A stretch of DNA of 48,900 nucleotides. Origin: an uncultured Clostridia bacterium. GTDB lineage: Bacteria; Bacillota; Clostridia; UMGS1883. Positions 1 through 48,900 of this stretch are shown here, piece by piece (within the stretch, counting starts at the first letter, position 1; each line of letters starts with the position of its first letter). The stretch spans positions 1 to 48,900 of the forward strand of contig CANRJP010000008.1 in the NCBI GenBank assembly GCA_947630975.1. The letters are read 5' to 3'. A program made the position numbers and the translations under genes. The notes below the pieces were generated by a model. That model saw only the letters and a list, made by a program, of their open reading frames with translations, was not told the DNA's origin and made no database searches.

Positions 1-236
1 GCCGCGTCCCGAAGGTTTTCCGCAGTTCCGGCAAAATTTCCTCCGTGAATGAGCTTAAACCATATTTCCGCATGAGCTTTTTCATTTTCCGCGGTTTCTT
101 CAAATATGTCCGCAATCTGTTCATAACCGTCCTCCCGGGCTTTTGTGGCATAGAAGCAATATTTGTTCCGCGCCTGCGACTCTCCCGCGTAGGCGGACAT
201 AAGATTTGCCTCGGTCCTCGACCCCTTAAGATCCAT
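1..236 (-). CDS. Rubrerythrin, N-terminal part (runs off the window edge)
   Basis: The reverse strand from 236 down to 1 encodes about 78 residues beginning MDLKGSRTEANL, followed by AGESQARNKY and EETAENEKAHAEIW. These are the first two helices of the rubrerythrin ferritin-like domain, with the ExxH-type diiron ligands (E in AGES, E and H in ENEKAH). Rubrerythrins are cytoplasmic peroxide reductases of anaerobes that take electrons through a C-terminal rubredoxin domain, which would lie outside the window. The start is the ATG at 234-236, preceded by an AAAGGGG ribosome site. A promoter sits just upstream at 301-329. The family call is firm; whether the rubredoxin domain is present cannot be seen. 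Confidence 0.93.
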   Translation of the reverse strand, partial: MDLKGSRTEANLMSAYAGESQARNKYCFYATKAREDGYEQIADIFEETAENEKAHAEIWFKLIHGGNFAGTAENLRDA

Positions 237-300
237 TTTAAAAACCCCTTTTCGTTTTTTCTAAGGTAGTTTTTCCAAGGCGGGACGGATTTATGTATAT

Positions 301-329
301 ATCTTAGCACAGCCGCCGAATTTTTTCAA
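301..329 (-). promoter_or_regulatory. Sigma-A promoter of the rubrerythrin gene
   Basis: On the reverse strand TTGAAA (324-329) and TAAGAT (301-306) are separated by exactly 17 bp, about 65 bp before the rubrerythrin ATG. Confidence 0.7.
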
Positions 330-356
330 CCGTCTTTCAAAAAAATTTACACTGTA

Positions 357-385
357 TTGACATAAATTCTCGGCTGTGGTATAAT
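357..385 (+). promoter_or_regulatory. Sigma-A promoter of mnmA
   Basis: TTGACA (357-362) and TATAAT (380-385) with a 17-bp spacer, both consensus, 21 bp before the mnmA start; ribosome site GGGAGG lies at 394-399. Confidence 0.85.
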
Positions 386-406
386 TTTCTTCCGGGAGGT
401 GCGGCC

Positions 407-1474
407 ATGAAAAAACGTGCGCTTATAGCGATGAGCGGGGGAGTGGACAGCTCCGTCGCGGCATATTTAATGAAGGAGCGTGGCTTCGACTGCGTGGGGG
501 CCACAATGAAGCTGTTTTCCAACGGCGACATCGACATATCAAACGAACACGCCTGCTGCTCCCTTGAGGATGTGGAGGATGCCCGCAGCGTGGCCTTCGG
601 TCTCGGTATGCCTCACTATGTGTTTAACTTTTCCGACCGTTTCAAAGAAAAGGTCATTGACCGTTTTATCAGCGCCTATGAAAGAGGGGAGACGCCAAAT
701 CCCTGCATCGACTGCAACCGCTTTCTCAAATTTGACAAGCTTTTTCAGAGGGCGAGGGAACTGGACTGCGATTATGTGGCGACCGGCCATTATGCCAGAA
801 TTGAAGAGGAAAACGGCAGATATCTGCTGAAAAAGGCTCTCGATCCCGCCAAGGATCAAAGCTATGTGCTCTACTCCCTGACAGAGGAACAGTTAAGGCA
901 TATTATTTTCCCGCTGGGCGGCCTGACCAAGTCACAGGTTCGGGAAATTGCGGAAAATCAGGGCTTTGTGAACGCGAAAAAGCATGACAGCCAGGACATC
1001 TGTTTTGTACAGAGCGGTAAATACGGCGACTTTATCCGCGCCCACGGCAAAAAGAACCTTCCCGAAGGGGATTTTGTGGATAAAAACGGCAAAGTTCTTG
1101 GCCGCCACAAGGGAATTTTCAATTATACCATAGGCCAGCGGCGGGGACTGGGACTGGCCCTTCCCGCTTCAATGTACGTCTGCGAGATAGACGTGGAAAA
1201 CAACCGTGTGATTTTGGGCTTTGACAGAGATTTGTATTCGACCGCCCTTGACGCCGGAGAATTGAATCTCATTTCCGTTGACAGCATAAAGGAGCCCTTG
1301 AGAGTCAGGGCTAAGACCCGCTATTCCCACCGTGAGGACTGGGCCACGGTAATTCAAACCGGCGAAAAAGAGATCCACGTTGAATTCGACCTCCCCCAAC
1401 GCGCCATAACCAAAGGTCAGGCCGTTGTGCTTTACGACGGCGACGCGGTCGTCGGCGGAGGTGTGATCAAGTAG
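407..1474 (+). CDS. mnmA: tRNA-specific 2-thiouridylase MnmA
   Basis: 355 residues, the normal length for MnmA. The enzyme uses ATP and a persulfide sulfur to thiolate U34 of tRNA-Lys, -Glu and -Gln. The PP-loop SGGVDSS is at residues 10-16. The catalytic pair is visible as Cys100 in NPCIDC and Cys199 in DSQDICF. The motif GQRRGLGL lies in the central domain and the C-terminal beta-barrel is complete. The start is the ATG at 407 with GGGAGG eight bases upstream. It stands alone with its own consensus promoter and a hairpin terminator about 100 bp after the stop. Confidence 0.97.
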   Translation: MKKRALIAMSGGVDSSVAAYLMKERGFDCVGATMKLFSNGDIDISNEHACCSLEDVEDARSVAFGLGMPHYVFNFSDRFKEKVIDRFISAYERGETPNPCIDCNRFLKFDKLFQRARELDCDYVATGHYARIEEENGRYLLKKALDPAKDQSYVLYSLTEEQLRHIIFPLGGLTKSQVREIAENQGFVNAKKHDSQDICFVQSGKYGDFIRAHGKKNLPEGDFVDKNGKVLGRHKGIFNYTIGQRRGLGLALPASMYVCEIDVENNRVILGFDRDLYSTALDAGELNLISVDSIKEPLRVRAKTRYSHREDWATVIQTGEKEIHVEFDLPQRAITKGQAVVLYDGDAVVGGGVIK

Positions 1475-1571
1475 GCAATGAGAGGTCGAACCGCGCACAC
1501 CGTGTGGGGTCTATTTTCCCGTATCCATTGTCAAAGAACCTATCTTGACAGAGAGCCTTTTAAAACGAACG

Positions 1572-1608
1572 CCGCCCCGGGGAGAGGAAGCTCCGGGGCG
1601 GTATTTTT
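1572..1608. terminator. Intrinsic terminator between mnmA and the minus-strand small ORF
   Basis: Nine-bp GC-rich arms CCGCCCCGG (1572-1580) and CCGGGGCGG (1593-1601) are followed on the plus strand by TATTTTTATT. It ends mnmA transcription. On the minus strand the same hairpin directly follows the stop codon of the small ORF at 1607, but its T tract there (CGTTCGTTTT) is weaker. Confidence 0.75.
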
Positions 1609-1693
1609 ATTGTACGCTAACTTCTACAGCCGGACAGAGGGGCCTCATAGCCGTGCAGACCAACAGAGCCATGAGTTTTTTTAGTTTCGACAT
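1607..1693 (-). CDS. Possible 28-residue Cys-containing peptide, unknown function
   Basis: The reverse strand from 1693 encodes 28 residues: a basic start (MSKLKKL), a hydrophobic stretch (MALLV), two cysteines at 13 and 20, and a short tail ending VSVQ. It is too short for ordinary gene finders, but the expression signals are strong: an AGGAGG ribosome site seven bases before the ATG, a TTGACA-N17-TAATGT promoter at 1730-1758, and a GC-rich hairpin straight after the stop. No other frame on this strand makes use of these signals. It resembles a small membrane or exported peptide in general form, but I recognise no family. A leader peptide or a small regulatory RNA with a chance ORF are alternatives. 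Confidence 0.5.
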   Translation of the reverse strand: MSKLKKLMALLVCTAMRPLCPAVEVSVQ

Positions 1694-1729
1694 TTTAAAT
1701 TCCTCCTGCTATTTTTTGCTCATGGAAAC

Positions 1730-1758
1730 ACATTATCACATAAAAATCATTTTGTCAA
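1730..1758 (-). promoter_or_regulatory. Sigma-A promoter of the 28-residue peptide ORF
   Basis: Reverse-strand TTGACA (1753-1758) and TAATGT (1730-1735), 17 bp apart, about 40 bp before the ATG. It is divergent from the promoter at 1787-1815. Confidence 0.75.
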
Positions 1759-1786
1759 TATTTTTTAGATTTTTTAAAATAATTCC

Positions 1787-1815
1787 TTGTAAAAAAATGT
1801 ATGGTATGATATAAT
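1787..1815 (+). promoter_or_regulatory. Sigma-A promoter of the channel operon
   Basis: TTGTAA (1787-1792) and consensus TATAAT (1810-1815) with a 17-bp spacer, 21 bp before the first ORF of the operon. Confidence 0.75.
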
Positions 1816-1836
1816 TATGTAAAAAAGGATAGTAAA

Positions 1837-2064
1837 ATGGAGGAAGTGTATTATGGACGGAAACGGACGGCCTCCCCAGCGGCAAAAAAGACCGCCGACC
1901 CAGGGCGGCCCTATAAGGCGCAGAGGCTCGGACTTGTGCTTTTGGTGCTGCGGCTAATACCTCGGTCGCCGGCGGATTATCGATCCATCGATAAGAGCGT
2001 ACCGGCAGCCGTGGTAGAGGATGACGAAAGAGAAAACGGTCAAAGGATGGTGATTGAAAAATGA
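1837..2064 (+). CDS. Small ORF before the channel gene, possibly frameshifted
   Basis: The frame from ATG 1837 gives 75 residues with a basic N-terminus, a short hydrophobic run (LGLVLLVL) and an acidic C-terminus, and its stop overlaps the ATG of the channel gene by four bases (ATGA). A second ATG at 1853, in another frame, has a better-placed GGAGG (1839-1843) and begins a proline/arginine-rich stretch (RPPQRQKRPP) that stops after 34 codons. The two frames read naturally as the N-terminus and C-terminus of one small single-pass membrane protein, so a frameshift near 1925 is possible. I recognise no family. Confidence that something is translated here is moderate; the exact product is uncertain. 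Confidence 0.4.
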   Translation: MEEVYYGRKRTASPAAKKTADPGRPYKAQRLGLVLLVLRLIPRSPADYRSIDKSVPAAVVEDDERENGQRMVIEK

Positions 2065-2786
2065 GAAGATATATTTACGGATTGATCCACAACAGCGACG
2101 CGCACCGGCGTGACGGACTGTGTTATGACTGGTTCATAATGGTTGTGGCCATAATCAGCGTCGTTCCCATGATGTTCAGGGACAATTCCGCCCCGATATT
2201 CAAAGCTTTAGAGTCGGTTACGGTATATATACTGTTTTTTGATTATATACTTCGCTGGATGACGTATGACATGAGTATGAAGAACAACTCGATTTGGGCC
2301 TTCTTCATCTATCCCTTCACGCCGCTGGCTCTGATGGATATAGCGGGTCTGCTGCCGACTTTGGGGCTGCTTCCTTCGAGCTTCATGATTTTGAGAGTAT
2401 TGCGTCTTGTGAAGCTTTTGCAGTATTCAAAGAGCTGCCGCAGGGTTCTCAATGTTTTCCGCAAGCAAGGGAGAACTCTGGCGTCCGTACTGTTGATAGC
2501 CGTGGCCTATATCTTTATTTCGGCTCTTGTCATGTTCATTTATGAGCCGGCTGAAAATTTTCCCACATTTTTTGACGCTCTTTACTGGGCGACCACCGCT
2601 CTGACGACGGTGGGTTACGGCGATATATACCCCAAATCGGATATAGGTCAGTTCATAAGTATGATCTCATCGTTCTTCGGTATTGCGATCATAGCCATGC
2701 CGGCGGGCGTTGTGACGGCCGGCTTCATGGACGAGCTTGACTCCGAGGAAAAAGAAAAGGAAAGGGAGGCCGAAGGAAATGAATGA
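2061..2786 (+). CDS. Voltage-gated potassium-type ion channel
   Basis: 241 residues with six hydrophobic segments in the Kv/KvAP layout. The S4-like helix (RVLRLVKLL, residues 112-120) carries spaced positive charges. The pore loop has the K+ selectivity filter TTVGYGD at residues 182-188, followed by the last helix and a charged tail. It would form a tetrameric plasma-membrane K+ channel. It starts at ATG 2061, overlapping the preceding ORF by four bases, and its end overlaps the next gene by eight, so the three are likely translated together. Family membership is clear; gating and ion choice are inferred from the filter. Confidence 0.92.
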   Translation: MRRYIYGLIHNSDAHRRDGLCYDWFIMVVAIISVVPMMFRDNSAPIFKALESVTVYILFFDYILRWMTYDMSMKNNSIWAFFIYPFTPLALMDIAGLLPTLGLLPSSFMILRVLRLVKLLQYSKSCRRVLNVFRKQGRTLASVLLIAVAYIFISALVMFIYEPAENFPTFFDALYWATTALTTVGYGDIYPKSDIGQFISMISSFFGIAIIAMPAGVVTAGFMDELDSEEKEKEREAEGNE

Positions 2787-3390
2787 CAGCAGGAAGAAGG
2801 AGATATTAAAATACGCCGCCGTCATGCTCATCGGTCTTGGCCTGAATATCGGTCTATATTGGATCGCGCACATATTTGAGCTGCCCATGTGGCTTGACAC
2901 CGTGGGTACGGCGGTCGCTGCGGTAACGCTTGAGCCAGCGGCGGGACTTGTGATCGGATACGCCACAAACCTTTTTGAGTCAAGCGCTATCTATATGAGT
3001 GACACAATAATTTATTACGCCATAACGGCGTCGTGTGCCCTAATCTTCGGAATTATGCTGAGAAAAAAGGGGAAAATATCATGGAAGCGGCTGCCGCTTG
3101 CGGCTTTAAGCTATGTGGCGGTGTCCGCCGTCCTGTCCGCCGTAATATCTATCTGGCGCGACAGTCCGCCCAGCAGCGGATGGGAACTTATGATTTACGG
3201 AAACATGATTTCGGCCGGTGCGCCAAGCTTTTTTGCCTACGCAGTATCAGCAGGAGCTCTGAAGCTGGTTGACGCGGCGGTAATGTGCGCCGTTACGCCG
3301 CTGGTGTACACTGTTTTACCGGAAAGCATGAAAAATGTTACCCATATCAGTGCCACCACATGGAAATCGCCCTTTAATACTAATCCCTAA
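2779..3390 (+). CDS. Multi-pass membrane protein, ECF S-component-like, tail altered by a repeat
   Basis: 203 residues from the ATG at 2779, which follows AAGGA and overlaps the channel stop; an in-frame start at 2737 lies inside the channel gene and is unlikely. Five or six hydrophobic segments are visible. The stretch DTVGTAVAAVTLEPAAGL with GYATNLFES resembles the membrane part of ECF transporter S-components and related integral membrane sensors, but the substrate is unknown. The last codons and the stop (TAA at 3388-3390) lie inside the left end of the repeat element at 3377, so the native C-terminus may have been cut off by its insertion. Confidence 0.65.
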   Translation: MNDSRKKEILKYAAVMLIGLGLNIGLYWIAHIFELPMWLDTVGTAVAAVTLEPAAGLVIGYATNLFESSAIYMSDTIIYYAITASCALIFGIMLRKKGKISWKRLPLAALSYVAVSAVLSAVISIWRDSPPSSGWELMIYGNMISAGAPSFFAYAVSAGALKLVDAAVMCAVTPLVYTVLPESMKNVTHISATTWKSPFNTNP

Positions 3391-3535
3391 TAAAATCATC
3401 AATTCGCGGCGGCCTTTTTTGTGCCATACAGCGTCATTAACCTTGACAATACATACAGTATTGCCTGCGGTCTCTTCCTTGTCTGGCACAAAAAATCCTC
3501 GCCCCTCGGTTGACGCTTTTAATAGGGATTAGTAT
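3377..3535 (+). repeat. MITE-like element, copy 1 (159 bp)
   Basis: The ends are inverted copies: ATACTAATCCCTA (3377-3389) and TAGGGATTAGTAT (3523-3535). Both ends abut TA, as expected for elements that duplicate a TA target. The interior matches copy 2 at 8100-8373 in reverse orientation. It encodes no protein. The right end carries TTGACG (3510-3515) and, across the border, TATAAA (3533-3538), an outward sigma-A-like promoter that here points at the terminator side of the tRNA pair. Confidence 0.85.
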
Positions 3536-3574
3536 AAAAAATAAACGACGGATCATAACAGATAAATAATGCGG

Positions 3575-3608
3575 CAAAAAAGGTCTGTACCGTTTCGGTA
3601 CAGACCTT
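3575..3608 (-). terminator. Terminator of the tRNA pair
   Basis: On the reverse strand AAAGGTCTGTACCG and CGGTACAGACCTTT form a 14-bp stem with a short loop followed by TTTTTTG, three bases after the tRNA-Thr CCA end. Confidence 0.85.
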
Positions 3609-3610
3609 TG

Positions 3611-3686
3611 TGGAGCTGTCCAGCAGATTCGAACTGCCGACCTCTTCCTTACCAAGGAAGTGCTCTGCCTGCTGAGCTAGGACAGC
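3611..3686 (-). tRNA. tRNA-Thr (anticodon GGT)
   Basis: Reverse-strand cloverleaf of 76 nt. The acceptor arms are GCTGTCC and GGACAGC, with encoded CCA. The D-loop contains AGCTCAG, the anticodon stem-loop is CTTCC-TTGGTAA-GGAAG (anticodon GGT), and the T-loop is GTTCGAATC. Confidence 0.95.
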
Positions 3687-3689
3687 GTA

Positions 3690-3766
3690 TGGCGACCCGG
3701 AAGGGGTTCGAACCCTCGACCTCCAGCGTGACAGGCTGGCGTACTAACCAACTGTACTACCGGGCC
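3690..3766 (-). tRNA. tRNA-Asp (anticodon GTC)
   Basis: Reverse-strand cloverleaf of 77 nt. The acceptor arms are GGCCCGG and CCGGGTC (one G-T pair), with encoded CCA. The anticodon arm is CCAGC-CTGTCAC-GCTGG (anticodon GTC) and the T-loop is GGTTCGAACC. It is the first gene of the pair, three bases from tRNA-Thr. Confidence 0.95.
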
Positions 3767-3825
3767 AAATCAAGGGCTACACCAACAAGGACACCCCTTT
3801 TGCTCACCTTGCGCTCACTTTATAT

Positions 3826-3854
3826 ATTATACACTATGAAGGCCTTTTTGTCAA
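3826..3854 (-). promoter_or_regulatory. Promoter of the tRNA-Asp/tRNA-Thr operon
   Basis: Reverse-strand TTGACA (3849-3854) and TATAAT (3826-3831) with a 17-bp spacer: a full consensus, as is usual for stable RNA genes. Confidence 0.85.
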
Positions 3855-4025
3855 GGGTTTTTTGAAAAAAATTTTAAAAATTTTGCCGTGAATGCGAACT
3901 TTATATACAAATTAGAAAAATGTTATTCCTACCTCACGAATAAAGTTTGTATATTTTAGTATCCTAAATATATGCTTTTATAAATATAGTTTATAAAATA
4001 TTCACATTTTTTAGGCAAAAATGGG
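3855..4025. other. AT-rich intergenic region, no gene seen
   Basis: Between the divergent tRNA and J-like promoters the sequence is very AT-rich with no credible ORF or stable hairpin. I see nothing else in it. Confidence 0.6.
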
Positions 4026-4054
4026 TTGACACACCTTATTTTGTGTTGTATAAT
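4026..4054 (+). promoter_or_regulatory. Consensus promoter of the J-domain-like gene
   Basis: TTGACA (4026-4031), 17-bp spacer, TATAAT (4049-4054); a perfect match to the sigma-A consensus, 50 bp before the ATG. Confidence 0.85.
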
Positions 4055-4104
4055 ATAGTTAATAAAGGTTTTATCGTATTATAATGGGGAAGAGGTGAAA
4101 TTAG

Positions 4105-4818
4105 ATGAAAAAGCGCGGCGGCACAGGCGGTGAAAGTCTGTACAATATTCTTGGCGTAAAAAGGGACGCGGACACCTCGCAGATAAAGTCCGCTTATAAC
4201 GGTATCCTTTCGGATATGGGAGCGGGAGATACTATCTATGCGAGGAAGGTTCAAAATGCTTATCAGGTTCTCGGCAACAAAAATATGCGTATGCGTTACA
4301 ACAACACTCTGGACTCTCAGTCGGGGTTTGAAACGGCGGAAGGCGCGGCGTCGGACGACGGCGGCGAGAGACTGATAACGGCTTACACTATTGATCCGTA
4401 CGGAAACTGGTATACGGAAAAAAAGGAGAGGGAGAATTTGCCGGAGTTCAACGGGAATTCCGCTTATATTCTTTACCTCGCGGAGGAAAATGTTTCGGTA
4501 ATTTCGAAACAGTTGTGGAATAAATGGCGCGATTTGTGCGAAATTTGGCACAGTAAAGACATTATCACAGACACAATAGGCAATATTAGTTTAAATGTAG
4601 ACGTAATATGTCTTGATAACGGTAAGTTGAGCCAGTCGAAAATTTCGCGCAAGGTTTCACAGCTGCCGCTGATGTTCCCGAATGTTGTAAGTGAAATGGG
4701 AAGGGTGTACGCCTACAGCGAGGGCGGCGACACGGTAATGATAGAGGAGTATGATTATATGCATCTCCGCAGAAGAATGGAACGGCAGGATCATGTATAT
4801 GAAAGTATGGAATGGTAA
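4105..4818 (+). CDS. J-domain-like protein lacking HPD
   Basis: 237 residues. Residues 12-68 follow the J-domain pattern: YNILGVKRDADTSQIKSAY, then NAYQVLGNKNMRMRYN. The loop that should contain the HPD tripeptide needed to stimulate DnaK ATPase reads LSDMGAGDT instead. The remaining 170 residues carry no motif I recognise; there is no signal peptide, membrane span or zinc finger. It is a single gene with a consensus promoter and AGAGGTGA ribosome site, so it is probably well expressed. A degenerate J-fold used for protein contact rather than as a DnaK co-chaperone is an inference. Confidence 0.75.
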   Translation: MKKRGGTGGESLYNILGVKRDADTSQIKSAYNGILSDMGAGDTIYARKVQNAYQVLGNKNMRMRYNNTLDSQSGFETAEGAASDDGGERLITAYTIDPYGNWYTEKKERENLPEFNGNSAYILYLAEENVSVISKQLWNKWRDLCEIWHSKDIITDTIGNISLNVDVICLDNGKLSQSKISRKVSQLPLMFPNVVSEMGRVYAYSEGGDTVMIEEYDYMHLRRRMERQDHVYESMEW

Positions 4819-4825
4819 ATTAAAT

Positions 4826-4870
4826 AAAAAATCAGGGGCCGTCGGTTCAACCGATGACCCCTGATTTTTT
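4826..4870. terminator. Bidirectional terminator
   Basis: AAAAAATCAGGGG and CCCCTGATTTTTT flank an inner GTCGGTTCAACCGAT hairpin. A-tract on one side and T-tract on the other let it serve both the J-like gene and the convergent LRR gene, whose stop codon (4869-4871) overlaps it. Confidence 0.9.
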
Positions 4871-5807
4871 ATTGTTCCTCCTGAAATGCCCGCTCGCCTA
4901 TATCGGTGACAGACGGCGGCAGCTTTATTTCCTTAAGGCTACGGCAGCCTTCAAAGGCGTAATTGCCCACGGATTCCAGCCCGTCGGGGAAGCGTATGGA
5001 CGTTATACCGATACAGTTCAAAAAGGCGCCGCTGCCGATATGCTTCACGTCGGAGGGAACCGCGAACTCTCCCTCGTAGCCGATGGGGCAGCAGATGAGC
5101 CGGTGCATATCCTTCACGTACAGCGCGCCGTCCACGCTTACAAAGTGGGTGTTGGCGCTGTCCACCACTATACTCTTGAGGTTTTTGGCAAAAGCGAAGG
5201 GGCAGGAGCCTATCATTTCAACGTTTTCGGGAATTGTGATCTCCTGAAGCCCGTCGCACTCGCAGAAGCTCCAGCCGCCGATGAATTTCAGGCTTTCGGG
5301 CAGGACGATATTTTTAATGTTGGGACACTGGCGGAAAGCGTGGTCGCCCAGCACCTTGATGCCCTCGCTGAGTTCCACATAGCGCAGAGCCACACAGCCG
5401 TAAAAGCACCATGGGGACACGGCGTCCACCGAGCCGGGAATGGCTATGCTCTCCAAAGATATGCAGTTTTCAAAGGCTCCCTGACCCAGGAAACGAAGTC
5501 TCCGGGGCAACTCGATGTTTTTAAGAAAGGAGCAGCCCTTGAAAGCAAATTCGCCTATGAAGCGCACGGTTTTCGGCAGCTTGACCGTTTTCAGGCTGCG
5601 GCAGCCCTCGAAGCAGAGGACGCCGACGCGGGTTATGCCCTCGGGCAGGGTCACCTTTGTGAGCTGGGTGCAGCCACGGAAGGCGTCGTCTCCAAGCTCG
5701 GTTACTCCGGCGGGCACCTCCACCTCGCCCACGATGTTCTTGGGCACGCTGTAAAGCACGGTTTTGTCCTCGTTATATAAACAATCCTTCATATCCTCAG
5801 TCGACAT
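4869..5807 (-). CDS. Leucine-rich repeat protein, BspA/TpLRR type
   Basis: 312 residues from ATG 5807, with GGAGG upstream; longer in-frame starts run into nfnB and are rejected. Most of the protein is a run of about 23-residue repeats of the form AFxGCxxLxxVxLPxxVxxIG, the LRR_5 (BspA-like) type. There is no signal peptide or surface anchor, so it is probably cytoplasmic, unlike the classic surface BspA adhesins. It begins 16 bp after the nfnB stop, so it is the third gene of the nfnAB operon. Role unknown; LRR solenoids usually bind proteins. Confidence 0.85.
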   Translation of the reverse strand: MSTEDMKDCLYNEDKTVLYSVPKNIVGEVEVPAGVTELGDDAFRGCTQLTKVTLPEGITRVGVLCFEGCRSLKTVKLPKTVRFIGEFAFKGCSFLKNIELPRRLRFLGQGAFENCISLESIAIPGSVDAVSPWCFYGCVALRYVELSEGIKVLGDHAFRQCPNIKNIVLPESLKFIGGWSFCECDGLQEITIPENVEMIGSCPFAFAKNLKSIVVDSANTHFVSVDGALYVKDMHRLICCPIGYEGEFAVPSDVKHIGSGAFLNCIGITSIRFPDGLESVGNYAFEGCRSLKEIKLPPSVTDIGERAFQEEQ

Positions 5808-5823
5808 TATCCAAGCCTCCGCT

Positions 5824-7224
5824 TTACTTATTTTTGGATCTGATGTATTCGTCGATGGCCTTGGCGGCGTTCTTGCCCGCGCCCATAGCCAAAATGACCG
5901 TGGCCGCACCGGTAACCGCATCGCCGCCGGCGTATACGCCCTCACGGGAGGTCAGGCCGCTGTCGCCCTCGGTAATAATGCAGCCGTGGCGGTTGGTCTC
6001 AAGACCGGGGGTGGTGCTGCGAATGAGGGGGTTGGGGCTGGTGCCGATGGACATTATCACCGTGTCCACTTCAAGCTCAAACTCGCTGCCGGGCTTTTCA
6101 ACGGGGCGGCGGCGTCCGCTGGCGTCGGGCTCGCCAAGCTCCATTTCGATGCAGCGTATGCCGCGAACGAAGCCGTTTTCGTCGCCAAGTATCTCCACGG
6201 GGTTGTTGAGGGTCTTGAAGATTATGCCCTCCTCCATGGCGTGCTCGACTTCCTCTTTACGGGCGGGAAGCTCCTCCATGCCCCGGCGGTATACGATGTA
6301 CACCGTGTCCGCGCCGAGGCGCATGGCGCTGCGGGCGGCGTCCATGGCGACGTTGCCGCCGCCGACTACGGCCACCTTGCCGCTCTTTTTGATGGGAGTT
6401 TTGCTGTCGGGGCGGTAGGCTTTCATAAGATTTACCCGCGTCAGGTATTCGTTGGCGCTGTAAACGCCCTTCAGGCTTTCGCCGGGGATATTCATGAATC
6501 GGGGCAGTCCCGCGCCGCTGCCGATGAACACCGCTTCGTTGCCCATCTCGAACAACTCGTCGACGGTGAGCACCTTGCCTATAACCATATTTGTTTCTAT
6601 ATCCACGCCTATGGCCTTGAGGTTGTCGATCTCCTTCTGAACTATGGCCTTGGGCAAACGGAACTCCGGTATGCCGTAGACCAGCACGCCTCCGGCGGTG
6701 TGCAGAGCCTCGTAAACGGTGACCTTGTAGCCCATTTTCGCCAGATCACCGGCGGCGGTCAGGCCGCTGGGGCCGGCGCCGATTATGGCTACCTTGTGGC
6801 CGTTGGGCTGGGGGATAGCGGGAGTTTCGCTGCTGTGCTCGCGGTGCCAGTCGGCCACGAAGCGCTCAAGCCGGCCTATGCCCACGCTTTCGCCCTTAAT
6901 GCCCCGGACGCATTTGCCCTCGCATTGGTTCTCCTGCGGGCATACGCGGCCGCACACGGCGGGCAGAGCGCTGCTGCGGCTTATTATCTCGAAAGCGCCC
7001 TCCATGTCCTCGTTAGCCACTTTCTCGATGAATGCCGGAATGTCGATAGCCACGGGACAGGCGCTGACGCAGGGTTTATTCTTACAGTTAAGGCAGCGGC
7101 GCGCCTCGCCCACCGCCATGTCGTAGGTGTAGCCTGTAGCCACCTCGTTAAAATTCCGTGCCCTCACCTTGGGATCCTGAGAGGGCATGGGGCATTTTTC
7201 GTTGCTCATATTGCGCTGGGCCAT
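5824..7224 (-). CDS. nfnB: NfnB/SudA-type large subunit, NADPH:ferredoxin transhydrogenase
   Basis: 466 residues of the GltD-like family. The N-terminal domain has two Cys sets for [4Fe-4S] clusters: Cys44, 47, 52, 56 and Cys91, 95, 101, 105. An FAD dinucleotide fold follows (AIIGAGPSGL, about 146-155), then an NADP-binding fold (VVGGGNVAMDAAR). With NfnA this forms the electron-bifurcating NADH-dependent ferredoxin:NADP+ oxidoreductase that balances NADH, NADPH and reduced ferredoxin in anaerobes. GltD or sulfide dehydrogenase SudA are homologous alternatives, but the adjacent NfnA-type partner favours Nfn. One base separates it from nfnA. Confidence 0.9.
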   Translation of the reverse strand: MAQRNMSNEKCPMPSQDPKVRARNFNEVATGYTYDMAVGEARRCLNCKNKPCVSACPVAIDIPAFIEKVANEDMEGAFEIISRSSALPAVCGRVCPQENQCEGKCVRGIKGESVGIGRLERFVADWHREHSSETPAIPQPNGHKVAIIGAGPSGLTAAGDLAKMGYKVTVYEALHTAGGVLVYGIPEFRLPKAIVQKEIDNLKAIGVDIETNMVIGKVLTVDELFEMGNEAVFIGSGAGLPRFMNIPGESLKGVYSANEYLTRVNLMKAYRPDSKTPIKKSGKVAVVGGGNVAMDAARSAMRLGADTVYIVYRRGMEELPARKEEVEHAMEEGIIFKTLNNPVEILGDENGFVRGIRCIEMELGEPDASGRRRPVEKPGSEFELEVDTVIMSIGTSPNPLIRSTTPGLETNRHGCIITEGDSGLTSREGVYAGGDAVTGAATVILAMGAGKNAAKAIDEYIRSKNK

Positions 7225-7225
7225 G

Positions 7226-8068
7226 TCACTCGACCTCCTTGTTCAGTAGATTGCAGCCTTCCTCACGGGCCTTTTGTTCAAAGTCACGGTACATGGCGCC
7301 GCGGCTCATAGCCTCGTCGAAGTCCACGAGATGGCCGTCGAAGTCGGGGCCGTCCACACAGGCGAACTTTGTCTCGCCGCCCACCGTAAGTCGGCAGCCG
7401 CCGCACATTCCGGTGCCGTCGATCATAATAGGGTTCATGGAAACGACCGTTTTAACATTGTACTTCTTTGTTACGGCGCAGACGAACTTCATCATTACGA
7501 GGGGGCCGATGGCTATGGCCTCGTCGTATTGGTTGCCCTCGGTAATGAGCCGCTCCAGCGCGGCGGTCACAAGGCCCTTTTCGCCGTAGCTGCCGTCGTC
7601 GGTCATTATCACCAGCTTGTCGCTGGCGGCTCTGAACTCGTCCTCGAGGATGAGCAGATCCTTGTTTCTGAAGCCCACCACGGAGTGAACCTCGCAGCCC
7701 AGAGAATGCAGCTTCTTGGCGATGGGATAGGCTATGGCGCAGCCCACGCCGCCGCCTACCACGCAGACCTTTTTCAGGCCCTCAACGTGGCTGGGAACAC
7801 CCAGCGGCCCCACAAAGTCGTGGATACAATCCCCCTGATTGAGAGCGTTAAGATCCATGGTGGCACGGCCCACTATCTGGAAAATTATGGTAACGGTGCC
7901 CTTGTCCCGATCAAAGTCGGCGATAGTCAGGGGCACACGTTCGCCGTCCTCGGTGGCGCGGAATATTATGAACTGGCCCGGCTCCGCCTTTTTGGCGATG
8001 AGGGGAGCGTCCACGACCATTTTTGTGACCGTGGGATTTAAGGCCGTTTTTTCGAGAATTTCAAACAT
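7226..8068 (-). CDS. nfnA: NfnA/SudB-type small subunit, FAD/NAD-binding
   Basis: 280 residues from ATG 8068, preceded by AAGGAAG. The open frame continues to 8278, but that part lies in the repeat element. It is a ferredoxin-NADP reductase-like flavoprotein: FAD-binding barrel (residues 1-95), NAD-binding fold (VCVVGGGVGCAIAYPIAK from 101), and Cys222, Cys225 and Cys237 near the C-terminus that hold a [2Fe-2S] cluster in this family. It is the first gene of the nfnA-nfnB-LRR operon. Dihydroorotate dehydrogenase electron-transfer subunits (PyrK) are similar, but there is no pyrD next to it. Confidence 0.9.
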   Translation of the reverse strand: MFEILEKTALNPTVTKMVVDAPLIAKKAEPGQFIIFRATEDGERVPLTIADFDRDKGTVTIIFQIVGRATMDLNALNQGDCIHDFVGPLGVPSHVEGLKKVCVVGGGVGCAIAYPIAKKLHSLGCEVHSVVGFRNKDLLILEDEFRAASDKLVIMTDDGSYGEKGLVTAALERLITEGNQYDEAIAIGPLVMMKFVCAVTKKYNVKTVVSMNPIMIDGTGMCGGCRLTVGGETKFACVDGPDFDGHLVDFDEAMSRGAMYRDFEQKAREEGCNLLNKEVE

Positions 8069-8096
8069 TTCGGACAACTTCCTTTCTGTTCTTGTT

Positions 8097-8125
8097 TTTA
8101 TACTAATCCCTATTAAAAGCGTCAA
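8097..8125 (-). promoter_or_regulatory. Promoter of nfnAB carried by the repeat element's end
   Basis: Reverse-strand TTGACG (8120-8125), 17-bp spacer, TATAAA (8097-8102). The -35 and spacer are inside the MITE-like element; the -10 is formed across its border. It lies 29 bp before the nfnA start and no other promoter is visible downstream of the element. Confidence 0.65.
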
Positions 8126-8373
8126 CCGAGAGGGGAGGATTTTTTGTGCCAGACAAGGAAGAGACCGCAGGCAATACTGTATGTATTGACAAGCATTACG
8201 GGCCCCACAAAAACAACAGAGTTGTTTTTGTGGGAAGAGGAGAAGCGGCCGATTGAGCCAAAATTCTAATTTTCGCAAAAATTAGAATTTGCGATATGAG
8301 GTCAGCTTCGACGAGACGCCGTATGGTGCAAAAAAGACCACCGCAAATTGATGATTTTATTAGGGATTAGTAT
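8100..8373 (-). repeat. MITE-like element, copy 2 (274 bp) with internal insertion
   Basis: Same terminal inverted repeats as copy 1 (ATACTAATCCC at 8100-8110, and its inverse ending at 8373), opposite orientation, again flanked by TA. The outer parts match copy 1. The middle carries about 115 extra bp, including two strong hairpins: arms CCCACAAAAACAAC/GTTGTTTTTGTGGG (about 8202-8234) and AAATTCTAATTTT/AAAATTAGAATTT (about 8261-8290). It lies 31 bp before the nfnA start. From 8374 to 8490 I see nothing more. Confidence 0.85.
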
Positions 8374-8492
8374 TATTTCCACTCATTATAACATATTCCC
8401 TCATAAAACGCAATAGTAAATTTTAATGATTTTTACCCAATTCGCCGCTCTATAACAGGCCAAAATCGGAAAGTTTCACAGACCATAAATAA

Positions 8493-8510
8493 GGGGCCGC
8501 GTGCGGCCCC
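8493..8510 (-). terminator. Terminator of the exported-protein operon
   Basis: An 18-nt self-complementary GC-rich hairpin (GGGGCCGC/GCGGCCCC) lies just after the stop of the 8520-9311 gene on the reverse strand; the T tract after it is weak (TTATTTAT). Confidence 0.65.
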
Positions 8511-8519
8511 GAGGTTTTA

Positions 8520-9311
8520 TTATACTTTTTCTTTTATCGCGTATTCGCCGTTCTCATAGACGATCTCGCCGTAATCCTTGCCGACGGGCATTTTCAGCTC
8601 GCCGTCCTGTATACATTCGACCCACATACCGTAACCGTAAGCGGCTTTCAGCTCGCCGCTGTCGATAACGGGAGCAAGGCAGGTATTCTGAATAACGTCA
8701 AAGGTGAGGGGCTGGCTGTAAACGGAAATATGTTCCCGGCTCACTGGATCAAAACACTCCAAATGCTCATACCCCGGAACGCCCGAGCCGCACCACGTAT
8801 AAGAATGAAAAAGTTCCGCCTGTCCGTCGCCGTTGAGGTCGGCCACGGCATAGCCGGTAAGAGCGTTCCCGCCGAAGCCGGCGAAACCAAGCTCATAAAG
8901 GGTGCCGTCATATATCAAATAGGACGCGTCTACGGCGCTAAACTGGTAAGACTCTCCCTCGACATGAATGAACAACCGGAAGCCCGCCTCTGTCAGGGAC
9001 GGATCGTCAACGCGGAAGGTCGCCGCCGCAAGCTCCTCGGGAGAGCTTTTTGTATAGTCGTATCCGTTTTTCTCCTTAAAATTTTCCAGATATAGCCTCA
9101 CGAAGTCGTCCACTCCGTCCGAGTTGAGGGGCGTAGTACGGTAATCTGTTATTTCGTCAGATAATATGGCAAAAAACCGATCGTTTTCCGCCTCCGGAAG
9201 ATATGCTTCCTTTCCTGCGTCCACCGTCGCCGCCGCACAACGGTCATTACCGACCGACAACGGCATGGAGAAGGGGAGGATAAGTCCCAAAAGCAAAGCG
9301 ATTATATACAT
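8520..9311 (-). CDS. Exported protein of unknown function
   Basis: 263 residues. A hydrophobic N-terminus (YIIALLLGLILPFSM) acts as signal peptide or membrane anchor, followed by a soluble extracytoplasmic region. The only recognisable motif is AVADLNGDGQAEL near residue 155, an Asp-rich loop of the kind seen in VCBS/FG-GAP and dockerin-like calcium loops. AAAGGAG precedes the ATG. It follows the lipoprotein gene at 9323 by 11 bp and is the last gene of a three-gene operon. I do not recognise the family. Confidence 0.75.
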   Translation of the reverse strand: MYIIALLLGLILPFSMPLSVGNDRCAAATVDAGKEAYLPEAENDRFFAILSDEITDYRTTPLNSDGVDDFVRLYLENFKEKNGYDYTKSSPEELAAATFRVDDPSLTEAGFRLFIHVEGESYQFSAVDASYLIYDGTLYELGFAGFGGNALTGYAVADLNGDGQAELFHSYTWCGSGVPGYEHLECFDPVSREHISVYSQPLTFDVIQNTCLAPVIDSGELKAAYGYGMWVECIQDGELKMPVGKDYGEIVYENGEYAIKEKV

Positions 9312-9322
9312 AACGTCTCCTT

Positions 9323-9943
9323 TTATTTGACCCTCACTATCATTTCGGCGCTGACTCCGTTGGGAGCCGTGGCGGTGAGGGTGGTCTTACCTTTGGCTAC
9401 GCCTTTAAGGGTATTGCCCTCAACACGGGCCACCGTCGGGTCGGAAATGCGCAAAATGACCTTGTCCACACTGTCGGTCGGAGTTTTTGTTACCTTTATT
9501 TCATAGTCGCGCTCGGTGCTTATTGTCACGTCCTCGCTGCCTCCGCCCACAAGGGAGAGGGCCAGAGCGGTGATGTCGCTTTCGTTGGTAAGCTCGCTTT
9601 CGTCCACGGGCACAGCCGACAAAGACGAAACAATGTTCCCGTTCATGTCCACGTACCGGGCCACTCCGGTGCCAACCACGACGCCGATGTTGTCATACTT
9701 GTCCCCGGCCCGTGCGGTGATTACGGCAATTCCGTCGCCGTTGGCGGTCACGGTTCCCTCGCCGTCAACAGAAGCGATATGCGGGGCGTCCGAGGTGAAG
9801 GTCAGCTCCGAACTGTCAGCGCCGCTGACCTCAAGCTTTTGCGACTGACCCAGGCCGAGCTCCAGCTCGTCGCCCTTTATTTCAATTCCGCCGCATCCGG
9901 CCAGCATAAGAGCCGGAATGAGGAGAATGGCAATTCTTTTCAT
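9323..9943 (-). CDS. Lipoprotein with Big2-type Ig-like domains (second copy)
   Basis: 206 residues from ATG 9943; an upstream in-frame GTG is part of the ribosome site (GGTGAT). The lipoprotein signal is MKRIAILLIPALMLAGC, with Cys17 as the lipid-attached residue. Two bacterial Ig-like group 2 domains follow, each with the typical late pattern: VTANGDGIAVITA near residue 80 and LKGVAKGKTTLTATAPNG near the C-terminus. It would be anchored to the outer face of the membrane. It is a tandem paralogue of the preceding gene at 9957-10619. Ligand unknown. Confidence 0.85.
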   Translation of the reverse strand: MKRIAILLIPALMLAGCGGIEIKGDELELGLGQSQKLEVSGADSSELTFTSDAPHIASVDGEGTVTANGDGIAVITARAGDKYDNIGVVVGTGVARYVDMNGNIVSSLSAVPVDESELTNESDITALALSLVGGGSEDVTISTERDYEIKVTKTPTDSVDKVILRISDPTVARVEGNTLKGVAKGKTTLTATAPNGVSAEMIVRVK

Positions 9944-9956
9944 ATAAATCACCGAT

Positions 9957-10619
9957 TTATCTTACGAAAATTTTGAAGGTGTCGGTCACGCCGTTGGGAG
10001 CCGTAGCCGTAATTGTGGCGCTCCCCCTTGACACCGGCGTCACGTGGCCCTCGTCGTCCACCGTCACCACGTCGGGTGCGGAGGAGTCAAAGTAAATGGG
10101 ATCTTCGCAGTCGGAGGGAGTGACGGTCACACGGAAAGTGCCCTCGTCGCCGTTGGAAAGAATGAGCGTCTCGTCCTCGGTCATACCGTTGAGGGAAAGG
10201 CTGAGTCCGGTAACACGGGAATTTTCGTCAAATACCCGCTGAACCGTGCCCGCGCCTGCCGCGCCCGTGGCGGGATTTACCGACGAGGGAGCGGCGCCCT
10301 CAACGCCGTTGCCCACCACAACGCCCACATTGTCGTAGCCGCTGTCAGTCTTGGCGGTCACCACGGTGACGCCGTTGGCAAGACCGGTGAGCTTGCCGTC
10401 GGGGGAGATGAAGGCGATATTGTCGTCGCCGCAGGTCCAGGCTATATTTTCGCTTTTCTTTGTCTGCGCCACAACGGAAATTTCCTCGCCTATCTCAAGG
10501 CTGAGATACTCCTGATTTTCGGGAAGGTTTATCTTGACCGCCGCTTCCTCGGCTCCGCATCCGGCGAGGACAACGGTCAGCGCCGCGGCCGAAGCCAGGG
10601 CGAAAAGCTGCTTTTTCAT
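9957..10619 (-). CDS. Lipoprotein with Big2-type Ig-like domains (first copy)
   Basis: 220 residues from ATG 10619, with AAGGAG eight bases before it. The signal peptide ends in the lipobox VLAGC (Cys at about 21). Two Big2 domains are visible: LTGLANGVTVVTAKT near residue 90 and VTPVSRGSATITATAPNG close to the end. The shared GYDNVGVVVGNGV / KYDNIGVVVGTGV segment shows that this gene and its neighbour at 9323 are duplicates. It is first of three genes, with its own promoter at 10655-10683. A cell-surface binding or structural role is inferred only. Confidence 0.85.
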   Translation of the reverse strand: MKKQLFALASAAALTVVLAGCGAEEAAVKINLPENQEYLSLEIGEEISVVAQTKKSENIAWTCGDDNIAFISPDGKLTGLANGVTVVTAKTDSGYDNVGVVVGNGVEGAAPSSVNPATGAAGAGTVQRVFDENSRVTGLSLSLNGMTEDETLILSNGDEGTFRVTVTPSDCEDPIYFDSSAPDVVTVDDEGHVTPVSRGSATITATAPNGVTDTFKIFVR

Positions 10620-10654
10620 GGCGAACACTCCTTTTAATTACATTATACGATTAT

Positions 10655-10683
10655 ATTATACAACATATGCCTCGATTTTTCAA
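10655..10683 (-). promoter_or_regulatory. Promoter of the lipoprotein operon
   Basis: Reverse-strand TTGAAA (10678-10683) and TATAAT (10655-10660), 17 bp apart. Confidence 0.8.
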
Positions 10684-10706
10684 GAGTATTTTGAAAAAAA
10701 TCAGGA

Positions 10707-11807
10707 TTACAACAGTTTGAGCCCGGTGCGCAGGGCTGTCTCGCAGTCCGCCGCCGCCAAGTCCTCAGGACAGAGCGCGGTGACGGAGCTTCGGCCCGTA
10801 TAGGCGCATATTTCCCGTAGACCGCCGATGAGAGCCCGAAGGTAGTTTGTCACTCTTGCCTCCGCCATATCGGGCGAGACCGTGCCGCCGCCTTTGGCCG
10901 CCGTCAGCACAGCCGTGGCCGGAGCCGCCGCCGCAGCCCCCAGCGCCAGTGCCTTTGCGACATCGGAGGAGGTGGCGATGCCGCCGGTAATGATTATATC
11001 CGTGTCGCAACCCTTGCCGTCAAGAAATTTCCTCGCCCGGCACAGGGCGCTAACAGGGGAAATTCCCCCTAAAAGGCTGTCCCTGCCCCGCCAGCCGCCC
11101 CGACCGCCGTCGACGGTGACGAAGTCAGCCTCAGCGCGGATAACGTGTTCCAAATCGGCTTCAATATTTCCGGCGGCCAGCTTGACGCCAACGGGCTTTC
11201 CGCCGCAGCCTTCCTTCAGGCTCTCAACGGTGAGCCGCAGATCGTCGGGGCTCATCATATCCGCGAACCGTCCCGGACTGGTAAAGAAGGCGCCGGGTTC
11301 GCCGCCCCTCATACGGTACACCTCGCTGTCCGCCCCGCCGGGGACGGAAAAGGGAGTTCCTCCTCCGCAGCCCTGACCCAGTTTAATCTCCACGGCGCTG
11401 CACCTGTCCAGAACCTCCGGCGTCAGGCCGTACAGTCCCGGTGTGTATTCATATATGTAGGCCGATGAGAGTTGAAGCTCTTCCGTGAGCACTCCGCCGT
11501 CGCCGCCGCCGTTGGCAATTCCCGCCGCCGACGCCGCACGGGCAATGGCGCACTTCAGTTCGGCGCTGACGGCGCCGAGGCTCATGTGTGAAATGATTAT
11601 CGGCGCGGCCAGCCTTAGCGGCACAAGGGCGTTTTTACCTATAACGGTCTCCGTTGAAGCCTCCGCGGGACTGTACAGCGGCAGACGGTCCAGTTGAGCC
11701 GGTAATAGCTTCAATCTGTCCCAGCCGGGGTCGGCGGTGTGCGGATAGTCCACCCAGGGCTCTTCGCCGTTTTCGGCCATATAATTGATTTTATCATTTA
11801 TATTCAT
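10707..11807 (-). CDS. Glutamate synthase-like FMN-binding domain protein
   Basis: 366 residues matching only the FMN-binding TIM-barrel (GltB domain 2) of glutamate synthase. Features seen are the N-terminal PLRLAAPIIISHMSLGAVS, GGDGGVLTEE, IKLGQGCGGGTP, a GVKLAAGN strand and DFVTVDGGRGG, which contribute to the flavin site in this family. The glutamine amidotransferase domain, the GXGXG C-terminal domain and the [3Fe-4S] cysteine cluster of full GltB are missing. It is probably a stand-alone FMN oxidoreductase of unknown substrate. It follows the YbaK-like gene by 17 bp and shares its promoter. Confidence 0.82.
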   Translation of the reverse strand: MNINDKINYMAENGEEPWVDYPHTADPGWDRLKLLPAQLDRLPLYSPAEASTETVIGKNALVPLRLAAPIIISHMSLGAVSAELKCAIARAASAAGIANGGGDGGVLTEELQLSSAYIYEYTPGLYGLTPEVLDRCSAVEIKLGQGCGGGTPFSVPGGADSEVYRMRGGEPGAFFTSPGRFADMMSPDDLRLTVESLKEGCGGKPVGVKLAAGNIEADLEHVIRAEADFVTVDGGRGGWRGRDSLLGGISPVSALCRARKFLDGKGCDTDIIITGGIATSSDVAKALALGAAAAAPATAVLTAAKGGGTVSPDMAEARVTNYLRALIGGLREICAYTGRSSVTALCPEDLAAADCETALRTGLKLL

Positions 11808-11824
11808 GGCGTTTCCTCTCTGTA

Positions 11825-12355
11825 TCAGGGATTGTAGAATATGGGACTGTGGCCGGAAAAGGGGATTATTTTGTCGAACAGGTCCGACGTTTTCATTTTC
11901 AGGGACGAGGTGTTGACGCAGGGGTGACAGCCGAAGTATTCCTGACCGAGTATGTCTCTGTCCATGATAAGGGTCACGTCCTTTGCGCTTTCCCTCGCTA
12001 TGGAGAGGATGCTGACGCTGCCGGGGGTGACGCCGAGCATTTCCAGCATGGCGTCGTCGTGACCGAATGACAGCCTTGGCAGCCCGAGCTGGGCGGACAG
12101 CGCTCTTGTGTCGAAGCGCTTGTTACCGGCGATTACGACCAGAAAGTACCGCGTTTTCTGTTTGTTCCGGAGAAACAGGTTCTTGCAGGCTCTCATATCC
12201 ATCAACCGGTCTATCTCTTCACAGGCTTCCATGGTGTCCGTAGCGGGGTGATCCGTCCGAAGATATTCTATGCCCAGCCGATCCAGCAGGTCATAGCTGA
12301 ATTCCTCGGCCTCGCTCCGCTTTTCCGCCGGTCTTCCGTTATATATTTTATACAT
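11825..12355 (-). CDS. YbaK/ProX-type aminoacyl-tRNA deacylase
   Basis: 176 residues from ATG 12355; the earlier in-frame ATG at 12364 is too close to the AAGGA ribosome site. The sequence matches the prolyl-tRNA synthetase-associated (ProX/PrdX) editing family: YLRTDHPATDTMEACE at the start, LFLRNKQKTRYFLVVI with the conserved lysine, LSFGHDDAMLEMLGVTPGSVS, and FGCHPCVNTSSLKM near the end. Such proteins hydrolyse Ala-tRNA-Pro formed by mistake. It is first in a two-gene operon with a GltB-like flavoprotein. Confidence 0.88.
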   Translation of the reverse strand: MYKIYNGRPAEKRSEAEEFSYDLLDRLGIEYLRTDHPATDTMEACEEIDRLMDMRACKNLFLRNKQKTRYFLVVIAGNKRFDTRALSAQLGLPRLSFGHDDAMLEMLGVTPGSVSILSIARESAKDVTLIMDRDILGQEYFGCHPCVNTSSLKMKTSDLFDKIIPFSGHSPIFYNP

Positions 12356-12397
12356 GGCCCTCATCCTTTTTTGTCGAAAAATAAAACTCTATTTTAT

Positions 12398-12426
12398 ATT
12401 ATAATACTGTTCGGACTTTTTTTCAA
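12398..12426 (-). promoter_or_regulatory. Promoter of the deacylase operon
   Basis: Reverse-strand TTGAAA (12421-12426) and TATAAT (12398-12403), 17-bp spacer. Confidence 0.75.
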
Positions 12427-12446
12427 GACAATTTACAGAAAAAATC

Positions 12447-12475
12447 TTGACTGGAAATGGAAAGCGTGGTATAAT
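12447..12475 (+). promoter_or_regulatory. Promoter of pgi
   Basis: TTGACT (12447-12452), 17-bp spacer, TATAAT (12470-12475), 33 bp before the ATG. Confidence 0.85.
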
Positions 12476-12508
12476 ATGCTATAGAATTTTTCTACGGAGG
12501 AATTAAAA

Positions 12509-13861
12509 ATGACAAAAATCAGATTTGACTACAGTACGGCGGCGCCCTTCCTGTCGCAGGGCGAGCTTGAGGGAATGGCCCCGTCCATCGCCGCCGCCCA
12601 CGAGACGTTGAACGCCGGCACAGGCGCGGGCAATGACTTTCTTGGCTGGGTAAGGCTTCCCGAGACCTATGACAGGGAGGAGTTTGAGCGGATAAAGAGA
12701 GCGGCCGAAAAGATCAAGGCTAACAGCGAGGCCTTAATTGTCATCGGCATCGGCGGCAGCTATCTTGGTGCCAGAATGGTTATCGAAATGCTGACCCACA
12801 ATTTCTACAACGCCAACAAGGCCGCCAGAAAGGGCAATCCCCAGATATTTTTTGCCGGTAACAGCATCAGCTCGACATATTTAAGCGACCTGATCGAGAC
12901 TGTTAAGGATATAGACTTTTCAGTTAACATAATATCAAAAAGCGGCACCACCACGGAACCCGCGATAGCTTTCCGCGTGTTCCGTGATCTGCTTGAGCAG
13001 AAGTACGGCAAAGAGGGCGCCCGTGAGCGCATTTTCGCCACCACGGACAAGGCCAGAGGCGCTCTGAAGAATTTGGCCGACGAGGAGGGCTACGAGACCT
13101 TTGTGGTTCCCGACGACGTTGGCGGACGGTACAGTGTGCTCACCGCCGTGGGTCTGCTGCCGATTGCCGCCGCAGGGCTGGATATCGACGCCCTGATGGA
13201 GGGCGCCCGCGACGCCATGAACGCCTATAACAGCCCCAACCTGGCCGAGAACGAGTGCTACCAGTATGTGGCTGCCCGCAACGCTTTCTACCGTAAGGGC
13301 CGCACTACCGAAATGCTCATCAATTACGAGCCTCAGGTACACTATTTCGCCGAGTGGTGGAAGCAGCTCTTCGGCGAGAGCGAGGGCAAGGACGGAAAGG
13401 GTATTTTCCCCGCCGCCGCCGATTTCTCCAGCGATCTGCACTCCATGGGACAGTATATTCAGGAGGGCCTGCGGATAATGTTCGAGACCGTGGTGTTCTT
13501 TGACAATCCCCGCAAGGATCAGACCATCGGCACCGATCCCGCCAATGTGGACGGCCTCAACTTTTTGGCGGGTAAGACCGTCAGCTATGTGAATGAGCAG
13601 GCCATGAGCGGCACACTGCTGGCCCACACCGACGGCAACGTTCCAAATCTCGTTATCCGCGCCCAGTGTATGGACGAGTACTGCCTTGGCAACCTCATTT
13701 ATTTCTTTGAAAAGGCCTGCGGCGTAAGCGGCTATCTGTTGGGAGTAAATCCCTTCAATCAGCCCGGCGTTGAAGCTTATAAAAAGAATATGTTCGCTCT
13801 CCTTGGCAAGCCCGGCTATGAGGCCGCGCAGGCGGAGCTTCTGGCCCGTCTCGGAAAGTAA
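12509..13861 (+). CDS. pgi: Glucose-6-phosphate isomerase
   Basis: 450 residues, the usual length of the short bacterial form. It interconverts glucose-6-phosphate and fructose-6-phosphate in glycolysis and gluconeogenesis. Substrate-binding signatures are plain: [14 protein letters not shown] near residue 77, [15 protein letters not shown] near 145, and [17 protein letters not shown] near 205. The catalytic Glu lies in the [10 protein letters not shown] region. GGAGG stands eight bases before ATG 12509. Single gene with its own promoter. Confidence 0.97.
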
Positions 13862-13892
13862 AAAAATATTTGGACATTTTTCATAAAAACTA

Positions 13893-13921
13893 TTGCAATT
13901 TCACTTCATTTATAGTATAAT
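13893..13921 (+). promoter_or_regulatory. Promoter of the small P-loop gene
   Basis: TTGCAA (13893-13898), 17-bp spacer, TATAAT (13916-13921), followed by AGGAGG and ATG 13955. Confidence 0.8.
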
Positions 13922-13954
13922 GGTAACAAATAAATATCCAAGGAGGTAATATTT

Positions 13955-14362
13955 ATGGTTAAAGTAATTATCGGCGAAAAGGGTACCGGAAAGACCGCGA
14001 AGCTCATCGACGCGGTCAACGCGGCCGAGGCCGCATCCAACGGCAACATTGTATTTATCAACAAGGGCGACAGACATATCTTTGACCTTACCCACCGCGT
14101 AAGAATCGTGGACAGCGTTGACTATGCCATCTCCAACTATGACGAGTTCTACGGCCTTGTCTGCGGAATTCTTTCCCAAAACTATGATATTTCACACGTA
14201 TTCATTGACAGTATAACTAAAATCGTCAACAATGATCTTGACGCTATGGTTGAGTGCATTGATAAGCTCAATGTGATGTCCGACAAGCACAACGCCGAGA
14301 TTATGATTATTGTCAGCCTCAAGGCGTCCGAAGCCCCGGAGGGACTGAATAAATACCTTTAA
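13955..14362 (+). CDS. Small P-loop NTPase-like protein
   Basis: 135 residues. The Walker A motif GEKGTGKTAKL is at 7-17 and a Walker B-like strand HVFIDSITKIV is near residue 86, with little else attached. It is a minimal cytoplasmic ATP- or GTP-binding protein. Proteins like this are sometimes labelled PilT-like, but it has none of PilT's His or Asp boxes, so I leave the function open. AGGAGG precedes ATG 13955. It has a good promoter and a hairpin after the stop, so it is a single-gene unit. Confidence 0.75.
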   Translation: MVKVIIGEKGTGKTAKLIDAVNAAEAASNGNIVFINKGDRHIFDLTHRVRIVDSVDYAISNYDEFYGLVCGILSQNYDISHVFIDSITKIVNNDLDAMVECIDKLNVMSDKHNAEIMIIVSLKASEAPEGLNKYL

Positions 14363-14375
14363 TTGATACATTATT

Positions 14376-14401
14376 AAGGGGGAACCAAGGGTTCCCCCTT
14401 A
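14376..14401 (+). terminator. Hairpin terminator after the P-loop gene
   Basis: Arms AAGGGGGAACC and GGTTCCCCCTT with a 3-4-base loop, just after the stop; the T run is poor (ACCTTAAT), so read-through into the next operon is possible. Confidence 0.6.
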
Positions 14402-14436
14402 CCTTAATATCCGATAAAACAAACGGAGGGATTGGA

Positions 14437-15375
14437 TTGGCTGGATTTTTCAACCTTTTCGATTATAACAAGCCCGGCCCCGGGGTTCGGAAGGACGAGC
14501 CGGAAAAAAAGGGGTTGGCCCGTTATTTTGATATTTTTGGGAAGAGAATATGGAAAATGGTGGCCCTGAATTTTCTGTATTTGCTTTTTTCCGTAGTTCC
14601 TTACCTTATTTTGTATGCCGTTTGCAATATAAGCATACTGTTCGTCATGAATTACAGCACCAGCCCCGAAGAAATGACGGAGTGGCTCAACAATGGCGGA
14701 ACTCTGCTGATAATGCTGGGAGCGCTGTACATTTACTGCTTCGGCGGCGGCGGAGCTTCCGCCTGCGGCATGATAAATGTGCTGCGCAAGTATGTGGACG
14801 ACACCCACGCCTGGGTGTGGATGGATTTTTGGAGTTCCTTCAAGGATAACTTTCTCCAGGGCACATTGGCCTATATTATAGACTGCGCGGCAGCCATGGT
14901 GCTGATAATAAATTTCGGACTTTATAATTTCACGGATTTTGCCGGCGGTAACGGCATTCTGATAACCGTGCTCCGCGCTCTTCTCCTGCTGGTGATACTT
15001 GTGTGGGGCATGATGCACGTGTACATTTATCCCGTGATTACCAGTTTCAAATTTAAGCTGCGTGATGTTTACAAAAATTCGTTTATAATGGTGTTCGGCA
15101 AACTCCCGCAGACGGCGGCGGCATTTATTCTCGGCGGAGCCGTGTCCTTTGTCATTGTGTCTTTGACGGCGGTTGTGCCGCTTATCGGACTGCTCATCGG
15201 AATTATACTCTTTACTCTGACGGAGTACACCAGACTGACAATTTCCTACCCTTTAATAAAGAAGTATATGCGCGACCCGGAGGAGGCTAAACGCGAGGCA
15301 AAGCGCGAGGCCATGCGCCGGGATATCGAAGCCGACGCCGGAGTGTTTAACGACGACAGGGTGGAGCCAAAATGA
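14437..15375 (+). CDS. DUF624/YesL-like membrane protein
   Basis: 312 residues starting at TTG 14437, six bases after GGAGGG; there is no ATG or GTG in this position. After a soluble 40-residue start, about six hydrophobic segments are seen, with the family's FGKRIWKMVALNFLY entry helix and the FWSSFKDNFLQG segment. The tail is rich in Arg, Glu and Ala and cytoplasmic. YesL-type proteins often accompany sugar transporters, but none is near; function unknown. Its stop overlaps the next start (ATGA), so it leads a DUF624-spoVB-mazG operon. Confidence 0.8.
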   Translation: MAGFFNLFDYNKPGPGVRKDEPEKKGLARYFDIFGKRIWKMVALNFLYLLFSVVPYLILYAVCNISILFVMNYSTSPEEMTEWLNNGGTLLIMLGALYIYCFGGGGASACGMINVLRKYVDDTHAWVWMDFWSSFKDNFLQGTLAYIIDCAAAMVLIINFGLYNFTDFAGGNGILITVLRALLLLVILVWGMMHVYIYPVITSFKFKLRDVYKNSFIMVFGKLPQTAAAFILGGAVSFVIVSLTAVVPLIGLLIGIILFTLTEYTRLTISYPLIKKYMRDPEEAKREAKREAMRRDIEADAGVFNDDRVEPK

Positions 15376-16853
15376 GCGGCCGCAGCTTTGTACGGGGAGC
15401 GTTGATACTTTCGGCGGCCTCATTGCTGTGCAAGGCGTTGAGTGCGCTGTTCAAGATACCCCTCGACCGCTTTCTCATAGGGCCGGACGGATTGGCGGTA
15501 TATCAGAGCGCCTATTCCATCTATAACTGGATGTTGGCGGTGGGCGCCACCGGCATACCCATCGCCGTCAGTAACCTTGTGGCGGACAGCGACGAGGAAG
15601 GGGCCGCGGGCATACGCTCCTCGGCTCTTGCGCTTGTCACCGGTGCGGGTCTGCTTGTCGGCGGTCTGCTGTTCATTTTTGCCCGTCCCATAGCCGAGTT
15701 TATCAGCGAGGGCGGCTCGGCCTTCCTCGGTATAAGGGTCATGGCTCCGGGCATCGCGTTTCTCGGAATAATCAGCTCTTATAAAGGGTATTTTCAGGGC
15801 AGGGGCAATATGCTGCCCTCCGCTGTCAGTCAGATAGCCGACAGTCTTTGTAAGGCTTTGGCCGGTCTTGGCATCTGCGCCCTGATGCTGCCGCTGGGTA
15901 CACCCGCCGCCGCGGCCGGGGCTATGGGCGGCGTGACCTTGGGTTCGTTTATGGGAGCCGCCGTGCTGCTGATATACGGAAAAAAGTATATTGATGTTCA
16001 TCGCCGACCTTCGGGAAGGCTGATGTGGCGCATTGTGACCATGTCCGTTCCGGTGACGCTGGGAGCGGCGGGCTTCGCCTGCATAATGCTGGCCGATACT
16101 CTGACGGTTCAGCGCATACTTACCGTCTCGGGACTGACTCCGGGGGCGGCGGAGGTACAGTTCGGCTATCTCAATCGGGCGGTAATGATATACAATCTTC
16201 CCGCCACGCTTATATCAGCGGTGTCAATGAGCGTGGCTCCGGCCTGTGCCGAGGCCTGCCGTGTGGGAGATCGGGCTCTGCTGAAAAGCAACACGGTTTC
16301 CGCCCTGCGTCTGATATTCTTCATTTCGGCGCCGTGTATGCTGGGAGTGATGTGCTTCTCAAACGAGGTAATATCTCTGCTCTTCGGCGGTTCCGGAGGA
16401 GGAGAGGCGCTGTTGTTTACCGGTCTATTGATGCTGCTTGTGCCCTTCACTCAAGTGCTTTCGGGTATACTTCAGGCCACCGGCTGCGTATGGAAGCCGA
16501 TTTGGGTGCTTTTGTTTACTATTTTGCTCAAAACCGTGCTTAACTTTGTTTTTGTCCCGGTCATGGGAGTGGCCGGAGCGCCCTTTGGAGCCGCTATGGC
16601 ATATGTGGTTGGCAGCGTCGCGCTGGTTCTGCTGTTTTACCGGCACCACGGCTTTCTCTTTTCCGTGGGCACGGTGCTGCGACCTGTTGCCGCGGCCGCT
16701 GTCGGAGTGATCTGCGGACGGCTTGTGTACGGCGGATTTTTTGGCCGTACCGATATGGGCTTCCTTATTGCCGCCGCCGTTACCGGGGCCGTATACCTTG
16801 TCACAGCTTTTTTGCTTAAGGCCGTCGATTTAAATATGCTGAGAAAAAAGTGA
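15372..16853 (+). CDS. SpoVB-like polysaccharide/lipid flippase (MOP family)
   Basis: 493 residues with about 14 transmembrane segments. The N-terminus (FVRGALILSAASLLCKALSA) and the YQSAYSIYNWMLAVGATGIP region are characteristic of SpoVB/MurJ-like MOP exporters. In spore formers SpoVB moves lipid-linked peptidoglycan precursors for cortex synthesis; related members such as YtgP/MurJ serve the vegetative wall, and sequence alone does not settle which this is. It overlaps the DUF624 gene by four bases and is followed by mazG, an arrangement also found near spore genes of Bacillus. Confidence 0.88.
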   Translation: MSGRSFVRGALILSAASLLCKALSALFKIPLDRFLIGPDGLAVYQSAYSIYNWMLAVGATGIPIAVSNLVADSDEEGAAGIRSSALALVTGAGLLVGGLLFIFARPIAEFISEGGSAFLGIRVMAPGIAFLGIISSYKGYFQGRGNMLPSAVSQIADSLCKALAGLGICALMLPLGTPAAAAGAMGGVTLGSFMGAAVLLIYGKKYIDVHRRPSGRLMWRIVTMSVPVTLGAAGFACIMLADTLTVQRILTVSGLTPGAAEVQFGYLNRAVMIYNLPATLISAVSMSVAPACAEACRVGDRALLKSNTVSALRLIFFISAPCMLGVMCFSNEVISLLFGGSGGGEALLFTGLLMLLVPFTQVLSGILQATGCVWKPIWVLLFTILLKTVLNFVFVPVMGVAGAPFGAAMAYVVGSVALVLLFYRHHGFLFSVGTVLRPVAAAAVGVICGRLVYGGFFGRTDMGFLIAAAVTGAVYLVTAFLLKAVDLNMLRKK

Positions 16854-16876
16854 AAAAATGATTAAAGGTGACAAAA

Positions 16877-17494
16877 ATGGATAATACTAAAAAAAGCTTC
16901 AAGGACTTATGCGACATAATCGCCCGGCTAAGGGCGCCGGACGGCTGTCCCTGGGACAGAGAGCAAACTCATAAGTCTCTTAAAAAGCACATGATAGAGG
17001 AGGCCTATGAGGCGGCGGAAACGTTCGACGGAAGCGACGGCATGAAAATGGCTGATGAGCTGGGGGACGTGCTTCTTCAGGTGGTGCTCCACGCCCAAAT
17101 TGGGGCCGAGGCCGGAGAATTTACCATTGACGACGTGACGGACGCCGTCTGCCGTAAGATGATAGTGCGCCACCCTCACATTTTTGGGGATAAGCACTTT
17201 GACACTTCCGAAAAGGTGCTTGACGAGTGGGAAGCCATCAAGCGCAGGGAGCGCGGACAGACCACTCTCGCTCAAGAGATGGAGGGCGTCAGTAAGGCTC
17301 TGCCAGCTTTGACTTGGGGTGAAAAATTGTATAAAAAAGCCGTCAAGGCAAATATGCACGATATTCCAGACGACGAGAGTGAAGGTAAAGAAATTTTCAT
17401 CGCAATGAGCCGCGCGGTCGATAAAGGTTTGGATCCTGAAGCAGAATTGCGTAATTTTCTTAAAAAATATCTGGAGTATGCAAAAAAATTTTGA
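16877..17494 (+). CDS. mazG: Nucleoside triphosphate pyrophosphohydrolase MazG
   Basis: 205 residues from ATG 16877, with AAAGGTG as ribosome site (an upstream in-frame GTG at 16868 is part of it). The MazG signature is complete: RAPDGCPWDREQTHKSL, then EEAYEAAE and ADELGDVLLQVVLHA, giving the EExxE and ExxD Mg2+ ligands. It hydrolyses non-canonical or excess NTPs to NMPs. Only one MazG core is clear; the C-terminal part (VSKALPALTWGEKLYKKA) resembles the start of the usual second domain. Third gene of the operon. Confidence 0.93.
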   Translation: MDNTKKSFKDLCDIIARLRAPDGCPWDREQTHKSLKKHMIEEAYEAAETFDGSDGMKMADELGDVLLQVVLHAQIGAEAGEFTIDDVTDAVCRKMIVRHPHIFGDKHFDTSEKVLDEWEAIKRRERGQTTLAQEMEGVSKALPALTWGEKLYKKAVKANMHDIPDDESEGKEIFIAMSRAVDKGLDPEAELRNFLKKYLEYAKKF

Positions 17495-17513
17495 AAAAAA
17501 TTGACAAAAACAC

Positions 17514-17542
17514 TTGAAATTTATCTGAAAGTGTGTTAGAAT
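17514..17542 (+). promoter_or_regulatory. Promoter of the HU gene
   Basis: TTGAAA (17514-17519) and TAGAAT (17537-17542) with a 17-bp spacer. A TTGACA at 17501 is 30 bp from the -10 and therefore not used with it. Confidence 0.75.
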
Positions 17543-17607
17543 GGTCTTGTTTAAAGTTTTATTGATAAACTTTTTAATTCATTAATTTTTTAAAGGGAGG
17601 TTGTAAA

Positions 17608-17880
17608 ATGAATAAGGCCGGATTAATTGCCGCTATGGCAGAAAAGGCGGGGCTTTCCAAAAGGGATACTGAGAAGGCTTTAGCTGCATTTACAGCGACA
17701 GTTGAGGAAGCTCTTAAGGCCGGCGACAAGGTTCAGCTTGTCGGCTTCGGCACTTTCGAGGTTCGCGAAAGAGCGGCTCGCGAGGGTATCAATCCTTCTA
17801 CAAGAGAAGCTATTAAGATCCCCGCTGCAAAGGTTCCCGCTTTTAAGGCGGGCCAGGCTCTCAAAGACAGCTTGAAGTAA
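17608..17880 (+). CDS. hup: DNA-binding protein HU
   Basis: 90 residues, exact family length. The N-terminal helices begin MNKAGLIAAMAEKAGLSK. The signature VQLVGFGTFEVRERAAREG is followed by INPSTREAIKIPA, the beta-arm tip with the conserved Pro, and FKAGQALKDSLK closes the protein. HU is the abundant nucleoid protein that bends DNA as a dimer. GGGAGG precedes the ATG. Single gene with a 65-base leader. The hairpin array described next begins 18 bases after its stop. Confidence 0.97.
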   Translation: MNKAGLIAAMAEKAGLSKRDTEKALAAFTATVEEALKAGDKVQLVGFGTFEVRERAAREGINPSTREAIKIPAAKVPAFKAGQALKDSLK

Positions 17881-17898
17881 GTTTCGTAAAATAAAAAT

Positions 17899-18182
17899 AG
17901 ACTGCTCACAGGCAGCCTAAGACTTTCGACAAACCCTATGTACGATGGGGAAAGCTCGAAAGGGAACTCCCTTTCGATAAAAAACATAAAATCTCGGGGC
18001 GTGTACCCGAGATTTTATACTATAATCGGGGTAGAAATATTGGTTTTGTCATGACAAAACCAATATTTCTCGTAAGCGAAAGCGCCCGATGCGGAAGGGG
18101 CAGCCGCTGGGGAAACCGTTTGGGTTTCCCCAGCGAGAGCGCTGACCTTTGTCAGCGCTCTGAGACTGCTCACAGGCAGTCT
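17899..18182. repeat. Array of seven hairpins between hup and the lipid kinase gene
   Basis: This 318-base gap is almost wholly made of inverted repeats: 17899-17918; 17956-17977 (10-bp arms); 17986-18018 (13-bp arms); 18033-18070 (38-bp perfect palindrome, no loop); 18105-18135 (13 bp); 18136-18161 (11-bp arms, CTTT loop); 18163-18182. The first and last hairpins are near copies (AGACTGC...GCAG) and each is flanked outward by an AT-rich tract (AAAATAGACTGC at one end, GCAGTCTATTTT at the other), giving the block terminal inverted repeats. No ORF is present. The outer hairpins could terminate hup and the convergent kinase gene; the rest looks like a repeat element or structured RNA. Confidence 0.75.
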
Positions 18183-18198
18183 ATTTTGTTATACACTG

Positions 18199-19089
18199 TC
18201 ACACGATTATCCCTACGGCATTGTTGATGTTGCGGATATCGACCCTTGTACATTCGCCGCCGAATTCGCCGTCCACCGTCCAGGGGATCGGTGATTCGCT
18301 GGTAAAGACACATTTGCGGCATTTGAAATTCAAGAAGCTGCGGGAATTAAGGTCTTGGCGTATGGCTTCGGAAATCATATCCTGTATATCGGTTATACGT
18401 TTTGGAGCCCGAACCAAAAAAACCTCGAACAGGCCGTCGTTAAGAGATATGGCCAAGTCGGACATAGTCTTTATACCGCCCACCTGGGTGGCGTTGCTCA
18501 CCATGCCGAACAGAAAGTCTCCCTCGACGTTGTTTCCGCCCACCTCAAGCTTTAAATGATAGGGCTTGATGCTGCCGACTTGCTTTATCCCCTCGAGAAG
18601 GTAGGCCGTGTGGCCCAGCACGTTCTTAATTTGCTGCGGCGTTCCGTAAGACACCGAGGTAAAGGCGCCGAAGGCCGCCACATAAGTGAAATAACGGTCG
18701 TTGAAGCCCCCTATATCGCAGCGGAACGGAATACCGTGGACGACCATTTCGGCGGCGTCGGACATATCCTTCGGAATTCCGAGAGTGGAAGCGAAATCAT
18801 TTGTGCTGCCGGCGGGGATATAGCCTATGGGCGGCCGCTTTTCCGCCGGTATTTCCATAATTCCGCTGACCGTTTCGCACAGGGTGCCGTCGCCGCCGCT
18901 GCAGGCCACAAGGTCGAACTCGCTCCCTATTTCCTTAATAACTTTCATACCGTCCCCGGCTGACTGGGTCGGCCGAGCCGTGACAAGATACCCGCCCTTG
19001 GTGAAGGTATCGATTATCCCCGGCAGGTAGGTTTCTATCTGTCCTTTTCCGGCGTGAGGGTTATATACAAAAAGCAGCCGCTTTGTCAT
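18199..19089 (-). CDS. Diacylglycerol/lipid kinase (DgkB/YegS family)
   Basis: 296 residues from ATG 19089, with AAAGGA ten bases upstream. The catalytic domain shows VYNPHAGKG near residue 8, the phosphate-binding ACSGGDGTLCE near 60-70, and GYIPAGSTNDFA near 92. The C-terminal part contains EVFLVRAPK and WTVDGEFGG. These soluble kinases phosphorylate membrane lipids, mainly diacylglycerol, in phospholipid recycling; the exact substrate cannot be read from sequence. It has its own promoter, which overlaps the ribosome site of divergent cca. Confidence 0.92.
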   Translation of the reverse strand: MTKRLLFVYNPHAGKGQIETYLPGIIDTFTKGGYLVTARPTQSAGDGMKVIKEIGSEFDLVACSGGDGTLCETVSGIMEIPAEKRPPIGYIPAGSTNDFASTLGIPKDMSDAAEMVVHGIPFRCDIGGFNDRYFTYVAAFGAFTSVSYGTPQQIKNVLGHTAYLLEGIKQVGSIKPYHLKLEVGGNNVEGDFLFGMVSNATQVGGIKTMSDLAISLNDGLFEVFLVRAPKRITDIQDMISEAIRQDLNSRSFLNFKCRKCVFTSESPIPWTVDGEFGGECTRVDIRNINNAVGIIV

Positions 19090-19111
19090 TGATTTCACAT
19101 CCTTTTACAGT

Positions 19112-19140
19112 ATTGTACACCTTTTTTTACGTTATGTCAA
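19112..19140 (-). promoter_or_regulatory. Promoter of the lipid kinase gene
   Basis: Reverse-strand TTGACA (19135-19140) and TACAAT (19112-19117), 17-bp spacer. The -35 box shares bases with the AAGGAG ribosome site of cca (19138-19144). Confidence 0.75.
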
Positions 19141-19150
19141 GGAGTAGGCC

Positions 19151-20506
19151 ATGAATAATATACCGAAAAATGTGCTTGAAATAATGGAACGCCTTCGCGG
19201 GGCCGGCTTCGAGGCCTATGCGGTGGGGGGCTGCGTCAGGGACAGCCTGATGGGCAGGGAGCCGAAGGACTGGGACATATGTACCTCCGCTAGGCCTGAA
19301 CAGGTAAAGGCGGCGCTTAGCGGCAAACGCATAATTGACACCGGAATCAGGCATGGCACGGTGACCGTGCTTTACGGCGGCGGGTCATACGAGATAACAA
19401 CGTTCCGCGTAGACGGGCCTTACAGCGGTAATCGGCGGCCCGAAACCGTGGAGTTCACCGACGATATAACCGCCGATCTGTCGCGCCGGGATTTTACCGT
19501 AAATGCCATGGCCTGGTCTCCGGAGCAAGGACTTGTGGATCCCTTCGGCGGCAGAGATGACATGGAGAAAGGCGTTCTTCGGGCGGTGGGCGAGCCGGAG
19601 CGACGCTTTCGGGAAGACGCTCTTCGGATACTGCGCGGGGTGCGCTTCTATGCCTGTACCGGCTTCGAGCCGGAGCCCCGCACAGCCGCCGCGATGTTGA
19701 GCTGCCGTGAGCTGCTGGACAATATTTCCGCCGAAAGAAAACGTGCGGAACTGACCTCAGCCCTTGTTTCGGGAAATGTTAAGGATCCGTTTACCGTATT
19801 TCGTGAAATAGTGGCGCAAGTGATACCCGAGCTCCGGCCATCCTTCGACCTTGAGCAGAGAACACCTCACCATTGCTATGACGTTTATACTCACATACTG
19901 ACGGCGGCGGACAACTGTGAAAGCCGCGACCCGGCTGTAAAAACGGCCATGCTGCTTCACGACGCGGCAAAGCCCCTGTGCCGCAAATTTTATGACGGTC
20001 AGGATCACTTCAAAGGCCATCCGGCGGCAGGAGCGAAAATTGCCGCCGGGGTGATGAGGCGGCTGAAATTTGACAATGCTTCCGTTGACAGAGTGATTGG
20101 ACTTGTGCGCTTCCATGATGTACGGCTGGTGGGCGGAATGCCACAGATATTAAAGCTTATGGGACTTCTCGGGAAGGGAATGGACGATATTTTTGCGGTA
20201 ATGCGGGCGGACGCTTTGGCTCAGTCGCCTTATTTGCGGGAGCAAAAGCTGGAGCTCATAGACGGGGGTGAGAAAAATTACGTTTTGGCAGTGGCCGGAG
20301 ACCTTTGCCACGACTTTGCTCATCTGGCGGTGAAGGGTTCCGACGCGATGGAGGCCGGACTTTGCGGTCGGGAGATCAGGGCGGGGCTCCGCTGCTGCCT
20401 TAACGCCGTTATGAACGGCAAGATAAAAAATACTCCGCCTGACGGAAGAAAGTGCCTTGCGGATTTTGCCGAAAAAATTCACAGTAACAGTCAAGACCAC
20501 CGGTAG
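19151..20506 (+). CDS. cca: CCA-adding tRNA nucleotidyltransferase
   Basis: 451 residues, class II nucleotidyltransferase. The head domain has AVGGCVRDSLMG (24-35) with the metal-binding Asp40 and Asp42 in KDWDI. RRDFTVNAMA (112-121) and ERRFREDALRILRGVRF (150-166) are the standard motifs that bind and select CTP and ATP. An HD metal-binding pair (His270-Asp271) lies in the C-terminal domain, as in many bacterial members with phosphohydrolase activity. It repairs or completes tRNA 3' CCA ends. AAGGAG precedes the ATG. The stop codon lies in the loop of the downstream terminator. Confidence 0.93.
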   Translation: MNNIPKNVLEIMERLRGAGFEAYAVGGCVRDSLMGREPKDWDICTSARPEQVKAALSGKRIIDTGIRHGTVTVLYGGGSYEITTFRVDGPYSGNRRPETVEFTDDITADLSRRDFTVNAMAWSPEQGLVDPFGGRDDMEKGVLRAVGEPERRFREDALRILRGVRFYACTGFEPEPRTAAAMLSCRELLDNISAERKRAELTSALVSGNVKDPFTVFREIVAQVIPELRPSFDLEQRTPHHCYDVYTHILTAADNCESRDPAVKTAMLLHDAAKPLCRKFYDGQDHFKGHPAAGAKIAAGVMRRLKFDNASVDRVIGLVRFHDVRLVGGMPQILKLMGLLGKGMDDIFAVMRADALAQSPYLREQKLELIDGGEKNYVLAVAGDLCHDFAHLAVKGSDAMEAGLCGREIRAGLRCCLNAVMNGKIKNTPPDGRKCLADFAEKIHSNSQDHR

Positions 20507-20526
20507 AGCCGGTGGTCTTGACTGTT
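20486..20526. terminator. Long bidirectional terminator overlapping cca and its convergent neighbour
   Basis: Perfect 18-bp arms at 20486-20503 and 20509-20526 with a five-base loop. The cca stop TAG (20504-20506) is in the loop, and the convergent gene's stop (20525-20527) touches the right arm. T tracts are short on both sides. Confidence 0.75.
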
Positions 20527-20968
20527 ATAGATATTCTCTCATATCCGTAACCATGTCCTCTTCAATTTTTATCAGCCGTTTTGCAAAGTCTTTTGTCTGT
20601 TCGTCGGCGGCTCCGTACTTGTTGAGGTAACGGTACAGAGATTTGACGCCCATGTTGCAGCCGTCGGTCATGAGGTCGGCGATAGTTGAGTCGCTCTCCT
20701 TGACGGACATCATGAGGTTGGTCTTGACCCAGGACATACCCTTGGCCATGGGATTGGGTTCCTTGCCCTCGTCGTGGTACTCGTTCAGCAGGGCGTGTAT
20801 CTCGCTCCCTAACTGCTGGTGTTCGTCTTTAGCCCGGTTCAGTCTGTCCAGCAGCCGTTGGCTCTCTACCTTGTCTATTACATCCTCAATGGAATCAACG
20901 CCCATTTTCACTCCGGCGTTGCACTCCCGCAGAAGATCGATCGTATCGCTGTGAATAGTTTCAACCAT
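20525..20968 (-). CDS. Four-helix-bundle protein, DUF2383-like (ferritin-like)
   Basis: 147 residues, almost wholly helical and rich in Asp, Glu, Lys and Arg. Segment order and wording (LLRECNAGVKMGVDSIEDV, AKDEHQQLGSEIHALLNEY, MTDGCNMGVKSLYRYLNKY) fit the DUF2383/PA2169-type four-helix bundles common in Clostridia. No clear diiron ExxH pair set is present beyond scattered acidic residues, so iron binding is not assumed. The ribosome site AAAGGGTGA precedes the ATG. Single gene convergent with cca. Function unknown. Confidence 0.75.
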   Translation of the reverse strand: MVETIHSDTIDLLRECNAGVKMGVDSIEDVIDKVESQRLLDRLNRAKDEHQQLGSEIHALLNEYHDEGKEPNPMAKGMSWVKTNLMMSVKESDSTIADLMTDGCNMGVKSLYRYLNKYGAADEQTKDFAKRLIKIEEDMVTDMREYL

Positions 20969-21020
20969 AATGAAATCACCCTTTCGTGGAATAGTTTGCG
21001 CCTGAAAATCAAAAATATAC

Positions 21021-21049
21021 TTGATTTTTTTTTATTTGTGTGCTACAAT
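21021..21049 (+). promoter_or_regulatory. Promoter of the lysA operon
   Basis: TTGATT (21021-21026), 17-bp spacer, TACAAT (21044-21049), 36 bp before lysA. The leader is too short for a lysine riboswitch. Confidence 0.7.
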
Positions 21050-21085
21050 ATAAAATAAGTATAGTTTTACTCAGGAGGAAATACA

Positions 21086-22384
21086 ATGTTTGTGTCCGAA
21101 TCACTTAATATCAATGAAAAAAATCATCTCACAATAGGCGGCTGCGACGCCGTGGAGCTGGCGAAGGAATACGGCACCCCCTTATATGTGCTGGACGAGA
21201 CCGCCGTCCGCCGTCACTGCCGGACTTATAAAGAGTCCATAGATAGGTTTTACGGCGGCAGGGGACTGGTTTTCTTTGCATCAAAGGCCCTGTGCAACCT
21301 TGAGGTCATTCGCACCGTAAGCAGCGAGGGGCTGGGCGCCGACGTTGTCAGCGGCGGCGAGCTTTATACCGCGCTGAAGGCCGGTATGCCCGGGGACAGG
21401 CTCTGTATGCACGGCAATAACAAAACCTATGACGAGCTGGTTTACGCCATAGATAGCGGCGTGGGGCGTATTGTGGTGGACAATAAAACGGAACTGGATA
21501 CCGTCGATGCCATCTGTCGGGAAAAAGGTAAAAAACAGAAGGTGCTGTTCCGCGTAAAGCCCGGTATTGACGCTCACACCCACAGCTTTATCATGACAGG
21601 GCAGATCGACTCCAAGTTTGGCTTTGCCCTTGAAACAGGGGAGGCCCACGACATAATCCGCCATGCGCTGACCCTTGAAAATGTTGTTGTCGGCGGCGTT
21701 CACTGCCACATAGGTTCACAGATCCACGAGTTGGAGCCGTTTAAAAAGGCCGCCGAGGTGCTGGTGGGGTTCATTGCCGATATTAAAAATGAAACAGGCT
21801 ATGAAATGTCCGAGATGAATTTGGGCGGAGGCTACGGCGTAATGTATACCGAGGAGGACGACCCCATTGAATTCGACAAATACATCGAAGCGGTGAGCCT
21901 TGTGCTGCGCTCCGCCTGTGAGAAAAAGGGAGTAGCCCTGCCCTTCGTGATGATGGAGCCCGGCCGAAGCATTGTCGGCACCGCCGGAATTACCCTATAC
22001 ACGGTGGGCGGGATAAAGGACATTCCCAATATCCGCCGATACGTGAGCGTCGACGGCGGAATGTGCGACAATCCCCGGTATATTCTGTATCAGTCAAAAT
22101 ATAAGGCGCTTTTGGCAAATAAGGCCGGCGACATGGCCACGGAGCCTGTGACCGTGGCGGGTAAGTGCTGCGAGAGCGGCGACCTCATAGGCGAGGGTAT
22201 GCTCCTGCCTCCCGTGGAGGTGGGCGACACTCTTGCCGTACTGACCACCGGTGCCTACAATTATTCCATGGCCTCAAACTACAACCGTATTCCCCGACCG
22301 GCCATGGTAATGACAAGAGACGGGGAGAGCCGCGTTATAGTGAGACGCGAGACATATGAGGATCTGGTGAGGAACGATATATAA
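21086..22384 (+). CDS. lysA: Diaminopimelate decarboxylase
   Basis: 432 residues. Last step of lysine synthesis: it decarboxylates meso-diaminopimelate. PLP-dependent fold III enzyme: PLP lysine in FFASKALCN (Lys67), HCHIGSQI-type motif (GGVHCHIGSQI) near residue 207, the glycine-rich phosphate loop LGGGYGVMY near 246, EPGRSIVGTAG near 291, and the catalytic cysteine motif GKCCESGD near 352. AGGAGG precedes the ATG. It heads the group with the M50 protease and scpAB, although the 57-base gap leaves room for a second promoter. Confidence 0.96.
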   Translation: MFVSESLNINEKNHLTIGGCDAVELAKEYGTPLYVLDETAVRRHCRTYKESIDRFYGGRGLVFFASKALCNLEVIRTVSSEGLGADVVSGGELYTALKAGMPGDRLCMHGNNKTYDELVYAIDSGVGRIVVDNKTELDTVDAICREKGKKQKVLFRVKPGIDAHTHSFIMTGQIDSKFGFALETGEAHDIIRHALTLENVVVGGVHCHIGSQIHELEPFKKAAEVLVGFIADIKNETGYEMSEMNLGGGYGVMYTEEDDPIEFDKYIEAVSLVLRSACEKKGVALPFVMMEPGRSIVGTAGITLYTVGGIKDIPNIRRYVSVDGGMCDNPRYILYQSKYKALLANKAGDMATEPVTVAGKCCESGDLIGEGMLLPPVEVGDTLAVLTTGAYNYSMASNYNRIPRPAMVMTRDGESRVIVRRETYEDLVRNDI

Positions 22385-22441
22385 CCGCCGGAAAATGGCC
22401 TTTGGCTCATATTTCAAAAGTAGATTTTGGGAGGTAAAGCA

Positions 22442-23128
22442 ATGGGATTTCTTAACTTTGGCATAGGAACCCTCGTAAGGTGGCTCCAGCGTTTTATCGT
22501 CATGTTTACCGCCATAACCGTCCATGAGTGCGCCCACGGCTTCGTGGCGTACAAGCTGGGCGACCCCACGGCCAAAAGGGCCGGACGCCTGACCCTTAAT
22601 CCCCTGTCTCATCTGGATCCTCTTGGCGCTCTGTGTATGGTGCTGGTGGGCTTCGGCTGGGCCAAGCCTGTGCCCATAAACCCCATGTATTTCCGCAACC
22701 GTAAGCGGGATACCGCCCTTGTGTCTTTGGCCGGCCCCGCTGCGAATGTGGCGCTGGCGTTCCTTTCGACGGTAATCTATGTACCGTTGGCCGTGCTGTA
22801 CTTTAAAACGGGCTACAACGGGCTGTTGAGATTTTTGGTAGGCACGCTCCAGAGCCTTGTTTCGCTGAACATCGGCTTTGCGGTGTTCAACCTTATCCCA
22901 TTCCCGCCGCTGGACGGCAGCAAGATACTTGGCATAATCCTGCCCGGCGACACCTATATGCAGCTTCTGCGGTATGAGCGTTTCGGTTTTCCCATACTGA
23001 TAATTCTGTCTTTGACCGGAATATTGGGACGGCTTTTGAATTTGCTCATTACTCCCGCTTACGGACTTTGGTATAAGTTCGCGAATCTGCTGCTCAATGG
23101 GATATTGGCCCTTATAGGGGGTATTTGA
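22442..23128 (+). CDS. M50 site-2-protease-family membrane metalloprotease
   Basis: 228 residues from ATG 22442, eight bases after GGGAGG; the in-frame start at 22427 lies before the ribosome site. Zinc motif HECAH (VHECAHGFVAY) is in the first membrane helix, and the second metal motif is NLIPFPPLDGSKIL near residue 160. Five or six hydrophobic segments. This is the small stand-alone YwhC/FpaP-like group of S2P proteases, whose substrates are mostly unknown. Its stop overlaps the scpA start (ATGxTGA region at 23126-23130), an arrangement very common in Firmicutes. Confidence 0.9.
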   Translation: MGFLNFGIGTLVRWLQRFIVMFTAITVHECAHGFVAYKLGDPTAKRAGRLTLNPLSHLDPLGALCMVLVGFGWAKPVPINPMYFRNRKRDTALVSLAGPAANVALAFLSTVIYVPLAVLYFKTGYNGLLRFLVGTLQSLVSLNIGFAVFNLIPFPPLDGSKILGIILPGDTYMQLLRYERFGFPILIILSLTGILGRLLNLLITPAYGLWYKFANLLLNGILALIGGI

Positions 23129-23874
23129 TGGAGGAACTGTCATTTAAGGTGGCCGCCTTTGAGGGACCTCTTGACCTGCTTCTCCACCTTATTTCGAAAA
23201 ACAAAGTCAATATTTATGATATACCTATAGCCGAGATCACCGACCAGTATTTGGAATACATTGACGCCATGCGGAAGCTGGACATGGATGTCGGCGGTGA
23301 GTTCCTTGTAATGGCCTCGCAGCTTATGCTCATAAAATCCCGAATGCTTCTGCCCGTAGAGGAGGAAGAGGAGGAAGATCCCCGGCTTGAACTGGCGGAG
23401 CGCTTGGAGGAGTACCGCCGTTACAAGGAGGTCGCCGGTGAAATGGAGCGCCTTTCTCACTGGACGGACAATATCGTATTCAAGGGATCGGAGGCTATGG
23501 ACTTCCCGAAAATCAAAGTGGAAAATAAGCTCATTAAAGTGGACAGGCTGTATTCGGCGTTTTTAGATGTGCTGGAGCGCGGCAGGGCCAAAGCCGAGCT
23601 TGCGCCCCGAAGCTTCAGGGGCGTAATTGGCCGAACAAATTACAGCGTGCGGGACGCTTCGGAAAAAATAATCAAACTTATCTTTGATAACGAGACGGTG
23701 GAGTTTGAGGAGCTGTTCGACGGTATGTACGCGCGGGGCGAGCTGGTAGCCGCTTTTTTGGCCGTGCTGGAGCTTATAAAGGAAAGTTATCTGACCGTGG
23801 AGGAGTCCGAAGGCCGATTGTATTGTATGCGCGGAAACAGGGAGGGAGAGTTTGACCTTGGAGAAGAATATTGA
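23128..23874 (+). CDS. scpA: Segregation and condensation protein A
   Basis: 248 residues, the kleisin subunit that links the two SMC heads and binds ScpB in chromosome condensation. The N-terminal kleisin motif FKVAAFEGPLDLLLHLISK and the DIPIAEITDQYLEYI helix are diagnostic, as is LVMASQLMLIKSRMLLP. An acidic stretch (EEEEEEDP) follows, and a winged-helix C-terminus ends the protein. Start ATG 23128 overlaps the protease stop by one base, with AGGGGG upstream. Its end overlaps scpB by 23 bases. Confidence 0.95.
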   Translation: MEELSFKVAAFEGPLDLLLHLISKNKVNIYDIPIAEITDQYLEYIDAMRKLDMDVGGEFLVMASQLMLIKSRMLLPVEEEEEEDPRLELAERLEEYRRYKEVAGEMERLSHWTDNIVFKGSEAMDFPKIKVENKLIKVDRLYSAFLDVLERGRAKAELAPRSFRGVIGRTNYSVRDASEKIIKLIFDNETVEFEELFDGMYARGELVAAFLAVLELIKESYLTVEESEGRLYCMRGNREGEFDLGEEY

Positions 23875-24439
23875 ATCGGCGGTTGAGGCGATACTGTTTT
23901 CGGTTGGCGACGCCGTGGAGCTGGAAAAACTCATGTCGGCCCTCGACGTTGATACGGACGCTCTTAATGCCGCCATTGAGAGCCTGAAAAAAAATCTTGA
24001 AAACAGGGGAATAAGGCTGATTGAAATAGGGGAGAGCGTACAGCTCTGTTCCGCGCCTGAATACTTTGCATATATACAAAAGGCGGTACAGCTCCGCAAA
24101 CAGGCCGGTCTCAGCTCCGCCGCGCTGGAAACTCTTTCTATAATCGCGTATAATCAACCCGTCACCAAGGGAAAAATAGAATTTATACGGGGAGTTGACT
24201 GCTCCCACAGTGTGACAAGGCTGCTGGAGCGCGGCTTTATCGACGAAGTGGGCCGGGCGGAGACGCCCGGAAGGCCGATTTTGTACGGTACGACGGAGGA
24301 ATTTCTTCGGTGCTTCGGCCTGAAAAATCTTAATCAGCTTCCGCCTCTGCCTGAAAAACAGAAACCGCCCGAGGCCGTGCCGCCCGCGGTACCCGACATA
24401 ATCGCGGATGCGGCCGCGGAGGAAACGGAGATGAGTTAG
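23852..24439 (+). CDS. scpB: Segregation and condensation protein B
   Basis: 195 residues with two winged-helix domains, partner of ScpA in the SMC condensin complex. Motifs: ESAVEAILFSVGDAV at the start, LSSAALETLSIIAYNQPVTK and IEFIRGVDCSHSVTRLLERG in the middle, PGRPILYGTTEEFLRCFGL later. It appears to start at TTG 23852, shortly after GGAGGGAG; TTG 23858 is an alternative. The last 30 residues are Pro/Glu-rich and not part of the fold. Confidence 0.93.
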   Translation: MTLEKNIESAVEAILFSVGDAVELEKLMSALDVDTDALNAAIESLKKNLENRGIRLIEIGESVQLCSAPEYFAYIQKAVQLRKQAGLSSAALETLSIIAYNQPVTKGKIEFIRGVDCSHSVTRLLERGFIDEVGRAETPGRPILYGTTEEFLRCFGLKNLNQLPPLPEKQKPPEAVPPAVPDIIADAAAEETEMS

Positions 24440-25168
24440 TTGATAGTCCTTGCCGTTGTCGCCGTCCTGTTGGCAGCGATTTTGCTGGCGCCGATAAGAG
24501 TTTTCGCGGTCTATCGCGGCAGCTTGAGCGTTTGGGTAAAGGTGCTTTTTCTGCGGTATGATGTCTTGCCAAAAAGAAAAAAGCTCGAAAAGGCGGAAAA
24601 GCCGCTTGAAAATCCGCCTGAAAATCCGCCTGAACCGCCTAAAAAAGAACCCGTGAAGCCTCCGGAGCCTCCCAAACCGCGCCCGGAGAAAATGAAGCCT
24701 GAGAAGGAACCGCCGAGGCAAAAAAAAGATTTGTCAGAGCCCCCGAAAACGGAACCCTCTCCGGAAGTGAAGGACGTTGAGGAAACAACAGGCTTTGTGG
24801 ACAAATTCCTTCATTATTATGAGATGGCGAACGAGCTGTTCGGCCCCTTTAAAAGGGCTCTGCGGCGGCTGCTGAAGCTGCGTCTGCTTAAAGCCGACGT
24901 ATGGGTGGGCGTTCAGGATGCCGCCGACACAGCCGTCTACACCGGAATGCTTTGGGCCGTGGCAGGCAATCTGCTGGGACTTCTTACCCAGTTCGTCACC
25001 GTGGAAAGACCGGAGATAAATATTGCGCCCGCCTATAATCAAACCGTTCTCAAAGCGGAGGGCGAGTGTATAATCCGCACAAATCCGGCAAATATAATAG
25101 GAGCGGCAGCGATCGCGGCCCTTGGCTGGCTAAGATATAAAAAACAGATCAGGAGGAATAAAAAATGA
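24440..25168 (+). CDS. DUF2953-like membrane-anchored protein with Pro-rich linker
   Basis: 242 residues from TTG 24440, directly after the scpB stop. One N-terminal membrane helix (IVLAVVAVLLAAILLAPI) is followed by a 90-residue linker rich in Pro, Lys and Glu with repeats such as ENPPEPPKK, then a globular C-terminal part (LLKADVWVGVQDAADTAVYTGML, EINIAPAYNQTVLKAEGEC) typical of DUF2953. In spore formers this family usually sits right before ytfJ, as here. The function is unknown; a sporulation link is inferred from that pairing. It overlaps ytfJ by four bases. Confidence 0.85.
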   Translation: MIVLAVVAVLLAAILLAPIRVFAVYRGSLSVWVKVLFLRYDVLPKRKKLEKAEKPLENPPENPPEPPKKEPVKPPEPPKPRPEKMKPEKEPPRQKKDLSEPPKTEPSPEVKDVEETTGFVDKFLHYYEMANELFGPFKRALRRLLKLRLLKADVWVGVQDAADTAVYTGMLWAVAGNLLGLLTQFVTVERPEINIAPAYNQTVLKAEGECIIRTNPANIIGAAAIAALGWLRYKKQIRRNKK

Positions 25169-25545
25169 GCGAACATCCCTTGAATGACCTTATAGGAACG
25201 GCCCTTACCAACATCAAGTCCATGGTGGACGTGAACACAATCATCGGCAATCCCGTTGAAACCGCCAACGGCGCGGTCATAATCCCCGTGTCCCGAGTGG
25301 GCTTTGGCTTTGCCGCCGGCGGCAGCGACATTCCGTCGAAGGAGCCGACGGCCAAAAATTTCGGCGGCGGCAGCGGCGCTGGCATTTCGATATCGCCCAT
25401 TGGCTTTCTTGTCGTCAACGGCGATACGGTCAAGCTTTTGCCTGTGAACTCCGCCAACACCACTGTCGATAAGCTCATAGACAGCGTGCCCGAAATGTTC
25501 GACAAGGTCAGTAGCTTTATCAACAAAAAGAAGAGCACCGAATGA
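25165..25545 (+). CDS. ytfJ: GerW/YtfJ-family sporulation protein
   Basis: 126 residues, normal family length. The core VDVNTIIGNPVETANGAVIIPVSRV (residues 21-45 region) followed by GFGFAAGGSD and FGGGSGAGISISPIGFLVV defines the family. In Bacillus subtilis YtfJ/GerW is made in the forespore and is needed for germination. ATGA overlap with the DUF2953 gene shows coupling; a strong terminator follows, so this is the end of the lysA-to-ytfJ run of genes. Confidence 0.93.
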   Translation: MSEHPLNDLIGTALTNIKSMVDVNTIIGNPVETANGAVIIPVSRVGFGFAAGGSDIPSKEPTAKNFGGGSGAGISISPIGFLVVNGDTVKLLPVNSANTTVDKLIDSVPEMFDKVSSFINKKKSTE

Positions 25546-25556
25546 GCATAGTTTGT

Positions 25557-25595
25557 AAAAATGCCCGCCGAGTAAAGGCTCGGTGGGCATTTTTA
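25557..25595. terminator. Bidirectional terminator between ytfJ and dnaJ
   Basis: AAAAATGCCCGCCGAG and CTCGGTGGGCATTTTT form a 16-bp stem (one G-T pair) with a six-base loop and T tracts on both strands. Confidence 0.9.
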
Positions 25596-25621
25596 TATGT
25601 GTTTGGCGGGGTCATTACGGA

Positions 25622-26764
25622 CTACTTGTTAAAATAATCCTTGATTATGTCCTTAAATTTCCGACCCTTGTTATAGTTCTTCTCGTTGCTTTCCTCGGCG
25701 AACTGAGCCAAAATCTCCCGCTGGCGGGAGGTGAGGTTCTTGGGCACCTCTACATTTACCTTGACATACTGATCCCCACGGACGCCTGAGCGGACGGAGG
25801 CAATACCCTTACCGCGGAACCGGAATTGGTCGCCGTTTTGGGTACCCTCGGGTATCTTATACTTCACAGGCCCGTCAAGGGTCGGTATTTCAAGCTCACA
25901 GCCCAGCGCCGCCTGAACGAAGGTAATAGGAATTTCAAGATGAACGTTATTCCCGTCGCGGCGGAATATCTTGTGGGGTTTGATGTTGACCGTCACGAAC
26001 AGATCGCCGTTGGGGCCGCCCCGGCTTCCGGCCTCGCCCTGGCCCCGGGCGGAAATGGTCTGGCCGTCGTCGATGCCGGCGGGAATTTTTATGTCAATAT
26101 TCTTCTGAACCCTGATACGGCCGCTGCCGCTGCACTTTTGGCACGGCTCTTTTATAATTTTGCCGCTGCCGCCGCAGGTGCGGCAGGTGCTTGTTGTCTG
26201 GAACTGGCCGAGGGGGGTCTGCTGAACCTGACGTACCTGACCGCTGCCGTGGCAGGTGGGACAGGTCTCGGGACTGGTACCGGCTTTGGCGCCGCTGCCG
26301 CCGCAGGCGTCGCAGTTTTCGGACTTGTTGACGGTGATCTTTTTGGTGCAGCCAAAGGCCGCCTCCTCAAAGGTAAGGGTGATGTACTGCTGAATGTCCT
26401 GACCCTTTCGTGGGCCGCCTCGCCGCTGACCTCCGCCGAAGCCCCCGCCGAAAAAGCTGCCGAATATGTCGCCCAAATCGCCCATGTCGAAGTCGCCGAA
26501 GCCGCCGTAGCTTCCTCCTCCGGCTCCGTAGTTGGGGTCGACGCCGGCGTGGCCGAACTGGTCATAGCGGGCGCGTTTCTCGCTGTCGCTGAGGACGCCG
26601 TAGGCTTCGCCTATCTCCTTGAATTTTTCGGCCGCGTCCGGATTGTCTTTGTTCAAGTCGGGGTGGTACTGCTTTGCCAGTTTTCGGTAGGCCTTTTTTA
26701 TTTCATCGTCGGAAGCGCCCTTCTGCACTCCCAGAACCTCGTAATAATCTCTTTTTTCTGCCAC
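25622..26764 (-). CDS. dnaJ: Chaperone protein DnaJ
   Basis: 380 residues from GTG 26764, nine bases after AGGAG; the longer open frame to 26800 has no ribosome site. Class I DnaJ: J-domain with HPD at 34-36, Gly/Phe-rich region ([13 protein letters not shown]), zinc domain with four CxxCxGxG repeats ([32 protein letters not shown]), then the substrate-binding C-terminal domains. It stimulates DnaK and holds unfolded proteins. Last gene of hrcA-grpE-dnaK-dnaJ, 62 bp after dnaK with a hairpin between. Confidence 0.97.
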
Positions 26765-26789
26765 AGCTATCTTCTCCTGATATTGCGGT

Positions 26790-26814
26790 ATAAGGGGCAT
26801 AAAATGCCCCTTAT
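26790..26814 (-). other. Hairpin between dnaK and dnaJ
   Basis: Perfect 11-bp arms ATAAGGGGCAT / ATGCCCCTTAT with a three-base loop, in the 62-bp gap. It has no T tract, so RNA stability or partial attenuation is more likely than full termination. Confidence 0.6.
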
Positions 26815-26826
26815 ATCCCTATTGAA

Positions 26827-28677
<1,851 letters not shown>

Positions 28678-28717
28678 TTATCTTCCTTTCTTTATTTCAA
28701 CTATATATTTATATAAT

Positions 28718-29290
28718 TTAATTTGCTACCTTTACCATGCTGTGCCTTATTATCCTGTCGCCCATTTTGTAGCCCTTTTGCAGCTCCTGAACGATAACGT
28801 TTTCACTCAAGTTTTCGTCCTCTACGTGCATAACGGCCTCGTGAAGCTCCGGATCAAAGGCGGTTCCCTCACCGGCCTCTATTACCTCGATGCCCAGCTT
28901 GGCGAAAACCTCGTCCAACTGCTTTTTTACCAGAACAACGCCGTCATAGAAGGAATTTTTTTCCGTTTCGATGCTCAAGGCCCGCTCAAGATTGTCCATG
29001 ACCGGCAGGAATTTTGCCGCCGCGCCGGCCCTTGCATCGGGATAAATGCTTTCTTTCTCCCTTATGCTGCGCTTACGGTAGTTGTCGTATTCGGCCAATG
29101 TGCGAAGATATTTTTCGTTAAGGCTTTTATATTTTTCTTCCGCCTCGTTTTCCGCGGGTTCCGACGGCACTTGTTCAGGCTGCGGCTGTTCAGACTGTGT
29201 CTGTTCGGGCTGCGGCTCCTCCTGAGTCTGCGGAGCTTCCTGCCGCTCCTCGGCCTGATTTTCCGTTTCTTTTGTCTTTTTTTTGCTCAT
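28718..29290 (-). CDS. grpE: Nucleotide exchange factor GrpE
   Basis: 190 residues. A low-complexity Glu/Gln/Pro N-terminus (about 55 residues) is followed by a long coiled-coil helix (LNEKYLRTLAEYDNYRKR) and the family motif FLPVMDNLERAL, then the beta-wing end VIEAGEGTAFDPELHEAV and VIVQELQKGYKMGDRIIR. It releases ADP from DnaK. It lies 43 bp before dnaK and 17 bp after hrcA in one heat-shock operon. Confidence 0.96.
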   Translation of the reverse strand: MSKKKTKETENQAEERQEAPQTQEEPQPEQTQSEQPQPEQVPSEPAENEAEEKYKSLNEKYLRTLAEYDNYRKRSIREKESIYPDARAGAAAKFLPVMDNLERALSIETEKNSFYDGVVLVKKQLDEVFAKLGIEVIEAGEGTAFDPELHEAVMHVEDENLSENVIVQELQKGYKMGDRIIRHSMVKVAN

Positions 29291-29307
29291 GCTATCATTC
29301 CTCTCAA

Positions 29308-30348
29308 TTAATCCTGTCCCATCATGCGTCCCAATATTTCAGCCAATCTGTCGTTTATCATCTCCAGAGAGGAGACAACTCTGGCATAATCCATTCTTGT
29401 GGGGCCTATTATTCCTATTTTACCACGGAGCTTGTCGCCCACGTGATAATTCGCCACAACGATGCTGGTGTCCTTCATGCTCTCCACGCCGCTTTCGCTG
29501 CCGATCTTGATACTGATGTCGTCGCTGTCGTCACCCATCAGGGAAAGCATCTTGCCCACATTTTCCCGGCTGTCCATGAACGAGAAAAACTCTCTGGCCT
29601 TATCTATGTCCGAGAACTCCGGGTTATTCAGTATATTCGACGCGCCGCCGATATATACTCTGGCGCTTTCCTCTTTCAGGCATTCAAGCACGAAGGAGAT
29701 AACGATCTTCAGCAGTTCGCCGTACTCGCCCATGGCCTCGTACATGAGCATTACCCGGGCGGGGGTTATGTCCGCGGCGGACAGGCCCACAAGGTTTTTG
29801 GATATGAAGCCGCTCACCGCGTCGATGGCGGAATAGTCGATGTCCGTGCTGAAATGTATGCGGCGGTTTTTTACCACCCCCGCGTCGGTTACTACGACCA
29901 CCAGCGCCATGCGCTCCTCTATGAGGACAAGGCGGACGCTGCGCACCCTACCCTTGTTTTCCTTGGGGAAGGCCACGACAGCCGGGTATTTAGTGACTTT
30001 TGAAATTATGTCGGAAATTTCGGAGATAACGCCCTCCAGTTGGTCATACTTCCTGTCCATTGTTTTTTGCAGGCCGGAAATCTCGTCCACGGTCAGGCTG
30101 TAGCGCCGCATAAGCGAGTCCACATAAAATCTGTAACCCATCTCCGACGGAATACGGCCGGCGGAGGTGTGCGGCTTTTCAAGATAGCCCATTTCCTCAA
30201 GATCGGCCATTTCGTTGCGTATGGTGGCCGCCGACAGGCCCAAGTCGTGATTTTTTGCGATATTTCTGGAACCCACGGGCTCCGCCGTGGCGATGTAGTC
30301 CTCGACTATCGCCTGAAGAATAATGCGTTTTCGTTGGCTCAGCTCCAT
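29308..30348 (-). CDS. hrcA: Heat-inducible transcription repressor HrcA
   Basis: 346 residues from ATG 30348, with GAGGCGGGAAC upstream; the longer frame to 30426 would cover the operator leader and is rejected. The winged helix reads LSQRKRIILQAIVEDYIATAEPVGSR and LSAATIRNEMADLEEMGYLEKPHTSAGRIP. The C-terminal part is the usual GAF-like dimerisation domain. HrcA binds CIRCE and represses this operon; GroEL modulates it. A perfect CIRCE lies 68 bp before its start, so it is autoregulated. Confidence 0.97.
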   Translation of the reverse strand: MELSQRKRIILQAIVEDYIATAEPVGSRNIAKNHDLGLSAATIRNEMADLEEMGYLEKPHTSAGRIPSEMGYRFYVDSLMRRYSLTVDEISGLQKTMDRKYDQLEGVISEISDIISKVTKYPAVVAFPKENKGRVRSVRLVLIEERMALVVVVTDAGVVKNRRIHFSTDIDYSAIDAVSGFISKNLVGLSAADITPARVMLMYEAMGEYGELLKIVISFVLECLKEESARVYIGGASNILNNPEFSDIDKAREFFSFMDSRENVGKMLSLMGDDSDDISIKIGSESGVESMKDTSIVVANYHVGDKLRGKIGIIGPTRMDYARVVSSLEMINDRLAEILGRMMGQD

Positions 30349-30415
30349 GTTCCCGCCTCTTTTCTCAGGTAAACGCCGGTCAAATTTGCGTTTACTCAGA
30401 GCCTCGCTCTTGTTG

Positions 30416-30442
30416 TTAGCACTCACTCTCTCTGAGTGCTAA
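30416..30442 (-). promoter_or_regulatory. CIRCE operator (HrcA-binding site)
   Basis: TTAGCACTC, nine bases, GAGTGCTAA: exact match to the CIRCE inverted repeat. It starts four bases after the -10 box on the reverse strand, so bound HrcA would cover the transcription start. Confidence 0.97.
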
Positions 30443-30446
30443 CAAT

Positions 30447-30475
30447 AAGATACCACTATAAGAAGGATTTGTCAA
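30447..30475 (-). promoter_or_regulatory. Promoter of the hrcA-grpE-dnaK-dnaJ operon
   Basis: Reverse-strand TTGACA (30470-30475), 17-bp spacer, TATCTT (30447-30452), directly before CIRCE. Confidence 0.88.
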
Positions 30476-30564
30476 GTGTTTTTTGAAAAATTTTTATATA
30501 TTTTTATTTTGTTCATTTTTGGTCACAATAATTTAGTCACAATAATTTAATGGAGGCGAAAGAA

Positions 30565-30735
30565 TTGCAAGATAAAAAAAGACCGGTCGTGAGCCGGCAT
30601 GGGTTTACGGAAATGACGGACGCGGAGTTCGCCAGAGAATTTTCCATTCCCGAGGAGAGCGACGAAAGCGACGATCTTCCACGGGACGACGAGGAATATC
30701 CCGCCGAGGAAGAAAACGTGTGGAGCGGCCAGTAA
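30565..30735 (+). CDS. Small acidic protein of unknown function
   Basis: 56 residues if it starts at TTG 30565, eight bases after GGAGG (30552-30556); the ATG at 30550 overlaps that ribosome site and would leave none. TTG starts are also seen in other genes of this window. The sequence is very hydrophilic: KKRPVVSRHGFTEMTDAEFAREF, then an Asp/Glu-rich tail. No membrane span or cysteine. It sits alone between divergent hrcA and the blaI operon, with a hairpin after the stop. No family recognised; likely real because of ribosome site and terminator. Confidence 0.55.
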   Translation: MQDKKRPVVSRHGFTEMTDAEFAREFSIPEESDESDDLPRDDEEYPAEEENVWSGQ

Positions 30736-30762
30736 ACAGGGAGACAGTCTTTTAAGACGGTG

Positions 30763-30794
30763 CGGCACAAAGACCGACAACGGTCTTTGTGCCG
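30763..30794 (+). terminator. Terminator after the small acidic ORF
   Basis: Perfect 14-bp arms CGGCACAAAGACCG / CGGTCTTTGTGCCG with loop ACAA; a weak T tract (TATTGCCTTAATTTTTT) follows. Confidence 0.7.
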
Positions 30795-30832
30795 TATTGC
30801 CTTAATTTTTTATTGAAATAAAAAAAAAAAAC

Positions 30833-30861
30833 TTGACAAATTTGTTCGACAGGTGTAAAAT
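30833..30861 (+). promoter_or_regulatory. Promoter of the blaI-M56 operon
   Basis: TTGACA (30833-30838), 17-bp spacer, TAAAAT (30856-30861), overlapping the first BlaI-like dyad. Confidence 0.8.
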
Positions 30862-30885
30862 ATAAACCGAAATTAGACAAATGTA
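30848..30885 (+). promoter_or_regulatory. Two BlaI/MecI-type operators
   Basis: GACAGGTGTA (30848-30857) and GACAAATGTA (30876-30885), each followed by AAATATAA, spaced 28 bp. They match the ACAnnTGT core of BlaI/MecI boxes. One lies between -35 and -10, the other downstream of the start point, as expected for autorepression. Confidence 0.75.
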
Positions 30886-30903
30886 AAATATAAGGTGATA
30901 TTT

Positions 30904-31275
30904 ATGACGGAAAACAAAAGACTTCCCGAAAGCGAATTTGAAATAATGATGGCCGTGTGGGACGAGGACGGGCCCGTGACCTCCGAAATGCTGCTGGAAA
31001 AACTGCACAAAAGCTGGAAAAAGTCCACGCTGCTTAACTTCCTGTCTCGGCTCTGCGAGCGCGGCTTCCTCAACTGTGAAAAGCGGGGAAAGATAAACGT
31101 CTACACTCCTCTTGTACGGCGTGAGGATTACGTCCGACGGGAGAGCGCCAGCTTCTTGCAAAAGGTACATATGGGCTCCCTGACCGCGCTGGTGGCCTCA
31201 CTTTACGACGGACGGGCCATAACCGACTCCGATCTGGCGGAGCTGGAGGACTTCATCAGGGGGGCAAAGGAATGA
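30904..31275 (+). CDS. BlaI/MecI-family transcriptional repressor
   Basis: 123 residues from ATG 30904, eight bases after AAGGTG. The winged helix shows LPESEFEIMMAVWDEDGPVT and KKSTLLNFLSRLCERGFL, and the C-terminal dimerisation helices end in LAELEDFIRGAKE. Such repressors are cut by, or released after signalling from, the paired M56 receptor, which is encoded next (four-base overlap). No beta-lactamase gene is adjacent, so the regulon is probably the operon itself and unknown targets. Confidence 0.93.
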   Translation: MTENKRLPESEFEIMMAVWDEDGPVTSEMLLEKLHKSWKKSTLLNFLSRLCERGFLNCEKRGKINVYTPLVRREDYVRRESASFLQKVHMGSLTALVASLYDGRAITDSDLAELEDFIRGAKE

Positions 31276-32081
31276 TACCTGCTATCCTTGAAGTTTCCCT
31301 TTCGGTGTCGGCTGTTATCCTTTTGATGCTCATTCTCAACAAGTTTATTGACAGACGTTACATGGCTAAGGGAAAATATATTCTGTGGCTTATTTTGACG
31401 GTAAGGCTCCTCATTCCCGTGAGCGTTGAATTGCCCAAGGCTCCGGTGACAATCAGCGCTCCGGAGCGTGTCGTGGTTATAAGTCCTCCCGGCGCTTCTT
31501 TGCCCATCACCGTTATGCCCGAAAGTGAGCGGCGGGAGAGGGCAGCCTCCGACCAAGCCGCCGCCGCGAACTCCGCCGCCTATGTTCCGGTGATGACGCT
31601 GGAACGGCTGCTGCTAATTATTTGGGCTGTTGGGGCGGTGGGCTTTATGATGTGCCACATTATAAAATATTGGCGCTTTAAGTTGGCGGTAAAGCCCCGT
31701 CTCCGGCCCGAGGGGGAATATAACGGGGTGCCGGTGTTCCGGTGCGGCGCCATCGAAAGTCCCATGCTCACCGGATTTTTCAAGCCGGAAATACTTCTGC
31801 CGGAAATTGAGCTGACCCCCGAGGAGCTGAATGTGGTTTTCGCCCATGAATACACCCACTTCCGCCGCAGGGATCTGTGGTACAAGCTGCTGCTCCTGAC
31901 AGCCAACGCCGCCCACTGGTTCAATCCTCTTGTGTACCTTATGGCGCGTCAGGCCAACCGCGACTTGGAATACTCCTGCGACGACGCCGTGACGAGAGGT
32001 AAGGACATGGAGTTCCGCAAGCTTTACTCCATGACGGTCTTAAAAACTATGAAACGGGGTGGTTCGTCTTATGAAAAATAA
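31272..32081 (+). CDS. M56 (BlaR1-type) metalloprotease, lacking the sensor half
   Basis: 269 residues. Two N-terminal helices, a loop, a third helix (LLLIIWAVGAVGFMMCHII, 113-131), then the cytoplasmic gluzincin domain: AHEYTHFRRRD with the zinc motif His192-Glu193-His196 and the third ligand Glu233 in DLEYSCDDAV. A normal BlaR1-like protein continues through a conserved linker, a fourth helix and an extracellular sensor. This one stops right after MTVLKTMKRGG, and the missing linker, helix and an external domain are found in the next gene, which overlaps it by 11 bases. It probably signals together with that protein. Confidence 0.9.
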   Translation: MIPAILEVSLSVSAVILLMLILNKFIDRRYMAKGKYILWLILTVRLLIPVSVELPKAPVTISAPERVVVISPPGASLPITVMPESERRERAASDQAAAANSAAYVPVMTLERLLLIIWAVGAVGFMMCHIIKYWRFKLAVKPRLRPEGEYNGVPVFRCGAIESPMLTGFFKPEILLPEIELTPEELNVVFAHEYTHFRRRDLWYKLLLLTANAAHWFNPLVYLMARQANRDLEYSCDDAVTRGKDMEFRKLYSMTVLKTMKRGGSSYEK

Positions 32082-33123
32082 ATATATATCTCCGCCCTTT
32101 CTGTCCACGTCCTTCAGCGAGAGCGGCAAAAAAGCGAAGGATCGCTTTTCAAACATATTGAACACCAAAGCAAAAAAGACGGGCGCGGGGCTTGTCGCTT
32201 TTGCGGTCATGACAGTTTTCGCCGCCGGAGCGTTGGTGGCCTGTAAGAGCGAGGAACCCGAGCCGCCCGAGGCGGAAACCGTCCTGACCGGCAAGGCGGC
32301 GGAGCTTTACGCCCTGCGGGGCGGGGATATCGGCGAAATAACCTCCGCGCTTGACATCGCCGGCAGGCTTGGCCCCTTTGAAACGGAAATAAACTACGGA
32401 GACGGAGCGGCGGACAATATGCCCGAGTTGATGCTGTCATTTGCGGAGCCCTTCGGCGAAAGGGGAGAGTACGACTGCTGCCGCATAATGTTACAGTACG
32501 CCGATCTTATACTGACTCTTGCGCCGGAGCTGAATTCCGTGGCCTGGCGCGACGGTGGGAGCGGTGTCGAATGGCACAGTCCAAGGAAAGCGGACACCGG
32601 TGACGGCACCAACGCCGCTGCCTTTGCGCGGCGGTACGCCGGCGCCATGGTGGAGATCGAAAGTCCCACCGTTCGGGAATATCTCGAAGCCGCCGAGCCG
32701 GAGGAGTTTCGGGAGCACGCTCTTGTATTAAACTACATGGGCGCGGAGAACAGGCCGCTTCTGGACGCTTTTCTTGATGACGTGAAAAACCGCCGCCCGA
32801 CCTCCCTTGACGTGGTGCAGTATACCGTTGAGGGCGACCCGATCCTTTCAAGGATAGTCTATGACGGGTACCGCTATTACGGCGGCAAAGACAGCAGCCG
32901 CGACAGGTTTGGCGACGGACTGTATCTGGATTACGGAGAGTACGACCATCTCAGGGTTTTCAATGACTACGGTGCGGCGAACTTTTACCTGCTGGACGAT
33001 ACAAGCCTGACCCACGAGGATATTATGCACTATTTTATGAGCAGCGCGAATTTGGAGCCTATAAAAGTGCGGACACTATTTTATATCGAGGGGGAAAACG
33101 AGTATGAAGAAGCAATTTATTAA
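32071..33123 (+). CDS. Separate sensor half of the M56 receptor, paralogue A
   Basis: 350 residues from ATG 32071, eight bases after GGGGTGG. Residues 8-34 (PPFLSTSFSESG, then KAKDRFSNIL) correspond to the cytoplasmic linker that in one-piece M56 proteins follows the protease domain. A transmembrane helix (37-57) ends in LVAC, a lipobox-like Cys58. About 290 extracellular residues follow with no domain I recognise; an acidic, soluble sensor or ligand-binding part is assumed. It overlaps the protease gene (11 bases) and paralogue B (20 bases). Role as detachable sensor is an inference from domain order. Confidence 0.8.
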   Translation: MKNKYISPPFLSTSFSESGKKAKDRFSNILNTKAKKTGAGLVAFAVMTVFAAGALVACKSEEPEPPEAETVLTGKAAELYALRGGDIGEITSALDIAGRLGPFETEINYGDGAADNMPELMLSFAEPFGERGEYDCCRIMLQYADLILTLAPELNSVAWRDGGSGVEWHSPRKADTGDGTNAAAFARRYAGAMVEIESPTVREYLEAAEPEEFREHALVLNYMGAENRPLLDAFLDDVKNRRPTSLDVVQYTVEGDPILSRIVYDGYRYYGGKDSSRDRFGDGLYLDYGEYDHLRVFNDYGAANFYLLDDTSLTHEDIMHYFMSSANLEPIKVRTLFYIEGENEYEEAIY

Positions 33124-34159
33124 GCCGCCCTTTCTGTCCACGTCCTTCAGCGAGAGCGGTGAGAAAGCGAAGGAGCGTTTTGCGAACATACTGAGCACAA
33201 ATGCAAAGAAGCTGGGCGCGGGACTTATCGCCCTCGGGGCCGTGACCGCGTTTGCCGCCGGTGCGCTGGTGGCCTGTAAGAGCGAGGAACCGCCGACAAG
33301 TACCCACGGTCAGGCGGCTGAATCGGAGAATAACATCGAGCCGTCTGAATTTGACAGCTTGGACAAGGCAATATCGGCGGCCATCATTTCCGGCAGCGGC
33401 AGCTATGCCGACACGGAGTTCTGGTCCAGCGGGCAAATTATCCTGAGGGACGACGTAAGGGAGCATCCCACGGACGGCAAAAAGAGGCACACCGTTTACG
33501 CCATTACATCTATCGGCGGCTACTCCTTTATAAACGGAAAATTCGTCAAGGACAGCGGCAGCGGAGCCATACCCATGAAATTTGAGGTGACTGAAACGCC
33601 GGAGGGCAGCTTTATTATGGAGGGCATTAGCACGCCCGAGGACGGCAGCTATTATCTGCCGTCCATAAAGGAGATGTTCCCTCCTAACCTTTGGGACGAG
33701 GCCATTGACTCTCAGGATAAATACGGCGAACTGATGGAGCAGGAATTCAGCCACGCCCGGAATTATGTGGAGAGTATCGGCCGTGATGCGGAGGTGTGCA
33801 GCTATGCCGACCTTGACACGGTTCTGCCGGACATGAGTGCCGAGGCGTCGAACCGTCTCCTTGAAATTAAAAAGGACGGGGAATATTGGAAATATCCCGA
33901 TTTTATCGGTACGCAGGAGTATTTGGAGGACGGCGGGCGCTTTGTTTACGAAACGTCCTGGGACGGCAACGTAACCGGCGGCACCCTGACCTGTACAAAA
34001 TACGACGGAGACGGCGCTCTTGCGGAAAAGCACGTTTTTGAAATTGACGGTGCGGAGGTTTTTGAAAGCCGTTTCGAAATCTATGCCCACGACGGAACCG
34101 TACACAGCACCGTCTATGACCGCAGTGAGGCTCCGAAAGAGCCGAGAAAGCTAAAGTAA
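33104..34159 (+). CDS. Separate sensor half of the M56 receptor, paralogue B
   Basis: 351 residues from ATG 33104. The first 62 residues are nearly the same as paralogue A, position for position: PPFLSTSFSESG at 8-19, transmembrane helix 37-57, Cys58, then KSEEP. The DNA is also nearly identical there. After that the two proteins diverge completely: this one has SENNIEPSEFDSL and a 290-residue external domain ending in a beta-rich stretch (GGTLTCTKYDGDGALAEKHVFE). It is thus a second sensor with the same membrane module. No protease domain precedes it other than the shared one. Confidence 0.8.
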   Translation: MKKQFIKPPFLSTSFSESGEKAKERFANILSTNAKKLGAGLIALGAVTAFAAGALVACKSEEPPTSTHGQAAESENNIEPSEFDSLDKAISAAIISGSGSYADTEFWSSGQIILRDDVREHPTDGKKRHTVYAITSIGGYSFINGKFVKDSGSGAIPMKFEVTETPEGSFIMEGISTPEDGSYYLPSIKEMFPPNLWDEAIDSQDKYGELMEQEFSHARNYVESIGRDAEVCSYADLDTVLPDMSAEASNRLLEIKKDGEYWKYPDFIGTQEYLEDGGRFVYETSWDGNVTGGTLTCTKYDGDGALAEKHVFEIDGAEVFESRFEIYAHDGTVHSTVYDRSEAPKEPRKLK

Positions 34160-34182
34160 TGTAGAGAATGTAAAAGAAGTCG

Positions 34183-34241
34183 CTCTGTAACATGGAGGCA
34201 CGGGGGCCGGTCGAAAAAATCGTGCAGAACGGCGTCGTCAC
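34183..34241 (+). repeat. Dispersed repeat R2, copy A
   Basis: About 59 bp, 23 bp after a stop codon. It matches 42227-42284; the last 28 bases (34214-34241) are identical to 42257-42284. It contains GCACG and CGTGC arms that can pair. Confidence 0.8.
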
Positions 34242-34268
34242 TAAGTTATGTAACTGCCGCACATAAAG

Positions 34269-34418
34269 GCTTCCCCTCGAGGGGAAGCTGTCGGCGTTAG
34301 CCGACTGATGAGGTGTAGCCGCCGTAAGGCGGCGTTGAACGTAAGTAAATGACAATGACACCTCATCTACCGCAAGTGGGCCGCCGTCAGACGATGTCTG
34401 TCCCCTCAAAGGGGAAGA
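34269..34418. repeat. Imperfect inverted-repeat element
   Basis: A 20-bp perfect palindrome around CTCGAG (34269-34288) is mirrored by CCCCTCAAAGGGG (34402-34414). Inside, GATGAGGTGT (34307-34316) pairs with ACACCTCATC (34358-34367), and GCCGCC/GGCGGC form a further hairpin. This layout resembles small dispersed palindromic elements common in Clostridia. No ORF. Together with R2 it fills the gap 34160-34446. Confidence 0.7.
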
Positions 34419-34446
34419 CTTTATTAGACGCTTTTTACGGCCTATT

Positions 34447-36939
34447 TTACAGATATTTACCGGTTATACTTCCTTTAGCGGCCTTTATTTCCTCCGGCGG
34501 CCCGGCTGCGACTATCCGTCCGCCCTCCTCGCCGCCGCCCGGCCCCATGTCCACCACGTAGTCGGCATTCCGTATTACGTCGAGGTCATGCTCGATGACT
34601 ATCACCGTGGCCCCCTGATCGATGAGGGTCTGGAATACCGATATCAAAGAAGCCACGTCCAACGGGTGCAGGCCGATGGTGGGCTCGTCGAATACAAAGA
34701 GTGAATCACTTTGGCCCCGACCCATTTCGCTTGCCAGCTTCAAACGCTGGGCCTCGCCGCCGGAAAGGCCGGGAGTTTGTTCGCCGAGAGTCAGATAGCC
34801 CAGCCCCACGTCGCGGAGCACCGACAGGCGGCTGTGAACGGTTTTGAGATCGGCGTAGACCGACATGGCCTCGTCCACGCTCATTGCCATTAGACGTGGC
34901 AAAGACAGCCTTGAGCCGTCCTTTTTCTCCCGGAAGATGTCGAAAGCCGTCTTGCCGTAGCGGCTGCCTCCGCAGTCGGGGCAGGGAATGTCCACATCCG
35001 GCAGGAACTGCACGTCAAGGCTTATGCTGCCGGTGCCGTCGCAGGTGGGGCAGCGCAGTGAGCCCGTGTTGTAGGAAAAATCTCCGGCTTTGAAGCCTTT
35101 GGCCTTGGCCGCCGGTGTTTTGGCGTAGATCTTGCGCAGCTCGTCGTGTACGCCGGCATAGGTAGCTACGGTGGAGCGGATATTGATGCCTATGGGTGTC
35201 GCGTCGATAAGCTTTACCTGTCTTATGCCTTCGGCCTCGATTGAATGTACGTGGGGCGGCAGAGCCTGACCCGCGGTCAGCGCCGACAGGGCGGGGACAA
35301 GGCTTTCCAAAATCATGGTAGTCTTTCCCGAGCCGGAAACTCCCGTAACAACCGACAGTCTGCCCTTGGGGAAGGAAACCGTCAGGGGCTTTACGGTGTG
35401 TATCTGTCCGGTCGATAGCTTTATTTCTCCCGCCTCGAAGAGCTTTTCGGACCTTGCACGCTCACGGAGCACGGGCTTTGAGTCCGGTCTTAAAAACGGG
35501 CCGATTTTTGATTTGGGATTTGAGGCCAGCTCACCGGGCTTTCCCTGCGCGATTACGGTTCCGCCGCCGGCTCCCGCTTCCGGGCCAAGTTCGATGAGCC
35601 GGTCGGCGTGGGCAAGGACGTTTACATCGTGATCCACCAGCACCACGGAATTTCCGTCGGCGACAAGATCGTCCATAACCCCGGTCAGACCTTCCAAATT
35701 TGCCGGGTGCAGCCCGATTGACGGCTCGTCCAGCACATAAAGAACGCCTGTGGTTCGGTTGCGGACGGAACGGGCAAGCTGGGTGCGCTGCCTTTCTCCG
35801 GTGGAAAGGGTGGAGGCCGCCCGGTCGAGGGTCAGATATGAAAGTCCCAAGTCCACCAGCCTTTTGGCCGTGTTTTGGAAGGACGCGCATATGCTCTCCG
35901 CCATAGGACGCATTTCCGGCGGCAGAGAGCCGGGCACTCCCTCTACCCATTCTATCAGCTGAGCGAGGGTCATTTTACAGGCGTCGGCCAATGATATACC
36001 CCGCAGTCTCGGGGCTCTCGCGGCCTCGGACAGCCGTGTGCCGCCGCAGTCGGGACATTCGTCCTGACGCAGGAATTTTTCCACCCGCTTCATGCCCTTT
36101 TCGTCCTTGACCTTGGCGAGGGCGTTTTCCACGGTATAGGTGGCGTTGAAGTAGGTGAAATCCATGTCTCCGGCAGCGCCGCTGGTTTTGTTTTGATAGA
36201 TGATGTTTTTCTTGACGGCGGGGCCGTGGAAAACGATTTCCCGCTCCTTATCGGTCAATTCCCGAAAGGGCACGTCGGTACGGACGCCCATCTCACGGGC
36301 GATGTCCTTCATTAAAGACCACATCAGCGTCTGCCACGGCGCAACGGCGCCCTCGTCTATCGAAAGCGATTCGTCGGGAACAAGCGTAGACTGATCGACA
36401 GTGCGCACGACCCCCGTTCCTCCGCAGGTGGGACAGGCGCCCTGACTGTTGAAGGCCAGCGACTCCGCTCCCGGAGCCGTGACTTTTTCGCCGCATACCG
36501 GGCAAAAAATATCCTTTTCCGCCGCCACGTCAAGCGTGGGCTCGATATAGTGTCCGTTGGGACAGCGGTGACTTGCCAGTCGGGAAAACATGAGCCGTAA
36601 GCTGTTCAGCAGCTCCGTTGAGGTGCCGAAAGTGCTGCGTATGCCCGGCACGCCGGGCCTCTGATGCAGGGCCAGAGCCGCCGGAATGTAGCGCACCTCG
36701 TCCACTTGGGCTTCGGCGGCCTGGGTCATTCTGCGCCGTGTGTAGGTGGACAGGGATTCGAGGTAGCGCCTCGAGCCCTCTGCGTAAAGCACGCCCAGGG
36801 CCAGAGAGGACTTGCCGGAGCCGGACACACCGGCTATTCCCACGATTTTTCCAAGCGGAATATCCACGTCTATATTTTTCAGGTTGTGTACTCTCGCACC
36901 GCGAATTTCAATGGCCTCGGGCCCGTTTTTTGTGTCCAT
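34447..36939 (-). CDS. Short UvrA-like ABC-type ATPase
   Basis: 830 residues against about 940 for UvrA. Two ABC ATPase modules are present: Walker A GVSGSGKSSLALGVLYAEG near residue 37 and GVSGSGKTTMILESL later, ABC signatures LSTGERQRTQLAR and LSGGEAQRLKLA, and Walker B motifs ending VLDEPSIGLHP and VFDEPTIGLHP. Zinc-type CxxC pairs are present (CPVCGEK, CPTCGGTG, CPTCDGTG, CPDCGGSRY). The region that normally binds UvrB and the insertion domain look shortened. It is a UvrA paralogue of the UvrA2 sort, possibly linked to DNA-damage or drug tolerance rather than the main excinuclease. Ribosome site CGGAG before ATG 36939. Confidence 0.87.
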   Translation of the reverse strand: MDTKNGPEAIEIRGARVHNLKNIDVDIPLGKIVGIAGVSGSGKSSLALGVLYAEGSRRYLESLSTYTRRRMTQAAEAQVDEVRYIPAALALHQRPGVPGIRSTFGTSTELLNSLRLMFSRLASHRCPNGHYIEPTLDVAAEKDIFCPVCGEKVTAPGAESLAFNSQGACPTCGGTGVVRTVDQSTLVPDESLSIDEGAVAPWQTLMWSLMKDIAREMGVRTDVPFRELTDKEREIVFHGPAVKKNIIYQNKTSGAAGDMDFTYFNATYTVENALAKVKDEKGMKRVEKFLRQDECPDCGGTRLSEAARAPRLRGISLADACKMTLAQLIEWVEGVPGSLPPEMRPMAESICASFQNTAKRLVDLGLSYLTLDRAASTLSTGERQRTQLARSVRNRTTGVLYVLDEPSIGLHPANLEGLTGVMDDLVADGNSVVLVDHDVNVLAHADRLIELGPEAGAGGGTVIAQGKPGELASNPKSKIGPFLRPDSKPVLRERARSEKLFEAGEIKLSTGQIHTVKPLTVSFPKGRLSVVTGVSGSGKTTMILESLVPALSALTAGQALPPHVHSIEAEGIRQVKLIDATPIGINIRSTVATYAGVHDELRKIYAKTPAAKAKGFKAGDFSYNTGSLRCPTCDGTGSISLDVQFLPDVDIPCPDCGGSRYGKTAFDIFREKKDGSRLSLPRLMAMSVDEAMSVYADLKTVHSRLSVLRDVGLGYLTLGEQTPGLSGGEAQRLKLASEMGRGQSDSLFVFDEPTIGLHPLDVASLISVFQTLIDQGATVIVIEHDLDVIRNADYVVDMGPGGGEEGGRIVAAGPPEEIKAAKGSITGKYL

Positions 36940-36975
36940 GTTGATCTCCGTTTTTTTATCTTATTTTATAAGATA

Positions 36976-37004
36976 ATTATAGCTTGCGTAAGGTAAAATG
37001 TCAA
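36976..37004 (-). promoter_or_regulatory. Promoter of the UvrA-like gene
   Basis: Reverse-strand TTGACA (36999-37004), 17-bp spacer, TATAAT (36976-36981); consensus in both boxes, nine bp after the end of the AraC gene. Confidence 0.85.
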
Positions 37005-37012
37005 TACGGAAT

Positions 37013-37882
37013 TTAGTCATTTTTTTCGGAGCCGTTGTGCAGCTTCCGGTAGCCGAGGGGAGTGTCGCCCACTATGGCGGCGAATTTTTTTGAAAAATAG
37101 CTGAAGCTGTTAAAACCGCAGAGCGTGGCTATCTCGCCCACAGACAGGACGCTGTCCCGAAGGAGGCGGCAGCCGTTGTCTATGCGGACGCGCAACAGAT
37201 ATTCAAATGGTGACATATGCATTACGGACGAAAACCGGCGGCAGAAATAGCTTTGGCTCAGGTTGACATGGTCGGCAATGGTTTTAAGGGTCATTTGAGA
37301 GGCATATTCGGCGTTGATATACTCTATGGCTTTGACCATTTCATCCTCGGCGGAGGCCCGTGCCGTCCGCCCTCTGTGAGCGTGGCTCAGTGCCAGCCGC
37401 CAAATCTCCAGCATTTCGGCCTTGATCGACAGTTGGTAAAAGCGGGGTTTTTCTCTGTTGAGACGGTCTACGTTTTCCGCCCGCGACACGAGCTCACGCT
37501 GCCAATCCTCGTCGCCGGAATAAAATGAGGGCAGACTCAGCTCGCCGTCCATAACGGGAAGCACACATTCGCTGAAAACGGCGTCGCCGCCGCTGCCGCA
37601 CAGAAATTCCGGCGCAAAGACCAGTGCGAAAAATTTACACGGCTCTCTGCCGTCGGCTATGCCCAGATGCAGGGAGTTTTGGCCGACAAACACCGCCTGT
37701 CCGGAGCCTACGGAATATTCCTGACCGTCTATGTACACCAGTCCCCGACCCTCCTCCATAACAAGAAACTCAAATTCCCGGTGTATGTGAGGATAGAGCC
37801 TGAAGCCGTTGCCGTAGGCCGTGTCATGGATCCCTATCGGGTACTCCACTCCGCCGTGCTTTATTTTTTCATAGTCGGACAT
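37013..37882 (-). CDS. AraC-family transcriptional regulator
   Basis: 289 residues. The N-terminal cupin domain (HIHREFEFLVMEEGRGLVYIDGQ) probably senses a sugar; the C-terminal double helix-turn-helix is standard (MTLKTIADHVNLSQSYFCRRF, VGEIATLCGFNSFSYFSKKFA, then DTPLGYRKL). It is divergent from the secreted glycoside hydrolase at 38052, so control of that gene by a breakdown product is likely. Inverted repeats in the shared region could be its sites. AAGGAG precedes ATG 37882. Confidence 0.93.
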   Translation of the reverse strand: MSDYEKIKHGGVEYPIGIHDTAYGNGFRLYPHIHREFEFLVMEEGRGLVYIDGQEYSVGSGQAVFVGQNSLHLGIADGREPCKFFALVFAPEFLCGSGGDAVFSECVLPVMDGELSLPSFYSGDEDWQRELVSRAENVDRLNREKPRFYQLSIKAEMLEIWRLALSHAHRGRTARASAEDEMVKAIEYINAEYASQMTLKTIADHVNLSQSYFCRRFSSVMHMSPFEYLLRVRIDNGCRLLRDSVLSVGEIATLCGFNSFSYFSKKFAAIVGDTPLGYRKLHNGSEKND

Positions 37883-37931
37883 GGTATTGCTCCTTATGTC
37901 AAAATAGTTATAATTTTCGGCAATATAATTT

Positions 37932-37960
37932 TAGACAGTACAGAATGTTTATGATATAAT
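37932..37960 (+). promoter_or_regulatory. Promoter of the glycoside hydrolase gene
   Basis: TAGACA (37932-37937), 17-bp spacer, TATAAT (37955-37960). The -10 lies within an 18-bp perfect palindrome (37951-37968), a possible operator. Confidence 0.7.
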
Positions 37961-38032
37961 TATATCATGGTATAGTTTTAAAATCAATATATTTTCAGAC
38001 AATATCGCACAAAGATTGTGCCCGTACTGTCT
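37933..38032 (+). promoter_or_regulatory. Inverted repeats in the AraC/hydrolase intergenic region
   Basis: AGACAGTAC (37933-37941) is repeated inverted as GTACTGTCT (38024-38032). The second lies in the leader, next to hairpin GCACAA/TTGTGC (38007-38021) and just before the ribosome site GGGAGG (38038-38043). They may be regulator sites or a leader structure. Confidence 0.5.
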
Positions 38033-38051
38033 TGATTGGGAGGTAAAAATA

Positions 38052-41000
38052 ATGAAAAAGTTTTTGTCTTTAACGCTTGTCATGGCGCTGGCGCTGTTCT
38101 CTGTGGGAACGGTTGACGCCGGAGCCGCGGAGGATAGGCCGGCGACCCTTATAGTCGATATGACGGCGGAGGATCACGAGATCCTTCACGGCAGCGCCGG
38201 TTTCCTCTACGGCATATCTAACGAGGGAGTTCCCGATGTGAACACCTTGACTCCGCTCAAGCCGAAGGTGCTTGCCACCAAGGGGCCGCTGGGCACCGAA
38301 CACCCTTACGGCGACGCTCTTGACGTGGCGGAGGAGTTTTTTGAGGCCGGCGGACAGCAGGTGCAGATGTATAACTCCAACTATTACGGAGTTTTCGGCG
38401 TTACGGCCGACGCCAACGACTACGGAAAGGTACTGCGGGAAACTATCGCTCCCCATGTTGCACAGTGGAAGGACGAAAAACGCGCCAAGTATCCGGATAT
38501 AGACAGCCGTCTGGTGTACATACCAATAAACGAGGGAACGCCCGTAAATGTAAACGGCGGTCAGAATTTTAACGCCGCATGGAAGATATACTATGACGCG
38601 ATAAAAACGGCTGATCCCGGGGCTTACATCGCGGGGCCGAACGACGCCGTCTATCGGGGCCACAACAATATGTATGATTTCATCAGGTTCTGTAAGGAGA
38701 ATAACTGCCTGCCGGATATTTTCACATGGCATGAGCTTCAAGTGGGATGTCTCGACACAATGGACGACCATATCGCCGATTACCGCGCTGTCAGCGACGA
38801 GCTGGGAGTGGAGCGCAAGCAGGTCGTTATCAACGAGTATGCCGACTATTCGGACTGCGGCGTTCCCGGCCGTCTTGTGAACTGGATAGCCCGACTGGAG
38901 GATAATCAGGTTTACGGCTGTCTTCCGTTCTGGCATCAGGCCAACAACCTGAACGACCTTGCGGCCGAGGCCAATCAGGGCAACGGCGCCTGGTGGGTCT
39001 ACAAGTGGTATGGGGATATGAGCGGCAGAACTCTTAATGTGACTGCTGAAAATACGGGCTTTGACGGGCTTTACGGCGTGGCCGCGATCGATGAAAACAA
39101 GAGGAGCGCTTCGGTCATTTTTGGCGGAGCGGACGGCGAGACAAGGGTAAAGCTGGACAATATATCCGAAGCGGGGATTTTCGCCGGGGCGGAAAAGGTG
39201 CATATCAAGGTGGAAGCGTCGTATTTCAGTGGCTATCACGGCGCGGCCTATGAGCCGGAAACCGTGATGGAGGGCGTTTTTCCCGTTGTTGACGGCGCTG
39301 TCAGTCTGAGCGTCGGCGGCACACTGTTTTCAACGGCCTACCGGTTGACGGTGACGGAGGCTTTTGACGACGCGGCGGTCACTACGGGCCGTTTCCACGC
39401 CGAGTATGAGGCGGAGGATGCCGTACAGCTCGGATCCACCTTCGAGGATCATCAGTATACCCCTTTGGAAAGTCCCAGCTACTACTGTTCCGGCGGTGTG
39501 AGAGTTGGGGGCATTGACAGTGATGGCGACGGCATAGAATATATAATCGACGTTCCCGTTGACGGCAGATACAGGCTCAACTTCATTTACGGCAACGGCG
39601 TTGGGTCTACAAGAAACGACCAGAATACCCACGCTCCCAAGAATATAACGAACGAGCTGGTTATAGACGGCGCCGGTGAGGAAATTTCGCTGCCAAACAC
39701 CCTGTTCTATTCCATGGAGGGCAACGTAGAGCGTTATGTTGACCTGAAGGCCGGACGGCACAGGATTGCCCTGATGTACAACGGTCAGGCCGGAGCCTTT
39801 CACGACGTGCTTTACGTGTCCTACAGCGGAGCTTTCGGTCAGGAGCGTCCCGAATTTAACAAGCGGTACGAGGCTGAGCTGGCTGACTTCAATTCCTTTG
39901 GCGCAATACCCGCTCGGACGGAGAGCGTTCTTGACGGCTTCAGCGGCAACGGCTATGTGACCGGACTGGAGAATTCGCCGGTGGAGTCCGGAGGGGGCAT
40001 CCGCTGGGTCGCCGACGTGGAGGAAAGCGGATTTTATCATCTCAACTTCCGTTACAGAGCGGAGGTTGGCGGCAATATTCGAGTTTATCTTGACAACACC
40101 AACCTGACTTATAATAATAAGCTCACGGAGACGGAAATGACCGTCGGCGGCTGGGCCGACACGCATATTACCGCCTTTCTGCGCAGAGGCATCAACATTA
40201 TCGACATTGACACTGACGCTCCTGCGGCTGTGGATTATATGCAGATCATAAGAGCCGGGGACGAGGCTTGGACCGTGGAGGCCGAGAGCGCCGGCGGCAG
40301 CTTTGAAACCGCGGTTTCCGGCGATGTTACATATGTAAAGGAAATGAAGGCCAAAGATGAGTATTTGGAATTTTCCGTAAACGTTCCCTCTGACGGGCCG
40401 TATAGAATGAGAGTGTTCCAGTCCAACAATGATTTGTGCGGCACGCACTCATACAACATCAAAATAATTGACCGATACGCCGTGTTTGAGGTCAACGGCG
40501 AAAATGCCGGACGGTACTTTTTCCCGAATTCATTTTCGGACGACACCTTCCTTGAAAAGACGGTCACACTCGACTTGAAAGCCGGGGAAAATAAAATCAA
40601 GGTCTATAATGACGACAGTTGGCAGGTCTTTTGGGGCGGAAGCACCTGGGAGCCGGGCACGAACCGGCTGGAAAACTATACACCGAACTTTGACCGGTTT
40701 GTAATCAGTCCGGCTCTCATTGAGGCGGAGCTGCCGGAGCCGGAATACTCCATTGATATAACGTCCTCCGGAGACGGTTATATTTACGCCGACAGGAACA
40801 GTGCCAAGGCGGGGGAGACCGTAAGGCTGTACCTTGTGCCGGACGGAATAGTGAAGATTTTGACTGTCAACGGCAATGATATTGCCTCGGAGCTCACAAG
40901 CGAGGACAATCAAATCTACACTGTTGAAATCACCGTAACCGGCGAGACAAAAATTTACGCCGAATTTACCGGTTCCGTGGGAGGCGGTTTAATCACGGAC

Positions 41001-42206
41001 GGCGAGGACGGGGAGTACTATTACATAGACGGCCGGCCATATAAAATAAAGAGCGGTAATTTATTTGATAACGGTGATTTTGCCGATTATTCGGGAGAAC
41101 ATATGGAGCAGTGGTACACAGGCGTGAACACCGGCGGCCATCCGGACACCAATAATTATCAGGTTCCAAGGATAAACCCCGATGGCAGTATTGAAAATCT
41201 TATTCCTCTTACCAAGAGCGGATGGTTGACCGCTGGCGGGCAGGAGATAGACAATCCTGACACGTTCTATTACGGTTATGACGGCTCCCGCACCTATCTT
41301 GTGGAGCATATGGCCGACGACTGGCACACCTGCGCCTGGAACGGACAAAATTCTCTGCTGGCCTTTGTGCCGATAAAGCCCGAAACAAAGTATTACTTCG
41401 CATTTTCGGCCTATACCGCCGGAGGCAGGGCCTCGGTTCGCTGCGGCGCCATAAATATGGACAACTATGTGCCGGAGATATATGACGAAAACGCGTCCCT
41501 CAACTTCAGCGGCAGCGGCGGCATTGACTGCACCAACGGAAACGTTCAGAACGTGGGCGGCGGCTGGACCGAGCACAGCGGCGTGATAGACAGCGGGGAC
41601 GGAGATTATTTTCTGTTCAACGCCTATTGGCTGCAAATGGCGGATTACCTTTGTCTCGGAAATTTCCGGCTCTATGAGCTGTCCAATGAGCCTGCGGAAA
41701 TGATAACCTCCGTTTCATCTTTGCCCACGCTGGTGGTTCCGGTGGGCGGGGAGCCGGTTTTGCCGGAGTCGGTGGAGGTCGAGACGGAGAGCGGAGCCGT
41801 TGAGCGGCTGACCGTGAACTGGCTCAACGCCGACATCGTGGACACGGACGTCCCCGGCGTCTATACCGTCACCGGCAGGCTTGAGCTTCCGGATAGGCTG
41901 TATTACGGGGACAATGCGGTCGTAAAGCAGCGCGTTATCGTCAAGGCAGCCCATCCGGTAAGGATAACCGAGGTTGTTCCCGAAGAAGGGGCGGTTAATG
42001 TGACGCTGATCTCCGACGAGGCCGTGGCCGGTACGCTTTATGTTTCCGCCGACGGTTCCGCTCAGGTAAAAAGCAAAGAACTCAGGCTCGTGCCCGGCGA
42101 GGCTCAGCGAGTCCGGTTGAGCTTTGAAAAGCCGTGGGAGATACTCAAGGCGATGTTTTGGAACGGCAGCTTGTCGCCTCTTGCAGCTGCTGTAATAGCA
42201 GAATAA
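38052..42206 (+). CDS. Secreted multidomain glycoside hydrolase, clan GH-A (GH39-like)
   Basis: 1384 residues from ATG 38052; the longer frame to 38016 precedes the ribosome site GGGAGG. Signal peptide 1-26. Catalytic domain about 30-430, a TIM barrel with IPINEG (Asn160-Glu161, acid/base candidate) and VINEYADY (Glu262, nucleophile candidate). Then three CBM6/CBM35-like beta-sandwich modules start with EYEAEDAVQLG (about 451), RYEAELADFN (605) and TVEAESAGGS (741), a bacterial repeat segment (about 898-973), a CBM4-like module (about 1003-1210) and a Big_4-type Ig domain (about 1215-1310). There is no LPXTG or SLH anchor. It would cut plant or host polysaccharides outside the cell; substrate unknown. 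Confidence 0.85.
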   Translation: MKKFLSLTLVMALALFSVGTVDAGAAEDRPATLIVDMTAEDHEILHGSAGFLYGISNEGVPDVNTLTPLKPKVLATKGPLGTEHPYGDALDVAEEFFEAGGQQVQMYNSNYYGVFGVTADANDYGKVLRETIAPHVAQWKDEKRAKYPDIDSRLVYIPINEGTPVNVNGGQNFNAAWKIYYDAIKTADPGAYIAGPNDAVYRGHNNMYDFIRFCKENNCLPDIFTWHELQVGCLDTMDDHIADYRAVSDELGVERKQVVINEYADYSDCGVPGRLVNWIARLEDNQVYGCLPFWHQANNLNDLAAEANQGNGAWWVYKWYGDMSGRTLNVTAENTGFDGLYGVAAIDENKRSASVIFGGADGETRVKLDNISEAGIFAGAEKVHIKVEASYFSGYHGAAYEPETVMEGVFPVVDGAVSLSVGGTLFSTAYRLTVTEAFDDAAVTTGRFHAEYEAEDAVQLGSTFEDHQYTPLESPSYYCSGGVRVGGIDSDGDGIEYIIDVPVDGRYRLNFIYGNGVGSTRNDQNTHAPKNITNELVIDGAGEEISLPNTLFYSMEGNVERYVDLKAGRHRIALMYNGQAGAFHDVLYVSYSGAFGQERPEFNKRYEAELADFNSFGAIPARTESVLDGFSGNGYVTGLENSPVESGGGIRWVADVEESGFYHLNFRYRAEVGGNIRVYLDNTNLTYNNKLTETEMTVGGWADTHITAFLRRGINIIDIDTDAPAAVDYMQIIRAGDEAWTVEAESAGGSFETAVSGDVTYVKEMKAKDEYLEFSVNVPSDGPYRMRVFQSNNDLCGTHSYNIKIIDRYAVFEVNGENAGRYFFPNSFSDDTFLEKTVTLDLKAGENKIKVYNDDSWQVFWGGSTWEPGTNRLENYTPNFDRFVISPALIEAELPEPEYSIDITSSGDGYIYADRNSAKAGETVRLYLVPDGIVKILTVNGNDIASELTSEDNQIYTVEITVTGETKIYAEFTGSVGGGLITDGEDGEYYYIDGRPYKIKSGNLFDNGDFADYSGEHMEQWYTGVNTGGHPDTNNYQVPRINPDGSIENLIPLTKSGWLTAGGQEIDNPDTFYYGYDGSRTYLVEHMADDWHTCAWNGQNSLLAFVPIKPETKYYFAFSAYTAGGRASVRCGAINMDNYVPEIYDENASLNFSGSGGIDCTNGNVQNVGGGWTEHSGVIDSGDGDYFLFNAYWLQMADYLCLGNFRLYELSNEPAEMITSVSSLPTLVVPVGGEPVLPESVEVETESGAVERLTVNWLNADIVDTDVPGVYTVTGRLELPDRLYYGDNAVVKQRVIVKAAHPVRITEVVPEEGAVNVTLISDEAVAGTLYVSADGSAQVKSKELRLVPGEAQRVRLSFEKPWEILKAMFWNGSLSPLAAAVIAE

Positions 42207-42226
42207 GGCCGGGGCTGTAAAAACCA

Positions 42227-42284
42227 CTATGTAATCTGGAAGCACGGGGCTGTCAAAAAAAATCGTGCAGAACGGCGTCGTCAC
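42227..42284 (+). repeat. Dispersed repeat R2, copy B
   Basis: Starts 20 bp after the hydrolase stop and matches 34183-34241; identical over 42257-42284. As in copy A it directly follows a gene end. Confidence 0.8.
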
Positions 42285-42396
42285 AAGCTCGGTATCGCTT
42301 GTTTCGATTTGAAAAATCTAAACGTGGCTCACCTCGCCACTCCTCCTTTTGCGAGCATAGACGGGCTTTGCCCCGACGCCGCCGAGGGTGATTTTC

Positions 42397-42561
42397 GTTC
42401 GTAGTTCAAGGGCATAAAAATAAGAAAATTCGCTCGTAAGGGCGAATTTTCTACATTAATTCACTATTTTGTTTTTACTGAACGATTATATAACGTTCTA
42501 CAATTTGCCTTAAATACACACTTTAAGCCCTTGAACGTTCTGCGCCATTTTTTTACAGCCC
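42397..42561 (-). repeat. Dispersed repeat R3, copy A
   Basis: Read on the reverse strand it begins GGGCTGTAAAAAAATGGCGC, contains CGTTCAAGGG, then a 120-bp spacer, then CCCTTGAACTACGAAC. The same order of blocks occurs at 48395-48475 with a spacer of about 26 bp. GTTCAAGGG and CCCTTGAAC can pair. The whole gap 42207-42564 is repeat-derived and holds no credible gene. Confidence 0.7.
42424..42451. terminator. Hairpin inside repeat R3, possible terminator
   Basis: GAAAATTCGC / GCGAATTTTC, 10-bp perfect arms with an eight-base loop. The stem itself ends in T4 (or A4), so it could stop transcription from either flanking gene. Confidence 0.55.
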
Positions 42562-42564
42562 ATT

Positions 42565-43140
42565 CTATTTAGCGTTGTGCAGCGCCAAACCCGCATTCCA
42601 AGCCTGACCGGCCTTTTCGCCGGTGACATAGTAGCCTGACTGGAACTGGTCGAAAATCAGGGCGTTCAGCTTCGAGGGTTCTACCTTTCCCTTTTCGTTG
42701 AGGACGGTATCCTCGGCGCCCACATTGACGATTTTTCCGATTACAGCATAGATGTTGTCCTTTTCTATTATATCGGCAAGCTCACACTCCATCACTACGG
42801 GGAACTCCTCAATGACGGGAGCGTTGACAAACTCGCTCTTTACGGCGTGGAGGCCGGTGCGCTCAAACTTGTCTTTTACCTTGTTGCCGGTGGCGATGCC
42901 GAAATAGTCCGCCACCTCGATGTTGGCCCGGTCGGCGACGCTCACCGTGAACGCCTTGCTCTTCAGTATGTTTTGTGTGGTTTTGTGCTCCTCGTCAATG
43001 AAAAGAGCGATTTTGTCCATGGCGCAAATCATTCCCCAAGCGGCGTTCATAGCGTTGACCGTGCCGTTTTCATCATATGCGGCCACGATGAGGACGGGCA
43101 TGGGATAGACAGCGGGAATTACGCCTAAATTCTTTTTCAT
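42565..43140 (-). CDS. Flavin reductase-family (FMN-binding) protein
   Basis: 191 residues from ATG 43140, nine bases after AAAGGAG; the frame upstream to 43254 has no ribosome site. FMN-binding split-barrel of the flavoredoxin type: PMPVLIVAAYDENGTVNAMN near the start, FTVSVADRANIEVADYFGIATG in the middle, and ALIFDQFQSGYYVTGE late. Such proteins use FMN for electron transfer in anaerobes; partner unknown. Own promoter at 43175-43203. Confidence 0.9.
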   Translation of the reverse strand: MKKNLGVIPAVYPMPVLIVAAYDENGTVNAMNAAWGMICAMDKIALFIDEEHKTTQNILKSKAFTVSVADRANIEVADYFGIATGNKVKDKFERTGLHAVKSEFVNAPVIEEFPVVMECELADIIEKDNIYAVIGKIVNVGAEDTVLNEKGKVEPSKLNALIFDQFQSGYYVTGEKAGQAWNAGLALHNAK

Positions 43141-43174
43141 GGTTAAAACTCCTTTACTCTTAAATTTAATATAC

Positions 43175-43203
43175 ATTATAACACAGGCGGAACTGAAATA
43201 CAA
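43175..43203 (-). promoter_or_regulatory. Promoter of the flavin reductase gene
   Basis: Reverse-strand TTGTAT (43198-43203), 17-bp spacer, TATAAT (43175-43180). Confidence 0.7.
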
Positions 43204-43338
43204 GTATGTACAATAATGATATTTACTTACCTTGAAGATAGTATACCTGAACATAGAATGGGGGAGGGGCCTGTTCCCTGTTTCATGGGTTTATACGGGG
43301 AACATATCATTATTTTTTTGCGGCACCGATATTTTCTC

Positions 43339-43367
43339 TTGCCTTTTTTCCCAAGCTGTGGTAAAAT
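43339..43367 (+). promoter_or_regulatory. Promoter of the sfsA operon
   Basis: TTGCCT (43339-43344), 17-bp spacer, TAAAAT (43362-43367), 22 bp before the sfsA ATG. Confidence 0.65.
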
Positions 43368-43389
43368 AATGTACAAAGGGGGCGGGAGT

Positions 43390-44076
43390 ATGGTTTATGA
43401 CGGCGTTGTCGAGGGAAGGTTCGTCTCCCGGCCCAACAGATTTATCGCCAATGTAATAATTGACGGTGAGCAAAGAGTCTGCCATGTGAAGAACACCGGA
43501 AGGTGCAGGGAGCTTTTACTGCCCGGTTCCAGGGTGTTTATCCAACGGGCGGAAAATCCCAACCGTAAGACAGAGTATGATTTGATAGCTGTTTATAAAA
43601 ATAACCTTTTAATAAACATGGACAGTCAGGCCCCAAACAGGGTCTTTGGCGAGTGGGCTGCAAAGAGCGGTTTTTTCGGTGTTCCGAGCATGATAAGGCC
43701 GGAATGCCAATACAAAAATTCCCGTTTTGATTTTTATATCGAGAGCGGGAGCCGTAAAATCTTTGCCGAGGTAAAGGGCGTGACCCTTGAGGAGGACGGG
43801 ATAGTAATGTTCCCCGACGCGCCCACGGAGCGGGGAGTGAAACACCTGAGGGAGCTCATGGACTGTGCGGCGGCGGGCTATGAGGCTCATGTGTTCTTTG
43901 TAGCTCAGATGGAGCGTGCTCGGCTGTTCCGGCCTAATAGGGCGACTCACCCCGAGTTTGCGGATATTTTGGCAAAAGCGGCGAAAAGCGGTGTTCACGT
44001 TTCATGCGTGAAATGCCGCGTCACGCCGTGCACCCTCGAAATTGACGGTTTTATAGCGACAGAACTGGAGGAATGA
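43390..44076 (+). CDS. sfsA: SfsA-family DNA/RNA nuclease-like protein
   Basis: 228 residues from ATG 43390, the family length; the open frame to 43216 lies before the promoter and is rejected. Family blocks are clear: EGRFVSRPNRFIANV, HVKNTGRCRELLLPGS, LINMDSQAPNRV, then the PD-(D/E)XK-like SRFDFYIESGSRKIFAEVKGVTLEE and FPDAPTERGVKHLREL. First named for sugar fermentation stimulation; the fold suggests a nuclease, and the cell role is poorly known. Its stop overlaps the GNAT ribosome region, and the three genes to 45573 form an operon. Confidence 0.93.
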   Translation: MVYDGVVEGRFVSRPNRFIANVIIDGEQRVCHVKNTGRCRELLLPGSRVFIQRAENPNRKTEYDLIAVYKNNLLINMDSQAPNRVFGEWAAKSGFFGVPSMIRPECQYKNSRFDFYIESGSRKIFAEVKGVTLEEDGIVMFPDAPTERGVKHLRELMDCAAAGYEAHVFFVAQMERARLFRPNRATHPEFADILAKAAKSGVHVSCVKCRVTPCTLEIDGFIATELEE

Positions 44077-44078
44077 AT

Positions 44079-44540
44079 ATGGCGGTAACTTTGAAAAAGG
44101 CAAACGTGGATGATTGGGCTCGGCTCCACGATATGCAGGTAAAATGCTTCAGAGAAATGCTTGCGAAGTATCAGGACTACGACTACAGTCCCGCCGCCGA
44201 GGAGCCGGGACGCACCAAAACCCGTTTGCTGGAGCCCGGCTCGGATTATTATTTTATCTGTCTTGACGGCGAACCCATCGGCGGCTTGCGCATATTCAAC
44301 TACGGCGACCACTGCAAGCTTAAGCGTATATATGTCCTTCCGGAGCATCAGGACAGAGGATACGGACAGCAGGCCGTTCGGCTTGCGGAGGCAAAGTACC
44401 CCGCCGCCAGAACATGGCAGGTCGACATAATATTGCAGGAGGATCGGGTCTGCCGGTTTTTTGAGAAGCTCGGCTATGTTCGGACGGGACGTGTGGACGG
44501 CCTGAAGTACGGCATGGATGTGGCTTATTACGCAAAGTGA
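44079..44540 (+). CDS. GNAT-family N-acetyltransferase
   Basis: 153 residues from the second ATG (44079), seven bases after GGAGG; the first ATG at 44073 is only one base from it. GNAT fold: LKRIYVLPEHQDRGYGQQAVRLAE carries the acetyl-CoA pyrophosphate loop (DRGYGQQ), and the C-terminal FFEKLGYVRTG motif is typical. Substrate unknown. Lies between sfsA and an aldo/keto reductase, 10 bp before the latter. Confidence 0.88.
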   Translation: MAVTLKKANVDDWARLHDMQVKCFREMLAKYQDYDYSPAAEEPGRTKTRLLEPGSDYYFICLDGEPIGGLRIFNYGDHCKLKRIYVLPEHQDRGYGQQAVRLAEAKYPAARTWQVDIILQEDRVCRFFEKLGYVRTGRVDGLKYGMDVAYYAK

Positions 44541-44550
44541 GGGATAAAAA

Positions 44551-45573
44551 ATGACAGTTACATTGGGAAAAACGGGCATTACCTCGCCGAAGAACGCCTT
44601 CGGCGCTTTACCGATACAGAGGGTGAGCGAGGAATACGCCGCCAAATTGCTGCGCAAGGCTTACGAAAACGGCATAACCTTCTTTGATACCGCACGGGCA
44701 TATTCCGACAGTGAAAAGAAGATCGGCATTGCCCTTGCCGGCGTGAGAGATAAGATCCATATCGCCACCAAGACCGGAGCCGCCACTCCCGAGGGCTTTT
44801 GGCGGGATCTGAACACCAGCCTTGAAATGCTGAAAACCGACCGTATTGACATCTACCAGTTCCACAACCCCGCCTTCTGTCCGAAGCCCGGGGACGGCTC
44901 TGGCCTTTACGAGGCCATGCTCGAAGCTAAGGAGCGGGGAATGATACGCCACATCGGCATCACCAACCACCGGCTCAGTGTGGCGGAGGAGGCGGTGCGC
45001 TCCGGACTGTACGAAACTCTGCAATTCCCCTTCTGTTATCTTGCGACGGACAGGGACGTTGAGCTTGTGAAGCTGTGCAAAGAAAATAACGTGGGCTTTA
45101 TCGCCATGAAGGCACTTTCCGGCGGCCTTATCACCAAATCCGACGCCGCCTTCGCATGGCTGGCGCAATACGATAACGTCCTGCCCATCTGGGGCGTACA
45201 GCGGGAGAGCGAACTGGACGAGTTTTTGCGCTATAATGCCAACCCGCCCGAGCTGACGCCCGAGCGCCGCGCCGTCGTGGAAAAGGACAGAAAGGAGCTC
45301 ATCGGCAGCTTTTGCCGGGGCTGCGGCTATTGTATGCCGTGCCCGGCGGGCATAGAGATAAACAACTGCGCCCGTATGTCCCAGCTCATCCGCCGTAGCC
45401 CTTCCGCAGGCTGGCTCACCGAGGAGGCGCAGAAAAAGATGCTCAACATCGAAAACTGCCTTAACTGCGGAAAATGCAGGGCCAAATGCCCCTACGGTCT
45501 GGACACTCCGGAGCTGCTTCGCCAAAACCTTGCCGACTACAAGGACATTCTGGCGGGCAGGGTACAGGTGTAA
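44551..45573 (+). CDS. Aldo/keto reductase with two C-terminal [4Fe-4S] motifs
   Basis: 340 residues. The TIM-barrel AKR part has the catalytic tetrad Asp46 (FFDTARAYSDSE), Tyr51, Lys74 (IATKTG) and His105 (IYQFHN). A ferredoxin-like C-terminal extension carries Cys255/258/261 plus Cys264 or Cys273 and Cys303/306/309/313 (CLNCGKCRAKCP). This iron-sulfur type of AKR is common in Clostridia and probably draws electrons from ferredoxin-like donors rather than, or besides, NADPH. AGGGAT lies before ATG 44551. Last gene of the sfsA operon. Confidence 0.92.
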   Translation: MTVTLGKTGITSPKNAFGALPIQRVSEEYAAKLLRKAYENGITFFDTARAYSDSEKKIGIALAGVRDKIHIATKTGAATPEGFWRDLNTSLEMLKTDRIDIYQFHNPAFCPKPGDGSGLYEAMLEAKERGMIRHIGITNHRLSVAEEAVRSGLYETLQFPFCYLATDRDVELVKLCKENNVGFIAMKALSGGLITKSDAAFAWLAQYDNVLPIWGVQRESELDEFLRYNANPPELTPERRAVVEKDRKELIGSFCRGCGYCMPCPAGIEINNCARMSQLIRRSPSAGWLTEEAQKKMLNIENCLNCGKCRAKCPYGLDTPELLRQNLADYKDILAGRVQV

Positions 45574-45671
45574 AAAATGAAATTGCCCCGTGAGATATAC
45601 GGAGCAAATCGAAGAAAAACGGAGCAAAAACGAGATAGCTCCTTCCATGTTAAATTTTTTCAAAAAAAGTA

Positions 45672-45700
45672 TTGACAACGGGAAAACTTTGTATTATAAT
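45672..45700 (+). promoter_or_regulatory. Consensus promoter of rplM-rpsI
   Basis: TTGACA (45672-45677), 17-bp spacer, TATAAT (45695-45700). The leader after it is about 35 bases, too short for an L13 leader structure that I could make out. Confidence 0.9.
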
Positions 45701-45741
45701 AACTCATGTTGAAAATGAAAATTAACAGGAGGTAACATTCC

Positions 45742-46179
45742 ATGAAGAGCACAATGGAAAAGGCCGGTCAGGTACAGAGAAAATGGTACGTCCTTGACGC
45801 GGCCGGCAAGAGCGTCGGCAGAGTAGCCGCCGCCGCCGCCAGCATCCTTCGCGGCAAAACGAAGCCCACATACACACCTCATGTGGATTGCGGCGATTAT
45901 GTGATAATCCTTAACTGCGACAAGGCCGTGTTCACCGGCAAGAAGCTTGACGAAAAGATTTATTACCGTCACAGCGGCTGGGTAGGCGGTCTCAAGGCCG
46001 TTTCCGCAAAGGAAATGATGGCGAAGCGCAGCGACCGCGCCATGTACATGGCCGTTAAGGGTATGCTTCCCGATACGACGATAGGCCGCTCCGCCCTTAC
46101 ACGTCTTAAGGTATATAAGGGCGCCGAGCACCGCCAGCAAGCACAGAAGCCTGAGGCATGGACTCAGGAGATAAAGTAA
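45742..46179 (+). CDS. rplM: Ribosomal protein L13
   Basis: 145 residues. Large-subunit protein with the family motifs KWYVLDAAGKSVGRVAAAAAS, GDYVIILNCDKAVFTGKK, YRHSGWVGGLK and MLPDTTIGRSALTRLKVYKG. AGGAGG stands before ATG 45742. Pairs with rpsI 16 bp downstream, as in most bacteria. Confidence 0.98.
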   Translation: MKSTMEKAGQVQRKWYVLDAAGKSVGRVAAAAASILRGKTKPTYTPHVDCGDYVIILNCDKAVFTGKKLDEKIYYRHSGWVGGLKAVSAKEMMAKRSDRAMYMAVKGMLPDTTIGRSALTRLKVYKGAEHRQQAQKPEAWTQEIK

Positions 46180-46195
46180 GGGAGGTTGGACTTAA

Positions 46196-46591
46196 ATGGC
46201 AGTAACACAGTATTACGGCACAGGCAGGAGAAAGAAGTCTGTCGCCAGGGTTCGCCTTGTCCCCGGAAACGGCGAAATCAAAATAAATAACAGAAGCATC
46301 GACGACTATTTCGGTCTTGAGACGCTGAAGGTTATCCTTCGCCAGCCCCTTGTGGCCACAAAGACCGAGGGCAGCTTTGACGTTATCTGCAACGTCAAGG
46401 GCGGCGGTTTCACCGGCCAGGCCGGCGCCATCCGCCACGGCATAGCCCGCGCCCTTCTTAAGGTCGATGAGGAAGCTTACCGCCCTGTTCTCAAGCAGGC
46501 CGGCTACCTTACCCGTGACCCCAGAATGAAGGAGAGGAAGAAGTACGGCCTCAAAGCCGCCCGTCGCGCTCCTCAGTTCAGCAAGAGATAG
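46196..46591 (+). CDS. rpsI: Ribosomal protein S9
   Basis: 131 residues. Small-subunit protein; [20 protein letters not shown] opens it, [19 protein letters not shown] is in the middle, and the C-terminal RRAPQFSKR is the tail that reaches the P-site tRNA. GGAGG precedes the ATG. Second gene of the rplM operon, ended by a hairpin terminator. Confidence 0.98.
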
Positions 46592-46600
46592 TTTTTCATG

Positions 46601-46635
46601 CCGCTCCGGAATGCTTTCCGGGGCGGTTTTTCGTA
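46601..46635 (+). terminator. Terminator of rplM-rpsI
   Basis: CCGCTCCGG / CCGGGGCGG (one G-T pair) followed by TTTTT, ten bases after the rpsI stop. Confidence 0.88.
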
Positions 46636-46656
46636 CAAATTACACATTGCCCACTG

Positions 46657-46685
46657 TTGACACGCCGGAATAAACGTGCTATAAT
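46657..46685 (+). promoter_or_regulatory. Promoter of the CapD-like gene
   Basis: TTGACA (46657-46662), 17-bp spacer, TATAAT (46680-46685). A leader of about 200 bases follows if translation starts at 46892; it contains an in-frame TTG at 46814 with its own AGGAG. Confidence 0.85.
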
Positions 46686-46891
46686 ACATAATGTAGGAAT
46701 TTGCGGCCCCGCCTTTGTTTTTCCTTGACAAAAAAATCCGCCGGGCCGACGGTGCGGCAAAAAAGTACGGTATATCCGTTCTTGGATAAATCTCGCGGTG
46801 AGGAGATATCACCTTGAAGCTCAGAAATCTCATTCATATACAGTGTAAAAGTTACGGCGAAAGTAAAAAGACCTCCGGAGGAGTTTTTATT

Positions 46892-48376
46892 ATGAAAAAC
46901 GGGCCCCATAAGCATAGCAAGATCGAGCAACGGCAGATGATAGCCGTTATGCTCGCTGTCTATGGCGTTATTGCAGTTGTTTTTTCTTATTTCGCCGCGC
47001 TTTGGCTCAGATATGACTGCCGGTACAGCATAATACCGGGGCAAGATTATATCCGTTTTGCGCCCATATATACCTTTATTTGTGTCGGCGTTTTTTGTTT
47101 CCCGAAAATACACAGGAGCCTGTGGCGGTTTGTGACTTGCAACGGAACCGAATTTGGGCTGAATATTTTGCCGGGAGTTTATCGGCTCGTCAGCGGAGAA
47201 GTCGCCGTGACGAAAATGCGCGATGTGGCCGTGGAGGATCTTTTGGGCCGTGAGCCGATATGGGTCAATATGGACGAGATCTTCAAGTACATAACCGGCA
47301 AGACTATTCTTGTCACCGGCGGTGGAGGTTCTATCGGCAGTGAACTGTGCCGTCAGGTCGCCGGACATATGCCGAAGCGCCTCATTATATTTGATATTTA
47401 TGAAAATAACGCCTATGATATCGAGCAGGAGCTGAAAATGAAGTATCCACAGCTTGACCTTGTGGTTCTGATCGGCTCGGTGCGGGACAGAAAGCGCATC
47501 GATTATGTATTTGAGACTTACAGACCCGATATAGTTTATCACGCGGCGGCTCACAAGCACGTGCCGTTTATGGAGACTAGCCCCTGCGAGGCCTTGAAAA
47601 ATAACGCCATCGGCACGTATAAGACGGCCTATGCCGCCATGATGAACGGCTGTCAAAGGTTTGTGCTGATAAGCACCGACAAGGCCGTTAATCCCACAAA
47701 TATCATGGGCGCCAGCAAGCGCATCTGCGAAATGATAATTCAGACCTTCGACAGGCTTGTCAAGGAGGGAAGAGTCAATGAGCTGCCCCTTCTCGGACAC
47801 CGTGACGAGTATGAAAAAGATGTTTTTTGCGATCCTGGCAGCAGGGAAATCAAAACGGAGTTTGTGGCTGTGCGCTTCGGCAACGTGCTGGGCAGCAACG
47901 GTTCGGTCATTCCACTTTTCAAAAAGCAGATAGAGAACGGCGGCCCCGTTACGGTCACCCACCCGGACATAATCCGATATTTCATGACAGTATCCGAGGC
48001 GGTGAGCCTTGTACTTCAGGCGGGGGTGTACGCCAAAGGCGGGGAAATTTTTGTGCTTGACATGGGCGAACCGGTCAAGATCGACACCTTGGCCCGCAAC
48101 CTGATAAAGCTTGCCGGATATAAGCCCGACGCGGACATCAAGATTGAGTATACCGGCCTTCGGCCCGGCGAAAAACTGTTTGAGGAAAAGCTTATGGCGG
48201 AGGAGGGGATGAAAACCACTCCGAACCATTTAATTCACATCGGCTGTCCGGTGGAGTTCGATACCGACGTTTTCCTCGGCCGGTTGGAGCGGCTTGTCCG
48301 CCTCTGCTATGAAAATGACGAAAATATCCGCGACTGCGTGAAAGAGATCGTGCCTACATATATGGCCAAGGCTTAG
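46892..48376 (+). CDS. CapD/EpsC-like UDP-sugar 4,6-dehydratase, internally shortened
   Basis: 494 residues from ATG 46892, eight bases after GGAGGAG; TTG 46814, also with a ribosome site, would add 26 residues. Two hydrophobic segments (about 16-40 and 58-72) lead to PKIHRSLWRFV, then directly to ILPGVYRLVSGEV and VAVEDLLGREP (113-122). The SDR domain follows: VTGGGGSIGSELCRQ (141-155), HAAAHKHVPFME, STDKAVNPTNIMGASKR and GLRPGEKLFEEKL. Family members are about 600 residues; the second pair of helices and the first Rossmann-like domain are missing. It should still make UDP-4-keto-6-deoxy sugars for surface glycans. Confidence 0.9.
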   Translation: MKNGPHKHSKIEQRQMIAVMLAVYGVIAVVFSYFAALWLRYDCRYSIIPGQDYIRFAPIYTFICVGVFCFPKIHRSLWRFVTCNGTEFGLNILPGVYRLVSGEVAVTKMRDVAVEDLLGREPIWVNMDEIFKYITGKTILVTGGGGSIGSELCRQVAGHMPKRLIIFDIYENNAYDIEQELKMKYPQLDLVVLIGSVRDRKRIDYVFETYRPDIVYHAAAHKHVPFMETSPCEALKNNAIGTYKTAYAAMMNGCQRFVLISTDKAVNPTNIMGASKRICEMIIQTFDRLVKEGRVNELPLLGHRDEYEKDVFCDPGSREIKTEFVAVRFGNVLGSNGSVIPLFKKQIENGGPVTVTHPDIIRYFMTVSEAVSLVLQAGVYAKGGEIFVLDMGEPVKIDTLARNLIKLAGYKPDADIKIEYTGLRPGEKLFEEKLMAEEGMKTTPNHLIHIGCPVEFDTDVFLGRLERLVRLCYENDENIRDCVKEIVPTYMAKA

Positions 48377-48394
48377 CTTATAATTAATTTTGAT

Positions 48395-48475
48395 CTGTAA
48401 AAAAAACGGCGCAGACCGTTCAAGGGACTGAAGTTTTTTTTTGAGAAATATACCCTTGGACTACGAACTATGTCC
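48395..48475 (+). repeat. Dispersed repeat R3, copy B
   Basis: CTGTAAAAAAAACGGCGCAG, CGTTCAAGGG, a spacer of about 26 bp, then CCCTTGGACTACGAAC: the same blocks and order as R3 copy A read in reverse, directly after a gene end. The spacing differs. Confidence 0.65.
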
Positions 48476-48520
48476 GACAAAAAAATCGACGAAATATTTG
48501 TATGTAAACGTTAAAATATC

Positions 48521-48549
48521 TTGACATATCAAATAAAATATGTTAAGAT
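48521..48549 (+). promoter_or_regulatory. Promoter of the substrate-binding protein gene
   Basis: TTGACA (48521-48526), 17-bp spacer, TAAGAT (48544-48549), 55 bp before the ATG. Confidence 0.8.
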
Positions 48550-48604
48550 ATTATACGGGAAAAGTTTTCCCGAAATTAATTTTAATGAAAGAGGGACAGT
48601 CAAA

Positions 48605-48900
48605 ATGAGAAAATTCGCAAAAATCACAAGTCTTATCCTGAGCGTCGCTCTGCTCGTGTTCTGCTTCGCAGGCTGCGGCGACAAAAACGACGCCACCGGC
48701 GGCACGATAGGCTCCGACCCGTCCGAAAACGTTCAAAGCTCCGGCGACGCCACTCCGATTAAAATCGGCGGCATCGGCCCCATCACCGGCGGCGCCGCTA
48801 TCTACGGCCAGGGCGTAAAGCTCGGCGCGGAAATCGCCGTTGAGGAAGTAAACGCCATGGACGGCGACATCAAGTTCGAGCTTCAGTTCCAGGACGACGC
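48605..48900 (+). CDS. ABC transporter substrate-binding lipoprotein, LivJ-like (start only)
   Basis: The window ends 98 codons into this gene. The lipoprotein signal MRKFAKITSLILSVALLVF ends with FAGC (Cys at 24), then a Gly/Ser/Asp-rich linker, then IKIGGIGPITGGAAIYGQG and GAEIAVEEVNAMDG, the standard opening of periplasmic-type receptors for branched-chain amino acids and related ligands (family 5/Peripla_BP_6). AGAGGGAC precedes ATG 48605. Permease and ATPase genes are expected just outside the window. Confidence 0.9.
   Translation, partial: MRKFAKITSLILSVALLVFCFAGCGDKNDATGGTIGSDPSENVQSSGDATPIKIGGIGPITGGAAIYGQGVKLGAEIAVEEVNAMDGDIKFELQFQDD

Follow-up and report, generated by a model that had tools for sequence, protein, structure and literature searches.

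BlaR1 is the kind of one-piece membrane receptor that lies behind penicillin resistance switching in Staphylococcus. In BlaR1 of S. aureus, a loop (residues 271-289) reaches into the zinc site and is cleaved at S283/F284, with positions P4 to P1' reading LSHS/F (the slash marks the cut bond), and the loop blocks BlaI whether it is cut or uncut (PMC9834060). The domain-swapped helix alpha9 contributes Arg294, which together with Asp246 makes the active site complete (PMC9834060). How BlaR1 transfers its signal across the membrane is debated, with self-cleavage viewed either as the signalling step or as maturation only.

Here, we describe an operon from an uncultured Clostridia bacterium, found in a window of 48,900 nt (the whole stretch of DNA that was analyzed), in which the parts of such a receptor are distributed over separate chains. 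We consider it likely (probability of about 0.66) that it encodes a BlaR1-type protease whose natural self-cleavage loop marks the point of division between a common protease and exchangeable single-pass sensors. The evidence for such a split receptor, seen in gut Clostridia, includes operons with one to four sensor genes directly behind a truncated M56 gene, each sensor having its own start and ribosome site. Binding between protease and sensors, and signalling through them, are inferred from sequence alone, without biochemistry or a model of the complex.

Layout of the operon and position of the cut

The open reading frames of the window give a four-gene operon on the plus strand consisting of blaI, a truncated M56 protease gene, sensor A, and sensor B. 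It is preceded by a promoter-like site, recognized only as a consensus match (TTGACA at 30833-30838, a 17-bp spacer, and TAAAAT at 30856-30861), and by a tandem pair of BlaI/MecI-type operators on the same strand, gACAggTGTA at 30848-30857 and gACAaaTGTA at 30876-30885, a pair that relatives retain ahead of blaI. The repressor gene (30904-31275, with its ATG at 30904) encodes a BlaI/MecI-family protein of 123 aa (PF03965, Penicillinase_R, E = 1.7e-26) and overlaps the protease gene by 4 nt. The protease (31272-32081, 269 aa; PF05569, Peptidase_M56, E = 1e-42) has three hydrophobic or transmembrane helices, the motif HEYTH at residues 192-196, E233, and D237. Its M56 match spans profile positions 3-267 of 296 in Pfam, and the chain therefore lacks the C-terminal part of the family. 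Alignment to BlaR1 (8exp) shows that the chain stops ahead of the self-cleavage loop yet retains the Asp.

Sensor A (32071-33123, 350 aa) shares 11 nt with the end of the protease gene, read in a different frame, and sensor B (33104-34159, 351 aa) overlaps the stop of sensor A by 20 nt; both are on the plus strand. Each has its own ATG, with a G-rich, ribosome-site-like sequence upstream (GGGGTGG and GAGGGGG, one per sensor). A and B share 74% identity over their first 62 residues, and their ectodomains show no recognizable likeness (approximately 26% identity, which is background). An initial annotation of the locus had claimed that the M56 gene ends soon after its zinc domain (HEYTH and Glu 233), that the sensors begin new genes with their own ATG and ribosome site, and that the two ectodomains are unrelated, all of which held; its statement that the first 62 residues repeat "almost exactly" failed as worded.

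Hydropathy places a single transmembrane helix at residues 40-58 of each sensor (32188-32244 in A and 33221-33277 in B, plus strand), with a positive N-terminal stretch (+7 in A, +5 in B) on one side and an acidic outside part on the other. All 56 of 56 sensors have a single transmembrane helix close to the N terminus. The helix closes with a lipobox-like LVAC in both A and B; the Cys is missing from most other sensors, and LVAC is also present at the same place in fused receptors L064, L083, and L096. A secreted lipoprotein would be expected to have a lipobox with an invariant Cys behind a signal peptide; these two points weigh against a lipoprotein reading without excluding it. The ectodomain of sensor A contains DUF4362 (Pfam, E = 6e-8), and its single-chain structure model was too poor to be used (pLDDT 43). 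The sensor B ectodomain has no Pfam family and was well modelled; Foldseek returned no match for it below E 0.001, and the VIA-align rows, at Z 5-7, were not above the usual background (cystatin/NTF2-like at residues 84-186, beta meander at 240-344). Pfam gave no match in either sensor to a penicillin-binding/transpeptidase (class D beta-lactamase-like) domain.

The sensors start ten residues ahead of the loop motif, which reads PPF-L11-S-T-S-F15-SESGKKAKD-R25, so that L11-S-T-S/F15 and R25 (32101-32145 in A and 33134-33178 in B, plus strand) correspond to L280-SHS/F284 and R294 of BlaR1. F15 and R25 are ten residues apart, like F284 and R294, and the match is gapless through one-piece relatives aligned to 8exp; in the one-piece M56 protein of Paenibacillus puerhi, for example, LSTSFSGGKKTMERRF aligns over LSHSFNGKKSLLKRRL of the BlaR1 chain. 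An Arg at P1'+10 is found in 56 of 56 sensors, and T13 and R25 are the sole invariant columns over 55 aligned sensors with unrelated ectodomains. The sequences establish the order of the sensor chain as an LSTS/F loop segment, the conserved Arg, an alpha9 segment, the last membrane helix, and a differing outside domain. The placement of the motifs shows that the plug and the arginine come from the sensor chain and the zinc site from the protease chain; their function is inferred. In BlaR1 itself the self-cleavage loop acts in cis, and action in trans from a separate chain is only an inference here.

Relatives of the operon and origins of the split

The layout could also reflect an assembly error or a one-piece gene that has broken, in which case sensor B would be a paralogue by chance; the 11-nt overlap between the sensor A start and the protease stop in another frame speaks for this reading. 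However, the nearest genome, G007 of the same genus (also CANQRB010000002), has an identical operon with identical overlaps. Comparison of the window with G007 gave dN/dS values of 0.06 for BlaI, 0.14 for the protease, 0.17 for sensor A, and 0.30 for sensor B, and of 0.07 and 0.10 for the N-terminal modules of the sensors alone; all four genes are under purifying selection. In the operons of relatives, stops and spacers of up to approximately 70 nt separate protease and sensor, and since this holds for several of them, frameshifting is no general explanation. In addition, the proteases of G200 and G131 keep a vestigial loop before their stop, as would follow from duplication of the loop and not from a shifted frame. 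We regard the broken-gene reading as all but excluded.

Within the genus, seven of eight genomes have the module, always behind a truncated M56 gene. The whole operons have 1, 2, 2, 3, 3, and 4 sensors, and another, truncated at the end of its contig, has one or more. The closest one-piece relatives that were found all lie beyond the genus. Because the layout occurs in these seven genomes and recurs in many other Clostridia, it is not due to chance. The initial annotation had argued that a simple frameshift does not explain the layout, and the relatives, overlaps, spacers, duplicated loops, and dN/dS values bear this out. It had also proposed a search of Clostridia for truncated M56 genes followed by module genes, which were found, one to four at a time, across the genus and in many families. 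Close relatives with an uninterrupted protein and with sensor B absent or decayed would have refuted it; the nearest genome instead has the identical split.

A second group of split receptors occurs in many other Clostridia, where blaI and a truncated M56 gene are followed by genes starting M(F/L)(K/E)N(I/L)YTT(K/R)MS........R. In these sensors P1' is Met, and the Arg again lies ten residues past the P1' position. Of 291 genomes sampled from the class, 19 have strong matches that start with the gene, frequently as two or three sensors in tandem. The matches of fused receptors to this module are weak and mostly begin at module position 6-7. The type-2 sensor module was not found outside the class in a phylum sample of 398 genomes, a sample without a known positive. 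A search for a plasmid copy gave no match.

In a maximum-likelihood tree of 77 M56 domains, the two split groups fall in separate clades, both supported at 100/99 and each adjoining fused receptors. A single origin of all split forms was rejected (delta lnL 107, AU p = 9.5e-7). The split therefore arose at least twice, in the lineage of the window and in the larger Clostridia clade, at the same loop. The split lineages nest among fused receptors in which the fused module is still recognizable, such as PALSTGFSASGKSARSRFANIL. When the split cases G200, G172:C42, and G131, which lie near the lineage of the window, were added, the label changes on the tree rose from two to four, of which at least three are forced by well-supported branches, indicating further splits or re-fusions in this lineage. 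The loop stubs of the proteases in G200 and G131 read AVLSTYLNGGVSNE-stop and IVLTAGISNEGK-stop, respectively, and the complete sensor after the G200 protease carries a second copy of the loop; these stubs probably reflect duplication followed by truncation. The initial annotation did not extend to this second independent origin, to the correspondence of the cut with the BlaR1 loop and Arg294, or to the self-contained regulon described below.

Modules and ectodomains follow different patterns. Within the genus, ectodomain types A and B are each met in more than one genome. Module identity averages 85% within an operon and 65-66% between operons whatever the ectodomain type, and modules of the same ectodomain type in other operons share 65%. 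Likeness within operons is expected if all modules must fit one protease. In L041, however, the codons are 91-100% the same between the sensors of the operon, and part of the likeness is due to gene conversion, which makes it weaker evidence for selection on docking. In some arrays of the second clade the modules are 95-98% identical, with ectodomains at 22-30%. The ectodomain families among 55 sensors include Cu_amine_oxidN1 (15), M23 (8), DUF4825 (5), and DUF4362 (3), with single occurrences of LCP, LprI, and Ig-like domains. This domain content suggests that the ectodomains are often connected with the cell wall.

A putative mechanism and its alternatives

In the mechanism we propose, protease and sensors would assemble like the domain-swapped dimer of BlaR1, from separate chains. 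The N-terminal tail of a sensor, cleaved or not, would plug the active site of the protease, with Arg25 of the sensor completing that of the partner protease. When a ligand or the state of the wall acts on either ectodomain, the membrane helix would shift and the plug would loosen, upon which the protease would cut BlaI near S99/L100 and the operon would be derepressed. One protease and one BlaI could in this way serve two or more inputs through a common docking module, and mixed complexes (A/A, A/B, and B/B) may form. Self-cleavage at the S/F bond and signal-driven cleavage of BlaI are inferred from motifs on two chains, without assay data. The pairing of one protease with two sensors, by which two signals would reach one BlaI, had been put forward in the initial annotation and is still inference only.

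In alignment, the S99/L100 bond of the window BlaI (predicted site LVAS/LYDG, residues 96-103) corresponds to N101/F102 of S. aureus BlaI. A BlaI/MecI repressor is recognized by a Penicillinase_R domain and an equivalent of this site, and the window protein has both, with a different P1' residue. The predicted site, LVAS/L, resembles the sensor plug LSTS/F; the P1' Phe, described as nearly invariant in the BlaR1 work (PMC9834060), is Leu in the predicted BlaI site. At least one BlaI-type site lies ahead of blaI in 12 of 13 operons examined. The tandem pair occurs once in the genome, at the blaI promoter, which also holds the only exact matches to the extended operator site. Since no second strong tandem operator was found in the genome, the main target may be this operon itself, and it is possible that the sensor proteins are part of the output. 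Neither a ligand nor a target gene beyond the operon was identified.

In an alternative reading, the main rival, the downstream proteins are mainly effectors. They would be wall proteins anchored in the membrane and produced upon cleavage of BlaI, with cytosolic tails that plug the protease as product feedback, and the signal would pass through the protease's own membrane loops or the amount of tail. Several ectodomains are indeed enzymes or wall-active (M23 endopeptidase in 8 of 55, an LCP glycopolymer transferase, and an LprI lysozyme-inhibitor domain), the only strong operator target found is the operon itself, and one BlaI regulon of Clostridium thermocellum is a single operon of blaI, blaR1, and two hypothetical genes (PMC8457756). 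Against this, the invariant Arg that BlaR1 needs to be fully active sits on the sensor chains, which would complete the protease and not be output only, and in fused relatives this module is attached to an ectodomain that occupies the place of the sensor. We consider the effector reading unlikely as the main account, although the sensor and effector readings are not exclusive and both could hold.

A further alternative is that the sensors have lost their action on the protease and are ordinary membrane proteins or lipoproteins, with a relic of the old junction sequence as anchor. It is supported by the LVAC that ends the helix of A and B, by a module-like gene in G031 (L107) with no M56 gene found nearby, and by blaI plus a sensor without M56 in G036:C65 (L080). 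However, LVAC occurs in the fused receptors named above and most sensors lack the Cys, T13 and R25 are invariant in 55 proteins, which would be unexpected in a relic anchor, dN/dS of the module is low, and the sensors lie directly behind a truncated M56 gene almost everywhere. This reading appears very unlikely.

Returning to the split receptor, we lean modestly towards a bolder version, in which exchangeable sensors would supply plug and Arg in trans to a shared protease and so give combinatorial input to one BlaI. With a similarly narrow preference, we favor viewing the system, which would have arisen two or more times when BlaR1-type receptors were cut at the self-cleavage loop, as a protease-based analogue of shared signalling chains. 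If true, this would be a protease-based route for several outside signals into one repressor and a ready-made set of swappable sensors. The system amounts to a natural "pre-cut" receptor, made repeatedly, in which the chain bearing the plug and catalytic Arg can be supplied, withheld, or mutated alone, so that the plug and domain-swap models become directly testable.

Comparison with described systems

No description of a split BlaR1 with sensor arrays was found in the open-licence literature searched, in agreement with the initial annotation, which knew of no described system of this form. Mycobacterial BlaR (Rv1845c) is similar in being an M56 protease that acts on BlaI without an extracellular sensor (PMC5473688), but no separate module-bearing sensor gene is described in the relevant section of that report. 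The BlaI_1845 and BlaI_0696 operons of C. thermocellum resemble the window in that the BlaI regulon, as determined by genome-wide binding-site mapping, is the operon itself with blaR1 and hypothetical genes (PMC8457756); they were reported as BlaR1 plus hypothetical proteins, however, and no split receptor was described. The nearest fused relatives are one-piece M56 proteins of Bacillota with other ectodomains (L083, L096, and L064 of P. puerhi), which have the same junction but are uninterrupted, with one sensor per protease.

The closest characterized systems are BlaR1 and MecR1 of S. aureus and Bacillus licheniformis. With these the window shares the M56 domain with HExxH and a downstream Glu/Asp, a neighboring BlaI/MecI repressor (PF03965) with BlaI-type operators (tandem ACAnnTGTA), an LSxS/F motif with Arg at +10, and a last helix followed by an outside domain. 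It differs in consisting of two to five chains, in carrying the loop and Arg on the sensor chain, and in having several sensors per protease; neither A nor B showed a penicillin-binding domain, and no beta-lactamase or mecA was seen in the operon. A BlaR1/MecR1 receptor unites protease, loop, helix, and sensor in one polypeptide, which is the case neither in the window genome nor in its relatives. The window system thus resembles BlaR1 but fails both the one-chain and the penicillin-sensor criteria, and we do not file it as BlaR1.

Sensor and module-like genes with no neighboring protease found

At one locus (L080, G036:C65), a single sensor gene (2503-3651, reverse strand) comes after blaI (2000-2371, reverse strand), and M56 is absent both between and beside the two genes. 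It is possible that a protease from another operon of the same genome serves this sensor. At a second locus (L107), a match resembling the sensor N-terminal module was located at the start of a gene (G031:C100:8104-8268), and no M56 was found in the retrieved sequence around it.

Tandem receptors and a possible second mode of division

A fused M56 receptor stands in tandem with a split M56 and its three sensors at L074 (G160:C2, 598-7515, reverse strand), and one of those sensors carries an LCP glycopolymer-transferase domain. Loci L049, L050, and L051 each encode BlaI and a short M56-family protein that spans only 306-316 aa and lacks an outside domain, after which comes a membrane protein of ~320 aa. 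A search for the HExxH pattern returned no match in the M56-family member of these loci. Their layout may reflect a different route to dividing the receptor.

Genes flanking the operon of the window

A large minus-strand gene (window 34447-36939), which we take by eye to be a UvrA-like ABC excinuclease paralogue, is convergent to the operon. Upstream lie minus-strand genes, also named by eye, which we take to be hrcA-grpE-dnaK-like heat-shock genes.

Vestigial loops in truncated proteases

Truncated M56 proteins at L097/L105 (G200:C32) and L108 (G131:C109) retain the self-cleavage loop in vestigial form immediately ahead of the stop; in G200:C32, a second copy of the loop is present on the intact sensor downstream. 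This arrangement resembles an intermediate toward the split receptor.
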